Part shown: positions 1 through 64,000 of the stretch, piece by piece
Layout of the letters: each line of letters begins with the position of its first letter
Numbering within the stretch: the first letter of the stretch is position 1
Assembly (NCBI RefSeq): GCF_024228315.1
Contig: NZ_CP100454.1
Span: forward strand, 682,001 to 746,000
Direction of reading: 5' to 3'
DNA from: Halomarina pelagica
GTDB lineage: Archaea; Halobacteriota; Halobacteria; Halobacteriales; Haloarculaceae
Length of the DNA stretch: 64,000 bases
The notes under the pieces: model-generated
Told to the model about the DNA's origin: nothing
What the model saw: only the letters and a program-made list of their open reading frames with translations
Databases searched by the model: none
Program-made: the position numbers and the translations under genes

Positions 1-47
1 TGACTTACGACGGGTGACTTTTGCCCCTCGAGCGACTACGCGAGGGC

Positions 48-368
48 ATGCAGTTCTGCGACGACTGCGGTTCGCTGATGCACGCCGACGGGGACGAGAT
101 GGTCTGTTCGTCCTGCGGCGCGCGCGTCCCCAAGGACAGAGAGCGCGCCGCGCAGTTCGTCAGCACCGAGAAGCAGACGTTCGACGACGTGATCGAATCG
201 TCCGAGGAGGCGGCAGACGAGGGCCTCCCGAGCACCGAGGCGACCTGCGAGGAGTGCGGCCACGACCGGGCGTGGTACACGATCAAGCAGACAGCCAGTG
301 CCGACGAACCCCCGACGCGCTTCTTCAAGTGCCAGGAGTGCGGCCACCGCTGGAGAGGGTATAACTAG
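48..368 (+). CDS. tfs: Transcription factor S (TFS, TFIIS/RPB9-like)
   Basis: About 106 residues with two zinc ribbons: an N-terminal CxxC...CxxC (CDDCG and CSSCG) and a C-terminal CEECG...CQECG ribbon. The C-terminal ribbon has the TFIIS-like region in which acidic residues reach the RNA polymerase active site. Archaeal TFS stimulates transcript cleavage and rescues backtracked polymerase. The ATG at 48 opens directly on the first ribbon; a TTG at 21 would add an atypical nine-residue leader. The stop codon shares CTAG with the stop of the convergent gene. Confidence 0.93.
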   Translation: MQFCDDCGSLMHADGDEMVCSSCGARVPKDRERAAQFVSTEKQTFDDVIESSEEAADEGLPSTEATCEECGHDRAWYTIKQTASADEPPTRFFKCQECGHRWRGYN

Positions 369-1459
369 CCGTCGAACCCCTCCTCGAACCGGAACGTACC
401 GTCCCGCTGGACGACCTCGCCGTCCACCTCGATGCGCGAGTCCTCGCTCACGTCCACGAGCATGTCGACGTGCGTCGCGCTCGCGTTGAACTCGCGACCG
501 TCCGGGACGCACTCCTCCACGGCGTTCCCGAGCGCGAGGTGGACGGTGTCGCCCATCTTTTCGTCGAACAACAGGGTGCCGGTGAACCGATCGATCCCGC
601 GGTTCGTCCCGATGCCGAGTTCGCCGAGCCGTCGCGCCCCCTCGTCGGTGTCGAGCACGCTCGTCAGCACGTCTTCGTTCCGACCCGCGGTGTGGTCCAC
701 CACCTCACCTCCCTCGAAGACGAGGCGGGCGTCGCGCACCTCCCGGCCGTGCCGGCGCACCGGCAGGTCGAACGTCACCTCCCCCTCGACGCTGTCGGGG
801 ACCGGCGCGGTGAACACCTCCCCGCCGGGGAGGTTGCGCGTCGCGTCGTCGCTACCGGCTCGCATCCCGTCGACGCTCATGGAGAGGTCGGTCCCCTCGC
901 CGCTCACGACGCGCACCGCCGCCGCCGGGTCGAGGATCTCGACCAGTTGCTCCTGGAACTCGCGCTGGGCGGCCCAGTCGCGGTTCACCGCGTCGTAGAC
1001 GAAGTCCGTCCACGCGGCGGTGCTCATCTCGGCTCGCTGCGCGTCGGCGGGCGTCGGGTGCTGGGTGATCACCCAGCGCGTCGACTCGAGGCGCTCCTCG
1101 AGCACGGGGCGGTTGGCGCGAGCGGAGGCGGCCGCCTTCGCCGGGTCGACGTCGCTCGTCTCGGCGGCGTTCGTCGACCCGGCCACCATGATCACCACGT
1201 CCGTCTCCCGCATCGCCGCGAGGTCGTGTCCCTTCGTCCGGAAGTCGTCCACGTCCATCGCGCGGGCGTACGCGCGACCGGCTCGCCGATTACGCCACGA
1301 GAGGGTCGGCCGCGCGCCGCGTTCCCCGAGACGTTCGTAGAGCGCGACGACGAGATCGTCCGCCGTCGCGGGCGCGCTGATCAGCACGTCGTCGTCGGGG
1401 CCGACGTCGGTACAGTGATCGACGAGGATCTCCGCGTGCCTCCGCACTCGGTCGTCCAT
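365..1459 (-). CDS. M29 family aminopeptidase, copy 1
   Basis: A 364-residue protein of the thermophilic aminopeptidase (M29, AmpS/PepS) type. These are cytoplasmic metallo-enzymes that release N-terminal residues from peptides. The ATG at 1459 gives the start MDDRVRRHAEILVDHCTDV, which matches the start of the paralogue at 61852-62943 over its whole length; an upstream extension to 1630 is basic and not conserved. Family-like segments include TDLSMSVDGM, LPGGEVFTAPVPDSVEG and the C-terminal IEVDGEVVQRDGTF. Substrate preference cannot be read from sequence. Confidence 0.9.
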   Translation of the reverse strand: MDDRVRRHAEILVDHCTDVGPDDDVLISAPATADDLVVALYERLGERGARPTLSWRNRRAGRAYARAMDVDDFRTKGHDLAAMRETDVVIMVAGSTNAAETSDVDPAKAAASARANRPVLEERLESTRWVITQHPTPADAQRAEMSTAAWTDFVYDAVNRDWAAQREFQEQLVEILDPAAAVRVVSGEGTDLSMSVDGMRAGSDDATRNLPGGEVFTAPVPDSVEGEVTFDLPVRRHGREVRDARLVFEGGEVVDHTAGRNEDVLTSVLDTDEGARRLGELGIGTNRGIDRFTGTLLFDEKMGDTVHLALGNAVEECVPDGREFNASATHVDMLVDVSEDSRIEVDGEVVQRDGTFRFEEGFDG

Positions 1460-1670
1460 GTTCGCCGAACCGACTCGCCACCGTCCCAAAGGACTCCGCC
1501 AAGCTCGGCGGAAGTGTAACTGAAGGTAGCGGTGCGTGACGGCACCGGAACGTACGCTCGACCAATATAGTACCCGTATCCGACCTTTTTTATGGTGAAT
1601 ATGCGTCGCGCAGGGATCGGGTACGTACACTATCGATACCGAGACAGTGCTCGCTGGTCCGGCGAGATGA

Positions 1671-1676
1671 TTAATA
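1671..1676 (+). promoter_or_regulatory. TATA-like box for the HTH gene at 1700
   Basis: TTAATA in an AT-rich stretch, centred about 27 bases before the ATG at 1700. This is the spacing of a haloarchaeal leaderless promoter. It supports the 1700 start over the GTG at 1691. Confidence 0.5.
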
Positions 1677-1699
1677 GGCTGTAAACTCAGGTGGGAGGT

Positions 1700-2191
1700 A
1701 TGGGCGATGAATCAGAGCAGCCAGAGTCCGGGGGGGGCATGCAACGCGACGTCGACGACTACATTCGGACTGCGCAACCACCGCCAGTGGAGGTACTGGA
1801 CCTGCAGTTCGTCTACGAGGCGCTGGCGCATCCGCGACGACGGTACATCGTCTACTCCCTGCTTTCGAGCACGCGGTGGACGCTCACCGAGTTGGCGACG
1901 AAACTCGTCGCGTGGGAACGGGATATCCCCGCGGAGGACGTTGCCGACGTCGAGCGGGATGAGATGTACATCTCCCTCTATCACGCTCACATCCCGAAAC
2001 TGGTCGAGTTGGACATCGTCGAGTACGACGACGGCGAGGACGCGGAGATAATCGTCGCGGACGAGAACGCTGCGCAGGTACTCGCAGCCCTGGAGGGTGC
2101 CGGAGCGAGCGTCGATGCCGCCCAGGAAACACACGCACGGGACGACCACGAAAAAAAAATAACTACGAAAGAAGGTGACAACGATGGATAA
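1700..2191 (+). CDS. Winged-helix DNA-binding protein (DUF7344/ArsR-like)
   Basis: A 163-residue acidic protein. The core LQFVYEALAHPRRRYIVYSLL followed by TLTELATKLVAWE is the winged-helix start typical of haloarchaeal DUF7344 proteins. The next part, EMYISLYHAHIPKLVELDIVEYD, is the recognition-helix and wing region. The tail is charged and lysine/aspartate rich. It overlaps the following HalOD1 gene by eight bases, so the two are co-transcribed and probably work together in signal output. I infer a DNA-binding regulator; the target is unknown. Confidence 0.8.
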   Translation: MGDESEQPESGGGMQRDVDDYIRTAQPPPVEVLDLQFVYEALAHPRRRYIVYSLLSSTRWTLTELATKLVAWERDIPAEDVADVERDEMYISLYHAHIPKLVELDIVEYDDGEDAEIIVADENAAQVLAALEGAGASVDAAQETHARDDHEKKITTKEGDNDG

Positions 2192-2606
2192 GGAGCGATC
2201 GGGACAAAGTCCTTCGATCGATACAGGCCAGGAACATCGTGAACCCACGTCCACGAACTGGCAGATGGACGCGCCGACTCCCGGGGAGACAGCTGACGGA
2301 GGCTGGGACTTCGTAACACAGGCGCATTACGACCCGGCCGAGTCCCGGGACCTGACCACCGTCATCATCGGTGCGATCGCGGACACCGAGAACGTCCCCG
2401 GAGTCGAGGTCAAGACCCCACCGCTCTACGAGATGGTGGACGTTACGGGCATCGAGAACGCCCTGTTCGGCCGTCCGGACGCAAACAGGAACGATACGGA
2501 CTCGACCGTCGAGTTCCGCTACAACCAGTACAAAGTGAGCGTCGATGCCGACGGCTGGGTAACGGTCGCCGAGTCCTCCGGAAGGGCAACGACCGACGAG
2601 GCGTGA
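2184..2606 (+). CDS. HalOD1 output domain protein
   Basis: 140 residues. The segment from about residue 45 (DLTTVIIGAIADTENV... PPLYEMVDV...LF...VEFRYNQYKVSVDADG) has the pattern of halobacterial output domain 1, which occurs alone or fused to HTH and receiver domains in haloarchaea. I chose ATG 2184 because a GAAGGTG ribosome-binding-like sequence lies just upstream; a GTG nine bases earlier is the alternative. The gene overlaps the winged-helix gene before it. Its molecular function is not established. Confidence 0.8.
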   Translation: MDKERSGQSPSIDTGQEHREPTSTNWQMDAPTPGETADGGWDFVTQAHYDPAESRDLTTVIIGAIADTENVPGVEVKTPPLYEMVDVTGIENALFGRPDANRNDTDSTVEFRYNQYKVSVDADGWVTVAESSGRATTDEA

Positions 2607-2773
2607 CGGGAAAACGGGACGTGGTCCGTTCGAGCCACGTTCTGTAGATCTGGAGGCACGACCACCGCCTACGTCGCTTCCCGTCGAAGGGCCGGGATTC
2701 CCTGCTCGAATTAGATGGACGATATCGAGAAGAGGTGTACGGAAGCGGTTTTTCTATCGCCCATTACCCCACC

Positions 2774-3217
2774 TCACCGCCCCTGACCGCCACTGAACTC
2801 CCCCTCCACGACGGCCTTCGCGCGCCGGAGGTCGTCGTCGATCCGCCGTCTGTGGTCCGCCCACTCGTCGTCCGAGAGGCGGGGCCGGCGAACGGTGAGG
2901 TGGACGAGGACGCAGGCGGTCTCGCCGACCGGGAAGAGCCGCGAGCGGAAGAACTCCGATGCGCCCCCCTCGTCGACCACTTCGAGGTCGGCGATGCCGA
3001 ACTCGCGGTCAAGGTGCGGGTAGACGGTGAACTCGTCGCCGGTCGGGTCGGTCCCACGAAACGCGCCCCGGCCGGCGCGCTCGACCGCGCTGGCCCAGTC
3101 GGGGTACAGCGTGGGGAACGCCTCGGGGTCGGTCACGCGCGACCAGACCGCGTCGAACGGCGCGGCGAAGAACACGCTCGACGTGTGCGTGTCCGCCGCC
3201 GTGAGCGTCGTGGGCAT
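2774..3217 (-). CDS. SRPBCC / polyketide cyclase-like protein
   Basis: 147 residues. The N-terminal part is typical of the START/SRPBCC fold (FFAAPFDAVWSRVTDPEAF... YPDWASAVE), followed by alternating strands and a C-terminal helix (DDEWADHRRRIDDDLRRAKAVVEG). Such proteins bind hydrophobic ligands in a deep cavity. ATG 3217 gives the natural length; sequence upstream of it is arginine rich and not domain-like. It is a single gene, divergent from the neighbour at 3331. The ligand is unknown. Confidence 0.75.
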   Translation of the reverse strand: MPTTLTAADTHTSSVFFAAPFDAVWSRVTDPEAFPTLYPDWASAVERAGRGAFRGTDPTGDEFTVYPHLDREFGIADLEVVDEGGASEFFRSRLFPVGETACVLVHLTVRRPRLSDDEWADHRRRIDDDLRRAKAVVEGEFSGGQGR

Positions 3218-3330
3218 ACGAGAGAGAGGCGACGAGAGGGGATATACGCTACCGACGCCGCCACCGGCGCGCCGTCGGCCGGCGAGTCGGCCCCGCCGTT
3301 CGGTCCGCACTCGGGCCCGTCGAAGGACGT

Positions 3331-3867
3331 ATGCCTCCGTGCGACACAGTAGAGGACGTGACCACGCCCCGCCGCGTCGAGGTCCACCCGGGCTGTGAGG
3401 CGATCGTCGAGTTCGACCCCGAGTTGACCTTCGAGTGCGTCCCGGAGTGCACGTGGTGCTGTCACCACGGCGTGTTGCTGTACGAGGAGGACTTCGCGGA
3501 ACTCGCGAAGCGCGAGAACCTGAACCGCTCGACGAAGCAGCTCCGCGGCCGCGACTTCGTCAAGCGCGAGGACAAGGACCGCGAGGAGCACGTCGACGTG
3601 GACGGCCGCGCGTGCCACTTCCTGCGCGACGACGGCCTCTGTGCGCTCCACGCCGAACACGACTGGAAACCCACCCGCTGTTCGGTCTTCCCGCTCTCGG
3701 TGAGCGTCGAGGACGGCGAGATCCACGTGGACGTGCGGGAGTCGGCGCACGAGTACTGCGAGGGGCTGCACGTGAGCGACCGGAAGGTCGTCGATCACCT
3801 CGACGCCTTCCTCCCACGACTGCTGTGGGACCTCGACGACCCGACGAGCGACGTCGTCATCGAGTAG
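3331..3867 (+). CDS. YkgJ-type cysteine cluster protein
   Basis: 178 residues with the cysteine pattern of the YkgJ/zinc- or iron-chelating cluster family (PF03692): FECVPECTWCCHHG near residue 40, then ACHFL...DGLCALHAEHDWKPTRCSVFPL. The family is believed to bind a metal or Fe-S cluster, but its role is uncertain. ATG 3331 is used; GTG 3358 is a possible alternative that would remove nine residues. It stands alone, convergent with the ZIP transporter. Confidence 0.8.
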   Translation: MPPCDTVEDVTTPRRVEVHPGCEAIVEFDPELTFECVPECTWCCHHGVLLYEEDFAELAKRENLNRSTKQLRGRDFVKREDKDREEHVDVDGRACHFLRDDGLCALHAEHDWKPTRCSVFPLSVSVEDGEIHVDVRESAHEYCEGLHVSDRKVVDHLDAFLPRLLWDLDDPTSDVVIE

Positions 3868-3909
3868 CGCGACAGCGACGACGGTACCGCCGATCCCCCG
3901 CTTCGCCGG

Positions 3910-4767
3910 TCAGCGCAGGACGACCCACGCGAGGAAGACGACGACCGCGCCGAGCGACGTGCTCGCCACGGCGTGGGTGCGCAGGCGGTCGAGCAGGCGG
4001 TGGTCGTCGGCGGAGATCTGGGCCACCTCCGTCACCTCGCTGCCCACCTCACAGCGGGGGAGGAAGTCCATCGCCACGTGGAGGAAGATCCCGGCCGCGA
4101 AGCCGAAGACGGCGGCGTTCGTCGCGGGGGCGCTCGGTAGGCCGACGCTCGCCGCCGGGATCGCGGTGAGTCCGACGCCCGCGGCAGGAACCAGAAGCAC
4201 CAGTGGCGAGCGCCCCCCGTCCGCGAGTCGCCGTGCGGCGGCGTAGCCGGCCGGTCCCTTGTGCGAGACGATGGCGAGGCCGAGCAGGAGCCCCAGCTCC
4301 GGCATCGCGCCGTAGACGAGCCCGATGATGAGGCCCGCCGAGAGGGCGTGGGCGGCCAGTTGCGCCGCGGTCGCGTCGAACGGGAGGTCGAGGTGGGAGA
4401 TCCGGTGTCCGAGGGTGTGCGACGCGAACCCGACGAGGAGGCCCGCGGCGACGCCGAACCCGCCGATCTTGGGATCGAGACCGATCGCCTGCGGGAGCAG
4501 GAAGGCGGCGGCGCTCGCCACCATCGCCCCGCTGGCGAGGCCGTACCCCCAGACGAGGCGGCGGGCGTCGACGCTCCCGGCGGCGCGGACGCCGAGCGGG
4601 ATCGCCCCCGCCATCGCGGCGAACGCGACCCAGCTGATGGCCGTCACCTTCCAGAGTCCGGCCGAGAGCGCGGCCGCAGACAGCGCCACGAGCGCCGCGA
4701 CGGCGACCGCCCCGACCCCCGAGGATCGACCGATCGCCGCGCGAGAAACGGTGTCCGTGATACCCAT
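3910..4767 (-). CDS. ZIP family divalent metal transporter
   Basis: 285 residues with about eight hydrophobic segments. The metal-site signatures of ZIP transporters are visible in transmembrane helices 4 and 5 (HALSAGLIIGLVYG and SHKGPAGYAAA), and a further His lies in FLHVAMDFLPR. ZIP proteins import zinc or related divalent ions into the cytoplasm. The ATG at 4767 leaves a short N-terminus before the first helix; an ATG eight codons upstream is less likely. The upstream DNA is AT rich. Metal specificity is inferred only at family level. Confidence 0.87.
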   Translation of the reverse strand: MGITDTVSRAAIGRSSGVGAVAVAALVALSAAALSAGLWKVTAISWVAFAAMAGAIPLGVRAAGSVDARRLVWGYGLASGAMVASAAAFLLPQAIGLDPKIGGFGVAAGLLVGFASHTLGHRISHLDLPFDATAAQLAAHALSAGLIIGLVYGAMPELGLLLGLAIVSHKGPAGYAAARRLADGGRSPLVLLVPAAGVGLTAIPAASVGLPSAPATNAAVFGFAAGIFLHVAMDFLPRCEVGSEVTEVAQISADDHRLLDRLRTHAVASTSLGAVVVFLAWVVLR

Positions 4768-4815
4768 CCGATTAACAATTCTATGCTCCAAGTTACTAAA
4801 ACGCTCGGTTCGTCG

Positions 4816-5508
4816 TCACCGGGTCGCGCGTCGCCACGCCCCGAGGTCGAGGACTCGGCCGTCGACGTCCTCGTCGGGGGCGTCGACCGCCGCCCAGCGG
4901 AACATCGCCGCGACGGCGTCGGGATCGCGTCCGTCCCCGCCGGCGAGGGCCGTCGAGACCGTTCCCGGGTCGACCACGCCGACCGCGGCGTCCAGTTCGG
5001 CGGCGAACTGTCGCGCGACGGCCTCCGCGAGCGCCTTCGAGACGGCGTAGGAACCGAACTCCGGCCTCGCGTCGCGGGCGACCGAACCGGAGGGCACCAG
5101 CACGCGCGCGCCGCCGTTCAGGTGCGGGACGGCCTCGCGGATCGCGGCGTAGACGCCCCGGCCGTTCGTGCGCAGGTGGTCGTCGAAGGCGCTGTACGAC
5201 TCCCCCGCGAGCGGCGTCTCGCCGGGCGATCCGTGGTAGACGCCGGCGCAGGGGACCAGGAGGTCGATCCCGTCGCCCTCGCGGGCGGCGACTTCCATCA
5301 GCCGTTCGAGGTCGAACTCGTCGCGGACGTCCGCACGGAGCCCCGTCGCGCGCCCCCCGTCGGTCTCGATCCCCTCGACGACCGACGCCAGCGCGCCGTC
5401 GTCTCTCGCGCACAGCGCGACGTACGCCCCCTCGTTCGCGAACAGGCGGGCGACGCTCGCTCCGATCCCCCGGCTCGCGCCGGTCACCACCGCCGTCAGG
5501 TCGTCCAT
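4816..5508 (-). CDS. SDR family oxidoreductase
   Basis: 230 residues. The N-terminal Rossmann motif TGASRGIG (about residues 9-16) binds NAD(P), and the active-site region has SGSVARDA...YAVSK, the Ser-Tyr-Lys triad of classical short-chain dehydrogenases. The C-terminal PGTVSTALAG is the usual cofactor-loop region. ATG 5508 starts three residues before the first beta strand. The gene lies between the ZIP gene and a protein of unknown function and is on the same strand as both. The substrate is unknown. Confidence 0.87.
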   Translation of the reverse strand: MDDLTAVVTGASRGIGASVARLFANEGAYVALCARDDGALASVVEGIETDGGRATGLRADVRDEFDLERLMEVAAREGDGIDLLVPCAGVYHGSPGETPLAGESYSAFDDHLRTNGRGVYAAIREAVPHLNGGARVLVPSGSVARDARPEFGSYAVSKALAEAVARQFAAELDAAVGVVDPGTVSTALAGGDGRDPDAVAAMFRWAAVDAPDEDVDGRVLDLGAWRRATR

Positions 5509-5561
5509 GCGGGACGCACGCCCGGGGGACGCTTCGTCGTTTCGCAGGTCGCCGGGGACCG

Positions 5562-6692
5562 TTAGGGCGGCCGACGCTCGAACGACAGCCCGGAGTGCAC
5601 GCCGTAGGCGTCCTCGAGTCGCCGCAACCCCTCGAAGAGACAGAGCGCGCTGTGGGGGACGATCCCGCGGGGGTCGCTCAGCTCGGCCAGACGGTCGCCG
5701 TCGGAGAGCGCCACCCACTCGGGGTCCGACCCCTCCCAGTTCATCGAGAGCCCGTCGCGGACGTAGCGGTAGTACGCAGGCGACTCGACGAACAGCAGGG
5801 AGCAGAGGAGCACGTTCGCGCCGAGAGCGTTGCAGGCCGCCGCCGCGAAGTCGAGGTGCGCCTCCCCGCGCTCCAGGAGCCGCTCGAGGCGGACGACCGA
5901 CTCGTGGGCGAGCGGGTCTTCGTCCCCGCCCTCCGCGTCGAACAGCTCCTCCGCGAACTCGGTGAGGAGGGCGCGACGGACGCTCGGCGGCTCCCCCGCC
6001 GAGTCCGGGGCGACGATCCCCGAAACGCCGACCGCGACCTTCTCGGGGTAGTGTGCGACGCCCGCCGACCGTCGGTAGCGGATGGTCGCGTAGCCGTCGC
6101 CGGTGTCGAACACCGGGAGCACGCCCGCCCCGAGGACGTTCGGCGGGAGATTCGACCTGAAGAACGACGCGGCGTCGGGGAACCGTCGCTCGCGACGGGG
6201 GAGAGAGAGCGCGTCGATCGCCCCGCGGAGCGCGCCGTCGGAGGCGTCGGGCGGGACGTCGGCGTCGTAGAGCGCGCGCGTCAGTTCCTCGTCGAGGCCG
6301 ACCGCCGTCGAGCAACCCGAGAAGTAGTCCGACCGCGTGACGGGAAAGGGAGGGCAGTCCGCGTCGGTCGCGCTCACGGCGTACGTCTCGCCGTTCCAGA
6401 GGCCGGCGTCGTCGCCGCCGCGGTCGGCGCGGCGGGCGCGGAGCGATGCGACGACCCCCTCGTCCACCGCGGTGCGCTTCTCGTCGCGGTAGGGCCCGAG
6501 GACGGCCGACACGTCCGACCGCCCGGCGAGCCACCCCCGCCGCGCCAGCAGCGGGTAGGTCCGTTTCTCGCCGTCGATCGCCACGTCGTAGAGGTCGCCG
6601 TCGTCCCCGGGACGGTAGTACTGGATCGCCGCGCGCTCTGCGAGGTTCGTCGCGGCCGCGGCGCGCCGCCAGCGGCGGTAGCTCCCGGTCAT
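5562..6692 (-). CDS. Conserved hypothetical protein, possible degenerate Nudix-like region
   Basis: 376 residues, not confidently recognised. Around residues 220-252 (VGVSGIVAPDSAG... RRALLTEFAEELFD) the pattern loosely recalls a Nudix box, with Glu residues in TEFAEEL, but the spacing is not canonical. It has no transmembrane segments or signal peptide, so it is likely cytoplasmic. ATG 6692 begins MTGSYRRWRR. It may be co-transcribed with the downstream SDR gene, 53 bases away. I do not assign an activity. Confidence 0.7.
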   Translation of the reverse strand: MTGSYRRWRRAAAATNLAERAAIQYYRPGDDGDLYDVAIDGEKRTYPLLARRGWLAGRSDVSAVLGPYRDEKRTAVDEGVVASLRARRADRGGDDAGLWNGETYAVSATDADCPPFPVTRSDYFSGCSTAVGLDEELTRALYDADVPPDASDGALRGAIDALSLPRRERRFPDAASFFRSNLPPNVLGAGVLPVFDTGDGYATIRYRRSAGVAHYPEKVAVGVSGIVAPDSAGEPPSVRRALLTEFAEELFDAEGGDEDPLAHESVVRLERLLERGEAHLDFAAAACNALGANVLLCSLLFVESPAYYRYVRDGLSMNWEGSDPEWVALSDGDRLAELSDPRGIVPHSALCLFEGLRRLEDAYGVHSGLSFERRPP

Positions 6693-6804
6693 CGCTGTCG
6701 TAGAGCGCTTCGTCCGCTGCCGGTATAGCACTTCGCGCTCGGCGGTGGTCGCGGTCGGTGGAAAGGGAACCGCGTCGGGCCGACCGCACCCCGGGCGTCG
6801 CGCG

Positions 6805-7251
6805 TTACCGCCCGGTGGCGCGGCGGAGGAACGCCACCGCCGCGCCGAGCATCGCCACGTTCTTGACGAAGTGGTTTCGCTCGTTGCCCCGCTGCTCGTC
6901 GGGCGCGTTCCAGAAGTCGTGCATCGTCGGCGTGATCGCCGCGAGGAACGTCACGACGGCGGCCGTCGCCAGCCTCGGGACGCGCCAGAGCGCGACGCCG
7001 ACGCTCCCGAACGCCAGCAACCCCGTCGCCAGCGGGACGAGGCGCTCGGGGACGGGGACGCCGTTCGCCTCCGCGTAGGCGATCTGTCCGTCCAGGTTCC
7101 GAAACCCGTCGATCGCCGTGTACGCGAGCACGCCCCCGAACAGGAGGCGACCGAGCAGCGACGGCGGGTCACGCTCGCCCTCCGCTTTCTCGCCGTCGGC
7201 CCCCTCTCGGGTGTCCGTCTCCGTCTCCATCTCGCTCCCCGTCTCCGCCAT
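6805..7251 (-). CDS. DoxX-like small membrane protein
   Basis: 148 residues: a charged acidic N-terminus of about 30 residues, then four hydrophobic segments. Features typical of DoxX proteins include GRLLFGGVLAYTAIDGFRNLDG at the first helix, a helix-rich core, and HDFWN...NHFVKNVAMLGA near the end. DoxX-family proteins sit in the cytoplasmic membrane and are linked to redox processes in some bacteria; the function here is unknown. An internal ATG seven codons in is an alternative start. Confidence 0.78.
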   Translation of the reverse strand: MAETGSEMETETDTREGADGEKAEGERDPPSLLGRLLFGGVLAYTAIDGFRNLDGQIAYAEANGVPVPERLVPLATGLLAFGSVGVALWRVPRLATAAVVTFLAAITPTMHDFWNAPDEQRGNERNHFVKNVAMLGAAVAFLRRATGR

Positions 7252-7458
7252 CTATCGGCACCCCGCGACAGGTGTCACTGCGTCGTTCATGCACGCTGGG
7301 AAACGTGCGGGCGGAAGTTAAGCCCCGAGATCGTCCAGAGGCTTGCCGCTATCCGGGTCGGCACGCGCGGCGTCCGAGGGACGGCGAAACCGACGATGCG
7401 CTTCTCGCCCGCAGGCTCTACCGCCGGTGGTTGCCGTCGATCGGTCGGAACGAGCGGG

Positions 7459-7464
7459 TTTTAG
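7459..7464 (+). promoter_or_regulatory. TATA-like box for the crtD-lyeJ-cruF operon
   Basis: TTTTAG, centred about 26 bases before the ATG at 7488. It fits a leaderless haloarchaeal promoter driving the three overlapping carotenoid genes. Confidence 0.5.
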
Positions 7465-7487
7465 TTCGCTCCGACTAACAGTGACGC

Positions 7488-8996
7488 ATGGTCCTACGAC
7501 GGGACGCGGACGGGACGCCCCTCGCCGGACGGTCGGTCGTCGTCGTCGGTGGCGGGTTCGGCGGCCTCTCCGCGGCCTGCTACCTCGCGCGCGACGGCGC
7601 GGACGTGACGCTGTTGGAGAAGAACGAGCAGGTCGGCGGGCGCGCCTCGCGGCTGGAGGCGGAGGGCTTTCGCTTCGACATGGGGCCGTCGTGGTACCTC
7701 ATGCCCGACGTCTTCGAGCGGTTCTTCTCGCACTTCGGCGAGCGCCCCGCCGACTACTACGATCTCGAACGGCTGGACCCCCACTACCGGATCTTCTACA
7801 AGGACGGCGACCGGATCGACGTGACCGACGACCGCGAGGAGATGGTGGCGCGGTTCGAGTCGGTGGAACCCGGCGCGGGCGCGGCGCTCGAGTCCTACCT
7901 CGAGACGAGCGAGACGCACTACGAGGTGGCGATGGAGCACTTCGTCTACGAGGACCGCCCCCGCCTGCGCGACTGGGTGGACCTCGACGTGCTGCGCGCC
8001 GCGCCGATCGGCCTGCAACTGATCGGGACGATGGACGACTACGTGGCCGACTACTTCGACGATCCGAAGCTCCAGCAGATCATGCAGTACACGCTCGTGT
8101 TCCTCGGCGGGTCGCCGAAGAACACCCCGGCGCTCTACAACATGATGGCGCACGTGGACTTCAACATGGGCGTGTTCTACCCCGACGGCGGGATCGGCGC
8201 GGTCGTGGACGGCATCGCCGACCTCGCGGCGGGACTGGGCGTCTCGATCGAGACGGACGCCGAGGTGGTCGAGATCACGAAGCGCCGCGAGGGCTTCCAC
8301 GTCGAGACCGTGGACGGAACGGTCCATCGCCCCGACTTCGTCGTCAGCGACGCCGACTACGCCCACACCGAGCAGGACCTCCTCCCGGAACACGAGCGCC
8401 AGTACGACGCCGACTACTGGGCGTCGCGCACCTACGCGCCGAGCGCCTTCCTGCTCTACCTGGGCGTCGAGGGCGACGTCTCCCCGCTCGCGCACCACAC
8501 GCTCGTCCTCCCGACCGACTGGGACGGGCACTTCGCGGACATCTTCGACGATCCCGCCTGGCCCGACGACCCCGCGTACTACGTCTGCGCCCCGAGCGTG
8601 ACCGACGACTCGGTCGCCCCCGAGGGCCACGGCAACCTGTTCGTCCTCGTCCCGATCGCCCCCGGACTGGAGGACACCCCCGACCTGCGCGAGGCGTACC
8701 GCGAGTTCGTCCTCGCGGACCTCGCGGAGAACGCCGGCGTCGACCTCCGCGACCGGATCGTCTTCGAGGAGTCGTTCTGCGTCGAGGACTTCGCCGACCG
8801 CTACAACGCGACCCGCGGTACCGCGCTGGGGCTCGCCCACACCCTCCGCCAGACGGCGCTTCTCCGCCCGCCTCACCGCTCTGCGGCCGTCGACGGCCTC
8901 TACTTCGCCGGCGGGTTCACCACGCCCGGCGTCGGCGTCCCGATGTGCCTCATCAGCGGTGAGCATACGGCGTCCGCGCTCGTAGACGACCTGTGA
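7488..8996 (+). CDS. crtD: Carotenoid 3,4-desaturase / phytoene desaturase family (CrtD-like)
   Basis: 502 residues. The N-terminal FAD-binding motif VVVVGGGFGGLSAACYLA lies at about residues 18-35, and the C-terminal CrtI signature YFAGGFTTPGVGVPM binds the dinucleotide and closes the protein. In haloarchaea this gene order, desaturase then lyeJ then cruF, makes bacterioruberin: CrtD introduces the 3,4 double bonds into the C45/C50 intermediates. The reaction named here rests on that synteny; the sequence alone supports a phytoene-desaturase-family oxidoreductase. The stop overlaps the lyeJ start by one base (TGATG). Confidence 0.9.
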   Translation: MVLRRDADGTPLAGRSVVVVGGGFGGLSAACYLARDGADVTLLEKNEQVGGRASRLEAEGFRFDMGPSWYLMPDVFERFFSHFGERPADYYDLERLDPHYRIFYKDGDRIDVTDDREEMVARFESVEPGAGAALESYLETSETHYEVAMEHFVYEDRPRLRDWVDLDVLRAAPIGLQLIGTMDDYVADYFDDPKLQQIMQYTLVFLGGSPKNTPALYNMMAHVDFNMGVFYPDGGIGAVVDGIADLAAGLGVSIETDAEVVEITKRREGFHVETVDGTVHRPDFVVSDADYAHTEQDLLPEHERQYDADYWASRTYAPSAFLLYLGVEGDVSPLAHHTLVLPTDWDGHFADIFDDPAWPDDPAYYVCAPSVTDDSVAPEGHGNLFVLVPIAPGLEDTPDLREAYREFVLADLAENAGVDLRDRIVFEESFCVEDFADRYNATRGTALGLAHTLRQTALLRPPHRSAAVDGLYFAGGFTTPGVGVPMCLISGEHTASALVDDL

Positions 8997-9889
8997 TGAC
9001 CGGAAGCGACGAGCGCCACCTGCGCGCCGGCCTCGACGGCCTCCTCCCCCCGGAGTCGACGCGCCTCGGGTACCTGCTCCGCCTGTCGCGCCCCCGGTTC
9101 TGGTTCTACCTCGCCGGCCCTGTGATCGTCGGGGTCGCCTACGCCGCCGGGAGCGTCCCGGAACTCCTCTCGCCGATCGCGCTCGCGCTGTTCGCGTACT
9201 TCCTCGTCCCGGCGAACGTCTACCTCTACGGGGTCAACGACGTCTTCGACGCCGAGGTCGACGCCCACAACGAGAAGAAGGAGGGGCGCGAGGTGCGCTT
9301 CGAGGGGGGTCGCCTCGTGCTCGGGGTCGTCGCCGCCAGCGGCCTGCTCGGAGTCGCGCTCGTCCCGTTCCTCCCGGTCCCGGCGCTCGTCGCGCTCGCC
9401 GCCTTCGCGTTCCTCGCCACGGAGTACAGCGCGCCCCCGCTGCGGTTCAAGACGACGCCCCTCCTCGACTCCGCGTCGAACGGGCTGTACGTCCTCCCCG
9501 GCGTCGTCGCCTACGCCGCCGTCGCGGGCGAGTACCCCCCGCTCGCCGCCGTCGCGGGCGCGTGGCTCTGGACCATGGGGATGCACACGTTCTCCGCGAT
9601 CCCGGACGTCGAACCGGACCGCGCCGCCGGCATCCGGACGACGGCGACGGTCCTCGGGGAGCGCCGCGCGTACGCCTACTGCGCGACCTGCTGGCTCGCC
9701 GCGGCGGCCGTCTTCGGCCTCGTCCACCCGTTCTTCGCCGCGGTGCTGCTCGCCTACCCGCTCCTCGTGTTCGCCATCGTGCGCTCCGGGGTGGCGGTCG
9801 ACGAGGCGTACTGGTGGTACCCGACGATCAACACGCTCGTCGGCATGGCGATCACGCTCGGCGGGCTCTGGAGGCTCCTCCATGGCTGA
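8996..9889 (+). CDS. lyeJ: Lycopene elongase / 1,2-hydratase, UbiA-type prenyltransferase
   Basis: 297 residues, polytopic membrane protein. The two aspartate-rich motifs of the UbiA superfamily are present: NDVFDAEVD at about residue 80 and DVEPDRAAG at about residue 204. They bind the allylic diphosphate through magnesium. LyeJ adds C5 units to both ends of lycopene on the way to bacterioruberin. The start is ATG 8996, overlapping the crtD stop; a GTG at 8993 is also in frame. It overlaps cruF by eight bases, a tight operon. Confidence 0.9.
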   Translation: MTGSDERHLRAGLDGLLPPESTRLGYLLRLSRPRFWFYLAGPVIVGVAYAAGSVPELLSPIALALFAYFLVPANVYLYGVNDVFDAEVDAHNEKKEGREVRFEGGRLVLGVVAASGLLGVALVPFLPVPALVALAAFAFLATEYSAPPLRFKTTPLLDSASNGLYVLPGVVAYAAVAGEYPPLAAVAGAWLWTMGMHTFSAIPDVEPDRAAGIRTTATVLGERRAYAYCATCWLAAAAVFGLVHPFFAAVLLAYPLLVFAIVRSGVAVDEAYWWYPTINTLVGMAITLGGLWRLLHG

Positions 9890-10736
9890 GGTCGAGACGA
9901 CCCCCGCCCGGGCGCGCGTCGAGACGCGCCTCGACGACCTCGTCCGCGGGAATCGGTTCGTCATCTCGGTCGTCTTCCCGGTCGTCGGCGCGGTGCTGCT
10001 GGTCGCGAGCGCGGAGTCGCTGCTCGGCCCGCTCGCCTACAACCCGTATCTCATCCTCGCGGGGGTCGTCGTGATGCGCCTCCCGCTGGTCGCGGGCGTC
10101 GCGCCCCTGCTCGACCGCCGGGCGACGGCGGCGCTCCTCGCGTTGACCCTCTACGCCTACGGCATCGAGTACCTCGGCGTGACGACCGGGTGGCCCTACG
10201 GGGAGTTCGAGTACGCGATCGACCTCGGGCCGATGCTGTTCGGGGCGATCCCGGTCGGCCTGCCCGTGTTCTTCTTCCCGCTCGTGCTCAACAGCTACCT
10301 GCTCTGTCTGCTCCTGCTCGGCGGGCGCGCGGACCGGGCGCGGGTGCGCCTCCCGGTCGTCGTCCTCGCCGTCCTCGGGATGGACCTCGTGCTCGACCCC
10401 GCCGCCGTCTCCGTCGGCTTCTGGAGGTACGCCGGCGGCGGGGCCTACTACGGCGTCCCCCTCTCGAACTACCTCGGCTGGGTCCTCTCGGCCACGGTCG
10501 CCGTCGCCGCCTTCGACCTCGGCTTCGAGCGCGCGGGCCTCCGCCACCGCTTGCGGGAGTGCGAGTTCATGCTCGACGACCTCGTGAGCTTCGTCCTCCT
10601 GTGGGGACCGATCAACGCCTACTTCGGCAACTGGGTGCCCGTCGGCGTCGCCGCGCTGTTCGGCCTCGGACTGCTCTACACCGACCGCTTCGACTTCGAC
10701 GTTCGCGACTCGATTCCGGGGCTCGGCGCGCGGTGA
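9882..10736 (+). CDS. cruF: Bisanhydrobacterioruberin hydratase (CruF-type carotenoid hydratase)
   Basis: 284 residues with about seven hydrophobic helices and features of the CruF/carotenoid biosynthesis membrane family, such as YGIEYLGVTTGWPYGEFEY, LVLDPAAVSVGFWRY and YYGVPLSNYLGW. In haloarchaea CruF hydrates the terminal double bonds of bisanhydrobacterioruberin to give bacterioruberin, the C50 membrane pigment. It is the third gene of the operon, and its ATG lies inside the last codons of lyeJ, which suggests translational coupling. Confidence 0.9.
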   Translation: MAEVETTPARARVETRLDDLVRGNRFVISVVFPVVGAVLLVASAESLLGPLAYNPYLILAGVVVMRLPLVAGVAPLLDRRATAALLALTLYAYGIEYLGVTTGWPYGEFEYAIDLGPMLFGAIPVGLPVFFFPLVLNSYLLCLLLLGGRADRARVRLPVVVLAVLGMDLVLDPAAVSVGFWRYAGGGAYYGVPLSNYLGWVLSATVAVAAFDLGFERAGLRHRLRECEFMLDDLVSFVLLWGPINAYFGNWVPVGVAALFGLGLLYTDRFDFDVRDSIPGLGAR

Positions 10737-10799
10737 CGCGGCGATGCTATCCAGATCAGGGACCGGAACGAATAGACGCGCGCCGGACGTATCCCTCCC

Positions 10800-11354
10800 A
10801 TGCTCCGCGCTCGTGACCTGATGACGACCGACGTCGAGACCGTCTCGCCCGACGACGAGGTGAGCGAGGTGCTCTCGCGGCTCGCGAAGGTCGACTTCAA
10901 CGGCTTTCCCGTCGTCGAGGGGGACCGCCTGGTCGGCATCGTGACGCAGGGGGACCTCGTTCGGCTCTTCCAGACGGAAGACCGCGTCCTCTGGATCCCG
11001 ATCGGCCTCCCGCCGTTCACCGAGACGCTCACCTACGCGGTGAACGTGTCGTGGGACGACCTCGACCTGGGGATCGACCTCGCGAAGAACGCGAGCAGGC
11101 CGATCCGGGAGGTGATGACGGCGGACGTGGTGACGGTCGAACCGGACGACGACGTCGACCGACTGCTCGACCTGCTGTCCGGCGAGATCAACCGCCTGCC
11201 GGTCGTGGAGCGGCCGGGTCGGGACCCCGCCGCGGATCGGACGGACGCCGGCGAGACCGGTCGGCTGGTCGGCATCGTCACGCGGGAGGACGTCATCCGG
11301 GCGCTCCGGGACGAACGGGCGGGGATGGCGGAGGGGAGGGAGCAGGCGGACTGA
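10800..11354 (+). CDS. Protein with two CBS domains
   Basis: 184 residues. CBS 1 spans roughly residues 8-60 (MTTDVETVSPDDEVSEVL...GFPVVEGDRLVGIVTQGDL). CBS 2 spans roughly 104-175 (MTADVVTVEPDDDVDRLLD...NRLPVVE... GRLVGIVTREDVIRALR), with a longer insert before its last strand. CBS pairs usually sense adenine nucleotides or SAM. There is no attached effector domain. It lies between cruF and crtB, pointing towards crtB; a link to carotenoid control is possible but unproven. Confidence 0.88.
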   Translation: MLRARDLMTTDVETVSPDDEVSEVLSRLAKVDFNGFPVVEGDRLVGIVTQGDLVRLFQTEDRVLWIPIGLPPFTETLTYAVNVSWDDLDLGIDLAKNASRPIREVMTADVVTVEPDDDVDRLLDLLSGEINRLPVVERPGRDPAADRTDAGETGRLVGIVTREDVIRALRDERAGMAEGREQAD

Positions 11355-11372
11355 GGTCGGACGCGAGGCGGG

Positions 11373-12329
11373 TCAGCGCACGGGGTGGGCCTCGCCCGCA
11401 CCGGGTTCCGCGTGGCGGTCGTTGGTCACGGGGATCGCGCTCACCTTCGCGAAGACAGCCTCGGGGTCCTTCGAGAACGCCCAGTACGCGCGTGTCTTGA
11501 GCGTGAGCCAGGTCTTCCGGGCGGTGGTCAGTTCGGGCGTCGCGGAGAGCACGTCGTAGTCGCGCTCGCGGATGAGGCGGTGGTGCTCCGCGTAGAGGAC
11601 CGCAGCCAGCAGGACGGCGAACTGGCAGTCGCGGGGGAGAAGGCGGATGCCCGCGACGCCCTCTCGATACCGGCGCTCGGTGCGCCTGAGTTCCCCGCGG
11701 ATCGACTCCCGGAACGCCGCGTCGACCTCGAGGCGCGCGATCTGCTCGTCGTCGACGCCGTACTCGGCGAGCGTCTCCCGGGGGAGGTAGATGCGCCCGC
11801 GGTCGACGACGTCCTCCCGAACGTCGCGGAGGATGTTGGTGAGCTGGAACGCCACGCCGAGCGTCCGCGCGTGCGGACGCGCCTCGTCGGGCTGGTCCGG
11901 ATCCATCACGGTCGTCATCATCTCGCCGACGGCGGCGGCCGACCCTCGCATGTACGCCTCCAGTTCGTCGTCCGTCTCGTACCGGTCCTTCTCGACGTCG
12001 GCGAGCATCGACTCGACGAACACCTCGACCTCCTCGTCGGCGATGCCCACCTCCTCGCGGAGTTCGCTGAACGCGGCCAGCACCGGATCGTCGGCCGGCG
12101 CGCGGCCGAGTGCCTGGTCGCGGATGGAGCGCAAGCGTTCGCGCTGTTCGGCGGACGAACGGCGGGCGTCCCCGTCGTCGACCACCTCGTCCGCGATGCG
12201 GAAGAAGGCGTAGAGGACGTACGTGGCTCGCCTGACGCGCGCCGGGAGCACGCGCGTCGCGAAGTAGAACGTCGGCCCCGTCTGCCGGTGGATCGACTTG
12301 CTCCTGGCGAGCTGCGAGTTATCAACCAT
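11373..12329 (-). CDS. crtB: Phytoene synthase
   Basis: 318 residues of the squalene/phytoene synthase family. The first aspartate motif is DEVVDD (about residue 47) and the second is the signature GVAFQLTNILRDVREDVVDRG, both binding diphosphate-magnesium. The enzyme condenses two geranylgeranyl diphosphates to phytoene, the entry to the carotenoid pathway that crtD-lyeJ-cruF completes. ATG 12329 is chosen because upstream codons do not resemble the family. It converges with the CBS gene and is transcribed separately from the other carotenoid genes. Confidence 0.92.
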   Translation of the reverse strand: MVDNSQLARSKSIHRQTGPTFYFATRVLPARVRRATYVLYAFFRIADEVVDDGDARRSSAEQRERLRSIRDQALGRAPADDPVLAAFSELREEVGIADEEVEVFVESMLADVEKDRYETDDELEAYMRGSAAAVGEMMTTVMDPDQPDEARPHARTLGVAFQLTNILRDVREDVVDRGRIYLPRETLAEYGVDDEQIARLEVDAAFRESIRGELRRTERRYREGVAGIRLLPRDCQFAVLLAAVLYAEHHRLIRERDYDVLSATPELTTARKTWLTLKTRAYWAFSKDPEAVFAKVSAIPVTNDRHAEPGAGEAHPVR

Positions 12330-12531
12330 GGGATGTGGACCGATCCCATATTCGGACGGAGACGGCTTATGCCTTTGTACCATCGACGGACCGATACCCC
12401 CTCCATCCCCCATTTTCACTCGGCCAGTGACAGCTTGGAATACCGTTATTACATCCCGGAGTAGATGTCGGTCGCGTCACGGGGACGACGTGGCGCTCCC
12501 CCGTCCCCGCGGCCCCGAACGGGCGAAGACG

Positions 12532-12537
12532 TTTATG
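12532..12537 (+). promoter_or_regulatory. TATA-like box for the UspA gene
   Basis: TTTATG, centred about 26 bases before ATG 12561. This indicates a leaderless transcript and supports that start over one 96 bases upstream. Confidence 0.6.
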
Positions 12538-12560
12538 ACTGTGAGGGGTGTTCATCGGGT

Positions 12561-12959
12561 ATGGCACGATTCGTTGTCGGAACGAACGGCGTCTCCACGA
12601 GCGATCGCCTGATCGCGTACCTCGACGGGCGGGTCGCGACGGACGACGAGGTGTACGTGATCAACTCGCAGAAGGGGGGCGACGCCACCAGCGGCGACGA
12701 CGTCCGCGACGGGACCGAGGCGCTCGCGCGCTTCGAGGAGCGCCTCGACTGCTCGGTCGCGACCCACCAGTTCGTCCGCGGGAACAGCCCCGCCGAGGAC
12801 CTGCTCGCAGCGGCCGAGGAGTACGACGCGGACGAACTCGTCATCGGCATCCGCAAGCGCAACCCCACCGGGAAGATCATCTTCGGGAGCACCGCGCAGG
12901 ACCTCCTGCTGAGCACGGAGCGCCCGGTCGTCGCCGTCCCGCTGACCCACGGCCAGTAG
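12561..12959 (+). CDS. Universal stress protein (UspA family)
   Basis: 132 residues of the single-domain Usp fold. The first strand is MARFVVGTNG. The C-terminal segment YDADELVIGIRKRNPTGKI followed by FGSTAQDLLLSTERPVVAVP has the nucleotide-binding loop pattern (G-x2-G-x9-G-S/T-like). Usp proteins are cytoplasmic stress-linked ATP-binding or ATP-independent dimers. It converges with the LOR/SDH gene, with only three bases between the stops. Its role in this organism cannot be specified further. Confidence 0.87.
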   Translation: MARFVVGTNGVSTSDRLIAYLDGRVATDDEVYVINSQKGGDATSGDDVRDGTEALARFEERLDCSVATHQFVRGNSPAEDLLAAAEEYDADELVIGIRKRNPTGKIIFGSTAQDLLLSTERPVVAVPLTHGQ

Positions 12960-12962
12960 CGG

Positions 12963-14207
12963 TTACCCCTCCTCGCCGCCGTAGATGACGTGCTCGGCGA
13001 GTATCGGGACGAACGTCCCGATGTCGGTCACCATCCCGACGGCCTGCGCGCTCCCCCGGTCGAGCAACTGCGTCACCGTCGAGGGGTTGATGTCGACGCA
13101 GACCACGCGCGTCGTCGAGGGGAGGCAGTTGCCGACCGCCACGGAGTGGAGCAACGTCGAGAGCAACAGCACCATGTCGGCCTCGTGGGCCTGCTCGCGG
13201 ATGGCGTTCTGCGCCTCGATCGCGTCCGTGATGGTGTCCGGCAGCGGGCCGTCGTCCCGGATCGACCCCGCGAGGACGAAGGGGACGTCGTTTCTCACGC
13301 ACTCGTACATCACGCCCGACTCGACGAGTCCCGACTCCACCGCCTCGCGGATCGATCCCACCCGGATGATCTCGCTGATGGTGTAGATGTGGTGCTTGTG
13401 GCCCTTCCGCGGGTGGTCGAGCGTCTCCGTGTCCATCCCGAGCGAGGTGCCGTAGAGGTCGTGTTCGAGGTCGTGGACGGCGAAGCCGTTACCCGCAGAG
13501 AGCATGTCGACGTACCCCTCGCTCACGAGTTGCGCGAGCGCCTCCCGCGCGCCGGAGTGGATGAGCGCGGGCCCGCAGACGGCGAGCACCGTCCCGTCCT
13601 CCTCCTTGACCTCGCGGATGGACTCGGCGATCTTCGCGATCGTGGACTCGGAGGGGCGCTCGGCGGAGACGCCCCCCTGCATGAACCCGAACGGGCTCCC
13701 TCCGCCCCGGGGGCGCTCGGGCGGCCGGACGCGGACGCCCGCCTCCGCGGTCACCACGAGGTCGCCCGCCTCGATCGCGTTGAGCACCTTCGTGTACGCC
13801 CGGGGTCCCCCCTCGGCCTCGGGGTCGACCACGACCGCGCAGTCCATCTCGATCCGCTCGACGGGGAGCCACTCGCCCTCGTAGCGGACGTCGGTCGGGT
13901 GGTTCGTCGTCGAGTAGAAGCCCTTCGGGACGACCCGGTCTGCCGGCGCGGGCGTGAGCGTGGCGTCCTTCGGATCGGCCGGGTTCGCGCCGATCCCGTG
14001 GAGTTCGTGGACGATCGGCTGGAGGTCGGCCTCGGTGTCCGCGAAGACGGTGAGCCGCGCGTAGGACTCCTCGGTCTTCGAGCGACCGATCTCGAACTCG
14101 TCGACCTCGAACGACCCGCCCATGTCCATGACGATCCCGAAGGCGGCACCCATCATCCCCGAGTCGATGATGTGCCCCTCCAGTTCGACCACGCGAGCGA
14201 CTGTCAT
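12963..14207 (-). CDS. LOR/SDH domain protein, archaeal ornithine cyclodeaminase type (TIGR00300)
   Basis: 414 residues. The N-terminal part (VARVVELEGHIIDSGMM, GIGANPADPKDATLTPAPAD) is the LOR/SDH-type domain. The C-terminal half is Rossmann-like (DVINPS-type CVDINPSTVTQLLDRGSAQA, and PALIHSGARE). TIGR00300 proteins include a methanogen enzyme shown to be an ornithine cyclodeaminase, converting ornithine to proline and ammonia. The assignment to that activity is by family only. ATG 14207 begins MTVARVV; upstream codons are arginine rich. Confidence 0.83.
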   Translation of the reverse strand: MTVARVVELEGHIIDSGMMGAAFGIVMDMGGSFEVDEFEIGRSKTEESYARLTVFADTEADLQPIVHELHGIGANPADPKDATLTPAPADRVVPKGFYSTTNHPTDVRYEGEWLPVERIEMDCAVVVDPEAEGGPRAYTKVLNAIEAGDLVVTAEAGVRVRPPERPRGGGSPFGFMQGGVSAERPSESTIAKIAESIREVKEEDGTVLAVCGPALIHSGAREALAQLVSEGYVDMLSAGNGFAVHDLEHDLYGTSLGMDTETLDHPRKGHKHHIYTISEIIRVGSIREAVESGLVESGVMYECVRNDVPFVLAGSIRDDGPLPDTITDAIEAQNAIREQAHEADMVLLLSTLLHSVAVGNCLPSTTRVVCVDINPSTVTQLLDRGSAQAVGMVTDIGTFVPILAEHVIYGGEEG

Positions 14208-14252
14208 GCCCCTCGGTCGGCGGGGACGCCTCAAATCGGTTGTGACTCGGCG

Positions 14253-14639
14253 TCAGGCGTCCGCACGACGCTCGACCGCCCACCGGCTGTCGGTCGCCGC
14301 CAGGAGTCGATCGTACAGCGCGCGCAACCCGGCCGACTCCGTCTCGGGGAGGGGGTGCAGTTCGACCGCTCCGTCGCGGACGACGACCCGGAAGGTGTCG
14401 CCCGTCCCGTCGTCGTGGACGAGGTAGAGCGGGAGGGGGAGGTCGAACCAGTCACCGTAGCGGTACGGCCCGTCGTCGAGCACCCGCGTGACGAGCGCGT
14501 CGAGGGCGTCGTCGTCGTGGTCCCCCTCGGGGACGAGCGCGAAGACCACCCCGCCGTCGTGCTCGACGGTCGTCGAGGAGAACCGCCGCTGGGGGCGGAC
14601 GGGGATGCGGAACCTCGGGTCGTCGGGCGCGTCTGACAC
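14253..14639 (-). CDS. Hypothetical acidic protein, leaderless GTG start
   Basis: 128 residues, unrecognised. The strand-rich central part (FRIPVRPQRRFSSTTVEHDGG, VVFALVPEGD, DWFDLPLPLYLVHDDG) is followed by a helical C-terminus (LRALYDRLLAATDSRWAVE). It has no membrane segment or cysteine motif. I choose the GTG at 14639 because a clear TATA box (TTATAAAT on this strand, 14663-14670) lies 28 bases upstream, where a leaderless start is expected. A longer frame reaching 14741 would place the TATA box inside the coding region. Confidence 0.65.
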   Translation of the reverse strand: MSDAPDDPRFRIPVRPQRRFSSTTVEHDGGVVFALVPEGDHDDDALDALVTRVLDDGPYRYGDWFDLPLPLYLVHDDGTGDTFRVVVRDGAVELHPLPETESAGLRALYDRLLAATDSRWAVERRADA

Positions 14640-14662
14640 ACGCCCCCATTCTTCGTCATCCG

Positions 14663-14670
14663 ATTTATAA
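14663..14670 (-). promoter_or_regulatory. TATA box for the gene starting at 14639
   Basis: TTATAAAT on the minus strand, about 28 bases before the GTG start. It is the best-looking archaeal TATA box in this stretch. Confidence 0.6.
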
Positions 14671-14743
14671 CCGAGGGCGTGAACGTCCGGCGTACTGGGT
14701 GGGGAGCCGAGTTCGGCCGGGGGGTCGGCGGCCCCGGCCACGG

Positions 14744-15325
14744 CTACGGATCGACCGGACAGCCGTTCACCTCGCCGCCGCGCATCCCGTCCGCGAGCCA
14801 GTAGGTCGAGAGCGCGAGCGCGACGAGCGCCAGCAGGGCGAACTCCAGCCCCTCCAGCGGGAGGAACGTGAGCGCCGCCGGGAGGCCGAACAGCGAGAGG
14901 ACGCCCGCGAGGATCGCCGTCCCGCAGGCCGCACAGCCCGCGCCGAGCGTCCCGAGGACGAGGCCGACGGCGCTCGCGCCGCCCTCCCGCGCCGAGAGGT
15001 CGTGTTCCCGCAGGTGGTAGACGAGCGTGGCGACGTTCGCGCCGAACAGGAGCGCGACCGCCACGAGGAGGGTCCCCGCCAGGGGGCCGAACTCCGTCCC
15101 GACGAACGGGTAGAGCGAGAGCAGTATCGCGAGGCGGTCGCCGAGCGGGAGCGCCCCGCCCGCGACGAACCCGAAGAGCCCCGGGCTGAGCGAGAGGACG
15201 AACAGCGTCAACCCGAGCGCCGCGACGACGAGCGCCAACAGGGCGTAGACGGGGACGGTGAGGACGAGACGGACCGTCCGCGCGGTCAGCCGCCAGTCGC
15301 GGGCGCGGGTGGGCAGTCGGACCAT
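14744..15325 (-). CDS. Membrane protein with intramembrane CxxC, partner of DsbA-like protein
   Basis: 193 residues with about five hydrophobic helices. The fourth carries GAGCAACGTAIL, a CxxC pair (Cys131, Cys134), and another Cys sits near the C-terminus (NGCPVDP). The gene starts one base after the stop of the DsbA-like lipoprotein gene, so they form an operon. I infer a redox partner that exchanges electrons with the DsbA-like protein, by analogy with DsbB/VKOR-type partners, but it does not clearly belong to those families. Confidence 0.75.
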   Translation of the reverse strand: MVRLPTRARDWRLTARTVRLVLTVPVYALLALVVAALGLTLFVLSLSPGLFGFVAGGALPLGDRLAILLSLYPFVGTEFGPLAGTLLVAVALLFGANVATLVYHLREHDLSAREGGASAVGLVLGTLGAGCAACGTAILAGVLSLFGLPAALTFLPLEGLEFALLALVALALSTYWLADGMRGGEVNGCPVDP

Positions 15326-15326
15326 C

Positions 15327-15989
15327 TCACCCACCGAGCGCGCGCTCGAACACCGCGTAGTCCTTCGCGCCCACCGCCCGCGTCAGGAACGCCCCGTCGC
15401 GAAAGAGGTAGAACGTCGGCGTCGCGCTCGCGCCCGCCTCCTCGGCGGCGCGCACGTCCTCTTGTACCCGATCGTCGAAGCGCTCCTCGCGCGCGTCCGC
15501 GACGACACCCGCCGCGTCCACGTCGGTCTCCCTCGCGAGGAACGCCTCGGTCCGATCGAGGACGTTACCGGAGCCGAAGGCGTCCTGCTCCGCGTAGTAG
15601 TGCGCCTTGAGCGCCCAGAACGCCTCGGCACTCCGGTCGTAGGTGGCCTCCAGCGCCTGCGCGGCGGGCTTCCCCCACGGGAAGACGATCGGGAAGAGCC
15701 GGTAGACGAACGCGACCTCGCCCGACCCGACGAGGTCGGACTCGATCCGCGGGAAGGTCGTCCGCTCGAAGCGACGGCAGGTCGTGCACGAGGGGTCCTC
15801 GAACGCGACGATGACCCCGCGCGCCTCGTCGAGCGGCGGGCCGAGCCGCGGTTCGTCGGTCGCGCCCGCCGCCGCGGGGTGCGCGTCGAGGTCAGTCTCC
15901 GAGCGACCGCCTCCCCGTCCGAGACACCCGGCGAGCGCGCCGCTCGCGGCGAGGCCGACACTCGCGAGGAACGCGCGTCTGTGTTCCAT
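15327..15989 (-). CDS. DsbA-like thioredoxin-fold lipoprotein
   Basis: 220 residues. The N-terminus has a twin arginine (HRRAFLAS) and a lipobox ending at Cys22 (ALAGC), so it is predicted to be Tat-exported and lipid-anchored outside the membrane. The thioredoxin-fold active site is CTTC (Cys68, Cys71) after FEDPS. The helical insert and the cis-Pro loop (ASATPTFYLF) match DsbA/DSBA-like oxidoreductases. The usual length is about 200 residues. It probably forms or isomerises disulfides together with the CxxC membrane protein downstream. Confidence 0.87.
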   Translation of the reverse strand: MEHRRAFLASVGLAASGALAGCLGRGGGRSETDLDAHPAAAGATDEPRLGPPLDEARGVIVAFEDPSCTTCRRFERTTFPRIESDLVGSGEVAFVYRLFPIVFPWGKPAAQALEATYDRSAEAFWALKAHYYAEQDAFGSGNVLDRTEAFLARETDVDAAGVVADAREERFDDRVQEDVRAAEEAGASATPTFYLFRDGAFLTRAVGAKDYAVFERALGG

Positions 15990-16138
15990 GATCGGACGGA
16001 GGCGACAGTCGCGTATAGCGGTGGGTCCGGATGGGCGGGCGCGGCGCACGACCGTCCGCGATCTTCCGCTCCCGCGCTCCTCGATCCCCCCGTATCGCTC
16101 GTCCGCCGAACGGTCCGCCTGCTGATCAGTTCGCCGGA

Positions 16139-16912
16139 TCAGTACCACGTCGCGCCCGAGTCCACGTTGAGATCCTGGGCGGTGACGTGCCGGGCGTGCG
16201 GTCCGGCGAGGTAGGCGACCAGTTCGGCGACCTCCGCCGGGGGGACGAGTTCCTCGATGGGCAGGTCGTCGAGCACCATCGAGCGCTTCGCCTCCTCGAC
16301 GCTCACGCCCAGCTCGCGGGCGCGCGCCGCGAAGACGCGCTCGATGCGGTCTCCCTCGACGGCCCCGGGGCAGATCGCGTTGACGGTGACGTCGTCCGGG
16401 CCGAGTTCGAAGGCGAGCGCCCGCGTGAGGCCGACGACGGCCATCTTGGAGGCGGCGTAGGGCGATCGGAGGGGGTAGGGCTTCTTCCCCCCGATGGAGG
16501 AGATCGTGACGATGCTCCCCCGGTCGCTCGCCCGGAGGTGCGACGCGGCGTGCTTCGCACAGAGGAACGGCCCGAGGACGTTCACGTCCTGCACCTCGGT
16601 CCACTCCGCCGCCGCGATCTCCTCCAGTCGTTTGGTCGGGCCGGCGATGCCCGCGTTGTTGACGAGGCAGTCGAGGCCGCCGAACGCGGCGACGGTCTCC
16701 TCGATCGAGTCGGCGACCGCCGCCTCGTCGGTCACGTCTGTCGGGACGACGAGCGCCCGATCCTCGGGGATCGCGTCCGCCGTCTCCGCCAGCCCCTCCT
16801 CGTTGCGCGCCGCGAGCGCGACGGACGCCCCCCGGTCGGCGAGCGTTCGCGCGATCGCCCGGCCGAGACCCTGACTCGCGCCGGTGACGAAGGCTGTCGT
16901 GTCGGAAAGCAC
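16139..16912 (-). CDS. SDR family oxidoreductase
   Basis: 257 residues of the classical SDR type. Motifs: TGASQGLG near residue 10 for the cofactor, NNAG at about residue 86, the catalytic Ser in TISSIGGKK, then YAASK with Tyr and Lys. The C-terminal SGATWY closes the fold as in many 3-oxoacyl-ACP reductase-like proteins. The start is a GTG at 16912, immediately before the first beta strand; no in-frame ATG is near. The substrate is unknown. It lies upstream of the DsbA-like gene on the same strand, 150 bases away. Confidence 0.87.
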   Translation of the reverse strand: MLSDTTAFVTGASQGLGRAIARTLADRGASVALAARNEEGLAETADAIPEDRALVVPTDVTDEAAVADSIEETVAAFGGLDCLVNNAGIAGPTKRLEEIAAAEWTEVQDVNVLGPFLCAKHAASHLRASDRGSIVTISSIGGKKPYPLRSPYAASKMAVVGLTRALAFELGPDDVTVNAICPGAVEGDRIERVFAARARELGVSVEEAKRSMVLDDLPIEELVPPAEVAELVAYLAGPHARHVTAQDLNVDSGATWY

Positions 16913-17018
16913 GACCCGCGTTCGACCACCGGCGTGTTAGGTGTTCTGTTGCACGACCCCCCGTCGTCAGCCCGGACGCCACCCGCAGGGTCATCACCCC
17001 TCCGTCCCTCCTCCGGGT

Positions 17019-17726
17019 ATGTGCGGCCGCTACAGCATCTTCGCCCCGCCCGACGAACTGGAGGAGCGTTTCGACGCCGCGTTCGTCACCGACCCTCGCC
17101 CGCGCTACAACGCCGCGCCGGGCCAGTCCCTCCCCGTGATCCGCGACGCCTCGCGAGACGCGATCACCGGGGCGCGCTGGGGGCTGGTCCCGTCGTGGGC
17201 CGACGGCCCGTCGGGCGGGTTCATCAACGCCCGCGCGGAGACGCTCGGCGAGAAGCCGGCATTCCGCGACGCCTACGCCGAACGGCGCTGTCTCGTGCTC
17301 GCGGACGGCTTCTACGAGTGGGTCGAGACCGACGTCGGCAAGCGCCCCTACCGGATCACCCGCCTCGACGGCGACCCATTCGCGCTTGCCGGACTGTGGG
17401 AGACGTGGACGCCGGCGGTGACGCAGACCGGGCTCGACGAGTTCGCGGGCGGCGCGGACGACGCGGGGAGCGGACCGGACCGGAGCGTCGAACCCCTGGA
17501 GACGTTCACGATCGTGACGCGCGAGCCGACGCCCCTCCTCGCGGACTACCACCACCGGATGGCGCTGCTCCTCCGCCCGGACGACGAGGCGGCGTGGCTC
17601 GACGGCGACCGCGTCGAGGCGTTCGACCCGCCCGCTGACGACGAACTGCGCGCGTATCCGGTCTCGACGCTGGTGAACGACCCCGCGAACGACTCGCCCG
17701 CGGTCGTCGAGGAGGTCAGCCCGTAG
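17019..17726 (+). CDS. SRAP / YedK-HMCES family protein
   Basis: 235 residues starting MCGRYSIF. After removal of Met, Cys2 is the nucleophile that forms a thiazolidine crosslink with abasic sites in single-stranded DNA. The other family residues are seen: RYNAAPGQ, GFYEW with the catalytic Glu, and DYHHRM with the His. The protein shields abasic sites during replication. The conserved Cys2 fixes ATG 17019 as the start, so the upstream codons are not translated. The 3' end overlaps the convergent lipoprotein gene by 11 bases. Confidence 0.93.
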   Translation: MCGRYSIFAPPDELEERFDAAFVTDPRPRYNAAPGQSLPVIRDASRDAITGARWGLVPSWADGPSGGFINARAETLGEKPAFRDAYAERRCLVLADGFYEWVETDVGKRPYRITRLDGDPFALAGLWETWTPAVTQTGLDEFAGGADDAGSGPDRSVEPLETFTIVTREPTPLLADYHHRMALLLRPDDEAAWLDGDRVEAFDPPADDELRAYPVSTLVNDPANDSPAVVEEVSP

Positions 17727-18315
17727 CGTTCGGAGCGGAGGCGTTCGCGCCGTCACCCGTGCGCGCGAGTGCGGCCCGGACGCCGCCGTCGCGTTCGACG
17801 ACGAAGACGACCTCGAACCCACCGTCGGCGTCCGTCAGGTCCGTCGGGTCGAACTCGACGACCGCCCGCGCGCTGCTGGCGTTCGAGCGTCCGACGATCG
17901 TGAACGTCTCCGGGACGTCGGGTACGGCGGGCGCGTCGGGGAGGCTCACCTCGACGAACCGCACGCCGCGCGGCGGGATTCTGTACGTGTCCCACCCGCG
18001 ACGCTCGTCGTCGCCGTACCGAAGCAGGACGCCGAAGCGCTCCTCTCGGTTCCGTCTGTTCCGCAGGACGATGCGTTCGAGGGGAAAGTCGGCGTCGTCC
18101 GGCACGGTCGGGCCGGCCGCCCGCGGGTCGGGCAGTCGGGCACAACCGGCCAACGGGAGGCCGGCGAGTGCGGCGAGAGCGGCGCTGACGACCTCTCGAC
18201 GGCGCGGCGGACCCGACGCCCCCGCTCCGCGGGTGCGATCGCCGTGCGCGGAACCGACGACTGCCGCTCCCCGGAACCCGTCGTCAGCCTCCCGCGCGTC
18301 CTCGTGGCGTCTCAC
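17716..18315 (-). CDS. Predicted Tat-exported lipoprotein of unknown function
   Basis: 199 residues. A 40-residue N-region with consecutive arginines (PPRRREVVSAALAAL) leads to a lipobox (LAGC), so an exported lipid-anchored protein is predicted. The mature part is beta-rich (ERIVLRNRRNREERFGVLLRY, RFVEVSLPD, FEVVFVVERD), possibly an immunoglobulin-like domain. The GTG start overlaps the stop of the upstream gene as GTGA, which supports this start and an operon with the carbonic-anhydrase-fold gene. The C-terminal coding end overlaps SRAP by 11 bases on the opposite strand. Confidence 0.7.
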   Translation of the reverse strand: MRRHEDAREADDGFRGAAVVGSAHGDRTRGAGASGPPRRREVVSAALAALAGLPLAGCARLPDPRAAGPTVPDDADFPLERIVLRNRRNREERFGVLLRYGDDERRGWDTYRIPPRGVRFVEVSLPDAPAVPDVPETFTIVGRSNASSARAVVEFDPTDLTDADGGFEVVFVVERDGGVRAALARTGDGANASAPNATG

Positions 18316-18824
18316 TCGAACAGCTCTTCGTGACGGGCGGCGAGGTTCGCGTACTTGCCCGTCGAGTACGCCTCGAACAGCCCCTCCGCGTTCAGCCCCG
18401 TCTCCTCGAGTGGCGTCGTCAGCGCCGGGACGCCGTGGACGAAGCTGTGAGGCGGGACGTCCGTGTTCTGGAGGACGACGGCCCCGGCGGCGACGATGCT
18501 CCCCGCGCCGATCGTGACCTCGTTGACGGTGGCGTTGAACCCGACGAGGACGTTGTCGCCCACCTCCGCGTCGTTGAGCACCGCGCCGGCGGCGATCATC
18601 GACCGCTGACCGACGGTGGAGGCGTGGATCGTCGCGTTCTCACCGACGTGGGACTCGGGGCCGACGCGGACGGGGCCGATGTCCCCACGGAGCACCGCGT
18701 TCGGCCAGACGTTGGCGTTCGATTCGATCTCGACGTCGCCGACGAGCGTGGACTCGTTGCTGACGTGCGCGTTCCCGTGAATTTCGGGTTCGGTGCCCTC
18801 GAAGGCGTAGTGGCGGCGGTCCAT
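18312..18824 (-). CDS. Gamma-carbonic-anhydrase-fold (left-handed beta-helix) protein, altered metal site
   Basis: 170 residues of hexapeptide repeats typical of gamma carbonic anhydrase/PaaY/YrdA proteins: ANVWPNAVLRGDIGPVRVG, then IGAGSIVAAGAVV. By eye alignment only one of the three zinc His ligands is kept (His67 in ATIHAS). The usual GHxAxxHG reads AAGAVLND, with Ala79 and Asn84 at the ligand positions. Carbonic anhydrase activity is therefore doubtful, and a transferase-like or structural role is possible. It overlaps the downstream lipoprotein gene (GTGA). Confidence 0.8.
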   Translation of the reverse strand: MDRRHYAFEGTEPEIHGNAHVSNESTLVGDVEIESNANVWPNAVLRGDIGPVRVGPESHVGENATIHASTVGQRSMIAAGAVLNDAEVGDNVLVGFNATVNEVTIGAGSIVAAGAVVLQNTDVPPHSFVHGVPALTTPLEETGLNAEGLFEAYSTGKYANLAARHEELFE

Positions 18825-18907
18825 ACCCCCACACTCACCGCCACGTGTCAAATGACTATCCCGACATTCCGGTTCACTCATACGTCTCGGCGTCCGACCC
18901 GTCGCGC

Positions 18908-19621
18908 GTGAAACTCGCACGCATCGAGACCGACGACGGCACCGTCACCGGCGAGTGCGACCCGGAGACCGGGATCGTAGACGCCGACGGAACGCGCTAC
19001 GCCCCCGACGAGTACGACCTGCTCGCGCCCTGCGAGCCGACGGCGCTCTACTGCGTCGGGCGCAACTACGCCGCGACGATCGAGCAGATGGACTACGACC
19101 GCCCGGAGGAACCGGACTTCTTCATCAAACCGCCCGTCTCCGTGCTCGCGCCCGGAGCGCCCATCGAGTACCCGGCGTTCACCGACGAACTCACCTACGC
19201 GGGCGAACTCGCGGCGGTCGTCGACCGCGAGTGTCGGGACCTTCGCGAGGGGGAGGTCGACGACGCGGTGCGCGGTTACACGATCATGAACGACCTCGAC
19301 GCGCTCGACCAGCCCGGACGGACGGCCCGGAAGACCTTCGACGGCTCTGCGCCGCTCGGCCCGTACCTCGAGACTGACGTGGACCCGACCGACCTCGAGA
19401 TGCGGACGCTCGTCGCCGGCGAGGAGCGCCAGTCGGCGACGACCGCGCAGATGCTCTTCTCGCCGCGCGAGGTGATCTCGTTCCTATCGGAGCGGTTCAC
19501 CTTCCGGCCGGGGGACGTGATCGCCTTCGGTAGTCCCGCAAACCCCGGACTCCTCGAGCGGGGCGACGACGTGGAGATCACCTACGAGGGCGTCGGGACG
19601 CTTCGCAACACGGTCGCGTGA
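18908..19621 (+). CDS. Fumarylacetoacetate hydrolase family protein
   Basis: 237 residues. The FAH-fold signature regions are visible: LYCVGRNYAATIEQM, FFIKPPVSVLAPG, TYAGELAAVVDREC with the metal-binding Glu, and GYTIMNDLDALD. The C-terminal half has PGDVIAFGSPANPG. The family hydrolyses or decarboxylates beta-diketo acids in aromatic catabolism, often with magnesium. GTG 18908 (VKLARIE) matches the usual family start; a longer frame from 18845 adds 21 non-conserved residues. It is divergent from the gamma-CA-fold gene. Confidence 0.86.
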   Translation: MKLARIETDDGTVTGECDPETGIVDADGTRYAPDEYDLLAPCEPTALYCVGRNYAATIEQMDYDRPEEPDFFIKPPVSVLAPGAPIEYPAFTDELTYAGELAAVVDRECRDLREGEVDDAVRGYTIMNDLDALDQPGRTARKTFDGSAPLGPYLETDVDPTDLEMRTLVAGEERQSATTAQMLFSPREVISFLSERFTFRPGDVIAFGSPANPGLLERGDDVEITYEGVGTLRNTVA

Positions 19622-19642
19622 CCCGTCGCGGGCCGACAACCC

Positions 19643-19646
19643 TTTT
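19643..19646 (+). promoter_or_regulatory. Weak TATA-like element before the M24 gene
   Basis: TTTT within CCTTTTGGG, centred about 26 bases before ATG 19671. The position is right for a leaderless promoter, but the sequence is a poor match. Confidence 0.3.
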
Positions 19647-19670
19647 GGGCTGACCTGGGGAGTCTCCCGC

Positions 19671-20858
19671 ATGACTACGCGACTCCCCGAACGCGAGTAC
19701 GACGCGCGCCTGTCCACCGTGCGCGATCGCCTCGCGAGGACCACCGCCGACGCGGCGGTGTGGTTCGGCGCGACCGACATCGCCTACCTGACGGGGTTCC
19801 ACCACGTGCAGACCGAGCGCCCGGTGGTCCTCGCGGTGACCGAGGAGCGCGCCGAGATCACGGTGCCGCGCCTCGAAGTCGAGCGCGTGGCCGGGAACCC
19901 CCGCATCGACGCCGTCCACACCTACTTCGACTACCCCGGCGGGATGCCGATCGCGACGGCCGTCTCGATGCTCCGGAGACTCGACGCCGAGTCGGTGCTG
20001 GCGGACGCGGACGGCGCGCCGGGGACGATGGGCTACCGGGGACCGGAACTCTCAGCGTACCTCGACGTGGAGCGACAGGACTGGGTGTGGCGGATGCGCT
20101 GGGCGAAGTCGGAGGCGGAGGTGGCGCTGATCCGGGAGTCGGCGCGCTGGGCGAACCTCGGCCACCGGTACCTCGCGGACTACGCCGAACCGGGGGCGCA
20201 CCCCGCGACGGTGAGCCAGCGCGCCGCGACGGACGCCTCGCGGGCCATGCTCGATACGCTTGGCGACCGCTACGTCGAGCGCGTCCGGGGGACCGGTCCG
20301 GTGCGCGCCGGGTTCGTCAGCGCCCGCGAGACCGCCCTCCCGCACGGCCACACCCCGAACCGCCGGTTGCGCGAGGGCGACGTCATCGTCACCGGCGCGT
20401 CGGCGAACGTCGACGGGTACCACTCCGAACTCGAGCGGACGATGTTCGTCGGCGAACCGACCGACGAGCAGGTCCACTACTTCGAACTGATGCTCGAAGC
20501 CCAGACGATCGCCATCGAGGCGCTCGGGCCGGGCGTCCCCGTGGCCGACGTCGATCAGGCGGTGTGGGACTACTTCCGGGAGCAGGGGGTGACCGACCTC
20601 GCGCGCCACCACGTCGGCCACAACATCGGGATGGACGGCCACGAACCGCCGTACCTCGACAGGGGGTGGGGGGAAGCGCAGGCCGACCCCGGAAACCGCC
20701 TGATCGAACCCGGCCACGTCTACACGATCGAACCCGGCCTCTACACCGGCACCGAGGGCTATCGCCACTCCGATACGGTCGCGATCACCGAGGACGGAAC
20801 CGAGCGGCTGACCTACTTCCCCCGCGAACTCGAGGGGAACGTCATCCGATACCGTTGA
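19671..20858 (+). CDS. M24 family protein (prolidase/creatinase fold) with substituted metal ligands
   Basis: 395 residues: an N-terminal creatinase-like domain (1-140) and a pita-bread catalytic domain. By eye alignment to prolidase/aminopeptidase P, the ligand His is kept at 317 (VGHNIG) and Glu at 354 (IEPGLY). The two Asp ligands read Gly242 (TGASANVDGY) and Glu253 (SELERT), and the last Glu reads Ser367 (RHSDTV). Canonical Xaa-Pro peptidase activity is therefore uncertain. A creatinase-like, metal-free hydrolase is one alternative. Confidence 0.83.
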   Translation: MTTRLPEREYDARLSTVRDRLARTTADAAVWFGATDIAYLTGFHHVQTERPVVLAVTEERAEITVPRLEVERVAGNPRIDAVHTYFDYPGGMPIATAVSMLRRLDAESVLADADGAPGTMGYRGPELSAYLDVERQDWVWRMRWAKSEAEVALIRESARWANLGHRYLADYAEPGAHPATVSQRAATDASRAMLDTLGDRYVERVRGTGPVRAGFVSARETALPHGHTPNRRLREGDVIVTGASANVDGYHSELERTMFVGEPTDEQVHYFELMLEAQTIAIEALGPGVPVADVDQAVWDYFREQGVTDLARHHVGHNIGMDGHEPPYLDRGWGEAQADPGNRLIEPGHVYTIEPGLYTGTEGYRHSDTVAITEDGTERLTYFPRELEGNVIRYR

Positions 20859-20895
20859 CATCCTCCCCGCCCTGAAGGGCGAGGTTTTAGCCTTG
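20859..20895 (-). mobile_element. Remnant of an IS200/IS605-type (TnpB element) end
   Basis: The stretch ACATCCTCCCCGCCCTGAAG followed by GGCGAGGTTTTAG contains the palindrome CGCCCTGAAGGGCG. This is the hairpin sequence commonly seen at one end of haloarchaeal IS200/IS605/IS1341-type elements. No tnpA or tnpB frame is nearby, so only the end remains. It begins directly after the stop of the M24 gene. The family call is from memory of the motif. Confidence 0.6.
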
Positions 20896-20934
20896 CAACT
20901 TCCATAACTCGTCGCGGCGAACACCCCCTCGTAG

Positions 20935-21030
20935 ATGGGGTACAACGCGGTAGTCTTCGACGACGGCGGCAGCCTCGCGGAGCCGACCCACGAGATCGAG
21001 ACGTTGGAGGGGCTGGCGGACCTGGTCTGA
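20935..21030 (+). pseudogene. 31-codon gene fragment downstream of the IS end
   Basis: A short frame starting MGYNAVVFDDGG and ending GLADLV. The VVFDDGG segment looks like the first strand and DxD-like loop of a HAD-type protein or another phosphate-binding domain, but the rest is absent. It sits between the IS end remnant and the nucleoside permease-type gene. I interpret it as the debris of an insertion and deletion; a real micro-ORF cannot be excluded. Confidence 0.35.
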
Positions 21031-21039
21031 TCGACGACC

Positions 21040-21975
21040 ATGACGCACGAATCACCCGTCGAACTGCGGGCGCTCGTCCTGCCCGCCTTCTCGTTCGAGT
21101 GGGGCGACGCGCCGAGCGAACTCGCCCCCTGGCTCGACCGCTACGACGTAGCGCGCGAGATCGCCGTCCCCGGCGCGGCCGACGCGGTGCGCTGCACCGA
21201 CCGCGGGATCGGCGTCGCGACGACCGGCATGGGGAAGGCGCAGGCGGCGGCGACGGTGACGGCGCTCCATCGCAGCCCCCGCCTCGACCTCTCGCGGGCG
21301 TACGTCGTGACCGCGGGCGTCGCCGGCGGCTCGCCGTCGGCCGGCACGATCGGCTCCGTGTTCCTCGCTGACGCCGTCGCCGACTGGGACCGCAAGTTCC
21401 GCTGGGATCCGGACGGCGGCGAGGGCGACGGCGAGGGGCCGACGATCGGTCCGCTACCGTTCGATCCCGAGCCCGCCGTCTACCGGCTGAACGCGGACCT
21501 CGTCGCGGCGGCGCGGCGGGCGACGGCGGACGTCACCCTCCGCGACCTCCCCGAGGCGCGGGCGTACCGGGAGCGCTACCCCCAGGAGGCCGCCCGCGGG
21601 GCTCCGGCCGTCGAGGTCGGGACGACGCTCTGCGGCGACGAGTTCTGGCACGGGGAGCGCCTCGCCGCGGCGGCCGAGGAACTGGTCGAGGGGTACGGCG
21701 TCGGACCGCACGCGACGACCGAGATGGAGGACTACGGGACGGCGCTCGCGCTCGACCGCGTCGGCCGCCTCGACCGCTACCTGAACGTCCGCGCGGTCGC
21801 CAACTTCGACCGGCCCGCGCCCGGTCAGTCCGCCCGCGAGAGCATAGACGAGGACGTCGAGGCGTTCGTCGGCCTGGCCGTCGAGAACGCGTTCCGCGTG
21901 GCGTCGGCGTTCGTCGAACACGTCACGGGGCGCTGGGAGGCGTACCGCGACGGCGTCCCGTCGCACCCCGAGTAG
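21040..21975 (+). CDS. Purine nucleoside permease-type (NUP family) protein
   Basis: 311 residues similar in pattern to the NUP family (PF06516): LRALVLPAFSFEWGDAPSE, VVTAGVAGGSPSAGTIGSVFLAD, DWDRKFRW and TTEMEDYGTALAL. Despite the family name, the sequence has no transmembrane helices and looks like a nucleoside phosphorylase fold, with a glycine-rich phosphate region and an MEDYG segment near the base-binding site. Its role is probably purine nucleoside uptake or phosphorolysis. ATG 21040 follows the gene fragment. Confidence 0.8.
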   Translation: MTHESPVELRALVLPAFSFEWGDAPSELAPWLDRYDVAREIAVPGAADAVRCTDRGIGVATTGMGKAQAAATVTALHRSPRLDLSRAYVVTAGVAGGSPSAGTIGSVFLADAVADWDRKFRWDPDGGEGDGEGPTIGPLPFDPEPAVYRLNADLVAAARRATADVTLRDLPEARAYRERYPQEAARGAPAVEVGTTLCGDEFWHGERLAAAAEELVEGYGVGPHATTEMEDYGTALALDRVGRLDRYLNVRAVANFDRPAPGQSARESIDEDVEAFVGLAVENAFRVASAFVEHVTGRWEAYRDGVPSHPE

Positions 21976-22104
21976 CGCCGTGCTCCGGGCGGGTCACGCC
22001 GCGGTCCGCGGGATCGTGCGACCGAAACGTGCGACCCGTGCGAGCACGACCCGAAGGGCGGTCGAGTCGCAACCGTTTCGGGGGGCGCTCGCGGAGCGGT
22101 CCCA

Positions 22105-23298
22105 ATGAGTTACCGGATCGGCCTCGTGGGCAAGCCCTCGGTGGGCAAGTCCTCCCTCTTCAACGCGGCGACGATGAACGACGTGCCCGAGGGCGCGTAC
22201 CCGTTCACGACCATCGACCCGAGCGTCGGCGAGGCGTACGTCCGCGTCGAGTGCGCCGCCCCCGAGTTCGGCGAGACGTGCACGCCCGAGACGGGCTTCT
22301 GCCGGGACGGGACGCGCTTCGTCCCGACGAAACTGGTTGACGTGGCGGGGCTCATCCCCGGCGCGCACGAGGGGAAGGGACTCGGCAACCAGTTCCTCAC
22401 CGACCTGAACGAGGCCGACGTGCTGATCCACGTCGTCGACTTCTCCGGGACGACCGACGCGGAGGGCGAGGCGACGGAGGGCCACGATCCGCGCGAGGAC
22501 GTCGCCTTCCTGGAGGAGGAACTCGACATGTGGTACCTCGAGATCTTAGAGAAGGGGATCGACCGCTACGAGAACGCCTACCGGGGGGCCGAGGCGGAGA
22601 TCGAGGAGTCGCTCGCCGAGCAGATGAACGCCTTCCGAACGAACGCAGAGGAGATAAAGCAGGTCGTGCTGTCGCTCGGCCTCGAACTCGACCCCGAGAC
22701 GTGGGAGGCGGCCGACCGCCTCGAACTCGCCCGGGAGATCCGGCGTCGCACGAAGCCGATGGTGATCGCCGCGAACAAGATGGACACCCCGGAGGCGCAG
22801 GCGAACTACGAGGAGATCGCGTCGGACCCCGAGTACGACCACCTCTCGTTCGTTCCCGTCAGCGCGCACGCCGAGAAGGCGCTCAAGACCGCCGCGGAGG
22901 GGGGCGTCGTCGAGTACACTCCCGGCGACGACGACTTCGAGGTGACGGGCGACCTCTCGATGGAGCAGCGGCGCGGCCTCGAACGGATTCGCGACTTCAC
23001 GACCGAGTACGGCGGGACGGGCGTCCAGCGCGCGCTCGAGGCGGCGCTGTTCGACGAACTCGGCGTCGTCGCGGTCTTCCCCGGGAGCGCCAGGGGCGTG
23101 AAGACCTCCGAGGGGAAGGTGCTGCGCGACTGTTTCCTCCTCCCGCCGGACTCGACGACGGAGGACTTCGCGTACTTCCTGCACACCGACATCGGCGACG
23201 GCCTGCTCTACGGCGTCGACTGCCGGACGAAGCGCCAGATCGGATCGGACCGCGAACTCGCCCACCGTGACGTCGTCGAGATCGTCACGACGAACTGA
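22105..23298 (+). CDS. ychF: YchF-type translation-associated GTPase/ATPase
   Basis: 397 residues. G1 is GKPSVGKSS (about residues 9-17), switch II lies in DVAGLIPGAHEGKGLG, and the G4 equivalent is ANKMD. The C-terminal TGS region includes VFPGSARGVKTSEG and FAYFLHTDIGDG. This is the archaeal YchF/Obg-like group, soluble and ribosome-associated, with uncertain nucleotide preference. It is a single gene with a long family-typical helical insert after the G domain core. The start is clear at ATG 22105. Confidence 0.93.
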   Translation: MSYRIGLVGKPSVGKSSLFNAATMNDVPEGAYPFTTIDPSVGEAYVRVECAAPEFGETCTPETGFCRDGTRFVPTKLVDVAGLIPGAHEGKGLGNQFLTDLNEADVLIHVVDFSGTTDAEGEATEGHDPREDVAFLEEELDMWYLEILEKGIDRYENAYRGAEAEIEESLAEQMNAFRTNAEEIKQVVLSLGLELDPETWEAADRLELAREIRRRTKPMVIAANKMDTPEAQANYEEIASDPEYDHLSFVPVSAHAEKALKTAAEGGVVEYTPGDDDFEVTGDLSMEQRRGLERIRDFTTEYGGTGVQRALEAALFDELGVVAVFPGSARGVKTSEGKVLRDCFLLPPDSTTEDFAYFLHTDIGDGLLYGVDCRTKRQIGSDRELAHRDVVEIVTTN

Positions 23299-23399
23299 CA
23301 GGGACTGCGGACGGCCGACCGGCCGGTGGTACCCGCGCCCGACGCGGCCCGGCGATCGCCCGCAGGGCGCTTTTCAGTCGCCGGACCGTATCCCCGATC

Positions 23400-23765
23400 A
23401 TGTCTCCGGACCCCGACCGAGCGGAGGATCGGATGGGCGAACGGCAGCACGAGCGCACCGAGCGCGTCGAGGACGTCCTCGACGGCGTTCGCGAGGACCT
23501 CGGCGACCGGAAGTACCCGGTGACGAGCGAGGAGCTGGCGATGGAGTACGCCGATCAGCCCCTCGACATGCCGAACGAGACGGAGACGCTGGGGAGCGTC
23601 TTCGACCGCCTGGTCGATGAGGAGTACGACTCGCCCGAGGAGGTTCGCGAGGCCGTCTATCGCGAACTCACCGGCGAGGCCGAAGGACCGGAGGAGTACA
23701 ACGAGCAGCGGGACCTCGAACAGATCGACGAGGTCGACGGGAAGACGGAGACGGACTGGCAGTGA
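23400..23765 (+). CDS. DUF5789-like small acidic protein
   Basis: 121 residues, strongly acidic. The core (LDGVREDLGDRKYPVTSEELAMEYADQPLDMPNETETLG followed by DRLVDEEYDSPEEV) resembles haloarchaeal DUF5789 proteins, which carry a DUF2795-like helical domain. There are no cysteines or membrane segments. ATG 23400 is used; ATG 23433 (MGERQHERTER) is a possible shorter start. The function is unknown. Confidence 0.72.
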   Translation: MSPDPDRAEDRMGERQHERTERVEDVLDGVREDLGDRKYPVTSEELAMEYADQPLDMPNETETLGSVFDRLVDEEYDSPEEVREAVYRELTGEAEGPEEYNEQRDLEQIDEVDGKTETDWQ

Positions 23766-23785
23766 GCGGCGCGGCGGCGGCGGGC

Positions 23786-24088
23786 TCAGTCCCCTCCGGT
23801 CCGCGGTTCGAGCGTCACCGCGCCCTCCGTGATCGTCACGCGGTAGCCGTCGACGGGAACCGTCACGCGGAACGACCCGTCCGGGTCCGCCGTTCTCGCC
23901 TCCTCCCGATCGAACAGCTCCGCGAACTCCTCGGCGTCCGATAGTTCGAGGTCCGTCAGCGCCTCCAGCGCGTCCAGGGCGTCGTGGACGCTGATTCGCT
24001 CATCCCCGTTGGTACGCTGGACGCGATAGCTGTCGGTCTCACGATCGTACTCCGGTCCCGCCCACTCTGGTAGCTCTGTGTCCCTCAT
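23786..24088 (-). CDS. Small HalOD1-like protein
   Basis: 100 residues. The layout recalls a compact HalOD1 domain: strand WAGPEYDRETDSYRV, helices with ISVHDALDALEALTDLEL, then LFDREEA... FRVTVPVDGYRVTITEGAVTLEP. The match is weaker than for the gene at 2184. It converges with the DUF5789-like gene. I am confident that it is a gene because of its length, codon use and acidic composition, but the domain name is tentative. Confidence 0.6.
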   Translation of the reverse strand: MRDTELPEWAGPEYDRETDSYRVQRTNGDERISVHDALDALEALTDLELSDAEEFAELFDREEARTADPDGSFRVTVPVDGYRVTITEGAVTLEPRTGGD

Positions 24089-24602
24089 TCCGTCCCCCTC
24101 CTCCCGTCATAACTGTCGCGCGTGTGGTACTTGTATTCGACGCCGATTCGCGTCGCTTGCGCCATCGACGTTCGATTCCACCGCCGTCCCAAACGCGTTC
24201 GATCCGCGACCGCGGACGAGCGTCGTGCCACCGTCCACACCTCGACCTCGTACCCTCGGTCAGCGTCTGTACGCGGCGAAGCGGCGCGTCCGCGGTTCCG
24301 ATCGGTCGGCGGCGCGCGTGTGCCAACTACGGTCTCCCGACCGTGCCGCCGTACGACGGCCGGAAGCGACGTGCCGGTATCGGCGACGCGGTCAGCGACG
24401 CGCCGTCACCGGCGACGAGGCGAGCGACGCGCCTCGGTTCGTTCGTGTGCCATCCGCATCCGGTAGTGAGGCCACCGCGGCGAAGTGAGTTGTAGCTAGA
24501 TTCGTTTCGGCGGCGCTATGGATATAGGCCACCGTCCATCGCTGTCACGGGACAGTGCGGCGGCGTCGGTCGGTTTCGGGCGTTCGGCATCGGTGCCGGC
24601 GT
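24089..24602. other. 514-base intergenic stretch without a convincing gene
   Basis: Short frames exist on both strands, but all are arginine/serine rich and look like non-coding GC-rich sequence. I see no tRNA arms, no hairpin of note and no mobile-element end. Position 24494 onwards (AGCTAGATTCG, then TATGGATATAGG) is the only AT-richer patch. Confidence 0.5.
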
Positions 24603-25637
24603 TCACCCCTCCGTCGCCAGTTCGGCCGCGGTGACCTCGGCGATCCGTTTCGCCATCCCGAGGACGACCGGACCGAAGAACAGCCCCATGACGCCGACGA
24701 GCGCGAGGCCGCCGAAGATGCCGAGCAGGAACAGCCCGGGGTTGAGGTTCGCCTCGCGTCCGCCGACCATGGGCCGGACGTAGTTGTCCGAGAGGCTGAC
24801 GACGAGCGCCCCGTATCCGAACAGGGCGAGGCCGGCGATCGGTCGCCCGGTCAGCAGGAGGAACCCCGACGCGGGGACCCAGACGACCGACGCGCCGATG
24901 AGCGGGAGCAGCGCGAGCGCGACGGTCAGGACGGTCCAGAAGACGACGTCCGAGAAGCCGACGACGAAGAAGCCGACCCCGGTCAGCACCCCCTGGAGGA
25001 CGGCCACGACCACGTTGCCGACGATGGCCGCCCACATGAGCCGGTCGCACTCATCGACCAGGTCGCGCTGGACGCGGGGACGGAGCGGCAGGACGCGGCG
25101 GACCCACGCCACGACCCGCTCGCCGTCGACGAGGAGGTAGTAGAACAGAAACAGCGTGACGAAGACCCCGATGGTGAGGTCGACGACCGTACCGACGAGC
25201 GCCAGCGCCTCCGAGAGCACCCGCTGGGTCCCCTGGGATCCGTTTCGCCGCACCACCTCGGCGAGCCTGTCGGGAATCGTCGACAGGGCGAGGTCGATCT
25301 CGACGGGGACGCCGGTCGTCGTTCGGATCGCCCGCTCGATCGCCTCGAACTCCATCCCGCCCGTCCGGAGCATCTCGACGAGGCCGAGCGCCTGCTGGAA
25401 GGCCACGCCGAGCAACACGGCGACGGGGAGCAACAGCAGGAAGAAGGTGACGACGATGAGCAGGCCGGCGGCGACGCGCGCCCCGATGCGCGGGGCGAGG
25501 CGGCGCTGTATCGGATAGAGGAGGTACGCGAGGAGGACCGCGAGGAGGACGTACTGCAGAAACGGGCGGACCAGCGCGGCGGCGACGAGGCCGACGACGA
25601 GCAGGAGCGCGACCAGCACCGCCCGGTGTCTGTTCAT
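24603..25637 (-). CDS. AI-2E/PerM family membrane transporter
   Basis: 344 residues with seven to eight transmembrane helices, a charged central loop (about 90-150) and the family region FGYGALVVSLSDNYVRPMVGG followed by LGIFGGLALVGVMGLFFGPV. The family covers putative efflux permeases and Na+/H+ antiporters in haloalkaliphiles; autoinducer-2 export is unlikely to be relevant here. ATG 25637 begins MNRHRAVLV just before helix 1. Confidence 0.88.
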   Translation of the reverse strand: MNRHRAVLVALLLVVGLVAAALVRPFLQYVLLAVLLAYLLYPIQRRLAPRIGARVAAGLLIVVTFFLLLLPVAVLLGVAFQQALGLVEMLRTGGMEFEAIERAIRTTTGVPVEIDLALSTIPDRLAEVVRRNGSQGTQRVLSEALALVGTVVDLTIGVFVTLFLFYYLLVDGERVVAWVRRVLPLRPRVQRDLVDECDRLMWAAIVGNVVVAVLQGVLTGVGFFVVGFSDVVFWTVLTVALALLPLIGASVVWVPASGFLLLTGRPIAGLALFGYGALVVSLSDNYVRPMVGGREANLNPGLFLLGIFGGLALVGVMGLFFGPVVLGMAKRIAEVTAAELATEG

Positions 25638-25688
25638 GTGTCTGAGACGTGGCGTAGCGCAAAAAGTTTCGTGCCGTTCGTCGGAGAT

Positions 25689-26777
25689 TCACGCGGCGGG
25701 GAGCAGCAGGTGACTGTCGCCGAACTCGTGCCAGCGGTAGCCCCGCGCCACGGCCTCTCGATAGCCGTCCAGCACGAGTCGGCGTCCGGCGATTGGGTCG
25801 CTCGCGCCGTCGTCGGGAGCGGTCGCCTTCGATCGACCGGCGACGGCGGTGAGCATCGCGAGGTGCGTCGTTCCCGGATCGTGGAAGCCGGTCAGGAGGC
25901 CGTCTACGGCGCTGACGCCGCGCTCCGGGGTGACGAACGTCCGGGCGAACCCACGCGCCGGACGAACCGCACCACCCCTCCAGGCGGTCTCGAGCGCCCG
26001 GACCACCGTCGTCCCAACCGCGACGACCCGCCCTCCCTCCTCGCGGGCGGCGGCGACCGCGCGGGCGGTGGCCGCCGGCACCGCGAACGGTTCGGGGAGC
26101 AGGGGTGGGCCGTCGGCGTCGGCCGGTTCGATGCTCGACACGCCCGCGTGGAGCGTCACCGCTGCGAATTCGACGCCCCGCTCGCGGAGCGAATCGACGA
26201 CGCGCGCGGTGAACGGACGCGCGGCGGAGGGCATCTCGGCGCTCCCCGGCACCTCGGCGAAGTGCGTCCGGTAGGCCGAGAGCGGGTACTCGCCGTCGAG
26301 GTAGCCGTATCGGATGGGTCGCCCGACGCGGTCCATCGCCGCGCGGACGTCCCCGTCGAACCGGACGAACAGCAGTCGAGGAATGCCGGGATAGGGGGCG
26401 AGTACGGTGCCCTCGACGCCCCCGATGTCGAAGCGGTCGCCGGGCGCGAGGGCGAGCGGGCCCGGGGTCTCGGCGTCTCGGCGGGGTTCGACCAGCCAGA
26501 CGCCGCGTCCGTAGTCGGTCGAGAGGTTGCACAGGAACGCGCCGAACGGAGCGGTCGCCAGGAGAGAGGCGGGGAGCGTCCCGCTTCGGTTGACGACGAG
26601 GACGTCGCCCGGCCGCAGGCGAGCCGTGAGGTCAGCGAACCGCCCGTGGGAGTGACCGCCGGGCGTGCTCACCAGGAGGCGCACCTCGTCGCGGCGCAGG
26701 CCGCGGGCCTCCGGCGGAGCGGTCGCCTCCAGGCCGGCGGGTCGATCGAACGCGGGGAGGGCGTCGACGGTCCCCAT
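25689..26777 (-). CDS. QueA-like SAM:tRNA ribosyltransferase-isomerase homologue
   Basis: 362 residues. QueA hallmarks are present: LRPGDVLVVNRSGTLPA, PGSAEMPSAARPFT, VTLHAGVSSIEP, VGTTVVRALET and GFHDPGTTHLAMLTAV. Bacterial QueA transfers the SAM ribosyl group to preQ1 in tRNA to make epoxyqueuosine. Archaea make archaeosine instead and do not use this step, so the substrate here is open. It overlaps the upstream SDR gene by one base (TGATG), so the two are translationally coupled. Confidence 0.83.
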   Translation of the reverse strand: MGTVDALPAFDRPAGLEATAPPEARGLRRDEVRLLVSTPGGHSHGRFADLTARLRPGDVLVVNRSGTLPASLLATAPFGAFLCNLSTDYGRGVWLVEPRRDAETPGPLALAPGDRFDIGGVEGTVLAPYPGIPRLLFVRFDGDVRAAMDRVGRPIRYGYLDGEYPLSAYRTHFAEVPGSAEMPSAARPFTARVVDSLRERGVEFAAVTLHAGVSSIEPADADGPPLLPEPFAVPAATARAVAAAREEGGRVVAVGTTVVRALETAWRGGAVRPARGFARTFVTPERGVSAVDGLLTGFHDPGTTHLAMLTAVAGRSKATAPDDGASDPIAGRRLVLDGYREAVARGYRWHEFGDSHLLLPAA

Positions 26778-27547
26778 CAGTCAGCCTCCGTCCAGCGGTC
26801 GCCCTGCGCCCGGAACCGCCGACCCGACACGGCCCGCGGGTCGCGCCCGAGCAGCCACAGCCAGAACGGGATCGTCACGTCGGGGTGCGGACGATCGGAG
26901 ACGTCCTCCCCCGGGAAGGCTCGCCGGTGCATCCCCGTGCGCATGTCGCCGGGATCGACGCTCACGACGGCCACCTCGCCGTCGAATTCCGCCGCGAGCG
27001 TCCGCGAGAGGAGGTCGAGCGCGGCCTTGCTCGCCCCGTAGCCGCCCCATCCCGGGTAGCCCTCGCTTGCGGCGTCGCTCGTGACGTTGACGACGAGACC
27101 CGAGCGGGCGCGCAGGGCCGGGAGGAGTTCCTGTACGAGACCGAGCGGCGCGACGGCGTTCACCTCGAAGACGTCCGCCAGCGCACCGAGGGGGTACTCG
27201 GCGAGCGGCGGGAGCGGCGACGGTCCGAGCGTCGATGCGTTGTTCACGAGCAGGTCGAGGCCGTCGCCCGTCTCCTCGACGACGCGGGCGAGGTCGCGTC
27301 GGTGGTCGGCGTCCGACACGTCACCCGGGACCGCGTGGACCGTCGCGTCGCTCCCGCCGGCCTCGCGGAGCGCGCCGGCGCGTGCGTCGAGGTCGGTAGC
27401 GGTTCGAGCGGTTACGACGAGGTCGTAGCCCTCGCGCGCGAGCAGGGTCGAGACGGTCGCGCCGAGCCCGCGGCTCGCGCCCGTGACCAGCGCGAGCGGC
27501 CGTCGCCCGTCGGGCGATTCGTCGGATAGAGTCGTGTGATCTGTCAT
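26777..27547 (-). CDS. SDR family oxidoreductase, operon with QueA-like gene
   Basis: 256 residues. TGASRGLG at about residue 22 binds the cofactor, NNAS follows, and the catalytic triad is seen as NVTSDAAS...YGASKAALD. The tail is PFWLWLLGRDPRAVSGRR. The gene directly precedes the QueA-like gene with overlapping stop and start, so a shared pathway is likely. A TATA box 28 bases before ATG 27547 supports the chosen start and a leaderless mRNA. Confidence 0.86.
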   Translation of the reverse strand: MTDHTTLSDESPDGRRPLALVTGASRGLGATVSTLLAREGYDLVVTARTATDLDARAGALREAGGSDATVHAVPGDVSDADHRRDLARVVEETGDGLDLLVNNASTLGPSPLPPLAEYPLGALADVFEVNAVAPLGLVQELLPALRARSGLVVNVTSDAASEGYPGWGGYGASKAALDLLSRTLAAEFDGEVAVVSVDPGDMRTGMHRRAFPGEDVSDRPHPDVTIPFWLWLLGRDPRAVSGRRFRAQGDRWTEAD

Positions 27548-27572
27548 ACCGTCCCTACGCGCTCCGGGCCAG

Positions 27573-27578
27573 ATATAT
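27573..27578 (-). promoter_or_regulatory. TATA box of the SDR-QueA operon
   Basis: ATATAT, read on the minus strand within TTACATATATC, centred about 28 bases before ATG 27547 in an AT-rich patch. Confidence 0.6.
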
Positions 27579-27746
27579 GTAATCTGAAATTCATTTATGT
27601 TGGCGAAGCTGGTGAAATCCGTTTCAGTCGTCCCTCGGACTCGTCGGGGGCCCGACCCGGTCGCGGACGCGCTGAGGAGCGAGACAGTACGTTCCACGAT
27701 TTTGATCGGAAAAATTATCCGTTCGAGATCCGACTGGATCTCCGTC

Positions 27747-29087
27747 ATGCGTCGACGTACGTATCTGAAGGCGACGGGCACAGCGCTCCTCGGACTGGCG
27801 GCGACGGGGCGGGCGGCCGCGGACGGATCGAGCGACCGGCGGGGGGTCTACCGACCGGGCGGTCCGTGGCCGGGGAGCGAGCAGGCGTTCAACCTCGACG
27901 GGTTCCACACGAACGAGGAACTCGCCGCCGAACTCCGGAAGATCGACCGGCGGAGCGACCGGATCACCCTTCGACGGATCGGCGAGTCGGCGGGCCTCGG
28001 CGAGCCCATCTGGGAGGTCACCGTCGGCGACGGCGACACGAGCGTTCACCTCATCAACCAGATCCACGGCGACGAGCCGGTCGGGACAGAGGTCACTCTC
28101 GACCTGATCCGCGACCTCGCGCTGGGTAACTCGGGACGGGTCGAGACGCTGCTCGACGGGCTCTCGTTCACCATCGTCCCGCGGGTGAACCCCGACGGCG
28201 CGATGTTCGAGTACGACATCGACGGCGACGGGAGAGCGGAGTGGATCGGGCGGCGCTACAACACCCAGGCGTGGGAGCCGGGCGACTCGCGCTACGAGCC
28301 GTACTACCACTACCGGTACCCGGCGGACGCGCCGCCGGGCTACGACATGAACCGCGACTTCAACGTCCTCCCGCCGGGTGACCTCCCCGATCCGATCCCC
28401 GAGGAGTGGTGGACCGTCGAGGACGGCGAGGCCTTCCTGGATGTGCCGTACGAGGGGTACACCCTCCGCAGCAGCGGCCTGCGTCTCGCGCCGGAGGTCC
28501 GCGCCGTCACGGAGTCGGCCCTCCGCGCCGATCCCGACTACGCCATCACCCACCACCACCAGGGGCGGTACCTCTACCCCGACTCCGGCGACGGCAACAG
28601 GCCGCCGAAGCAGACGATCATGAGCGTGATGCCGGCCTACGGGCCGGTCTACCGCGAGCGGTCGCCGTTCGACTTCCCCGGCGCGGACGTAGAGCAGGTC
28701 GTCGACCCGTTCATCGACGCGGAGACGAGCCAGCGGTCGCTCCAGCTCAACGTGCTGGTCGCGAACGCCCTCGCCGAGCGCGGCGACAGCGTCTTCGACA
28801 GCGTCACCCGCTACGGCTACTACCCGCTGTGGGGGTCGTACCTCGACACGGTGTGCCCGCAGACGGGCGCGGCCGGCCTGCTCTACGAGGTGACCGGTCA
28901 GACCGACGACCGCGGCCAGCAGGGTCTCGGGCAGATGATCCAGGCGACGAAGGAGGGGTTCGCGGCGACCTTCGAGGCGATGGCCGACGGCTCCATCGCG
29001 GACGTGGACGCCGAGGACTACTGGGACATCCCGCTCACGGGCGAACCGCTCTCTAACCCACACGGCGTGGAGCTACCGACGCGCTGA
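27747..29087 (+). CDS. Tat-exported M14 family zinc carboxypeptidase
   Basis: 446 residues. The Tat signal RRRTYLKATG, followed by a hydrophobic alanine-rich stretch, predicts folded export. The M14 zinc site is in HGDEP (His and Glu of HxxE). RVNPDGAMFE and DMNRDFN are the substrate-binding Asn-Arg region, and THHHQGR probably holds the third zinc His. The C-terminal YEVTGQ region carries the catalytic Glu. It likely trims peptides or amide-linked polymers outside the cell. ATG 27747 is fixed by the Tat motif directly after it. Confidence 0.88.
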   Translation: MRRRTYLKATGTALLGLAATGRAAADGSSDRRGVYRPGGPWPGSEQAFNLDGFHTNEELAAELRKIDRRSDRITLRRIGESAGLGEPIWEVTVGDGDTSVHLINQIHGDEPVGTEVTLDLIRDLALGNSGRVETLLDGLSFTIVPRVNPDGAMFEYDIDGDGRAEWIGRRYNTQAWEPGDSRYEPYYHYRYPADAPPGYDMNRDFNVLPPGDLPDPIPEEWWTVEDGEAFLDVPYEGYTLRSSGLRLAPEVRAVTESALRADPDYAITHHHQGRYLYPDSGDGNRPPKQTIMSVMPAYGPVYRERSPFDFPGADVEQVVDPFIDAETSQRSLQLNVLVANALAERGDSVFDSVTRYGYYPLWGSYLDTVCPQTGAAGLLYEVTGQTDDRGQQGLGQMIQATKEGFAATFEAMADGSIADVDAEDYWDIPLTGEPLSNPHGVELPTR

Positions 29088-29261
29088 GCGTCGCGCGGAT
29101 GTCGCTCGCCACTCCGCCTCCAGGACGCTCATCTGCACCAGCGTCCGGTAGTCGTCCTCGAACCGTCGCGCGTCGCGGAGGACGCCCTCGCGTCTGAAGC
29201 CGCAGGACTCGTAGCACGCGATCGCGGCCTCGTCCGTCGTCGGTTGTAACGAGTTCACCAC
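29073..29261 (-). pseudogene. C-terminal fragment of a GNAT acetyltransferase
   Basis: About 62 codons encode only the end of a GNAT domain: LQPTTDEAAIACYESCGFRREGVLR, then YRTLVQMSVLEAEW, corresponding to the last helix and strands after the acetyl-CoA loop. The N-terminal two thirds, including the pyrophosphate-binding loop, are missing; the frame continues upstream to about 29285 without a plausible start. It overlaps the M14 stop by 15 bases. I read it as a decayed, truncated gene. Confidence 0.65.
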
Positions 29262-29318
29262 TCGGGATCGAACGCGGACCGATGTAGGCGTCGCCGAGGG
29301 GTGTCACCGCCCGCCGCC

Positions 29319-29558
29319 TCACACCCGCAGCCTGATCGTGTCCTCGTCCACGTTCGCCACGTACCGCCCGGGGAGGTGGTGGGTGTCCTGTTCGACGGTG
29401 CCGTCCCACGCCAGTTCGTCGAGCACGTCCGGGTCGACGTCGCCCTCGACGGTCACGTGGAGGTCGCCGCCGCGCACGTCGCTGACGGTCCCGATCTCCT
29501 CGCCGGTCTGGGAGACGACGCGCTTTCCGACCTGCTTCTCCGAGAAGTCGTCGGGCAT
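29319..29558 (-). CDS. PRC-barrel-like small protein
   Basis: 79 residues. The start (FSEKQVGKRVVSQTGEEIGTVSDVRGGDLHVT) is the PRC-barrel pattern, followed by short beta strands ending in DTIRLRV. PRC-barrel proteins occur in RNA maturation and photosynthetic reaction centres; haloarchaea have many stand-alone copies of unknown role. It starts at ATG 29558 and lies 54 bases downstream of the M20 peptidase gene on the same strand. Confidence 0.82.
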   Translation of the reverse strand: MPDDFSEKQVGKRVVSQTGEEIGTVSDVRGGDLHVTVEGDVDPDVLDELAWDGTVEQDTHHLPGRYVANVDEDTIRLRV

Positions 29559-29612
29559 GAGTCGCGATTCACGGCGGAGCGGGTTGAACGTTGTCCCCGC
29601 GCTCGCCGGCCC

Positions 29613-30812
29613 TTACCCCAGGAAGTCCGTCGCCGCCGCGACGACGATCTCCGCCACCTCGACCACGTCGTCGGTGTAGACGAACTCGCCCGCGGCGTGG
29701 ACGTTCCCGCCGTCGGGCCCGAGGATGACCGTCGGGAGGCCCGCGCGGTCGCCGAGGTAGTTGAAGTCGCCGACGCTGGCGAAGTAGCCGATCGCGGGGT
29801 CGACGCCCGCCACCGCGCGGGTCGCGTCGCGGAGCGCACCCACGAGCGGGTGGTCCTCCTCGGTGACGTACGGCCCGTAGCGGATGTCGGGGGCCGGTGC
29901 CTCGCGGAAGCCGATCTCCACCTCGCTGTCGAGGTCGAGCGCGGCCACCGCCTCCTCCGCGTCGGTTCGCACGTCGGCTTCGGTCTCCCCGACGACGACG
30001 TGGCGATCGACCATGAGGCGGGCGCGCTCGGGGACCGAGAGCGTCTGGCTCCCGCCGTCGAGCAGGAGCGGGCAGACCGACCCCTCGCCGAGTTTCGGGT
30101 GCGAGCCGACGTCGATCCGGGTGAGCGCGTCGGCCACGCGCCCGGCGTCCACGACGGCGTTGACGCCCCGCTCCGGTTGCGATCCGTGGGCGGCCTCGCC
30201 CTTCACGGTGACGTCGTAGAGGAACCGCCCGCGCGCGCCGAGGACGAGCGCCGGGTTCTCGATCTCCCCCTGGGCGAGGACCGGGCCGGGTTCGGTGACG
30301 ATCGCCGCGTCGCAGTCGTCGGCGTAGCCGTCGCGGACGAGGCGGTCCGTACCGAGCCCGAAGGGCCCCTCCTCGTCCACGACGGCGGTGAGGAGCACGT
30401 CGCCGGCGAGATCGCGCTCCGCGAGCGCCTCGAACGCGACCATGACCGCCGCGAGACCGCCCTTCATGTCGCACGCGCCCTGTCCGTAGAGCTTGCCGTC
30501 CTCGATCCGCCCCGAACAGGGGTCCTCCTCCCAGTCGTCGACCAGCAGGACCGTGTCCATGTGGGCGTTGAGCAGGAGCGTGGGGGCGTCGGGGTCGCTC
30601 CCCTCGAGGCGGGCGATCACGTTGTCGCCCTCGTAGCCGGTGATCTCGGGCTCGCTCACGCGGTGGTACGCCGGGGTCAGGCCGCGCTCGTCGAGCCACC
30701 CGTGGACGAACTCGGCGATCTCGCGCTCCTCGAAGTAGGGGCTCGGGATCCGGACGAGGCGCTGGAGGAGGTCGATCGTCTCGTTGGGATCGACGCGGGG
30801 GCGGTCAGTCAT
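29613..30812 (-). CDS. M20 family metallopeptidase (ArgE/DapE type)
   Basis: 399 residues. Metal and catalytic motifs: LLLNAHMDTVL (His and Asp), GACDMKGG (bridging Asp), VVDEEGPFG (catalytic Glu pair) and NVHAAGEFV (C-terminal His). The middle RGRFLYDVTVKGEAAHGSQPE is the dimerisation domain. The family removes N-acyl groups or cleaves dipeptides. The ATG at 30812 overlaps the stop of the upstream APC permease gene by eight bases, so uptake and hydrolysis of the same substrate class is likely. Confidence 0.9.
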   Translation of the reverse strand: MTDRPRVDPNETIDLLQRLVRIPSPYFEEREIAEFVHGWLDERGLTPAYHRVSEPEITGYEGDNVIARLEGSDPDAPTLLLNAHMDTVLLVDDWEEDPCSGRIEDGKLYGQGACDMKGGLAAVMVAFEALAERDLAGDVLLTAVVDEEGPFGLGTDRLVRDGYADDCDAAIVTEPGPVLAQGEIENPALVLGARGRFLYDVTVKGEAAHGSQPERGVNAVVDAGRVADALTRIDVGSHPKLGEGSVCPLLLDGGSQTLSVPERARLMVDRHVVVGETEADVRTDAEEAVAALDLDSEVEIGFREAPAPDIRYGPYVTEEDHPLVGALRDATRAVAGVDPAIGYFASVGDFNYLGDRAGLPTVILGPDGGNVHAAGEFVYTDDVVEVAEIVVAAATDFLG

Positions 30813-32235
30813 CGCCCGTCCCCCGTGCGAGGTCACGGTCGTCGGAGGCGACGCCCGGGAGCGTCTCGAGCAGCGCCCCGACGTCGGTGTCGCGCCTGCG
30901 ACCGCGGTACCAGTAGCCGCCGAAGACGACCAGCCCGACGGCGAGCCACGGGACGTAGATGCGAAGCGTCGGGAGCGCCGAGAGGTCGCCCGAGGGGACC
31001 GCCCCCCAGTTCGCGGCCTGCGTGATGAGTCCGAACGAGCCGACCGCGGCGACGACGCCGGTGAGCACGAGCAGCCAGCCGACGTCGAACCCCGCCCTCG
31101 AGGCGAGGTCGGGCCGGGTGAAGTGGACGTAGAGCACCGTCGCCGAGACGGCGAAGTACGCGATGAGGTAGCTGAACGTGGCGATGGCGAGCGCCTGATC
31201 GAGGCCGCCCGTCCAGAACGTGAGCGCCGAGGCGACGACGTACAGCGTGAGCAGCGACCAGTGGGGCGTCCCGAATCGATCGCTCACCGACGAGAAGGCC
31301 CGCGGGAACACCTCGTCCCAGGCCCAGGAGTAGGGCATCTTGATGCCGGCGGCCATGACCGCGTGGACGCTGGAGGCGGTGGCGAGCAGTCCGCCGATCG
31401 CGACGATGGCGGTCGCGTTCGCCCCGAGGAACGCCTCGGCCGCCGTGGCGAGCGGACGGGCGGAGTTCGCGAGTACGGTGTACTCGGTGACGCCGTAGAT
31501 GACGACCGCCGTCCAGACGTACAGCAGGATGAGGATCGCCGTCCCGCCGGCCATCGCCAGCGGGAGGTTCCGCTCGGGGTCCTTCACCTCCGCGCCCATC
31601 TGCCCGGCGACCGCGATCCCGATGTAGGCGTAGAACAGCGGGACGGCGGCGGCGACGAAGCCGTCGAACCCGCCGGTGAAGAAGGGCCGGTAGTTCGACG
31701 CGCTCACGCTGAACGTCCCCGGGATCACGAGCACGAGGATCGAGACCATGAGGAAGGCGAAGATGGCGTTCTGCGAGACGCTGTAGCCCTTCGTGCCGAC
31801 GAGGTTGACGAGGAAGAGCGCGGTGAGCAGCCCGAAGCCGGCCAGCGCGGGGTCGATACCGGGGTAGAACACCTGGAGGTAGCTCCCGAACCCGAGCGCG
31901 AGGACGGCGTCGGCCGCCATGTAGCCGAGCCACTTCGACCACGTGACGAGAAAGCCCGGCAGACGACTGCCGAACGTCCGCGAGACGTAGGCGTACGACC
32001 CCGCGGCCGCCGGGAAGATGGTGGCCATCCAGCTGTAGTTGACGGCGATGCTCATCGCGAGGATCCCCGAGAGGACGACCACGAGGATGACGCTCGGTCC
32101 CGTCGTGCTGCTGGCCGTGCCGAGCGTGACGAACAGCCCCGCGCCGAGCGTCCCCGCGACGACGGTGCTGACCGCGCCGAAGAGCCCGATGTCGCGGGAG
32201 AGGCTGTTCCCGTCGTTCGCTCCTGTTTCCGCCAT
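30805..32235 (-). CDS. APC superfamily amino acid/amine permease
   Basis: 476 residues and about twelve transmembrane helices. The first helix has GTLGAGLFVTLG, the APC substrate-binding loop. Further on is the GAEVKDPERNLPLAM signature of APC transporters, whose conserved Glu and Pro precede helix 7. It imports amino acids or amines, with proton or sodium coupling unknown. It is co-transcribed with the M20 peptidase and next to an HTH-10 regulator on the same strand. A TATA box 27 bases before ATG 32235 fixes the start. Confidence 0.9.
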   Translation of the reverse strand: MAETGANDGNSLSRDIGLFGAVSTVVAGTLGAGLFVTLGTASSTTGPSVILVVVLSGILAMSIAVNYSWMATIFPAAAGSYAYVSRTFGSRLPGFLVTWSKWLGYMAADAVLALGFGSYLQVFYPGIDPALAGFGLLTALFLVNLVGTKGYSVSQNAIFAFLMVSILVLVIPGTFSVSASNYRPFFTGGFDGFVAAAVPLFYAYIGIAVAGQMGAEVKDPERNLPLAMAGGTAILILLYVWTAVVIYGVTEYTVLANSARPLATAAEAFLGANATAIVAIGGLLATASSVHAVMAAGIKMPYSWAWDEVFPRAFSSVSDRFGTPHWSLLTLYVVASALTFWTGGLDQALAIATFSYLIAYFAVSATVLYVHFTRPDLASRAGFDVGWLLVLTGVVAAVGSFGLITQAANWGAVPSGDLSALPTLRIYVPWLAVGLVVFGGYWYRGRRRDTDVGALLETLPGVASDDRDLARGTGDD

Positions 32236-32260
32236 GCGTACACACGGCACGGTACGGGCG

Positions 32261-32264
32261 TATA
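32261..32264 (-). promoter_or_regulatory. TATA-like box of the APC-M20 operon
   Basis: TATA within GCTATACG on the minus strand, about 27 bases before ATG 32235. It lies in the short gap after the HTH-10 gene. Confidence 0.5.
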
Positions 32265-32300
32265 GCTCCCCTCCCTAGCATGGTCGGGTCGGGTGGGCCC

Positions 32301-32996
32301 TCACTCCGAGCCGAGGAGCTTCGACTCGGCCTTCCGGAGGTGTTCGAGCAGCGTCGCCCTCGACACGCCCGCGATCGCCGCCAGTTCGCCCGCGCTCACC
32401 TCCCGCGGCCACGTGTAGTAGTCGTGCCGCCGGGCGAGGTCGAACACCTCGCGCTGGCGCTCCGAGAGGTCGTCGGTCTGGAAGATGCCCGTACCGCTCG
32501 CCGGGGCGGTGATGAGTTCGACGCGGATCTCCGCGTCCATCTCCTCGCGCACCTCCTCGAGCCTGTCGTGGACCGTCCGGCGCGTCTCGTGGACCAGGAC
32601 GGTCCAGTACTCCCGGCCGCCGATCATCCGCACGGGCTCGTCCGGGATGAACCCGCGCGAGACGAGCGCCTCGTTGATGCTGTTCGCGAGGTCGTATCGG
32701 ACGACGATCCCCCGCGCGGCGCTGCCGGGAACGGCGGCGTCGGTCGCCGCGTCGATCGGCCCGCCGGTCTCCCAGACGGACTCGGTGAGGTCGGAGGCCT
32801 CGACGGCCGCGACGAGGTCGTCGACGGCGGCCGTCGTGTCGCCGTAGGCGGTGAACCGCCCGGTCGCCAGCCCGTCGATCCGGTGGACGCCGTGGCCGAG
32901 CAGTCCCGCGTCTACCGCCTCGGTGACCTCGAGCGTCCAGCAGTCGGGGTGCCAGAGGTCGAGCGAGACGCGGACCCCCAGTTCGTCGGCGGTCAT
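32301..32996 (-). CDS. HTH-10 family regulator (Bat-type DNA-binding domain)
   Basis: 231 residues. The C-terminal 55 residues (LSERQREVFDLARRHDYYTWPR then ISAGE-like SAGELAAIAGVSRATLLEHLRKAESKL) are the HTH-10 domain of bacterio-opsin-activator-type regulators. The N-terminal part is a strand-rich sensor-like region (HPDCWTLEVTEAV...) without PAS or GAF features. It probably regulates the adjacent APC-M20 operon, whose start is 66 bases downstream of its stop. ATG 32996 is preferred over an upstream GC-rich extension. Confidence 0.87.
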   Translation of the reverse strand: MTADELGVRVSLDLWHPDCWTLEVTEAVDAGLLGHGVHRIDGLATGRFTAYGDTTAAVDDLVAAVEASDLTESVWETGGPIDAATDAAVPGSAARGIVVRYDLANSINEALVSRGFIPDEPVRMIGGREYWTVLVHETRRTVHDRLEEVREEMDAEIRVELITAPASGTGIFQTDDLSERQREVFDLARRHDYYTWPREVSAGELAAIAGVSRATLLEHLRKAESKLLGSE

Positions 32997-33151
32997 CGCT
33001 TCGCGAAGGGAACGTCGCCGCCGACCAAAAGCTAGCGCATCCCCGCCAGACGGTGTCGCTCCCGCGGAGCGTTGCCCCGCCCCGGTCGGCACTTCAACGG
33101 CGCGGATTCGCAGGCCCGGTGGCGATACGCGTTCGCCCGGAACTGACGGTG

Positions 33152-34147
33152 ATGAACAGCGATTCGAGGCTCCTGCGGATCGCCGGGGTCGTCGTGGTGC
33201 TGCTCCTGCTCGCGGGGACCGCCTACGGTCTCGTCGCCGTCGACCGCCCGCGCGTCGAGGCGGTCGACAACGACTGGGGAACCGTCACGCAGGAGTGGAC
33301 CGAGGTCGAGACACAGCTCCTCGTCGAGAACCCCCGGCTCCTCCGAGTGGGCGAAGCGGTCGCGAACGTCGAGTACACCGTCTCGTTCAACGGCATCGAG
33401 ATGGCCCACGGGCAGAAGAAGTCGATCGCGCTCTCCGGCGAGCGGGACGTCGTGAACCTCTCGACGCGCATCGACAACGACGACATCCCCGAGTGGTGGG
33501 CGTCGCACGTCGAGCACAACGAGACGACGACCGTGCGGGTGAACCCGGCCGTCGACGTCGAGTACGCCGGAATGCGGATACCCGTGGAGTCCGCCACGCG
33601 GACGCGGACGGTCCACACGAGCCTGCTCGAACCGCTCCGGACGGAGGAGAACCGCCGGATCACCGCGTCGAACCGGACGCTACTGATCGTCAACGGGACC
33701 GACGCCCGATGGGGGAACGCGACGGTCGAGCGGACGCCCATCCACGCGTCGGCGACCGTCACCAATCCCACCCCGGTTCCCATCCCCGTCACCGACATCG
33801 AGTACACCATCCGGATGAACGGGATCGTCGTCGGCAACGGGACGGCGGCCGGGCGGACGGTCGTCCCGCCGGGCGAGACGAAGACGCTCGAGACCCGCGC
33901 CGTCATCGACAACTCGAAGCTCGACGAGTGGTGGGTCACGCACGTCCGGAACGACGAGACGACGCGCATGACCGTCGACTTCTACGCCACGGTGGAGCTG
34001 TTCGGGAATCGCTACCGGCTACCGCTCGAGTCGCTCTCCTACGAGCGGACGTTCCACACGGACATCCTCCGACCGGGCGGCCTCCCGACCAACGACTCGG
34101 GAACCGACCGTCGGGCGATCGCGACGGACAGAACGGCGAGACGGTGA
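33152..34147 (+). CDS. Membrane-anchored protein with two LEA14/WHy-like domains
   Basis: 331 residues. An N-terminal hydrophobic segment (about 8-28) anchors it outside the membrane. Two homologous beta-sandwich units follow: residues about 48-150 (TQLLVENPRLLRVGEAVANVEYTVSFNGIEMAHG) and about 195-295 (ASATVTNPTPVPIPVTDIEYTIRMNGIVVGNG). The repeated VxNPxxxxxxVxxIEYxxxxNGIxxxxG is the water-stress/LEA14 signature. Multiple NxT/S sites are consistent with surface glycosylation. It could protect or organise the cell surface. Confidence 0.82.
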   Translation: MNSDSRLLRIAGVVVVLLLLAGTAYGLVAVDRPRVEAVDNDWGTVTQEWTEVETQLLVENPRLLRVGEAVANVEYTVSFNGIEMAHGQKKSIALSGERDVVNLSTRIDNDDIPEWWASHVEHNETTTVRVNPAVDVEYAGMRIPVESATRTRTVHTSLLEPLRTEENRRITASNRTLLIVNGTDARWGNATVERTPIHASATVTNPTPVPIPVTDIEYTIRMNGIVVGNGTAAGRTVVPPGETKTLETRAVIDNSKLDEWWVTHVRNDETTRMTVDFYATVELFGNRYRLPLESLSYERTFHTDILRPGGLPTNDSGTDRRAIATDRTARR

Positions 34148-34156
34148 TAACGGACG

Positions 34157-34729
34157 ATGGTCGACGTACTCGGTCACCTCGCGCTCGCCCTGCTCTTCGC
34201 GCTCCCGGCGTGGATCGTCTGGGACGGCCGCGTGAGCCTCGCGTTCGTCGGGACCGTCCTCGCGACGGCGATGCTCCCCGACGTCGACCTCGTGCTCAGG
34301 CACGTCGTCCCGACCGTCGAGCACCACGGCGTCACGCACACCGTCCTCTTCGTGACGGTCGTCTCGGTGGTCGCCGGTGCCCTCGCCGAGACCGTCGACA
34401 CGTCGGTGCTCGAGCGGTGGTGGCGCGAGAGCGAGGGACACGCGGTCTCCGACGGCGCGGTCTTCCTCTTCGTGACCGGCGGGTTCCTCCTCGGCGGACT
34501 CAGCCACCTGTTCGGCGACGTGCTCTCCGCGCCGGACGTCTCCGAGCCGATCGAGCCCCTGTGGCCGGTCTTCGACAAGCCGATCTCGATCGACGTGCTC
34601 TACTACACCTCGCCGTGGTGGAACCTCGGCCTGCTGGTGGCGGCCGTCTCGCTCCACCTCGCGCTCGGCTACCGCGACGGCTACCTCGTCGAACTCGTCG
34701 ATCGAGCCTCCCCGCGGGAGGACGGGTAA
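34157..34729 (+). CDS. YdjM-type membrane-bound metal-dependent hydrolase
   Basis: 190 residues with four hydrophobic helices and polar His/Asp residues at membrane edges: GHLALALLF, LPDVDLVLRH, HHGVTHTVLF and GGLSHLFGDVL. This pattern marks the DUF457/YdjM family of predicted inner-membrane metal-dependent hydrolases. A C-terminal segment (YTSPWWNLGLLVAAVSLHLALGY) is a further helix. It lies nine bases after the LEA14-type gene, so co-transcription is likely. The substrate is unknown. Confidence 0.83.
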   Translation: MVDVLGHLALALLFALPAWIVWDGRVSLAFVGTVLATAMLPDVDLVLRHVVPTVEHHGVTHTVLFVTVVSVVAGALAETVDTSVLERWWRESEGHAVSDGAVFLFVTGGFLLGGLSHLFGDVLSAPDVSEPIEPLWPVFDKPISIDVLYYTSPWWNLGLLVAAVSLHLALGYRDGYLVELVDRASPREDG

Positions 34730-34796
34730 CCCCCCGACACCGAAGCGCGTCCGGTCCGTCCACACCGTTATGCGCGCGGCGGGCGAATCCGGGAGC

Positions 34797-35186
34797 ATGT
34801 CGGACGTCGTTCCCCCCGAGGCGGCGGAGTTGCTCACGAGCGAACCGCTGATGGCTCACCTCGCGACCTGCCGCGACGGCCGGCCACACGTCGCGCCCGT
34901 CTGGTACCGCTACGCCGACGACGCGGTCGAGATCGTCACGAGCGGGCGGAAACTGGCGAACGTCCGCGCCAACCCTCGCGTCGCGCTGTCGGTCCAGAAG
35001 GACGACGGCGGGCGGGCTCGGTGGATGGTCTCGCTGCTCGGCACGGCGACCGTCGTCGAGGACGACGACGAGATCGCGGCGGCGACCGCGCGCATCAACC
35101 GGAAGTACGGGGCCGAAGAGGACGCGTGGCCGGAGAACGTGCTCGTCCGGATCGACGTCGGGACGGCGAGCTACCGGACGTACTGA
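34797..35186 (+). CDS. PNPOx-like flavin/F420-binding split-barrel protein
   Basis: 129 residues of the pyridoxamine 5'-phosphate oxidase-like split barrel. MAHLATCRDGRPHVAPVWYRYADDAVEIVTSG is the classical start and KLANVRANPRVALSVQKDD the next strand pair. Such small archaeal proteins usually bind F420, FMN or heme. ATG 34797 is nine codons inside a longer frame and starts at the first family-like residues. It is convergent with the alpha/beta hydrolase. Confidence 0.84.
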   Translation: MSDVVPPEAAELLTSEPLMAHLATCRDGRPHVAPVWYRYADDAVEIVTSGRKLANVRANPRVALSVQKDDGGRARWMVSLLGTATVVEDDDEIAAATARINRKYGAEEDAWPENVLVRIDVGTASYRTY

Positions 35187-35225
35187 GTTCCGATCGGCGA
35201 TCGCTCCGCCCGCGACGCTCCGCCG

Positions 35226-36407
35226 TCAGAGGACGTCGTCGAGCCAGTCGTAGATCACCCCGTGGGCGAGCGAGAGGTTCCCGACCTGGCAGTGCTCGCC
35301 CGCTCCCTCCTCGGTCGTGAAGGTCCGGAGCGTCGTCGGGCCGCTCACGGCGTCGACGAACTCGTAGGCGAGCGGGAGCGGTATCAGGTGGTCGTCCTCG
35401 CCGGCGAGCGCGAGCGTCGGGCAGGTGACGCGCTCTGCGACCCCCCGCAGCGAGTACTCCCGGAGCGTCCCGCGGAGGGCGGCCGCGTCGGTGCCGAAGA
35501 CCCAGCGGGCGTTCTCGCGCCGCCAGCGCGCGCCGGGATCGAACCGCGCGCCGAGGGCGGCGAGCGCGTTCACGAGCGCGCCGGGGGCGTGGTCGACGAG
35601 CGTCGCGACCCCGCGCTGGCCGTACGCGGCCGCGGACCAGAGGTCGAAGCAGTGATCGAACGCGACGCAGGCCGCGACCCGCTCGTCGAACGCCGCGGCC
35701 CGGGGCGCGTAGTAGCCGCCCATGCTCGCGCCGAGGAGGGCGATCCGCTCCGGATCGACGCCCGGTTCCCCCTCGAGGAAGTCGAGCACCGGGCCGACGA
35801 CCGCCTCCCAGTCGGATCGCGCCCGTCGCCCCTCGAACCGGAGCGGCGCGCCCTGGCCCGGGCCGTCGAAGACGAGACACGCGTACCCCCGCTCCAGCGC
35901 GGCGGGGACCCCACAGAGGAAGTACAACTCTTCGGCGACCGAGTCGAACCCGCCGAGACAGACGACGGTCGGCCGCGGCGCGTCGCCGTCCGGGTGAAAC
36001 GCGTACCCCGGCAGGTTCGTGTCCTCGTAGGGGATCTCGACGGCTCGGGCCGTCGCGTCGAGCAGGTCGAGCGCGCTCCGGAACGCGTCACGGCTCCGCT
36101 CGTACGTCGGCCCGCGCCGGGGGTCGTCGCCGTCGAGGAAGAACTCCGCCGTCCGGTAGTAGTTGTGCGCTCTGAGGAACGCCCCCCTCGCGGTCTCGTC
36201 GCGGCCGCGCTCGCGCGCCGCCTCGGCGACCCCTGCGACCCGATCGGCGGTCCGTCGCCACTCGGCGTGCCAGGCCTCGAAGTCCCCCTCGTCGATCCGC
36301 TCGACCGTCGCGAGGCACTCCCCCGGTTCGGCCCCGCCGTACGTGGCGTAGCCCATCGTCCGCAGGGTCTGGTAGTCGAAGGTGCGATCCTCGAAATGTA
36401 CGCGCAT
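35226..36407 (-). CDS. Alpha/beta hydrolase (FrsA/pseudooxynicotine-hydrolase-like)
   Basis: 393 residues: a helical N-terminal cap of about 120 residues followed by an alpha/beta core. The nucleophile elbow is LLGASMGGYYAPR (G-x-S-x-G), the acid is probably in LALAGEDDHLIP, and the His in EGAGEHCQVGN. The arrangement matches hydrolases acting on C-C or ester bonds with a long N-terminal helical extension. ATG 36407 (MRVHFEDRTF) is the likely start. It is divergent from the ABC exporter gene. Confidence 0.84.
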   Translation of the reverse strand: MRVHFEDRTFDYQTLRTMGYATYGGAEPGECLATVERIDEGDFEAWHAEWRRTADRVAGVAEAARERGRDETARGAFLRAHNYYRTAEFFLDGDDPRRGPTYERSRDAFRSALDLLDATARAVEIPYEDTNLPGYAFHPDGDAPRPTVVCLGGFDSVAEELYFLCGVPAALERGYACLVFDGPGQGAPLRFEGRRARSDWEAVVGPVLDFLEGEPGVDPERIALLGASMGGYYAPRAAAFDERVAACVAFDHCFDLWSAAAYGQRGVATLVDHAPGALVNALAALGARFDPGARWRRENARWVFGTDAAALRGTLREYSLRGVAERVTCPTLALAGEDDHLIPLPLAYEFVDAVSGPTTLRTFTTEEGAGEHCQVGNLSLAHGVIYDWLDDVL

Positions 36408-36563
36408 ACGGTAGGAGACGGGACACCAGCCGTTAATACCGAGGGGCGCTCCCGCCGACGGGAGCGACGCTCGGCCGCCCGACGCGGCCGAGCGGCTTCG
36501 ACCGGTGAACTCCATTCCGGGCTCGCTCAGTGCTTATGTTCGCGGCGGGTCACCGTCGGGACG

Positions 36564-38897
36564 ATGATCGGCGTGCGCGGGCTCCGGTTTACCTACCCCG
36601 GTGCCGAATCGGCGACGCTTCGAGGGCTCGACTTCTCGGTCGACGCGGGAGAGGTGTTCGGGTTCCTCGGTCCCAGCGGCGCGGGCAAGAGTACGACCCA
36701 GCGGGTGTTGACGGGGCTGCTCGACGGGTACGAGGGGTCCGTCCGCGTGCTCGGACGGGAGGTCGCGGAGTGGGACGGCGGGTACTACGAGCGCATCGGC
36801 GTCTCCGGGGAGTCGCCGAACCACTACCCGAAGCTCACCGGACGCGAGAACCTGGAACTGTTCGCGTCGCTCTACCGGGGCGAGACGAGGGACGTCGAGG
36901 GGCTGTTCGAACTGGTCGGCCTCGACGACGCCCTCGACCGGCGCGTCGCGGAGTACTCGAACGGGATGCGGATGCGGCTCAACTTCGTCCGCGCCCTGCT
37001 CCACGACCCGGACGTGCTCCTCCTCGACGAGCCGACGAGCGGGATCGACCCGGGCAACGCCAGGACCGTGAAGGGCGCGATCTCCGACCTCCGCGACGAG
37101 GGGCGGGCGATCTTCCTCACGACCCACGACATGACCGTCGCGGATCAGCTGTGCGACCGGGTCGCGTTCCTCGTCGACGGGCGGATCGCGACCGTCGACG
37201 CGCCGGACCGCCTGAAGCGGGAGTACGGATCGCGGACCGTCCGCGTCGAGTACCGCCGCGGCGGTACCCGAGGCACCGAGCGGTTCCCGCTCGACGGACT
37301 GGGCGAGAGCGCGGCGTTCCGGCGACTGCTCGCGGACGGGCGCGTGGAGACGATCCACACCGACGAGGCGACCCTGGAGGACGTGTTCCTCCGGAATCAC
37401 GGGGGCGGCGCTCGCGTGAGATCGGCGACGGCGATGCTCGCCTGGGACGTCCGCCTCCAGCTTCGGTACGGCTTCTACGCGGTGTACGCCGTCCTCGCGG
37501 CGGCCTACGCGGTACTGCTCGGTCTCCTCCCGCCGCGGCTGGTCGAACCGGCGCTCGTCTTCGTCGTCGTCTCCGACGCGGCGGTCCTGGGGTTCTACTT
37601 CATCGCCGCGCTCGTCCTCGTCGAGCGGCGGGAGGGGGTGCTCGACGCGCTCGTGGTCTCGCCGCTCGGCGCTCGGGGCTACCTGGCGTCGAAGACCGCC
37701 TCGCTCACGATCCTCGCCGTGCTCGTCTCGACGCTCCTCGCGGTCGTCGCGCACCGGGGGACGAACGTCGCGCTGCTGATCGTGGGCGTCGCGCTGACGT
37801 CGGTCTTCTTCGTCCTCGTCGGCTTCGTCGCCGTCGCCCGGTTCGATTCGATCAACGCCTACTTCTTCAGCGCCCCCCTCTACGGCGTCATCCTGTACGC
37901 GCCGCTGCTCGGCTACTTCGGCGTCTACGAGACGCCGGCGTTCTACCTGCTGCCGGTTCAGCCGGCGCTGCTCCTCGTCGGCGGCGCGTTCGGCGGGATC
38001 GACGCGTCGGCGCTGCTGTACGGGGTCGGATACCTCTCGATCGGGAGCGCGGCGGCGTTCGTCCTCGCCGAACGGCGGTTCGAGCGATACGTCGTGCGGG
38101 GGGAGGGTAGCCGCCCTCGCGCCGCCCGGCGGACGCCCGGGCGGATCGGTCGTGGGGTAGCCGCCCGGGCCGGAACCGTGGCCGGGATGGTCCTGGCCGA
38201 TCTGCGCAACTGGGCCCGCGACCCGATCCTCCTGCTCGCCGCGAGCGGACCGCTCCTGCTCGCGGTCGTCGCCCGCGTGGGCCTCCCCCTCGTCGATCGT
38301 CTGTACCTCCCCGGCGCGTCGCTGACCGGGTACTACCCGCTGGTGCTCGGATTCCTCGTCCTGTTTCCGCCGTACGTGTACGGCGTCGTCGTCGGGTTCC
38401 TGATGCTCGAGGACCGCGAGCAGGGAACGCTCGCCGCCCTGCGGACCACGCCGCTCACCGCGGCCGGGTACCTCCGATACCGCGGCGCGAGCGCCTACTT
38501 CGTCAGCGCAGCGCTCGTCGGCCCGACCGCCGCGCTCTTCGGTTTATTCGCCGTCCCACTCCGGGTACTCATCCCGGTCGCGCTTGTCGCCGCGCTCGCC
38601 GGCCCCGCGATCGCGTTCCTGTTCGCCGGCCTCGCGCGCGACTCGATCGAGGGGGTGGCGATCAACAAACTGCTCGGCCTCGTCGTCGTCCTCCCGATCG
38701 CCGGCGTCCTCCTGCTCCCCGAGCCGGTCGAGTACCTCGCGGGAATCGTCCCACTCTACTGGCCGGTGAAGGCGCTCCTCGTCGCAGCCGACGGCGACGC
38801 GGGACCGGCGTTCGTCGCGGCGCTCGCTCTCGGCTCCGTATCGCTGGGCGCGTCCGTCTACCTCCTCGCGAGGCGGTTCGTCGCGCTGGCGACGTGA
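36564..38897 (+). CDS. Single-polypeptide ABC-2 type exporter (ATPase fused to two permease halves)
   Basis: 777 residues in one frame. The ATPase covers about 1-280: Walker A GPSGAGKST at 36-44, signature YSNGMRMRL at 131-139, Walker B VLLLDEP at 151-157, H-loop THD. The first permease half is about 295-510 and the second about 545-777, each with six hydrophobic segments. Haloarchaeal ABC-2 exporters normally have ATPase and permease on separate genes. At 37416-37419 a GTGA sits where an overlap of stop and start would be expected. Fluoroquinolone/daunorubicin-type export is only a family-level guess. Confidence 0.85.
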   Translation: MIGVRGLRFTYPGAESATLRGLDFSVDAGEVFGFLGPSGAGKSTTQRVLTGLLDGYEGSVRVLGREVAEWDGGYYERIGVSGESPNHYPKLTGRENLELFASLYRGETRDVEGLFELVGLDDALDRRVAEYSNGMRMRLNFVRALLHDPDVLLLDEPTSGIDPGNARTVKGAISDLRDEGRAIFLTTHDMTVADQLCDRVAFLVDGRIATVDAPDRLKREYGSRTVRVEYRRGGTRGTERFPLDGLGESAAFRRLLADGRVETIHTDEATLEDVFLRNHGGGARVRSATAMLAWDVRLQLRYGFYAVYAVLAAAYAVLLGLLPPRLVEPALVFVVVSDAAVLGFYFIAALVLVERREGVLDALVVSPLGARGYLASKTASLTILAVLVSTLLAVVAHRGTNVALLIVGVALTSVFFVLVGFVAVARFDSINAYFFSAPLYGVILYAPLLGYFGVYETPAFYLLPVQPALLLVGGAFGGIDASALLYGVGYLSIGSAAAFVLAERRFERYVVRGEGSRPRAARRTPGRIGRGVAARAGTVAGMVLADLRNWARDPILLLAASGPLLLAVVARVGLPLVDRLYLPGASLTGYYPLVLGFLVLFPPYVYGVVVGFLMLEDREQGTLAALRTTPLTAAGYLRYRGASAYFVSAALVGPTAALFGLFAVPLRVLIPVALVAALAGPAIAFLFAGLARDSIEGVAINKLLGLVVVLPIAGVLLLPEPVEYLAGIVPLYWPVKALLVAADGDAGPAFVAALALGSVSLGASVYLLARRFVALAT

Positions 38898-38978
38898 GGT
38901 CCCCCGCGGCGGTCGACGGCGGCGGCGCTCGACGCCGACGGCCGACGAATTAACCCCGTCGCGCCCGAACGGTCGACG

Positions 38979-39611
38979 ATGCTCGTACTCGGCGACGTAC
39001 ACGCGTCCGATCCCGACAGGTGGGGGGCCCTCCTCGCCGCCTACCGGGCGGCGGACGAGGCGGTCGCGCTCCAGGTCGGCGACCTCGAGCGGTACGACCT
39101 CCCCCGCCCGACGTGGTTCGTCGCGGGGAACAACGAGGACCTCGACGTGATCGACGCGCTCCGGGCGGGCGAGACGCCGCCGGGGGTTCGCAACGCCCGC
39201 CTGCTCGCCGGGACGGCCGCGGAGGTCTGCGGCCTCCGCGTCGCCGGGCTCTCGGGCAACTACGCACCGACGAAGTACGACCTGCCGAGGAGCGAACTCG
39301 TCGAGGACCGCCGGCGGCACTTCACCCGCGAGGACGTGGAGCGGGTCGCCGCCCTCGAAGACGTGGACGTGCTCCTGACCCACGAAGCGCCGCGGGGGCT
39401 CCTCTCCTACGGCTACGACCCCGGCTGCGAGCACGTCGATCGCCTGCTCGAGGCGACCGCCCCCGACCTCTGTCTCGTCGGGCACCACCACCGCCACCGC
39501 GAGGCGGAGATACGGGGGGCGCGCGTCGTCAGCCTCGCGCCCGTCTGGGAGCGCTACTACGTCCTCGACCCCGACGATCTGACGCTCGAAGCGCGCGAGA
39601 CGCCCGCGTGA
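38979..39611 (+). CDS. Calcineurin-type metallophosphoesterase
   Basis: 210 residues. Metallophosphatase motifs occur in order: LGDVH (metal Asp and His), VGDLE (second Asp), GNNED (GNH/E-like), LLTHEAP and GHHHRH at the C-terminal end (metal His residues). Compact archaeal phosphoesterases of this size act on phosphomonoesters or diesters. It starts at ATG 38979, 81 bases after the ABC gene on the same strand. Confidence 0.87.
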   Translation: MLVLGDVHASDPDRWGALLAAYRAADEAVALQVGDLERYDLPRPTWFVAGNNEDLDVIDALRAGETPPGVRNARLLAGTAAEVCGLRVAGLSGNYAPTKYDLPRSELVEDRRRHFTREDVERVAALEDVDVLLTHEAPRGLLSYGYDPGCEHVDRLLEATAPDLCLVGHHHRHREAEIRGARVVSLAPVWERYYVLDPDDLTLEARETPA

Positions 39612-39720
39612 GGCTCGCGTGAGGCTCACGTCGGAGTACGTCCGACGGCCGAACGGCCGGACGAAGGGTCGCGACGGGCGCGACCGACAGTATAACCGGC
39701 TCCGCCGGCTATCGTCGTCG

Positions 39721-40260
39721 ATGGTCAACGCGTTCTGGCTCGACCGCGACCTCGACCGGGCGGCCGCGTGGCTCGTCGACGCGCACGTGACCAGCAGCGT
39801 CTTCGAGTGCTCGATGGCGCTCACCACCGCGGTTCAGCTGAACGGGTACCCCCGCGACGACAACCTCTACTTCACGCACGCGAGCCACCCGCTCGTGCGC
39901 TGGGCGGCCGACGCGCGCGGGAACTGGCGCTACCTCCGCGCCTACGTCGCGGCGGCCCACGAGGAGTGGCGCTACCGCTGGGATCACGGACCCGAGGAGC
40001 GCCACGCCTGCTGGGCGACGGTCGAGTCGCTCGACGCCGAGGCCGTCCGCGCGCTCGACTGGCCGAGCGCGGACGCGAGCGACCCGCCGCAGTTGACCGG
40101 CGGGTGGACGGCGGACGACTACGTCGACGCCTACCGGTACTACTACGCCAACGAGAAGCGCCACCTGTTCGGGTGGTCGAAGGACCGCTCGGAGCCGCCG
40201 TGGATCGCGGAGTACACCGTCGATCCGGCGGACGGCGATCGCGACTACCCGAGCAGATAG
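39721..40260 (+). CDS. Conserved hypothetical protein, weak resemblance to Pyr_excise/DUF-type small proteins
   Basis: 179 residues, rich in Trp, Tyr and His. The beginning (MVNAFWLDRDLDRAAAWLVDAHVTS) and the later ASHPLVRWAADARGNWRYLRAYVAAAHEEWRYR loosely recall small phage-like proteins related to pyrimidine-dimer glycosylase that start MVNTF and carry HPAT-W. I do not assign activity. ATG 39721 follows a short AT-rich patch (CAGTATAACCGG) centred about 28 bases upstream, which fits a leaderless promoter. It overlaps the DoxX gene by 16 bases at the 3' end. Confidence 0.68.
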   Translation: MVNAFWLDRDLDRAAAWLVDAHVTSSVFECSMALTTAVQLNGYPRDDNLYFTHASHPLVRWAADARGNWRYLRAYVAAAHEEWRYRWDHGPEERHACWATVESLDAEAVRALDWPSADASDPPQLTGGWTADDYVDAYRYYYANEKRHLFGWSKDRSEPPWIAEYTVDPADGDRDYPSR

Positions 40261-40778
40261 CGCAACCGCGGGTAGCGCCGGACGAGCGACGACGACTCCA
40301 GGTAGCCGTCGAGGCCCGCGACGCGACCCGCGCCGAGCGCCGCCAGCCCGAACAGGACGAGGGCGTACACGACGTGCTGGTCGATCAGGATCGCGTGCTC
40401 GAGCGGCAGGCTACTCGCCCAGAACAGCAGCATCATCGTCGACGCCCAGAACGCGTTCCAGCGAACGAGCGCGCCGAGGACGAGCCCCAGCCCCGTCAGC
40501 GTCAGCCCCCACTGGACCAGGACGTCGACGAGGGGCATCCCCGCGAGGAGGGGCCAGAGCGCCACGAACGGGTTCCCGGGCGGGACGGCGTGTTCGAGAT
40601 AGCCGGCCGCGGACCAGCTCGGGTCCAGGAGCTTCGTGACGCCGGAGTAGAAGAAGACCCACCCCAGGGCGATCCGAAGCGAGACGACGGCGTACGGGGC
40701 GAGGGGTCCGAGCCCCTCGGCGGTCGCTCCGTCGGTGAACCCCTCGGCGTCGCGGTACTCGTTCGACACGCGAATCAC
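40245..40778 (-). CDS. DoxX family membrane protein
   Basis: 177 residues with four transmembrane helices. SLRIALGWVFFYSGVTKLLDPSW is the DoxX helix-1 signature; QWGLTLTGLGLVLGALVRW and DQHVVYALVLFGLAALGAG are later helices. DoxX proteins are linked to quinone and redox metabolism, but the role is not defined in haloarchaea. The N-terminal 25 residues are soluble and acidic. The convergent neighbour shares 16 bases. Confidence 0.85.
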   Translation of the reverse strand: MIRVSNEYRDAEGFTDGATAEGLGPLAPYAVVSLRIALGWVFFYSGVTKLLDPSWSAAGYLEHAVPPGNPFVALWPLLAGMPLVDVLVQWGLTLTGLGLVLGALVRWNAFWASTMMLLFWASSLPLEHAILIDQHVVYALVLFGLAALGAGRVAGLDGYLESSSLVRRYPRLRYLLG

Positions 40779-41101
40779 CGCACCCCGCGGTCGGCCGCGT
40801 CGTTCGTTCCGCTCGATTCGTCGTCGGTACTCGGTTCAGTGCGTGCGCTATCGGTTCCGTTCATGTCGTGTCTCACTCTCCGACCCCCGGACCGGCACCG
40901 GGGGTTCGAACGTCCCTTGTGCGGGCCGGTTTCTTACGTTCTCGGCGCGGAACGGACTCGGACTGCGACACGTGTCCGGCGGTTCCGGCCACGTCTCGCG
41001 GTCCCGGACGCGTCCGCCGGAGCGAGACGTACAGCGGAACGGTACAGTTCTCGTAACCCCCAATTACGCTTATTCCCGCCGGGTACAGAGGCCAGTCGAA
41101 A
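40779..41101. other. Intergenic region between DoxX and the HTH operon
   Basis: 323 bases without a convincing gene. The right end has AT-richer DNA (CCAATTACGCTTATTCCC, 41060-41077) that is probably the promoter of the gene at 41102. A TTCGAAC in GGGGGTTCGAACGTCCC (40909-40925) resembles a tRNA T-loop, but the rest of a tRNA is absent. Confidence 0.5.
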
Positions 41102-41998
41102 ATGGACGGAACAGAGGAACGAACGGGTCCGTGGGGGGGCGTCGATGTCGGGGAGCGGACCGTGGGGGCGGGGGCCCGCGGCCCGGCCGACGGGCCGACG
41201 GATCCGACCGATCCGGGGGAGGCGATCGACACCGTGGCGCGGCGGTTCGACTTCCTCACGACGCTCACCGACGGCCCGAAACACAGGCCGGTCCTCCAGC
41301 ACGAACTCGACGTCTCTCGCTCGACGGCGTACAAGGGCATCCGCGAGTTGGAGGAGCTGCGGCTCGTTGAACGGACGGATCAGGGGTACCGCCTCAGCCT
41401 CCTGGGGAAGCTGCTCCTCGCCCAGTACGACCAGTTCCGGGCGAACGTGGAGACCGTCTGTGCGAAGGGACCGCTGCTGGCGGAGCTATCGGCCGACTGC
41501 GGCGTGACCGTGGAGGTGTTGCGGGACGCGGAGGTCGTCTACGCCGAGAAACACGCCCCCCACCACCCGTTTCACGTCCTCGAGACGATGGTCGAGGAGG
41601 CGACGGCCCTCCGGGGGATGACGCCGGTGGTGCGCCACGGCTACGTCGAACTCTTCTACGAGCAGTTCGTCGCGGACACGCTCGAGACCGACCTGATCCT
41701 CGGCAGGCCCGTCGTCCAGTGGCTGGCGGAGTATCAGTGCGAGCCGTTCGTCGCCGCGCTCGAGACGGGGAACCTGGTCGTTCGGGAGATCGAGGAGTGG
41801 GTGCCGTTCGGGTTGATCCTCTCGGACGAGCCGACGACGCAGGTCGGGGCGTTCGTCCACGACGACAGGGGCGGCCTCCGGGGTGCCGTGGTGAACGACA
41901 CCGACGACGCGCTCGCCTGGGGTGAACGGATCTGGGAACGCTACCGCGACCGCTCGACGGTCGTCACGACGGAGGTGATCGAGGCCGATGACCGCTGA
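41102..41998 (+). CDS. Helix-turn-helix transcriptional regulator
   Basis: 298 residues. After a glycine-rich acidic leader of about 40 residues comes a winged HTH: FLTTLTDGPKHRPVLQHELDVSRSTAYKGIRELEEL and the wing VERTDQGYRLSLLGKLLL. The C-terminal 170 residues (VLRDAEVVYAEKHAPHHPFHVLE...) form a sensor-like domain, as in DUF1724-type archaeal regulators. It overlaps the HalX gene by 11 bases, so it is first in a three-gene signalling operon. The ligand is unknown. Confidence 0.84.
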   Translation: MDGTEERTGPWGGVDVGERTVGAGARGPADGPTDPTDPGEAIDTVARRFDFLTTLTDGPKHRPVLQHELDVSRSTAYKGIRELEELRLVERTDQGYRLSLLGKLLLAQYDQFRANVETVCAKGPLLAELSADCGVTVEVLRDAEVVYAEKHAPHHPFHVLETMVEEATALRGMTPVVRHGYVELFYEQFVADTLETDLILGRPVVQWLAEYQCEPFVAALETGNLVVREIEEWVPFGLILSDEPTTQVGAFVHDDRGGLRGAVVNDTDDALAWGERIWERYRDRSTVVTTEVIEADDR

Positions 41999-42584
41999 GG
42001 ACCCGACGGTCCTGGTCGTCGAGGATAACGAGCAACTCGCCGACATGTACGCCGAGTGGCTCGCCGAGACGACCACGGTGGTGACCGCGTACAGCGGGCG
42101 GGAGGCGCTCGCGCTGCTGACCGACCGAATCGACATCGTACTGCTCGACCGGCTCATGCCGGGGCTCTCGGGCGACGAGGTCCTCGGGAGGATACGCGAG
42201 CGCGGACTCGACTGCCGCGTCGCGCTGGTGACCGCGGTCGAACCCGACGTGGACATCGTCGAGATGGAGTTCGACGACTACCTGACGAAGCCGGTTCGGA
42301 AGCGCGACCTCTATCACCTGGTCGAGGCGCTGCTCACGCGCAGCGCGTACACGGAGCCCGTTCGAAAGGAACGCGCGCTCGCCGAGAAGCGCGCGCTCCT
42401 CGAGGAGGGACTGTCGGAGGATGAACTGCGGGCGAGCGCGGAGTACGACGACCTGCTCGGTGCCCTCGATTCCCTGCGGGAGGGGCCGCGCGACTCGGCT
42501 CCCCGGTGGCGCGCCGCGGAGCGCGGTGCGACCGTGTTCCGCCGCCTCTCGCACCACCTCCGGCGGGAGGAGGGCGATGAGTGA
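41988..42584 (+). CDS. HalX response regulator
   Basis: 198 residues. The receiver domain has the acidic pair VEDNEQ (about residues 12-13), the phospho-acceptor Asp54 in VLLDRLMPGLSG, and Lys101 in YLTKPVRK. The C-terminal part (ALAEKRALLEEGLSEDELRASAEYDDLL) is the HalX coiled-coil domain found in haloarchaea. It overlaps the HTH gene before and the kinase gene after it. It most likely receives phosphate from the adjacent kinase. It has no DNA-binding domain. Confidence 0.9.
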   Translation: MTAEDPTVLVVEDNEQLADMYAEWLAETTTVVTAYSGREALALLTDRIDIVLLDRLMPGLSGDEVLGRIRERGLDCRVALVTAVEPDVDIVEMEFDDYLTKPVRKRDLYHLVEALLTRSAYTEPVRKERALAEKRALLEEGLSEDELRASAEYDDLLGALDSLREGPRDSAPRWRAAERGATVFRRLSHHLRREEGDE

Positions 42585-43731
42585 TCGGACGCGGCCGCTC
42601 TCCGTCGACCGCGTCGGTCCGGCGGTCATCAGCGGGATCGGACTGATCCTCGCCGTCGTCGAACTGGAGCACGTCGTGAAGATGGACACGCCCCTCGGGG
42701 TCGTCCTCGAAGCGGGGTTCCCGCTCGCGCTGGCGTGCGCGCTCACGTACGCCGGCGTGTGGCTCGGTCGGAATCGCTTCGGGCGCGAGGAGACGCTGCG
42801 CGTCATCGCCTGGTTCGCGGTCGGAACGGTGGGTATGCTGCTCGTGACGGCCTGGGTGATCGTCCACCAGCTGATCCGCGGCGTCCCGTTCCACCACACG
42901 GCCTTCGTCCTCACGAACACCGCGATCGTCGGCGGCATCGGGGGGTTCGTGGTCGGCGCGTACGACGCCCGGAGCGAGCGACGACGACGCGCGCTCGCGG
43001 ACGAGCGGCGCAACCTGGCGCGCGAGCGCGAGCGGACGGCGTTCCTGAACCACCTCCTCCGACACAACGTGCTCAACGCGATGAACGTCGTCCTCGGGCG
43101 GGCCGACTCGCTCTCCTCCCACGTCGACGACGACGGCCGCGACCACCTCGGCTCCATCACCCGCTGTAGCGAGGACGTCGTCACGCTCGTCCAGAACGTG
43201 AGCACGATCACGCGCGTCGTCTCGGAGGAGCGCGAGACGGCCCTCGAATCCGTCGACCTGTCCGAGACGCTCGAGCGGGGAGTCGAGAACCTCAGGCTCG
43301 CGTACGACGAGGCCGAGGTCGTCGCGCGCGTCCCGCCCGGAATCGAGGTCTGGGCCGACGGACTGCTCTCGGAGGTGTTCGAGAACCTCCTCCTGAACGC
43401 CGTCCAGCACAACGACGACTCCCCCCGGGTGACGGTGACGGCGTCGGTGGCCGAGGACGGCGGATCGGCCGTCGTCTCGATCGCGGACGACGGGCCCGGG
43501 ATCCCCGACGACGCGAAGCGGAAGCTCTTTCGCGCCTCGCACGCCGAACTCTCCCGCTCCGGTCACGGCGTCGGTCTCGTCATCACTCGCGTCCTCGTGA
43601 GACGGTACGGCGGCGACATCCGGGTCGAGGACAACGAACCGACCGGCACCGTCTTCCACGTCGAACTGCGGACGACGCCGCCGACGCCGACGGCGCGCGA
43701 CGGGGGAATCGCGGCGTCGCCGGAGGCGTAA
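42577..43731 (+). CDS. Membrane histidine kinase
   Basis: 384 residues. Four transmembrane helices occupy roughly residues 13-127. The dimerisation box is LNHLLRHNVLNAMN with phospho-acceptor His163. The catalytic domain has the N-box ENLLLNAVQHND, the G1 DDGPGIP and the G2 region SGHGVGLVITRVLV. It has no extracellular sensor domain of size, so it probably senses membrane state. The ATG overlaps the HalX stop by eight bases. It is the partner for the response regulator, with the HTH protein as a possible output. Confidence 0.9.
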   Translation: MSDRTRPLSVDRVGPAVISGIGLILAVVELEHVVKMDTPLGVVLEAGFPLALACALTYAGVWLGRNRFGREETLRVIAWFAVGTVGMLLVTAWVIVHQLIRGVPFHHTAFVLTNTAIVGGIGGFVVGAYDARSERRRRALADERRNLARERERTAFLNHLLRHNVLNAMNVVLGRADSLSSHVDDDGRDHLGSITRCSEDVVTLVQNVSTITRVVSEERETALESVDLSETLERGVENLRLAYDEAEVVARVPPGIEVWADGLLSEVFENLLLNAVQHNDDSPRVTVTASVAEDGGSAVVSIADDGPGIPDDAKRKLFRASHAELSRSGHGVGLVITRVLVRRYGGDIRVEDNEPTGTVFHVELRTTPPTPTARDGGIAASPEA

Positions 43732-44006
43732 CCACCCGATCGAACCACGGCGTGGCCCCCGCCGTCCGTCCCGTTCTCGACGATCCACGGATACCGACGG
43801 CTGAACCGGCGAGTCCGGTTACGCGCGCGAGCCACCGACCCCCAGGTCCAGCGTTCCGGACGCGTCCGACGACGCCGGACGCGTCTCGACTCCCGAGACG
43901 GGCGTCGACGTGACGGATCGATCCGCGGCCCGAAACGGCGTTTCGGCGGCGAACGAGCGTGTTTTCGGGTAAATTGAACGCCCCGGGTCGCCCAGTACTC
44001 ACCCAC
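43732..44006. other. Intergenic region before the CopD gene
   Basis: About 275 bases without a convincing gene. GC rich, with a repeated GGACGCGTCCG/GGACGCGTCTCG motif (43857-43892) that could form a hairpin. The end (TCGGGTAAATTGAACG, 43965-43980) is AT-richer and may carry a promoter. Confidence 0.4.
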
Positions 44007-44129
44007 ATGATACCCACACGAACGACGACGACGCTCGGCGGCGAGCGGCGGTCGAAGGCGGTTCGGTCCGGTCGCGCCGGTCGCGCTCACGAAAAGTCGA
44101 CCGACGACGGGGAGGTGACTCGACGGTGA
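44007..44129 (+). CDS. Possible 40-residue basic leader ORF
   Basis: ATG 44007 to TGA 44127-44129 encodes 40 residues starting MIPTRTTTT and rich in Arg. Its stop overlaps the GTG of the CopD-type gene as GTGA, the arrangement seen in translationally coupled haloarchaeal genes. The composition is unlike haloarchaeal proteins, which are acidic, so it may be chance. There is no recognisable domain. Confidence 0.3.
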   Translation: MIPTRTTTTLGGERRSKAVRSGRAGRAHEKSTDDGEVTRR

Positions 44130-45256
44130 CGCTACTGGTCGCGCTGCTCCGCGGCGTGCTGGTGACGGCGTTACTGCTGCTGATCGGTACGCCGCCGGCC
44201 TTCGCGCTCGTCGTCTTTCCCGAACTCGACCGGCGGGGGCTCGACGCGACGCGCGCGAGTCGGTTCGCCCGTCGGACGGTCGCGTGGACGGTCGCCGCCG
44301 CGCTCTGCTCCGCTATCGGACTGGCGGTCCTCCGCGCGGGCGGCGTCGGAGCGCTCGGCGGGTGGGCGGTCGGCACCGTCGAGGGGAGGGCCTGGCTCGT
44401 CCTCGCGGGAGGCGGATCCTGTCTCGCGGCGGCCACCGCGGTTCGATCCGTCAGGCCCGCGAATCTCTCGCGTGGGCGGTGGCTCGGCGTCGTGCTCGCC
44501 GGCGGGTCGGTCATGTTGCTCGCGTTCTGCCGGACGCGGTACTCGACGGCCGTCGACAGCGCCGCGCTGGCGATCGGCGTGAAGTTCTGGCACATGGCCG
44601 GCGCGGCCGCCTGGGTCGGGGGGCTCGCCGTGCTGGCGGCGCTGCCGCGATACCTCCCGGACGAGACCGGGACGGAGCCGGCGCGCGTGGCCGCCGCGCT
44701 GGTCCGCCGGTTCTCGATGGTCGCGGTCGCGGCGGTCACCGTCGCCTTCGTCACCGGCGTGATCATCGTCACCTGGCACGTCCCCTCGCTCGCGGCGCTG
44801 GCGACGACGCCGTACGGCCTCGCGCTCGCGCTCAAGGTCCTGCTCGTGTTCGCCGCGGCGGGTCTCGGCGGGTTCAACCGCCTCGTCGTCCACCAGCGCC
44901 TCCGGCGGGCCGGCGGCGACGCGCCGGCGGTTCCGGGGTTGCTGGTGCTCGGGCGTTCCGAGGGCGGCCCGGCGGACGCGGTCGCGTCGCTCGTCCGGGC
45001 GATCCGTCTCGAACTCGCGGTCCTGCTCGCCGTCGTCGCACTCTCCGTCGCGCTGACCTCGGCGCTGACGCCGTCGCACGCGGTCGCCGACCTTCCATCC
45101 ACGTCCGGCGTCGCGGTCGACGCACGGCGAGCCGCCGGCGCGACCGTCGACGCCGCGTTCCGGTCGGCCCTCGAGTTCGGCGCGATCGGCGTCGCCCTGC
45201 TCGGTTCGCTGACGCTCGGGTACGAACTCGGGGAGTTCTCCGTTCGCCGACGATAA
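44126..45256 (+). CDS. CopD domain membrane protein
   Basis: 376 residues with about nine hydrophobic helices. VKFWHMAGAAAWVGGLAVLAAL and later KVLLVFAAAGLGGFNRLVVHQRLR are the CopD signature segments (PF05425), with conserved His, Trp and Asn near membrane faces that are thought to handle copper. It probably moves or buffers copper across the membrane. There is no CopC-like partner in the window. The start is a GTG; no in-frame ATG precedes the first helix. Confidence 0.8.
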   Translation: MTLLVALLRGVLVTALLLLIGTPPAFALVVFPELDRRGLDATRASRFARRTVAWTVAAALCSAIGLAVLRAGGVGALGGWAVGTVEGRAWLVLAGGGSCLAAATAVRSVRPANLSRGRWLGVVLAGGSVMLLAFCRTRYSTAVDSAALAIGVKFWHMAGAAAWVGGLAVLAALPRYLPDETGTEPARVAAALVRRFSMVAVAAVTVAFVTGVIIVTWHVPSLAALATTPYGLALALKVLLVFAAAGLGGFNRLVVHQRLRRAGGDAPAVPGLLVLGRSEGGPADAVASLVRAIRLELAVLLAVVALSVALTSALTPSHAVADLPSTSGVAVDARRAAGATVDAAFRSALEFGAIGVALLGSLTLGYELGEFSVRRR

Positions 45257-45279
45257 CGGTGCAGGAAGCCGTAGGGGGG

Positions 45280-45504
45280 TTACGGCGGGCAGACGTCGGA
45301 GCGCGTCACGTCCCCTCCTCGCCGTTCTCGTCGTCGCCCTCGACGCCCTCCTCTCTCCTCTCCCTCCTCGCCCTCCTCGCCCTCCTCGCCCCCGACGCGT
45401 TCGGTCTGTTCGACCGCGTCGACGTCCTGCGTACTCCCGCCGTACTGGTTCTGTTCCTCTTCCTCCTCCCGCTCCGACTCCTCGCCCCGATCGGTGTCGG
45501 TCAT
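45280..45504 (-). CDS. Small low-complexity acidic protein
   Basis: 74 residues. The N-terminal half is Glu-rich (ESEREEEEEQNQYGG), followed by EEGEEGEEGEERGG repeats and an Arg-rich end. The underlying DNA is a CCTCCTCGC-type direct repeat at about 45350-45395, so repeat-number variation could change the protein. ATG 45504 has an AT patch (GTTAAGC) about 28 bases upstream. The function is unknown and the gene is only moderately certain. Confidence 0.5.
   Translation of the reverse strand: MTDTDRGEESEREEEEEQNQYGGSTQDVDAVEQTERVGGEEGEEGEEGEERGGRRGRRRERRGGDVTRSDVCPP
45345..45396. repeat. CCTCCTCGC-type simple repeat
   Basis: Repeated units of CTCCTCGC/CCTCCTCGCC over about 50 bases. It lies inside the small acidic gene and encodes its EEG repeats. 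Confidence 0.7.
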
Positions 45505-45575
45505 GCGTCGTCGCCTTGCGTCGGCACCCGCTTAACGAACCGACCTGCAATTGCCGACGGTATCCGACGCCCTCG

Positions 45576-47000
45576 CTACTCCCCGTCGGACCCACTCGCG
45601 CTGGTGACGTACACCGCGGGCCGTCGGACGACGAACTCGTCGACGAACGCGGCGACCACCGCACCGGCCTGCAGGAGGAAGTACGGCCAGAGGAGGAGCG
45701 GCGCGACGTACTCCGATCGCTCGTGTCGGCGGCCGTCGCGGGCGTCGACGGCGAGCACGAGGTACGACGCGACGAGCGGAGTGGCGAGGACGAAACCCCC
45801 CGCGACGAGCGCGGCGAGGCCGAACGGCCGGCCGCCGGGGGTGAGACCCCACGCGACCGCCGCGAGCGGCGAGGCGAGCGCCAGGATCGGGAACGCGAGG
45901 AGCGCGCCGAGCGTCGCGGCGAAGTCCGCGCGGGCGAGGGACGAGGGCGGTCCGAAGAGGAGGTTCGCCCCGAGATACCGCCGGGCGACCTGCATGCCGC
46001 CGCGCGCCCACCGCTTGCGCTGGTGCCACCACGCCGCGATCGCGGCGGGGTTGGTCTCGTGGGTGACGATCCCCGGGTCGACGCGGATCTCGCCGCCGGC
46101 GCGCTGGAGGCGGTAGGCCATGTCGAGGTCCTCGAGGAGTATCGACTCGTCGAACGTCCCTTCGCGCGCGAGCGCGTCGGCGCGGAAGAACGCCTGACCG
46201 CCGGTGAAGAGGGCGAACCCGCCGAGGAGGTCGCGGGCGTAGAACTCCGCCCGCTCCGCGACGGCGCGCTCGACGGTGGCGCAGAGCGCCACCATCGACG
46301 CGTCGGGGTTCGTCCCGAAGCACCGACCCTTGACGCAGGCGACGTCGTCGTCCCGGAACCACCGAACCGCCCGGCGGAGCGCCCCCGGTTCGGGGCGCTG
46401 GTCCGCGTCGAGGACGGCGACGATCTCCCCCGACGCGCTCGCGAGCGCGTGGTTTGTCGCGCTCGCCTTCCCGCCCGGCGGTCGGTCGCGCTCGACGGCC
46501 ACGACCCGCGGGTCGCGGTCGGCCGCCGCCTCGGCGACGGCGGCCGTCCCGTCGGTCGAGGCCGACTCGTAGCCGACGAGGATCTCCAGTCTGTCGTCGG
46601 GATAGTCGAGGGCGGCGCAGGCGTCGACGGTCGCGGGGAGGACCTCGGCCTCGTTGTACGCGGTCACGACGACGGTCGCTGCGGGCAGCGGCGGCTCCGG
46701 GGCGGTGGGCGGCGAGCGGCGGACGAAGGCGACGACCGCCGACGCCGTCGCCCGCACGGCCAGCACGACGCCGAACGCGACGAGCGCGGCCGACGCGACC
46801 CGAGCGTACGCGGGAACGACGATCCCGGGGGCGACGAGCGCGGTGGAGAGCGCCGCCGCGGCGAGGGCGGAGCCGACGCTCCGCCGGGAGAACGACGACT
46901 CGTCGGGCAGTCGTACCTCCACCCGCGACGCGACGGTCGCCGGTGGCAAAAACGGCGGGTCGGCGTACTCGACGGCCGGTCGTCGTGCGACAGTACCCAC
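45576..47000 (-). CDS. Processive-type family 2 glycosyltransferase
   Basis: 474 residues. Two N-terminal hydrophobic segments (about 45-90) are followed by a GT-2 domain: VVVTAYNEAEVLPATVDA, VLDADQRP (DxD-type), LLEDLDMAYRLQRAG (catalytic ED) and HQRKRWARGG (the QxxRW-like motif of cellulose/hyaluronan-synthase-type enzymes). About four C-terminal helices follow. It sits in the membrane and probably polymerises or transfers sugars to a surface polysaccharide. It is a single gene. The long N-terminus before the first helix is typical of haloarchaeal members. Confidence 0.87.
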   Translation of the reverse strand: MGTVARRPAVEYADPPFLPPATVASRVEVRLPDESSFSRRSVGSALAAAALSTALVAPGIVVPAYARVASAALVAFGVVLAVRATASAVVAFVRRSPPTAPEPPLPAATVVVTAYNEAEVLPATVDACAALDYPDDRLEILVGYESASTDGTAAVAEAAADRDPRVVAVERDRPPGGKASATNHALASASGEIVAVLDADQRPEPGALRRAVRWFRDDDVACVKGRCFGTNPDASMVALCATVERAVAERAEFYARDLLGGFALFTGGQAFFRADALAREGTFDESILLEDLDMAYRLQRAGGEIRVDPGIVTHETNPAAIAAWWHQRKRWARGGMQVARRYLGANLLFGPPSSLARADFAATLGALLAFPILALASPLAAVAWGLTPGGRPFGLAALVAGGFVLATPLVASYLVLAVDARDGRRHERSEYVAPLLLWPYFLLQAGAVVAAFVDEFVVRRPAVYVTSASGSDGE

Positions 47001-47058
47001 ACCCCCGGAGAGTTGCCCGCGCCTCCCGTTTCGCCGCGATCCCGCGGCGAGGCCAGAC

Positions 47059-47064
47059 CTTTAC
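47059..47064 (+). promoter_or_regulatory. TATA-like box for coaD
   Basis: CTTTAC, centred about 26 bases before GTG 47088. It fits a leaderless start and supports the GTG. Confidence 0.5.
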
Positions 47065-47087
47065 GCGTTCGGGCCGAACCCGTCGGC

Positions 47088-47558
47088 GTGCGAGTCGCCG
47101 TCGCCGGAACGTTCGGTCCGCTCCACGACGGACACAGGGCGCTCCTTCGAGCGGCGCTCGAACGGGGCGACGAGGGGGTCGTCGTGGGGATCACGAGCGA
47201 CGCGTTCGCCGCCGCGTCGCGCCGCGACGACCCGCGTCCGATCCCGCCGTACGAGGAACGCGAGCACCGAGTGCGGGCGGAGATCGACGCCCTCGACGAG
47301 TGGAACCGCGATGTGGAGGTTCGAACGGTGACCGACGAGTACGGGTTCGCGGACGACGACCCCTCGCTCGACGCGCTGGTCGTCTCGCCCGAGACCGACG
47401 ACGAGGTGGCGGAACTCGACCGCCGGCGGGCGGAGCGGGGGATGGACCCGCTCCGCCCGATCGTCGTTCCGGACGTGCTCGCGGCGGACGGCGAGCGGAT
47501 CTCCTCGACGCGGATCGCCCGCGGGGAGATCGACGAACACGGGAACCTGCTGGAGTGA
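47088..47558 (+). CDS. coaD: Phosphopantetheine adenylyltransferase (archaeal type)
   Basis: 156 residues. The nucleotidyltransferase motifs are VAGTFGPLHDGHRALL (HxGH) and ERISSTRIARG (ISSTRI). Archaeal and eukaryotic-type enzymes transfer AMP from ATP to 4'-phosphopantetheine, the penultimate step of coenzyme A synthesis. The GTG at 47088 starts directly on the first strand (VRVAVAGTFG), and a TATA-like box lies 26 bases upstream. It is monocistronic. The length is normal for the archaeal family. Confidence 0.9.
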   Translation: MRVAVAGTFGPLHDGHRALLRAALERGDEGVVVGITSDAFAAASRRDDPRPIPPYEEREHRVRAEIDALDEWNRDVEVRTVTDEYGFADDDPSLDALVVSPETDDEVAELDRRRAERGMDPLRPIVVPDVLAADGERISSTRIARGEIDEHGNLLE

Positions 47559-47718
47559 CGAGGCGGTCCCCGATCGCGGCGAACGGTCCCGTGCGGCCGC
47601 CGAGCCGCCCGGTCGGACCGCCCGTTCCCGGTCGCCCCCCGAACGATCGCGAGGCGTGAGAGACCGCCGCCCTGTCATCCGCCCCCGCGCTTATCGTAGT
47701 CCGGACGGAAGGAACCGT

Positions 47719-48639
47719 ATGGAACTCCGCGAGCCGACCCCGGACGACGCGGACCGTGTGCGAGAGGTCGTGCGGAGCGCGATGACGACGTCCTACGCGC
47801 TCAGCCCGGAACAGATCGAGACGATCGTCGAGGCGCAGTTCGGCGACGATCGTCCGACGCGGGACTTCGAGGGCTCCGACGCGGCCGTCATCGTCGCGGA
47901 GAGCGAGGTGAACGGCGGTCCGAGCACGATCGCGGGCGTCGTCGTCGGCGAACTCGACGGGGACGAGGGCGAAGTCCGGTGGCTGTTCGTCGACCCGGAG
48001 CACCGCGGCGCGGGGATCGGCACGGAGCTGTTCGAGACGATGGTCGGGGCGCTGCGCGACCAGGGCGCAGAGCGGGTGCGGGCGAGCACGCTCGAGGCGA
48101 ACATGGAGGGCCACGGGTTCTTCGAGCGGTTCGAGTACGAGCGGCTCGGCGTCCGACAGGCCGAGTTCGGCGACGAGTCCCTCGAGGAGTACGTGTACGT
48201 CGAACCGTCGGCCGACGAGGAGACGGAAGCGGAAGCGGAAGCGGAGGCGGAAGCAGGGATAGACAGGAAGACGAAGGCGGAAGCGGACGGGGAGACGGGG
48301 ACGGCGACGGAAGCGGACGCCGATGGAGAGACGGACGCGGACGAAGCCGAAGCCGAAGTCGACCTCCCGGGGACCGAACGCCGCGACGGCGTCCCGACCG
48401 CGACGACCGACGACGGCCGGCAGGTGTACGTCGACCGCGACGACGAGCTATCGGGCGAGGAGGCACCGTTCTTCGCGGCGTACCTCGACGAGGAGTTCAC
48501 GGAGCGGTACGGCTACTACTGCGCGTACTGCGGCTCGCTCGACGTCACGGAGGACACGATGGGACGCGTCGAGTGCGACGAGTGCGGCAACACCCACGCG
48601 GCCCGCTCCGGCGAGGCGTACGACGACTCGTACCTCTGA
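47719..48639 (+). CDS. GNAT acetyltransferase fused to DUF5816 zinc-ribbon domain
   Basis: 306 residues. Residues 1-155 are a GNAT domain with the acetyl-CoA loop LFVDPEHRGAGIGTELFE and EANMEGHGFFERFEYERLG. A hinge of about 60 residues follows, made of EAEAEAEAE and Glu/Asp/Thr repeats, encoded by (GAAGCG) direct repeats. The C-terminal part, after PGTERRDGVPTATTDDG, is DUF5816 with YYCAYCGSL and RVECDECGNTHA, a zinc ribbon. The fusion suggests the ribbon recognises the substrate. The start is fixed by ATG 47719; the upstream frame is not GNAT-like. Confidence 0.86.
   Translation: MELREPTPDDADRVREVVRSAMTTSYALSPEQIETIVEAQFGDDRPTRDFEGSDAAVIVAESEVNGGPSTIAGVVVGELDGDEGEVRWLFVDPEHRGAGIGTELFETMVGALRDQGAERVRASTLEANMEGHGFFERFEYERLGVRQAEFGDESLEEYVYVEPSADEETEAEAEAEAEAGIDRKTKAEADGETGTATEADADGETDADEAEAEVDLPGTERRDGVPTATTDDGRQVYVDRDDELSGEEAPFFAAYLDEEFTERYGYYCAYCGSLDVTEDTMGRVECDECGNTHAARSGEAYDDSYL
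48226..48260. repeat. GAAGCG hexamer repeat inside the GNAT-DUF5816 gene
   Basis: Several tandem GAAGCG/GAGGCG units encode the Glu-Ala hinge. The length could vary between strains without changing the frame. Confidence 0.7.
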
Positions 48640-48661
48640 GTCGGCCGTTCGCGGCCCCTCG

Positions 48662-49600
48662 CTACTCCGGGGACGGCGTCGGCAGGTCCGGGAGGCCGGC
48701 CTCGATCTCGGCTCGCCGGCTCTCCAGCCACTCGGGCAGCACCAGCCGTTCGCCCAGTTCGTCGACGTCCTCGTCGACCGCGTATCCCGGCGACTCCGTG
48801 GCGAACTCGAAGAGCACGCCGCCGTGCTCGCGGACGTAGACCGACTGGAACCACTTCCGGTCGATCACCTCCGTCGGCCTGAGCCCCCGCTCGAACAGGG
48901 CGTCGCGCCACGCCGGCTGGTCGGCCGCCGTCGTCCGGAACGCCACGTGGTGGACGGTGCCCGCGCCGGGCTGGCCGCGGGGTGCCTGGGGATCTTCGAG
49001 GAGGTCCACGACGTACCCCAGGTCGCCCGCGGCCTCGTAGCGCCGCCGGTCGCGCTCCGCGTCCGTCTCCCGATACCCCATCGTCCGCAGGAGGTCCGCG
49101 GTCGGTCCGGCGCTCTCGAGCGAGAGCGTCACGCCGAAGAAGCCGCGGATGGCGTGCTCGTCCGGAACGGGACCGTCCGGCGGGTCGCCGTCGGGCGCGT
49201 CCGGGCGAGCCACCAGTTCCATCGGGATCCCGTCGGGGTCGCGGAAGGCGAGGGCGGTGTCGCCGAAGCGCTCGCGGGGATCGTCGGCGTCGACGCCGCG
49301 CTCCGCGAACCGATCCCGCCAGAAGTCGATCGATCTCTCGGGGATCAGGAACGCGACCTCGCTCACCTGCCCGGTGCCCACGCGGCCGGGGCGGGCGTTC
49401 GGGTAGGGGAAGAACGTCATGCTCGTGCCGGGGGTCCCGCGCCGGTCGCCGTAGAACAGGTGGTACACCGACACGTCGTCCTGGTTCACGCTCCGCTTGA
49501 CCAGGCGAAGCCCCAGCGTCCCCGTGTAGAATTCGAGGTTCCGTCCGGGGTCGCTCCCGACGGCCGTGACGTGGTGGATTCCGGGTACGTCTGCCGGCAT
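48662..49600 (-). CDS. Ring-cleaving dioxygenase / glyoxalase (VOC superfamily)
   Basis: 312 residues made of two vicinal-oxygen-chelate units. Unit 1 starts GIHHVTAVGSDPGRNLEFYTGTLGLRLVKR and unit 2 GTVHHVAFRTTAADQ. The expected metal ligands are His in HHVT, His in VHHVAF and Glu in GVLFEFATE. Such proteins (ring-cleaving dioxygenase, PcpA-like) open hydroxylated aromatic rings with Fe(II). ATG 49600 starts directly on unit 1; nine upstream codons are not family-like. The substrate is unknown. Confidence 0.87.
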   Translation of the reverse strand: MPADVPGIHHVTAVGSDPGRNLEFYTGTLGLRLVKRSVNQDDVSVYHLFYGDRRGTPGTSMTFFPYPNARPGRVGTGQVSEVAFLIPERSIDFWRDRFAERGVDADDPRERFGDTALAFRDPDGIPMELVARPDAPDGDPPDGPVPDEHAIRGFFGVTLSLESAGPTADLLRTMGYRETDAERDRRRYEAAGDLGYVVDLLEDPQAPRGQPGAGTVHHVAFRTTAADQPAWRDALFERGLRPTEVIDRKWFQSVYVREHGGVLFEFATESPGYAVDEDVDELGERLVLPEWLESRRAEIEAGLPDLPTPSPE

Positions 49601-49710
49601 GTGCGCCGGTAGGCGTTCGCACGGCATACGGCTGTTGCCTGTCTACCGACGGGCGACCGCCGGGGCCGAAGGGCGTCGGATCGGCGGAGCGCCCGGCGGT
49701 GTGGCCGTCG

Positions 49711-51093
49711 TCAGTCCTCGCCGGACTCGGTGAGGCTCCGGGCGTCGGCGGGCGTCCCGGCGGCCGGGGCGTCGAAGAGCGGGCTCTGCTCGCCGGGGGC
49801 GAACGTGTTGAGCAGCAGCGCCGTCAGCGCGGTCACGATGACCGGCTCCCCGAAGAAGGTCCGGGCGGCCCGCGGCAGTTCCTGGAGCGCTTCGGGTCGC
49901 GCGGCGACGCCGAGACCGAGGCCGAGGGCGACGGCGACGACGACCATGTTCCGGCGGTCGAGGTCGACGTGCAGGAAGAGCAGGCGCGCGCCGCTCGCGG
50001 CCACCATGCCGGCCATCAGCACGACCGCGCCGCCGAAGACGGCGCTCGGGATCGTCGCGACCGCCGCGCCCACCTTCGGGCTGAGTCCCAGCACGGTAAG
50101 GACGACGCCGGCGACGCCGACGACGTGGCGGCTCATCACGCCGGTGAAGTTGACGATGCCCACGTTCTGCGAGAACGACGTGACGGGGAACGCGCCGAAC
50201 GCCGCGCCGATCGAACTCAGGAGGCCGTCGGTGAACAGCCCGCCGCGGAACTCCTCACCGGTGGGGTTCCGTCCCTCGGCGGCCGTGACGCCCGACATGT
50301 CGCCGACGGTCTCCATCGCGGACACCAGAAACAGGAACGCGAACGTGACGACGGCGACCGGTTCGAACTCGAATCCGAACGCGCCCGGCCGCGGGACGGC
50401 GAACGGGGCGGCCGACGCCACCGGACCGAAGTCGACGAGGCCGAGCGCGACGGCGGCCACGTAGCCGACGCCGATGCCGGCGAGCACGCTCAGCAGTCTC
50501 GCGACGCCGGTCGTGAACAGGTTGAGGACGACCGCGACGGACAGGACCAGCAGGGCGAGGCCGATGTTGTGCACCGCGCCGTAGTCCGCCGCGCCGACGC
50601 CGCCGGCCGCGTAGTCGACGCCGACCGGGACGAGGTAGAGCCCGATCACGATCACGACCAGCCCCGTCACGAGCGGCGGGAAGAACGGCCGGATGCGGTC
50701 GAACTGCCAGCCGATCACCCCCTCGACGACGAACCCGGTGACGAGTATCGCGCCGAAGACCGCTCCGAGCCCGTAGTCGACGCCGATGCTCGTCGCCGCC
50801 CCGACGAACGTGAAGCTCGTCCCCATCACGATCGGGAGCCGCGCCCCGATCGGGCCGACGGTGTACGCCTGGACGACCGTCGCCAGCCCCGAGAACAGGA
50901 GCACCATCTGGACGACGTACGCCGTGTCCGCCGCGCCGAGGCCGACCGCGCCCGCGACGATGAACGCCACCGCGGTCGCCGGAACGATCATCACCGCGAC
51001 GTGCTGCACCCCGAGCAGGATCGACTTCGGCCACGGCGGCCGGTCGTCGAGTTCGTACTCGAGTTCGATCTCCCCGTCAGCGTCGGTCGACAT
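49711..51093 (-). CDS. NCS2 family uracil/xanthine permease
   Basis: 460 residues with about twelve to fourteen transmembrane helices. ILLGVQHVAVMIVPATAV is the NCS2 helix-1 motif with the conserved QH; SAMETVGDMSGVTAAEGR and TSFSQNVGIVNFTGVMSRHVV are the substrate-binding TM8 and TM10 regions. It takes up purine or pyrimidine bases with protons. The downstream hpt gene and the NUP-type gene elsewhere in the window point to purine salvage. ATG 51093. Confidence 0.92.
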   Translation of the reverse strand: MSTDADGEIELEYELDDRPPWPKSILLGVQHVAVMIVPATAVAFIVAGAVGLGAADTAYVVQMVLLFSGLATVVQAYTVGPIGARLPIVMGTSFTFVGAATSIGVDYGLGAVFGAILVTGFVVEGVIGWQFDRIRPFFPPLVTGLVVIVIGLYLVPVGVDYAAGGVGAADYGAVHNIGLALLVLSVAVVLNLFTTGVARLLSVLAGIGVGYVAAVALGLVDFGPVASAAPFAVPRPGAFGFEFEPVAVVTFAFLFLVSAMETVGDMSGVTAAEGRNPTGEEFRGGLFTDGLLSSIGAAFGAFPVTSFSQNVGIVNFTGVMSRHVVGVAGVVLTVLGLSPKVGAAVATIPSAVFGGAVVLMAGMVAASGARLLFLHVDLDRRNMVVVAVALGLGLGVAARPEALQELPRAARTFFGEPVIVTALTALLLNTFAPGEQSPLFDAPAAGTPADARSLTESGED

Positions 51094-51225
51094 GTATGGC
51101 GGTAGGTGCGATCCCCGACGGATAATCCTTCCGTGATCGAGCGCATATCTACCTCATCGAGGGGCGAATATGAGCACGTTCGTGTATTCTCCGTGAGGGA
51201 GGACGGAAGAGCGAGACGGAGAAAC

Positions 51226-51301
51226 GAGACGGAAGAGCGACGTGGGAGAGACGGAAGAGCGACGTGGGGGACAGAGGAACGAGACGGACGATCGACGTGG
51301 G
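51226..51301. repeat. Imperfect tandem repeat between hpt and the NCS2 gene
   Basis: GAGACGGAAGAGCGACGTGG recurs at 51226 and 51248 (22-base period) and as a diverged copy at 51281. It lies between the hpt stop (51337, minus strand) and the NCS2 start (51093, minus strand). It is non-coding in the reading frames of neighbours. A regulatory or slipped-repeat origin is possible. Confidence 0.6.
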
Positions 51302-51336
51302 CGCGGGGTCGGCGTCGGCGGTCGCCCGGGGGTCGA

Positions 51337-51882
51337 TCAGTGGATCGTGACCTCGCCGTCCTCGACGGTGACGTCGACGAGGCTCGTCGCCTCGTGGTCG
51401 GTGTCGTCGAGGGCCGACTCGCCCACCTTCCGGATCACGACCACGATGTCGACGATCTCCGCGCCGATGCCGTCGAGCGCGTCGCAGATGGCCGCGAGCG
51501 TCCCGCCGGTCGACAGCAGGTCGTCGACGATCAGCACGCGGTCGCCCGCCTCGACGTCGTTGATGTACATCTCCGACTCCGAGTAGCCGGTCGTCTGGTG
51601 GAGCGCCACCTCGCCGTCGAGGCCGTAGGATCGCTTGCGGATGACCACGAGCGGGACGTCCGTCTGGAGCGAGAGCGCCGTCGCGATGTGGATGCCCATC
51701 GCCTCCGGCGCGACGATCTTGTCGACGTCGAGGTCCGCCGCTCGCGTGACGCCGACGACCACCTCGCGCAACAGCTCGGGGTCGAGCATCGGCACGCCGT
51801 TGCTTATCGGGTGGACGAGGTACTCGTAGCCGTCCTTGTCGACGATCGGCGCGTCGTGCAACGACTCGTGGAGCCGGTTCAT
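51337..51882 (-). CDS. hpt: Hypoxanthine/guanine phosphoribosyltransferase family protein
   Basis: 181 residues of the archaeal PRTase group that resembles adenine PRTase. The PRPP loop is [18 protein letters not shown], the N-terminal hood starts [23 protein letters not shown], and [15 protein letters not shown] covers the flexible loop. It salvages purine bases to nucleotides. ATG 51882 (MNRLHESL) matches the family start; the upstream frame to 51948 is not conserved. It precedes the NCS2 permease gene on the same strand, so uptake and salvage are probably coordinated. Confidence 0.9.
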
Positions 51883-52063
51883 GCCGCTCGTTTTCGGAAA
51901 CAGGGGAAAAACGGTTCGTTCTCCGGCAGCGCGGTCGGGCGTCGCCACGCGCTCGCCGTCCCAACGAGGGGTAGACGAACCCGAAAGTTACCCCCGTGGG
52001 TCGGTAAGCGGTCCCCCGGCGCGAGGGGGCCCGGCGTCTCGCTGAACGGTGTGAAGCGAGGCT

Positions 52064-52086
52064 CGGGAGACGCCAGGCGTCTCCCG
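52064..52086. terminator. Perfect 11-bp inverted repeat after the zinc-finger gene
   Basis: CGGGAGACGCC, one base, GGCGTCTCCCG. It lies about 22 bases past the stop of the gene at 52108 (minus strand) and may act as a terminator or mRNA 3' hairpin. A second pair, CTCGCT...AGCGAG, is nested beside it at 52037-52060. No T-tract follows, so transcription termination is only a guess. Confidence 0.45.
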
Positions 52087-52107
52087 GCGTGAACGCCGGA
52101 GAGGACG

Positions 52108-52485
52108 TCAGAGGAACCGAGTTCGCACGGCCGTCACGGATCGCGTCCAGTCGTCCTCGAGAAGCGGGAGGGCGGCCGCTATATCGCGCCGATGCTCTCG
52201 CATCCAGTCTTCCTCCTCGTCCATCTCGAGTTCCCACTCCTCGAGCGATTCGATGCCGAAGTCCTCCGCCGAGTATCGATCCCCGTCGACGGTCACGGTC
52301 CCGTGCAGTTCGTCGCACTCGGCGCACTTCGTCGACGAGACGACGAAGTAGCGCTCGAGACGCTCCACGACCGACTCGTCGACGTCGGCGACCTCCTCCG
52401 CGACCACTCCGGCCGACTCACACCCGTAACAGAGCGTCGTCCGCCCTCCGAGCGGCTTTCCACAGTTCAGACACGTTCCACCCAT
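52108..52485 (-). CDS. Small protein with double CxxC zinc-binding motifs
   Basis: 125 residues. Cysteine pairs: CLNCGKP, CYGCESAG and CAECDE. The N-terminal pairs could form a zinc ribbon. The rest is helical and acidic (VDESVVERLERYFVV, ESLEEWELEMDEEEDWMREHRRDIAAAL). ATG 52485 sits just before GTCLNCG. The gene is divergent from the GH32 gene across a repeat-containing 250-base gap. The function is unknown. Confidence 0.75.
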   Translation of the reverse strand: MGGTCLNCGKPLGGRTTLCYGCESAGVVAEEVADVDESVVERLERYFVVSSTKCAECDELHGTVTVDGDRYSAEDFGIESLEEWELEMDEEEDWMREHRRDIAAALPLLEDDWTRSVTAVRTRFL

Positions 52486-52567
52486 ACCCCCGGTGGTGCC
52501 CCATCGGTCAAAAACGTTCACGCGGTCGGAGTCGAGGCGTCGAGGCGTCGAGCGGACCCGTCGCCGT

Positions 52568-52612
52568 CTTCATTTTCGTCCCCGTCTTCGTCTTCGTCTT
52601 CGTCTTCGTCGG
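52568..52612. repeat. CGTCTT hexanucleotide repeat in divergent promoter region
   Basis: CGTCTT CATTTT CGTCCC followed by four CGTCTT units. It lies between the start of the zinc-finger gene (52485, minus) and the GH32 gene (52738, plus). It is outside both coding frames. Variable copy number here could alter promoter spacing. Confidence 0.65.
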
Positions 52613-52737
52613 TGCCCCTGTCCGGTCGACGGCACGGGTGAGCCGTGCGAGGCGAGCGGATCGGAGCGCGATTTCGGTCGGTGCGCGTGCCAAAACTGAC
52701 TTGCCTCCGTCGCCCCGTGGTTTCGAACGAGCACTGC

Positions 52738-54891
52738 ATGTATGTCGGTTGTCTTCGTCGGGGCGAATCCACCGGAGAACAGCGCGTCGCGTACGACTGG
52801 TGTCGAGGGACGTTCCCCGACGCGGCGACGGTGTCCTTCGACGCCGTCGCGTCGGGCGACGTCGACCTCGGCGCGTTCGACGCGCTCTGGTGGCACCGGG
52901 ACGCCCCGCTCGACGACGCCGACTGGCTCGCCGACTGCGCGGAGGCGTTCCGGACCGCCGCCGACGAGGGGACCGGACTCCTCCTCTCGCTGCACGCCCT
53001 CTCCGCCGTCGAGGCGCTCGGTATCGACGCCGTCGCGCCCGACGCGACCGGGACCGACGACGTCGCGGAGCCGGCGGGACTGCTCTGCAAGACCGTCCAC
53101 GCCGACCACCCGCTGTTCGCGGGCTTCGAGACCCTCCGCGTCCACACGCGAGGGGCCGGCGTCGCCCAGCCGTTCGCCCGCTACGAGGTCGTGCTCCCCG
53201 AGCGGGGCGAGACGCTCGCCTGCGGCCTCCGCGGCGACGAGGAGTGCTACCCGCACAAGACCGTCGTCGGGTGGGACTGGGGGGCGGGCGCGGTCGTGGG
53301 CGCGGGCGACGCCCTCGCCTTCGCCGAGCCGACCGACGAGGCGTGCGACCGCGCCCGCCGCCGGTTCGTCGAGGACGCCCTCCGGACGCTCGCCGACCGC
53401 CCCGAGACCGTCACCGACCGTCCCGCGACCGGCGAGGAGCTGCGCGCCCTCCGCGCGGCCGTCGAGGACCACAACCGACCGCGGTATCACGTCACGTCCC
53501 CCGCGAACTGGCTGAACGACCCGAACGGGCTCGTCCACTGGAACGGCCGCTACCACGTCTTCTACCAGTACAACCCCGCCGGACCGTTCCACGGGACGAT
53601 CCACTGGGGGCACGCGGTGAGCGACGACCTCGTCCGCTGGGAGGACGAACCGGTCGCGCTCTCGCCGGATCCGGACGGACCGGACCGCGACGGCTGCTGG
53701 TCGGGGTGTACGGTCGTCCACGACGGGACCCCCACGTTCGTCTACACCGGCGGCCGCGGGGGGATTCAGCTCCCCTGTCTGGCGACGGCCGAGGACCCCG
53801 ACCTCCGCCGGTGGCGGAAGGACCCGGACAACCCGGTCATCGAGGAGGCACCGGTCGAACTCGACGTGCTGAACTCCGACCACTGGCACGCGGAGTTCCG
53901 CGATCACTGCGTCTGGAGGGACGGGGAGTTCTGGTACCAGCTCATCGGCTCCGGCATCACAGACGTGGGCGGGACCGTCCTCCGCTACCGCTCGGCCGAC
54001 CTCCGCGAGTGGACGTACCTCGGTCCCGTCCTGACCGGTACGTGGGAGGGTGCCGGCGCGATGTGGGAGTGCCCGGAACTGCTCGACCTGGGCGAGCGGG
54101 AACTGCTCCACGTCTCCAACTACGCTGACGTCTGGTACTTCCTCGGCGAACTCGACGACGGCCGCTTCCACGTCGACTCGCGGGGGAAGCTCGACTACGG
54201 CGACTTCTACGCGCCGCAGTCGCTGACCGACGAAACCGGTCGCGAACTCACCTTCGGGTGGCTCCCCGAGGCCCGCTCGGAGCGGGCGCAGTGGGACGCC
54301 GGCTGGTCGGGGGCCCTCTCGCTCCCCCGCGAACTGTCGCTCGCCGAGGACGGGGGGCTCCGCCAGCGTCCCGCGCCCGAGGTGACCGACCTGCGCCGCT
54401 CTCACGCCGCACTGACGGACCTCGTCGTCGACGGCGAGACGCCGCTCGACGCCTCCGGGACGGCGCTCGAACTCGCGCTGACGGTGCGCGTCGAGGACGC
54501 CGAGGCGTTCTCCCTCGTCGTCCGCGAGTCCGACGACGGGACGGAACGGACGCCCCTCCGCTACGCCGACGGCGAACTCGTGATCGATCGCTCGTCCGCG
54601 AGTCTCGACCCCGAGACGGCGAGCGACGACCAGCGGATGCCGGTCGGGACGCCCGACGGGACGCTCTCGCTGCGGGTGTTCGTCGACGGCTCCGTGATCG
54701 AGGCGTTCGCCAACGACCGGCGGTGTCTCACGAGTCGAGTCTACCCGACGCGAGCCGACAGCGACGGCGTCTCGCTCCGCGCCGAGGGCGGCGAGGCGGT
54801 CGTCGAGCGACTCGACGTCTGGGAGCTGGGCGACGCGTGGCCGGCGGCACCGAGCGCCGGGATGAGCGCGTCCTCGCCGACGCCGGAGTAG
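52738..54891 (+). CDS. GH32 fructan hydrolase/invertase with N-terminal GATase-like extension
   Basis: 717 residues. The first 240 residues form an extension ([39 protein letters not shown]) that looks like a class-I-glutamine-amidotransferase/ThuA-type fold. The GH32 part has NWLNDPNG (nucleophile Asp261), FRDH (Arg388-Asp389 stabiliser) and WECPELL (acid/base Glu444), followed by a beta-sandwich with [13 protein letters not shown]. It hydrolyses beta-fructosides such as sucrose, levan or inulin. No signal peptide is seen, so it is probably cytoplasmic. It faces the GH68 gene. Confidence 0.88.
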
Positions 54892-54990
54892 TCGAGCGGC
54901 GATCAGTCGACCCGTCGACCGATCTCTCGGTCGAGCCGTCGGGCCGTCGACCCGTCGGACGGTACGTCGCCCCGTCGGCGTCCCCGGCGG
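54892..54990. other. Short GC-rich convergent gap with GTCGACC repeats
   Basis: GTCGACCCGTCG recurs at about 54907 and 54945, with further GTCGA units. It lies between the convergent GH32 and GH68 genes and may form hairpins that insulate their 3' ends. Confidence 0.4.
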
Positions 54991-56304
54991 TCAGTACTCG
55001 CCCTCGCCGCCGAGCGGTCGTCGCCCCGCCAGCGGGTCGGCCGGCGGTAGCTCCTCGTCCTCCAGCGGCAGGTGACCGTGGTCGAGTTCGCCCCGGATGC
55101 GCGTCCGATCGCCCGCGAGTTCGAGCCGGAGCGTGGGGGCGAGCGTCCCGCCGAACTTCTCGCGCTGCTCGTCGGGGAGGAGGTGTCCCACCTCGTCGAG
55201 GTGGAGGCCGCCGAGGTCGTAGTAGTTGAAGAAGCTCGTCACCAGCAGTTCGTCGCGGTGGCCGTAGGCCAGCCAGGAGTACGCCTGGAACGGCGCGTTG
55301 TGCGGGTTCGCCACGACGAGCCCGGAGCCGTTGAGGGGGTCGTACTCGCCGCGGAGGGCGTCCGCGACGAACCCGTAGAGCCCGTCGAACCGCTCGAGCC
55401 CCGGCGCGAACGTGTGCTCGTGGCTCGACGTGAACAGGTAGTAGCGTCCGTCGCGGACGACGACGTGCGGGCGCTCGAGTTCCTGGTTGACGCAGGCCCC
55501 GTCGAGGATGGGCCGCCGCATCTCCCACTCCGTCGGGTCGCCGGCGTCGGAGACGGCGACGCCGACGCACCCGTTGAAGGCCCGCCGCCCGTCGTCGCCA
55601 CCGCACCCGCACTCGGGGACGGGCGTGTTCGCCTCGAACAGCAGGCACGTCTCGCCCGTCCCCGGGTCCTCGAAGAACCACGGGTCGCGGAAGGTGTAGA
55701 TGAGATCGCTCTCCCGGGCGGCCTGCTCCCGCGTCTCGTACCACTCGCCGTCGGCCGTCAGGAGCACCTCGTGGTCCCACGGGCCGGAGAGGCGCACGCC
55801 GTCGTCGTCGGTCGCGAGGTCGCCGCCGGTCGCGACGGCGATGCGCTGCTCGTAGGAGAGTTCGACCGCGTCGGCGCGACCGGCCGCGGTGTAGTAGAGG
55901 TAGAGTTCGTCGTCGGCCCGGTCGTACATCGCGGACCCGGCCCACTGCCGCGACCCGAGACTGCGCTCGGGGTCGAAGACCGGACCGCCGGTCGTCCACT
56001 CCCGCCCGTCCCGCGAGTAGAAGTAGCGGACGGTCGCCACGTCGTGGCGCTTGCCGGGGAGCATCTCGGCGGGCGCGGTCAGCGCGAAGACGACCCGCCA
56101 GCCGTCGACCTCGGCGAACGAGCCGTCGCGCTCCAGGAGCGGCCACGTGTCCCAGAGGTAGAGGTCGGAGTCGGTCGGTTCGTCCGGCGGGTAGACGATC
56201 GGAGCGGTCGTCTCCGCCGTCCGCCTGATGCGGGCGGCCTGCTCTCGCGTCCAGGTGGACGTCGCCCCCCACCGTCGATCCAGTTCGTACGTGCCGCTGG
56301 CCAT
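54991..56304 (-). CDS. GH68 fructosyltransferase (levansucrase/inulosucrase)
   Basis: 437 residues. The retaining GH68 triad is clear: nucleophile Asp52 in LYLWDTWPL, stabiliser Asp207 in FRDPWFFED, and acid/base Glu277 in NQELERPHVV. It transfers fructose from sucrose onto growing fructan. The sequence supports GH68 firmly, but not levan versus inulin linkage. The N-terminus MASGTYELDRRWG has no signal peptide, unusual for enzymes that normally act outside the cell. A TATA-like box 26 bases before ATG 56304 supports the start. Confidence 0.9.
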   Translation of the reverse strand: MASGTYELDRRWGATSTWTREQAARIRRTAETTAPIVYPPDEPTDSDLYLWDTWPLLERDGSFAEVDGWRVVFALTAPAEMLPGKRHDVATVRYFYSRDGREWTTGGPVFDPERSLGSRQWAGSAMYDRADDELYLYYTAAGRADAVELSYEQRIAVATGGDLATDDDGVRLSGPWDHEVLLTADGEWYETREQAARESDLIYTFRDPWFFEDPGTGETCLLFEANTPVPECGCGGDDGRRAFNGCVGVAVSDAGDPTEWEMRRPILDGACVNQELERPHVVVRDGRYYLFTSSHEHTFAPGLERFDGLYGFVADALRGEYDPLNGSGLVVANPHNAPFQAYSWLAYGHRDELLVTSFFNYYDLGGLHLDEVGHLLPDEQREKFGGTLAPTLRLELAGDRTRIRGELDHGHLPLEDEELPPADPLAGRRPLGGEGEY

Positions 56305-56327
56305 ACCGGGTAGAGACCCCTCCCCGG

Positions 56328-56332
56328 AATAA
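56328..56332 (-). promoter_or_regulatory. TATA-like box for the GH68 gene
   Basis: TTATT within GAGATTATTCC on the minus strand, about 26 bases before ATG 56304. It indicates a leaderless start and argues against an undetected N-terminal signal peptide upstream. Confidence 0.55.
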
Positions 56333-56513
56333 TCTCTCCCTTCTCGACCACATCTGCGAGTCCCCGTCGGCGTCGAACGCGCCCGAACCCACGGACCGCG
56401 TACCGGGTCCACGAATCGGGCACGTCGCGCGATCCGAGAACCGCGAAGTCGAGCGATCGCCCGACGGTCGTCCCGCGGCCGTCCCGCGGCCATTCGGCGG
56501 CCGTCCGACCGGG

Positions 56514-57287
56514 CTATCGGCGTGCCAGGCGACGCGGCCGTATCCGTGAGTCGCCGTCCAGACTGCGGATCCAGCGGGGCACGGACCCGGTGATCGCGAG
56601 CCGGTCGCTGTAGCGGACCCGGGGGTCTCCCTCCGGCGTCGGGAGGCCCCCCGCCTCGAACATCGTATCCTCGCGGACGGTCACGTCTGCGGGCTGGAGC
56701 GGCCACGGATCGTGGGCGATCTCGGCGTACAGGACCTTCTCCCCCGCCGGGTCGTACATCCGCCGACGCTCTGCCAACCAGTAGTCGAGCGTCCCCGGTT
56801 CGGCGCGGAAGACATCGCCGTCGGGTCGGTACGACGCGTCGAGTCGTGCGCGGACGCCCCGTCCGCCGTCGGACGGCGTACTCGCGCGCCTGCGGACGCT
56901 CCGAAAGTCCACGCGGTCGCCCCGCGTGCGAACGTCCACGTCGGCGCGGTAACACGGCAAGCGGGTCCCGCGCCCCACGACCGCCGGGACGATCGGGTTC
57001 GCGACGTCGACGCTGAAGAAGTACAACCCCGGGACGCCGTCGAAGCGGACGTACGTGCGGACGTTGAGTTCGGGGAAGCTAAACCGGGTGAACGAGGGGG
57101 AGAAGCGGAGACCGGCCCGGGACAGGACGAACGGGAGGAGGCTGACCCACGCGCGGCCGTCGTAGGTGTCGAGTTCGAGGGGGGCGGGGACGTGCGGGCG
57201 GAGCCGCTCCGGGTCGAACGGCCAGTGGACGAACAGGCCGTCCGTCCACGTCATCGAGAACGCGTGGGGCGCGACGGGCCGGTTCAC
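56514..57287 (-). CDS. DUF2071 (YqjF-like) protein
   Basis: 257 residues. Family features: MTWTDGLFVHWPFDPERLRPHVP near the start, RAWVSLLPFVLSRAGLR, ELNVRTYVRFDGVPGLYFFSVD, then YWLAERRRMYD. DUF2071 proteins adopt an acetoacetate-decarboxylase-like beta cone and have unknown activity. The start is a GTG at 57287; ATG at about codon 12 is an alternative. It is divergent from the small zinc-ribbon gene at 57390. Confidence 0.84.
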   Translation of the reverse strand: MNRPVAPHAFSMTWTDGLFVHWPFDPERLRPHVPAPLELDTYDGRAWVSLLPFVLSRAGLRFSPSFTRFSFPELNVRTYVRFDGVPGLYFFSVDVANPIVPAVVGRGTRLPCYRADVDVRTRGDRVDFRSVRRRASTPSDGGRGVRARLDASYRPDGDVFRAEPGTLDYWLAERRRMYDPAGEKVLYAEIAHDPWPLQPADVTVREDTMFEAGGLPTPEGDPRVRYSDRLAITGSVPRWIRSLDGDSRIRPRRLARR

Positions 57288-57389
57288 GCGCCCCGCTACG
57301 ACGCCGGCCGGTTTGTAGCTGGTGCCGGCGAGTTCCGCGCCGACGCGGACGTCCCGCCACCTTTTGCGGACCGGGCGCGTACCGGGCGC

Positions 57390-57632
57390 ATGGTCCGCTC
57401 TCGGACGGCCACCGCCGCGGTCGGCCTCGTCGCGAGCCTGCTCGTCAGCGCGCTCGTCTGGTGGTACTTCGACAGCTTCGTCTTCTTCCTGTTCGTCCCG
57501 TTCGTCCCCTTCCTGTTCCGACGGTCCGGACGGAAAGGGGAGGCGTCGCTCCGGCGGTGCCCGACCTGCGGGTTTCAGACGAGAGACGACGCCTACGAGT
57601 ATTGTCCCCGGGACGGAACCCGGCTGGAGTAG
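57390..57632 (+). CDS. Small membrane protein with C-terminal zinc ribbon
   Basis: 80 residues. Two hydrophobic segments (about 8-24 and 29-44, the second very rich in Phe) are followed by a cytoplasmic zinc ribbon, RRCPTCGFQTRD then YEYCPRDG. Many haloarchaeal genomes have such two-helix zinc-finger proteins of unknown role. ATG 57390 comes directly after the TTTTGCGG patch. Confidence 0.72.
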   Translation: MVRSRTATAAVGLVASLLVSALVWWYFDSFVFFLFVPFVPFLFRRSGRKGEASLRRCPTCGFQTRDDAYEYCPRDGTRLE

Positions 57633-57958
57633 ACGACCCCTCGCGGATCACGGGAACGCCCACCTTCCGCCGCCCGCGCTCCGACACCGCGACCGCCGTA
57701 ACCACCGCAACCCCACGATCGCCGCGACTGCCGCAACCGCCGCAACCGCTACAACTACCGCGATCGCCACGACCGTCACAGCTACCGCGACCGCCACCGT
57801 TCGGACACCGTCCCGATGGTGTCAATAAACGCTAACTTTTTCGGCGTCGTATCCGCGGGGGTGAACGGAACCGGTCGTCGGAACGAGGGGCGTCGAGGCC
57901 GAGCGGTCGTGGAGCGTCGGCGAGCGAGCGTCGGGTCGGCATCGGGCGTGATCGATCC
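57633..57958. repeat. 326-base gap with ACCGC-type low-complexity repeats
   Basis: From about 57681 to 57800 the sequence is a degenerate repeat of ACCGCNAC/CCGCAACCG units. A lone AT-rich island follows (TCAATAAACGCTAACTTTTT, 57822-57841). No plausible gene is seen; apparent frames encode Thr/Ala repeats. The AT patch may be a promoter, but it lies 118 bases before the GTG of the next gene. Confidence 0.5.
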
Positions 57959-58576
57959 GTGAGCCTGCTGGCGGTCGTCCCGATGGCGGTCGTGATGATC
58001 GCGGGGCCGCAGATCCTCAGCGCCATCTTCCTGGCCATGAGCGAGCCCTGGCGGCGTAACTCCGCCGCGTTCGTCGCCGGCGCGGCCCTCTCGATCACGC
58101 TCGTCGTCACGATCGCGTACCTCTCCGGCAACGGCGCGACCGACCAGGGCGCGTCGAACGACACCCTCCACCTCGTCGTCCTCGCGCTCCTCCTCGTCGC
58201 CATGGTGTACGTCTACGCGAGACGGAAGCAGTCGAAGCCGCCGAAGTGGATGGGCAGGCTACAGCGGGCGACCCCGAAGTTCTCGTTCGTCCTCGGCTTC
58301 CTCCTCCTTGGACTGTTCCCCAGCGACCTCCTCACCTCGATCGCCGTCGGTACCTACCTCGCGGCGCACGGCGAACCGTGGACGCACAGCCTCGGGTTCA
58401 TCGCGCTCACGCTGCTGTTCCTGTCGCTCCCGGCGCTCGCGCTGCTCGCGTTCGGCCAGCGAGCCGAAGACCTCCTCCCGAAGGGACGCGACTGGATAAA
58501 CACCCACTCGTGGGTCGTCAGCGAGGTCGTGATCCTCTTTTTCATCGGTATGAACGTCAACAGTCTGCTGGGGTAG
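57959..58576 (+). CDS. GAP/LysE-like membrane transporter
   Basis: 205 residues with six transmembrane helices. The start (LLAVVPMAVVMIAGPQILSAIFLAMSEPWRRNSAAFVAG) and central FVLGFLLLGLFPSDLLTSIAVGTYLA match the GAP (Sap, sulfolipid-addressing, LysE-superfamily-like) proteins. The role is small-molecule or lipid export at family level. The start is a GTG at 57959; no ATG lies near. It is the last intact chromosomal gene before the accessory island. Confidence 0.78.
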   Translation: MSLLAVVPMAVVMIAGPQILSAIFLAMSEPWRRNSAAFVAGAALSITLVVTIAYLSGNGATDQGASNDTLHLVVLALLLVAMVYVYARRKQSKPPKWMGRLQRATPKFSFVLGFLLLGLFPSDLLTSIAVGTYLAAHGEPWTHSLGFIALTLLFLSLPALALLAFGQRAEDLLPKGRDWINTHSWVVSEVVILFFIGMNVNSLLG

Positions 58577-58599
58577 GTCGGAGAGTGGTACTAATGGGC

Positions 58600-58793
58600 T
58601 TAGAAGTTTCGAGGTAGGAAGTCGGCCTCGACACTCACGGCCTGGGATCCATCCGCGTCTCCGTAGGCGAGTTCCATGACGACCGGTGGGGGAACGCGCT
58701 GCACGGTCTGCGCCTCAGAAAGCTCGATTCCTTTTCGAACGCACCGCGTCGGCCGTCGAAGAGGTCGATCAGGAACGAGGTGTCGAGGATCAC
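58600..58793 (-). pseudogene. Decayed VapC toxin (PIN domain)
   Basis: GTG at 58793 overlaps the antitoxin stop (GTGA), the usual VapBC layout. The frame reads VILDTSFLIDLFDGRRGAFEK, with the first PIN Asp. It then needs a one-base shift at the AAAAGG run to continue as IELSEAQTVQRVPPPVVMELAYG, and it ends early at 58600-58602. Most of the PIN domain, with its later acidic residues, is missing. It is non-functional as a nuclease. Confidence 0.8.
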
Positions 58794-59019
58794 TCGAATC
58801 GTCTCTGGAGTTCGCGCTTACCTTCGACGTCCGATTCCCGCTTCTCCTCCAGACGGTCCCGCATAAGCGCCGCCGTCTCGGACGATAGTATACCGGCGAC
58901 GCCCTTCGGGTGCGGCCCTCCGATGAGGCGACGGAGCGTCTCCTCCATCGTCTCGTCCTCCCGTTTGTGTGCTTTCACGAACTCGTGGAACTCTTCGGAG
59001 ACGCGAACCGATTTACCAT
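58790..59019 (-). pseudogene. VapB-type antitoxin with a start-proximal frameshift
   Basis: The body reads VRVSEEFHEFVKAHKRED then ETMEETLRRLIGG and ends RELQRRFE, typical of haloarchaeal VapB partners of PIN toxins. The only upstream ATG (59017-59019) is one base out of frame with VRVSEEF: ATGGTAAATCGG would need one more base to read MGKSVRV. The in-frame sequence has a TAA just upstream. Initiation at an internal GTG or ATG would remove the DNA-binding strand, so the gene looks broken. Confidence 0.75.
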
Positions 59020-59024
59020 ATTAC

Positions 59025-59043
59025 CGTATACTCGTGTATACGA
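59025..59043. promoter_or_regulatory. Palindromic operator-like site upstream of vapB
   Basis: CGTATACTCGTGTATACG, an inverted repeat of two GTATAC boxes with a four-base centre, lying just before the antitoxin start. VapB-type antitoxins usually bind such palindromes to repress their own operon. It persists although the genes have decayed. Confidence 0.5.
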
Positions 59044-59045
59044 GT

Positions 59046-59280
59046 TCAATCAACCTTCGGTCGCGGTTCGGATCGCTCGTTCCGTCGGCCGCCCGCGTCC
59101 GATTCGGCGTGACGATTGCGTGCGACGCGACCGGGGCCTATGGATACCGTGGCCATCGACAGATGCTCCGATTCTATTTTTACACTGGTTTTGCAGTTTG
59201 GGCAGGTGGCGTAGTACGTGGATTCTCTTTTGTACATCCATCCGCTGCCGCATTTTTAACATTCAAGTTGTTCTACTCAT
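59046..59280 (-). pseudogene. Zinc-ribbon ORF interrupted by an in-frame stop
   Basis: The frame contains KCGSGWMYKRESTYYATCPNC, the second half of a C4 zinc ribbon. Reading upstream in the same frame gives E-C-stop-K-C-G: a TAA at 59256-59258 sits between the two expected cysteines of the first knuckle. The intact part could start at ATG 59237, but would lack the first CxxC. An ATG at 59278-59280 is in another frame. I read it as a decayed small zinc-finger gene. Confidence 0.5.
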
Positions 59281-59391
59281 AACGTACTACAATTTACTAC
59301 TATTTTTAAAGGTAATCCAAGATACATTCAGTACGAAGTTGGTAAGACACCCCTCAGACCAGTCATTCTACACTAATCTATTCTCGTAATG

Positions 59392-59397
59392 CTTATC
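59392..59397 (+). promoter_or_regulatory. TATA-like box of the AT-rich island operon
   Basis: CTTATC, centred about 26 bases before ATG 59421. A GGTAGGT directly precedes the ATG. The upstream 110 bases are very AT rich compared with the surroundings. Confidence 0.5.
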
Positions 59398-59420
59398 TGC
59401 AAATCCTTTGATGGGTAGGT

Positions 59421-59828
59421 ATGCCTGACACGGATGGAGACAATGATGACGAAGGATCCAGTTATGGCCCAATACGAACAGGAACTCTGAAAACCGAACT
59501 TAAGGCAGAGACCGCAGAGATGCATGACGGCGAAGAAATGTGGGTTGGCGACCCAGCAATGCAGTTCATGGAGAAACGGCTCATAGAAATCGCCCGATAT
59601 GTGTGGATGGAAGCAGCGGTTCAAACACACAGGGATGATAGACGCATTGTCCAGCCAAGCGAAATTGACGATGCATTCTCGAATCTTCTGGAGCCCCATA
59701 ATCTCTTAATGGAGGCAGCGAACGAAATGGAGCGATTGCGTTACGATTTCATAGATCTCGCGGAAGGATCACCGGCCATAGAGTTCAACGAGGAACGAGA
59801 GGAGCTAGAAGAACGGGAAGATGAGTAA
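59421..59828 (+). CDS. Histone-fold-like acidic protein, first gene of the island operon
   Basis: 135 residues. After a disordered acidic start, residues about 40-100 (GDPAMQFMEKRLIEIARYVW, then MEAAVQTHRDDRRIVQPSEI and DDAFSNLL) have the helix-long helix-helix layout of a histone fold. RRIVQPSEIDDAF is like the loop-2/alpha-3 segment of archaeal histones. A charged helical tail with EERE repeats follows. It lacks the basic DNA-contact pattern of true histones. The codon use is AT rich, unlike neighbours, which suggests horizontal transfer. It overlaps the next gene. Confidence 0.72.
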   Translation: MPDTDGDNDDEGSSYGPIRTGTLKTELKAETAEMHDGEEMWVGDPAMQFMEKRLIEIARYVWMEAAVQTHRDDRRIVQPSEIDDAFSNLLEPHNLLMEAANEMERLRYDFIDLAEGSPAIEFNEEREELEEREDE

Positions 59829-60513
59829 CCTGTTCTTCTTTCGGGATAGAGAAGGATATGATCCGGAGGACAAGTTTGACCGAATTAAAAGGCAATATTT
59901 CCAGATAGACAATGAAGTAATCTCGGACTACATCAAGGAGTACGAATTAGATACAGAGGACTTGGACGAACCTGGCAAGAACAAGCTGAGGCACTTCTTA
60001 GAAAGGAATCTGGATGACGACGTATTCGAGCAACTCCTTGACGAACTTTTTGAAAGCCAAGGTGAGGAAGGTGATTCATTCAATATCAAAGTATATGAGC
60101 TTGGAAATGGCGTCCACCAAACCAGCTTGCTTGATAAACTTGACTCGTTCAGCCAGCAAGATCTAATGAGCTCGGACGAAGGTGATGATTTCAGCTATGT
60201 TCTGGAGATTGCAGACTATGTCAACCGTGAAGAAGAAGGTGTGGTTGACATCTCCTTTCATGTTTCAGGGAAACGAGAACGTATGGATCCCTCTGATATC
60301 TGGTGGACCGAGGATGGGGAAAGAGTGTCAATCAGCGATGTGACTCAAGAACCGCCAGAGGAACTAAACAGAGATACGGACTACATTGTCGAAGCCCGAG
60401 TATACACCGATGCATGCCTGATAGCAATTTCTAATTCCGGAATAGACAAAACACTACAAGGAGAAATCCGAAGCGGAATACAGCGCTGGGGGTCCGAAGA
60501 TGGTAGCAGGTGA
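59821..60513 (+). CDS. Unrecognised acidic protein, second gene of the island operon
   Basis: 230 residues of no family I recognise. The N-terminal third is charged and helical (YDPEDKFDRIKRQYFQIDNEVISDYIKEYELD). The rest looks like strands (FSYVLEIADYVNREEEGVVDISFHVSG) with a closing YIVEARVYTDACLIAISNSG. There are no membrane segments or catalytic motifs. The ATG overlaps the histone-fold gene by eight bases, and the gene overlaps the third by 14. The AT-rich codon use matches its operon partners, not the chromosome. Confidence 0.7.
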   Translation: MSNLFFFRDREGYDPEDKFDRIKRQYFQIDNEVISDYIKEYELDTEDLDEPGKNKLRHFLERNLDDDVFEQLLDELFESQGEEGDSFNIKVYELGNGVHQTSLLDKLDSFSQQDLMSSDEGDDFSYVLEIADYVNREEEGVVDISFHVSGKRERMDPSDIWWTEDGERVSISDVTQEPPEELNRDTDYIVEARVYTDACLIAISNSGIDKTLQGEIRSGIQRWGSEDGSR

Positions 60514-60716
60514 AATCGAACTAAAAGAGACAGAGCTTCTGTTTCTACAGCATCTGCTCGGTGGGGATAACTTTGGAGCAGGATATGATGATTTCCGAAA
60601 TAAGAACCTGAGTGCAGCTCAGTTTAAGGCCGAGCAACGGGGCAATATGTATCTAACAGATGTTGTTGGTCGAGCTCAAGAGGGGAGTCGGCTCGCTGAA
60701 CTCCACTTCAGCATTA
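60500..60716 (+). pseudogene. Third island gene, truncated by the IS element
   Basis: About 72 native codons (MVAGEIELKETELLFLQHLL, then GGDNFGAGYDDFRNKNLSAA, ending near SRLAELHFSI). The frame then runs into the left inverted repeat of the IS1595-type element and continues as meaningless sequence to 60877. No remainder of the gene is found to the right of the element, so its 3' part was lost. Family unknown; the start overlaps the second gene by 14 bases. Confidence 0.65.
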
Positions 60717-60741
60717 CGCTCTTGCGTAGGAGATTGTTGAT
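60717..60741 (+). repeat. Left terminal inverted repeat of the IS
   Basis: Reads CGCTCTTGCGTAG, then GAGATTGTTGAT. It pairs with 61693-61717 on the opposite strand, four mismatches. Confidence 0.75.
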
Positions 60742-60777
60742 ACTGCAGAGCGGTCGCTGCGGAGTCGAAGAGGACAA

Positions 60778-60799
60778 GGGCACCGCGTCAGCGGTGCCC
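60778..60799 (+). promoter_or_regulatory. Perfect hairpin just before the transposase start
   Basis: GGGCACCGC GTCA GCGGTGCCC, a 9-bp stem ending eight bases before ATG 60807. In several IS families a hairpin at this place limits translation from read-through transcripts; the same role is a reasonable inference here. Confidence 0.55.
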
Positions 60800-60806
60800 G
60801 ACACGA

Positions 60807-61691
60807 ATGATTCCGCTAGATGTGTTTGGGTCGGAATCGGTCGCAGCGGACCTGTTGGCGCAGGTTCGCTGGCGTGACGGTGTTACCTGTCCTCGCTGCC
60901 GTTCTGACCGAACGGTCAGAAACGGCAGCTACAGAGAGTTTCAGCGGTATCTCTGTAAGAATTGTGACCGCACGTTCAACGACAAGACGGGCACAATCTT
61001 TGCTCACTCGAAGATCGCGCTCCGCCGGTGGTTGTTCTCGATCTACGCGTTTCTCCGGTTTAACACCAGTCTCCGCCAACTACAGTGCGAAATCGAGGTA
61101 ACACACAAGACGATGCACCGGCGCATCGAGCGCTTCGCCAGAGCGCTCGATGCGCCTTCCCTCGATCTCGTTGGTCCGGTTGAAATCGACGAAGTGTACG
61201 TCAACGCGGGGAAGAAAGGCCGCGAGCGCGACCAGGAGTCGCGCTCGCGTGGCCTGTCCACGCGCGGGCGAGGTTCGTACGATGGCGACAAGCCACCCGT
61301 GTTCATAATCGCTGATCGCGGGACCGGACAGCGGTACGTGATTCCAGCGAAAGCCGCCGACGAATCGACGATTCGACTCCTCCTTGCTGACCGCAAAGAG
61401 GAGTCGCTCACGGTCTATACCGACGGCTTTCGAGCGTACGAACCGCTCGAAGACGACGACGCATTCGACCGCGAATACGTCGTCCACGGCGACGGCGAAT
61501 ACGCCGATGAGGAAGTTCACGTCAACACCTGCGAGAGCCACGCGTCGCTGACGCGACGGTGGCTCTCGCCCCATCGAGGCGTCTCGAAAGACAAGTTGAC
61601 GCAGTATCTCAGAGCGTTCCAACTACGTCGGGAACTGTTTCGGAAACCCGGTCGAGACGCTCTCAAACACGCTGTTCGAGCGACGCTGTGA
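60807..61691 (+). CDS. IS1595-family transposase (ISH4 group)
   Basis: 294 residues. The N-terminal zinc ribbon VTCPRCRSDRTVRNGSYREF plus YLCKNCDRTF is followed by a helical DNA-binding region. The ISXO2-like DDE core comes next: GPVEIDEVYVNAGKKG, PVFIIADRGTGQRYVIPA, LTVYTDGFRAYEPL and the final VNTCESHASLTRRWLSPHRGVSKDKL. The gene looks intact and has ordinary haloarchaeal GC content. It sits between the two inverted repeats. ATG 60807 follows the hairpin. Confidence 0.9.
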   Translation: MIPLDVFGSESVAADLLAQVRWRDGVTCPRCRSDRTVRNGSYREFQRYLCKNCDRTFNDKTGTIFAHSKIALRRWLFSIYAFLRFNTSLRQLQCEIEVTHKTMHRRIERFARALDAPSLDLVGPVEIDEVYVNAGKKGRERDQESRSRGLSTRGRGSYDGDKPPVFIIADRGTGQRYVIPAKAADESTIRLLLADRKEESLTVYTDGFRAYEPLEDDDAFDREYVVHGDGEYADEEVHVNTCESHASLTRRWLSPHRGVSKDKLTQYLRAFQLRRELFRKPGRDALKHAVRATL

Positions 61692-61692
61692 A

Positions 61693-61717
61693 ATCAACAA
61701 TGTGCTACGGATGAGCG
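61693..61717 (-). repeat. Right terminal inverted repeat of the IS
   Basis: Reads, on the minus strand, CGCTCATCCGTAGCAC then ATTGTTGAT. Four mismatches to the left repeat. Confidence 0.75.
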
Positions 61718-61735
61718 ATTTAGTATATTTAGTAT
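61718..61735. repeat. Direct 9-base duplication next to the right IS end
   Basis: ATTTAGTAT occurs twice in tandem, abutting the right inverted repeat. No copy is at the left end, so it is not a plain target-site duplication of this element. It may record an earlier insertion and excision. Confidence 0.5.
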
Positions 61736-61851
61736 GTATTAATATCGGGGAGACGGTTGACGACCGTTGTCACTGGGGTCGATTCTCCGGCGTCCGGTTC
61801 GGGGGCGAACGTCCGCTGCGCGGACCGCACGGCCCTCGCGCTGGCCCGTCG

Positions 61852-62943
61852 CTACCCCTCGAAGCCGTCCTCGAAGGCGAAGGTGCCGTCGCGCTGGACC
61901 ACCTCACCGTCGAGTTCGATACGCGAGTCCTCGCTCATGTCGACGATCATGTCGACGTGGATCGCGGACGCGTTCGGCTCCCGTCCCTCGCCGACGGTGT
62001 CGTCGTAGGCGCGGCCGACCGCCATGTGTACGGTGTCGCCCATCTTCTCGTCGAAGAGCATGTTGTAGGTGAAGCGGTCGATCGCGCGGTTCATGCCGAT
62101 GCCGAGTTCGCCGAGCCGCCGCGCCCCCTCGTCGGTGTTCAGGATCTCCTTCAGGACCTCCTCGTTCTTGTCGGCCCCGTGCTCGACCACCTCGCCGCCC
62201 TCGAAGACGAGGCGCGCGCCGGTCACCTCACGGCCCTGCTGGTAGACCGGCTTGTCGAACAGGACCTCGCCCTCGACGCTGTCGGGGACGGGCGCGGTGA
62301 ACACCTCCCCGCCGGGGAGGTTGTACTCGCCGTAGTCGTTCTGCGTGCGCATCCCGTCCACGCTCATGGAGAGGTCGGTCGTCTCGCCCGAGACGATCCG
62401 CACCTCGCTCGCGGCGTCGAGGCGCTCGACCATGTTCGCCTGGAACTCCCGCTGGGCGTCCCAGTCCCGGTTGATGGCGTCCCAGACGAAGTTCTCGTAC
62501 GCCGCCGTGCTCGTCTCGGCCAGTTGCGCCCCCGCGGGGGTGGGAAACTGCGTGAGACACCAGCGCTTGCCGAGGACGGTCTCCTGGACGGGCTGGTAGG
62601 CGCGCGAGTGGGCGGCGTTCGTCTCGGTGGGCACGTCGCTCGTCTCGGTGGCGTTCTCCTTCGCCCGGACGCGAATCACGCGGTCCGCGCGCTCGTAGAG
62701 CGCCTGCAGGTGCTCCGGCGTCCGCAGGTCGTCCTCGTCGACGGCGCGGAGGTACGCGCGCTCTGCCCGGTCGCTCTTCCCGAGGAAGACGGGCGTCGCG
62801 CCGACGTCGCCGATGGCCTCGTGGAGCGCGACGACGAGGTCCTCCGCGACGGCGGGGGCGGCGACGACCACGAGGTCGCCCGGCTGTACGTCCGTCGAGT
62901 GCGAAACGACGATCTCCGCGTGCTCCCTGATCCGTGGGTCCAT
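61852..62943 (-). CDS. M29 family aminopeptidase, copy 2
   Basis: 363 residues, a paralogue of the gene at 365-1459 with similarity over the full length, from MDPRIREHAEIVVSHSTDV to IELDGEVVQRDGTFAFEDGF. Shared internal segments include TTDLSMSVDGM, LPGGEVFTAPVPDSVEG and GIGMNRAIDRFTYNMLFDEKMGDTVHMA. It should be a cytoplasmic metallo-aminopeptidase. ATG 62943 aligns with the first copy's start. It is divergent from the threonine aldolase gene across an 89-base gap. Confidence 0.92.
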   Translation of the reverse strand: MDPRIREHAEIVVSHSTDVQPGDLVVVAAPAVAEDLVVALHEAIGDVGATPVFLGKSDRAERAYLRAVDEDDLRTPEHLQALYERADRVIRVRAKENATETSDVPTETNAAHSRAYQPVQETVLGKRWCLTQFPTPAGAQLAETSTAAYENFVWDAINRDWDAQREFQANMVERLDAASEVRIVSGETTDLSMSVDGMRTQNDYGEYNLPGGEVFTAPVPDSVEGEVLFDKPVYQQGREVTGARLVFEGGEVVEHGADKNEEVLKEILNTDEGARRLGELGIGMNRAIDRFTYNMLFDEKMGDTVHMAVGRAYDDTVGEGREPNASAIHVDMIVDMSEDSRIELDGEVVQRDGTFAFEDGFEG

Positions 62944-63032
62944 GCGTCGACCTCCCGCCGCGTCGCCGATACCCCTTTCGGAGTCGCGGACGGACCACGG
63001 CGTATTTGACGCCGGGCGGGCTACGAGCGGCC

Positions 63033-64000
63033 ATGATCGACCTCCGAAGCGACACCGTCACCCGGCCGAGCGACGCGATGCGCGAGGCCGCCCGCGACGC
63101 CGAGGTGGGCGACGACGTCCACCGCGACGACCCCACGGTGGCCGAACTCGAGGCGCGCGCGGCCGACCTGCTGGGCAAGGAGGCGGCGCTCTACGTCCCC
63201 AGCGGCACCATGGGCAACCAGATCGCCGTCCGCGTCCACGCCGACCGCGGCGAGGAGCTGATCTGCGAGCGCGAGTGCCACGTCTACAAGTGGGAACTCG
63301 GGGGCGTCGCCCAGCTCTCGGGCGTCCAGCCCCGCCCGGTCGACGGCGGCGAGCGCGGCGCGCTCACCCCCGGGCAGATCGAGGAGGCGTACGTCGAGGC
63401 GAGCAGCCACCGGCCGGGGACGGGCCTCGTCGCGCTCGAGAACACCCACAACAGCAAGGGCGGCGTCGCGCTCGCGCCGGAGGTGCTCGACGCGGCGGCC
63501 GAGACCGCCCACGACCTCGGCGTCCCCCTCCACCTCGACGGCGCGCGCGTCGCCAACGCCGCCGTCGCACGCGGCGTCCCCCTCGATCGCGTGGTCCGCG
63601 AGGTGGACTCCGTGATGACCTGCCTCTCGAAGGGCCTCGGCGCGCCCGTCGGGTCGATGCTCGCGGGCGACGCCGAGTTCGTCGAGCACGCCCGCCGCGT
63701 GCGGAAGCTCTTCGGCGGCGGGATGCGCCAGGCGGGGATGATCGCCGCACCCGGCCTGCTCGCGCTCGAGAACGTCGACCGACTCGCCGAGGACCACGAG
63801 AACGCCCGGGCGCTCGCGGAAGGGCTCTCCGACCTCCCCGGCCTCGTCGTTCAGGACCCCGAGACGAACATCGTCCTCGTCGAGACCGAGGAGCCCGCGA
63901 GCGCGTTCCTCGACCGGATCGGCGAGGTCGGCGTCGCCGGCTCCGAGTTCGGCGAGCACACCGTCCGGTTCGTCACCCACTGGGACGTCTCGCGCGACGA
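63033..64000 (+). CDS. ltaE: Threonine aldolase, low-specificity type (partial, 3' end outside window)
   Basis: At least 322 residues in frame with no stop before the window ends. The start MIDLRSDTVTRPSDAMREA is the family signature. Other marks are YVPSGTMGNQIA, LENTHNSKGG, PLHLDGARVANAA, and VDSVMTCLSKGLGAPVGS with the PLP-binding Lys. The PLP enzyme splits threonine and allo-threonine to glycine and acetaldehyde. About 20 more residues are expected beyond 64000. Confidence 0.92.
   Translation, partial: MIDLRSDTVTRPSDAMREAARDAEVGDDVHRDDPTVAELEARAADLLGKEAALYVPSGTMGNQIAVRVHADRGEELICERECHVYKWELGGVAQLSGVQPRPVDGGERGALTPGQIEEAYVEASSHRPGTGLVALENTHNSKGGVALAPEVLDAAAETAHDLGVPLHLDGARVANAAVARGVPLDRVVREVDSVMTCLSKGLGAPVGSMLAGDAEFVEHARRVRKLFGGGMRQAGMIAAPGLLALENVDRLAEDHENARALAEGLSDLPGLVVQDPETNIVLVETEEPASAFLDRIGEVGVAGSEFGEHTVRFVTHWDVSRD

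Follow-up and report, generated by a model that had tools for sequence, protein, structure and literature searches.

Inulosucrase activity has been demonstrated in an archaeon, Halomicrobium sp. IBSBa, and the residues that define the inulosucrase subfamily have been given as HxHT, R87/H88, A121, Y337, S338 and D365; for the enzyme itself, HmcIsc, SignalP found no signal peptide and PRED-TAT predicted one (PMC8066391). The joint presence of GH32 and GH68 has been noted in a natronoarchaeon that grows on levan (PMC9726719). On the side of fructan binding, the domain of a Bacteroides levan surface glycan-binding protein (SGBP) was found to bind levan, and its similarity to ThuA was reported (PMC7618045). 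A DUF4960 clone was likewise observed to bind levan and, more weakly, inulin, in a work that also mentions a small number of DUF4960 sequences that have GH32 domains (PMC10076258). We have analysed a stretch of 64,000 nucleotides from Halomarina pelagica (contig NZ_CP100454.1, positions 682,001 to 746,000; hereafter the window), in which a GH68 fructosyltransferase gene lies beside a GH32 beta-fructosidase gene (Table 1).

Table 1. Features of the GH68-GH32 locus, in window coordinates.
Feature	Position	Strand	Basis or remark
Phosphoribosyltransferase (Hpt-like), left flank	51337..51948	-	nearest relative 94% identical
Segment absent from the orthologous site in the nearest same-genus genome (G420)	51926..56507		
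Small zinc-ribbon-like protein gene, in variable segment, outside conserved cassette	52108..52521	-	no Pfam match
Two-gene cassette	52722..56298		DNA 82% identical to that of Halospeciosus flavus (L065); flanks without homology
GH32 beta-fructosidase gene, 717 aa, N-terminal DUF4960-like domain	52738..54891	+	Pfam PF00251/PF08244/PF16324; triad D261/D389/E444
GH32 residues 1-250, DUF4960/ThuA-like domain, probable non-catalytic fructan-binding module	52738..53487	+	PF16324; fold match
GH32 residues 251-545, five-bladed propeller catalytic domain	53488..54372	+	PF00251
GH32 RDH motif (R388-D389-H390) replacing the usual RDP	53899..53907	+	
GH32 residues 548-696, C-terminal beta-sandwich	54379..54825	+	PF08244
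GH68 fructosyltransferase gene (437 aa), of predicted inulosucrase type, without signal peptide	54991..56304	-	PF02435; PDB match 7bj4; triad D52/D207/E277
GH68 residues 295-298, HEHT (HxHT motif of haloarchaeal inulosucrases)	55411..55422	-	motif defined in PMC8066391
DUF2071 protein, right flank	56514..57287	-	nearest relative 87% identical

The two genes run towards each other, and 99 bp separate their stop codons. A first-pass annotation of the window had described convergent GH68 and GH32 neighbours, each with a full catalytic triad, and this is borne out by the coordinates, the strands and all six residues. The window genes that flank the pair are purine-related and unknown, and no transporter adjoins it. 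To the right of the pair lies an IS1595-type transposase gene (60807-61691); two ORFs adjoining the latter (59421-60513) have no Pfam match.

The GH68 protein is matched by PF02435 with an E value of 5e-79 over positions 7-414 of the 424 of the profile, that is, over the whole propeller domain. Counted from the ATG at 56304, the catalytic residues are D52 (WDTW), D207 (FRDP) and E277 (ELER), and the triad is invariant across 69 haloarchaeal and 23 bacilli sequences. An upstream extension of the protein to a 654-residue ORF was rejected, since the homologs begin about 50 residues before the nucleophile. The best PDB match, 7bj4, scores 606 bits, and the next about 202 bits. The PDB name of 7bj4 is levansucrase; we take it to be the inulosucrase of Halalkalicoccus jeotgali. 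The inulosucrase-subfamily residues are found in the window GH68 as R86, H87, E275, E277, H295, H297, T298, Y342, S343 and D370, all nearly invariant in haloarchaea; the equivalent of A121 is present too, and the equivalence to D365 was set by offset, without a shared alignment. The enzyme joins the haloarchaeal inulosucrases already described as a new member of their group and, because it holds the residues defined for that subfamily (PMC8066391), its product is predicted to be beta-2,1 linked (inulin). In a maximum-likelihood tree the archaeal GH68s form one group apart from those of bacilli, by which the published view of bacilli as donors is neither proven nor excluded.

The GH32 protein is matched by PF00251 (E = 2.7e-72) and PF08244 (E = 1e-27). 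Its catalytic residues, counted from the ATG at 52738, are D261 (WLNDPNG), D389 (FRDH) and E444 (WECP). A frameshift at the start of the gene had been suspected from an ORF in another frame; this was rejected because the Halospeciosus homolog agrees with both the start and the frame used. The proline of the RDP motif is replaced by histidine, and FRDH occurs in 52 of 52 pair-carrying haloarchaeal GH32s, as against FRDP in seven of seven bacilli GH32s and in two haloarchaeal GH32s of other architecture. A model of the full-length protein has a pLDDT of 91 and a pTM of 0.90.

The first 250 residues form a separate domain, which the first-pass annotation had missed. PF16324 (DUF4960) matches it at 2.8e-9, above the cut-off, and was detected in 33 of 36 haloarchaeal relatives of the GH32 (E 0.01). 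The domain model, with a pLDDT of 91, has a ThuA/class I amidotransferase-like fold. Its top fold match in the PDB is 8aa2_G (E 2.3e-13, TMq 0.70), which is the levan SGBP of the Bacteroides utilisome; the ThuA-like 1t0b comes next. By this analogy the haloarchaeal domain is a probable fructan-binding module. A WWH motif is shared; the SGBP binds through two tryptophans (PMC7618045), and these could not be mapped onto the haloarchaeal domain.

Such pairs are common. Among 391 Halobacteria species sampled, GH68 occurs in 154, GH32 in 160, both together in 149 and neither in 226, so that 149 of the 154 genomes with GH68 also carry GH32 (Fisher p = 6e-87, with relatedness ignored). The idea that few archaeal cases exist therefore does not hold: about 40% of the sampled species carry the pair, and archaeal inulosucrases had already been published (PMC8066391). 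The downstream sequence was long enough for 66 haloarchaeal loci to be assessed, and in 51 of these GH32 lies downstream of GH68 (locus L071 also has the pair and was missed by the cut-off). The arrangement is convergent in 51 of 51, a repetition which argues that it is not due to chance. The gap between the two genes has a median of 31 bp and is at most 148 bp in 42 loci, and some pairs overlap by a few bases.

We also sought a conserved operon with a transporter across the loci, and only the GH68-GH32 pair itself is widely conserved. ABC importers are found near the pair only in some genomes of the Halorubrum, Halobellus and Halohasta type. In Halohasta a TrmB regulator and an ABC sugar importer adjoin GH68 (L117:1220-7034), with GH32 not in reach. 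In Haloarcula salina a gene for salactin, an archaeal actin-like protein, lies a few kilobases from the pair (L087:13802-14887), and ORFs homologous to it occur in three other Haloarcula-type loci.

As a two-gene cassette, the GH68-GH32 pair is mobile among haloarchaea. The first-pass annotation had suggested phylogenies of both proteins as a check on joint transfer, and for this locus such transfer follows from the two GH trees set against rpoB, together with homology that is limited to the cassette. Both GH trees join the window pair with the pair of Halospeciosus flavus, a member of another family, as sisters with a support of 1.0, and DNA identity between the two genomes is essentially absent beyond the cassette edges. 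By rpoB the window genome is nearest to Haloarculaceae and a clade of the window genome with Halospeciosus is rejected with an AU p of 0.026, a modest value for a clade that was named after the GH trees had been seen. Over 24 taxa, distances in the GH68 tree and those in the GH32 tree have a correlation of 0.84; after removal of the rpoB distance the partial r is 0.67, a value reached in none of 2000 permutations. Directly upstream of the Halospeciosus pair is a gene for a clan GH-J protein that matches the GH32, GH43 and GH68 profiles (L065:6876-7892).

Within the genus, a complete GH68, or a GH32 of any kind, occurs in one of eight genomes, that of the window itself. A same-genus relative (L201) has a weakly GH68-like clan GH-J protein, a weak match of 37%. 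In G420 the segment given in Table 1, which includes the small zinc-ribbon-like gene besides the pair, is replaced at the orthologous site by about 1.03 kb that carries an alpha/beta hydrolase; conservation of the flanks (47614-51925 and 56508-57638) is 88-90%. The site is variable, and G420 does not necessarily represent the ancestral state. Repeats sought at the cassette edges gave nothing convincing against the GC-rich background.

What might the pair do? In the leading mechanism, which we consider fairly probable, it is a horizontally mobile module for the cytoplasmic synthesis of inulin or fructo-oligosaccharides from sucrose and for their recovery. Sucrose imported into the cytoplasm would be the substrate of both enzymes. 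GH68 would take fructose from sucrose and add it to another sucrose or to a growing chain, giving inulin-type fructo-oligosaccharides or polymer, and would also hydrolyse some sucrose. GH32 would hold the chain via its DUF4960/ThuA-like domain and trim fructose off fructan and sucrose, and the freed fructose would be phosphorylated by a ketohexokinase encoded on another contig. Protection from harm by intracellular fructan may be a further reason why the cell needs the GH32; levansucrase is a conditionally lethal enzyme in Escherichia coli on sucrose (PMC12384325). We further propose, more tentatively and as a possible history, that a secreted bacterial fructosyltransferase was made cytoplasmic by loss of its signal peptide and coupled to a GH32-fructan-binding fusion, and that the resulting intracellular store-and-release cycle is spreading among haloarchaea as the two-gene cassette. 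The first-pass annotation had likewise seen in the pair the synthesis and breakdown of fructan, of a kind known from bacteria, and our results support this. They lend none to an osmolyte role, which it had also offered; polymers serve poorly as osmolytes, and the osmolyte of haloarchaea is generally KCl.

The wider genome offers some context. Contig 3 carries a second DUF4960-GH32 beside a fusion of TrmB and ketohexokinase and a complete ABC sugar importer, a grouping that supports cytoplasmic handling of sucrose or fructosides. The fusion protein has 740 residues and joins a TrmB-type sugar regulator to an enzyme of its own pathway, ketohexokinase (Khk); its gene (L173:6682-8904) is divergent from those of the second GH32 and the importer. 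A haloarchaeal ketohexokinase has been found to act on fructose (PMC11519228).

The N-terminus of the window GH68 (MASGTYELDRRWG...) has a maximum 12-residue hydropathy of about 0.05 and shows no Sec or Tat signal by our own hydropathy test, a test other than SignalP that looks for a 12-residue segment with a hydropathy of at least 1.5. The nearest start codon lies 42-68 residues before the nucleophile in the 69 haloarchaeal GH68s, and a hydrophobic N-terminal segment is seen in none of them from this start and in one from the farthest start (90-residue limit). Among homologs from halophilic bacilli, a Sec-type segment is present in 23 of 23 at the farthest, permissive start and in 19 of 23 at the nearest. 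GH32, which begins directly with its DUF4960 fold, has no recognisable signal peptide either. Because such a signal is recognisable in neither protein of the window pair, we infer that both enzymes most likely act in the cytoplasm, the GH68 having lost its signal. Alternatively, the pair could form an extracellular exopolysaccharide module: GH68 would be exported by a signal-independent or unrecognised route, much as certain levansucrases of Gram-negative bacteria leave the cell with no signal cleaved off, and make inulin outside, as proposed for Halomicrobium sp. IBSBa, with GH32 degrading the inulin or handling imported oligosaccharides. A cysteine pair, suggestive of a disulphide, is conserved in 37 of the 69 haloarchaeal GH68s, that of the window included, and fits an exported protein better than a cytoplasmic one. 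Together with the fructan in the medium of sucrose-grown Halomicrobium sp. IBSBa, the PRED-TAT prediction for its GH68 and the extracellular assignment made there (PMC8066391), it counts against a cytoplasmic GH68. Export is nevertheless unlikely in our judgement, given that a hydrophobic or Tat-like N-terminus at the nearest start codon is absent from all 69 sequences, that GH32 shares this lack, and that in 19 of the 69 an in-frame stop at most 60 residues upstream of the nucleophile leaves no room for a signal.

A simpler role would be pure sucrose catabolism, with GH68 mainly a sucrose hydrolase in vivo, GH32 an invertase and little fructan formed. Sucrose hydrolysis is indeed common among GH68 enzymes, the GH32 has a sucrose-6-phosphate hydrolase-like similarity (below the curated cut-off) and its sister GH32 sits in the sugar-import cluster. 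We hold this role to be improbable, since the GH68 subfamily residues match those of an enzyme with proven inulin synthesis (PMC8066391), the GH32 keeps a domain of the fructan-binding type, and two redundant invertases would not need to be strictly paired. The preferred reading, a cytoplasmic cycle of synthesis and recovery, has points against it as well. No transporter adjoins the pair, and the genome has no clear sucrose-synthesis gene, only a weak partial match to an S6PP domain. In addition, the preference of the Bacteroides SGBP for levan over inulin counts against an inulin module with DUF4960 binding.

The synthesis of fructan by microbes is usually regarded as an extracellular process. 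With enzymes that lack an export signal and are tightly paired with a degrading enzyme, a widespread archaeal clade opens intracellular fructan metabolism to direct tests. The results also correct the idea that fructan genes are rare in archaea, and the fused DUF4960-GH32 provides a natural test case for the domain as a fructan-binding module outside Bacteroidota. Archaeal inulosucrases were already known; what is new is the pair as a signal-less, convergent and mobile unit with a DUF4960-GH32 partner.

The closest described enzymes, HmcIsc (PMC8066391) and 7bj4, resemble the window GH68 in family, triad, the HxHT motif and the R, H, A and D subfamily residues, and also in size, all three having 434-437 residues with the nucleophile at residue 52-53 (HmcIsc, 434 residues, D53). 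What our analysis adds is the paired GH32 with its fused DUF4960 domain and the joint mobility, and we read the location as cytoplasmic whereas there it was taken to be extracellular. In the levan utilisome of Bacteroides thetaiotaomicron a DUF4960/ThuA-like domain likewise works with a GH32 (PMC7618045). There, however, BT1760 (GH32) and BT1761 (the SGBP with DUF4960) are two levan-specific surface lipoproteins, whereas here a single GH32 without a signal peptide carries the domain at its N-terminus and is partnered by GH68. The closest bacterial GH68 relatives found, with up to 48% identity, are those of halophilic bacilli (Halobacillus and Pseudalkalibacillus; L134-L144), which have two tandem GH68s that belong to different clades and each bear a Sec-type signal peptide; in the GH32s near them this N-terminal domain is missing or the architecture differs, and FRDP stands where FRDH is found here. 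In Zymomonas mobilis, where a levansucrase and a GH32 link fructan synthesis and breakdown in a similar way (mentioned in PMC8066391), the two genes form a co-directional operon, in contrast to the convergent pair of the haloarchaea.
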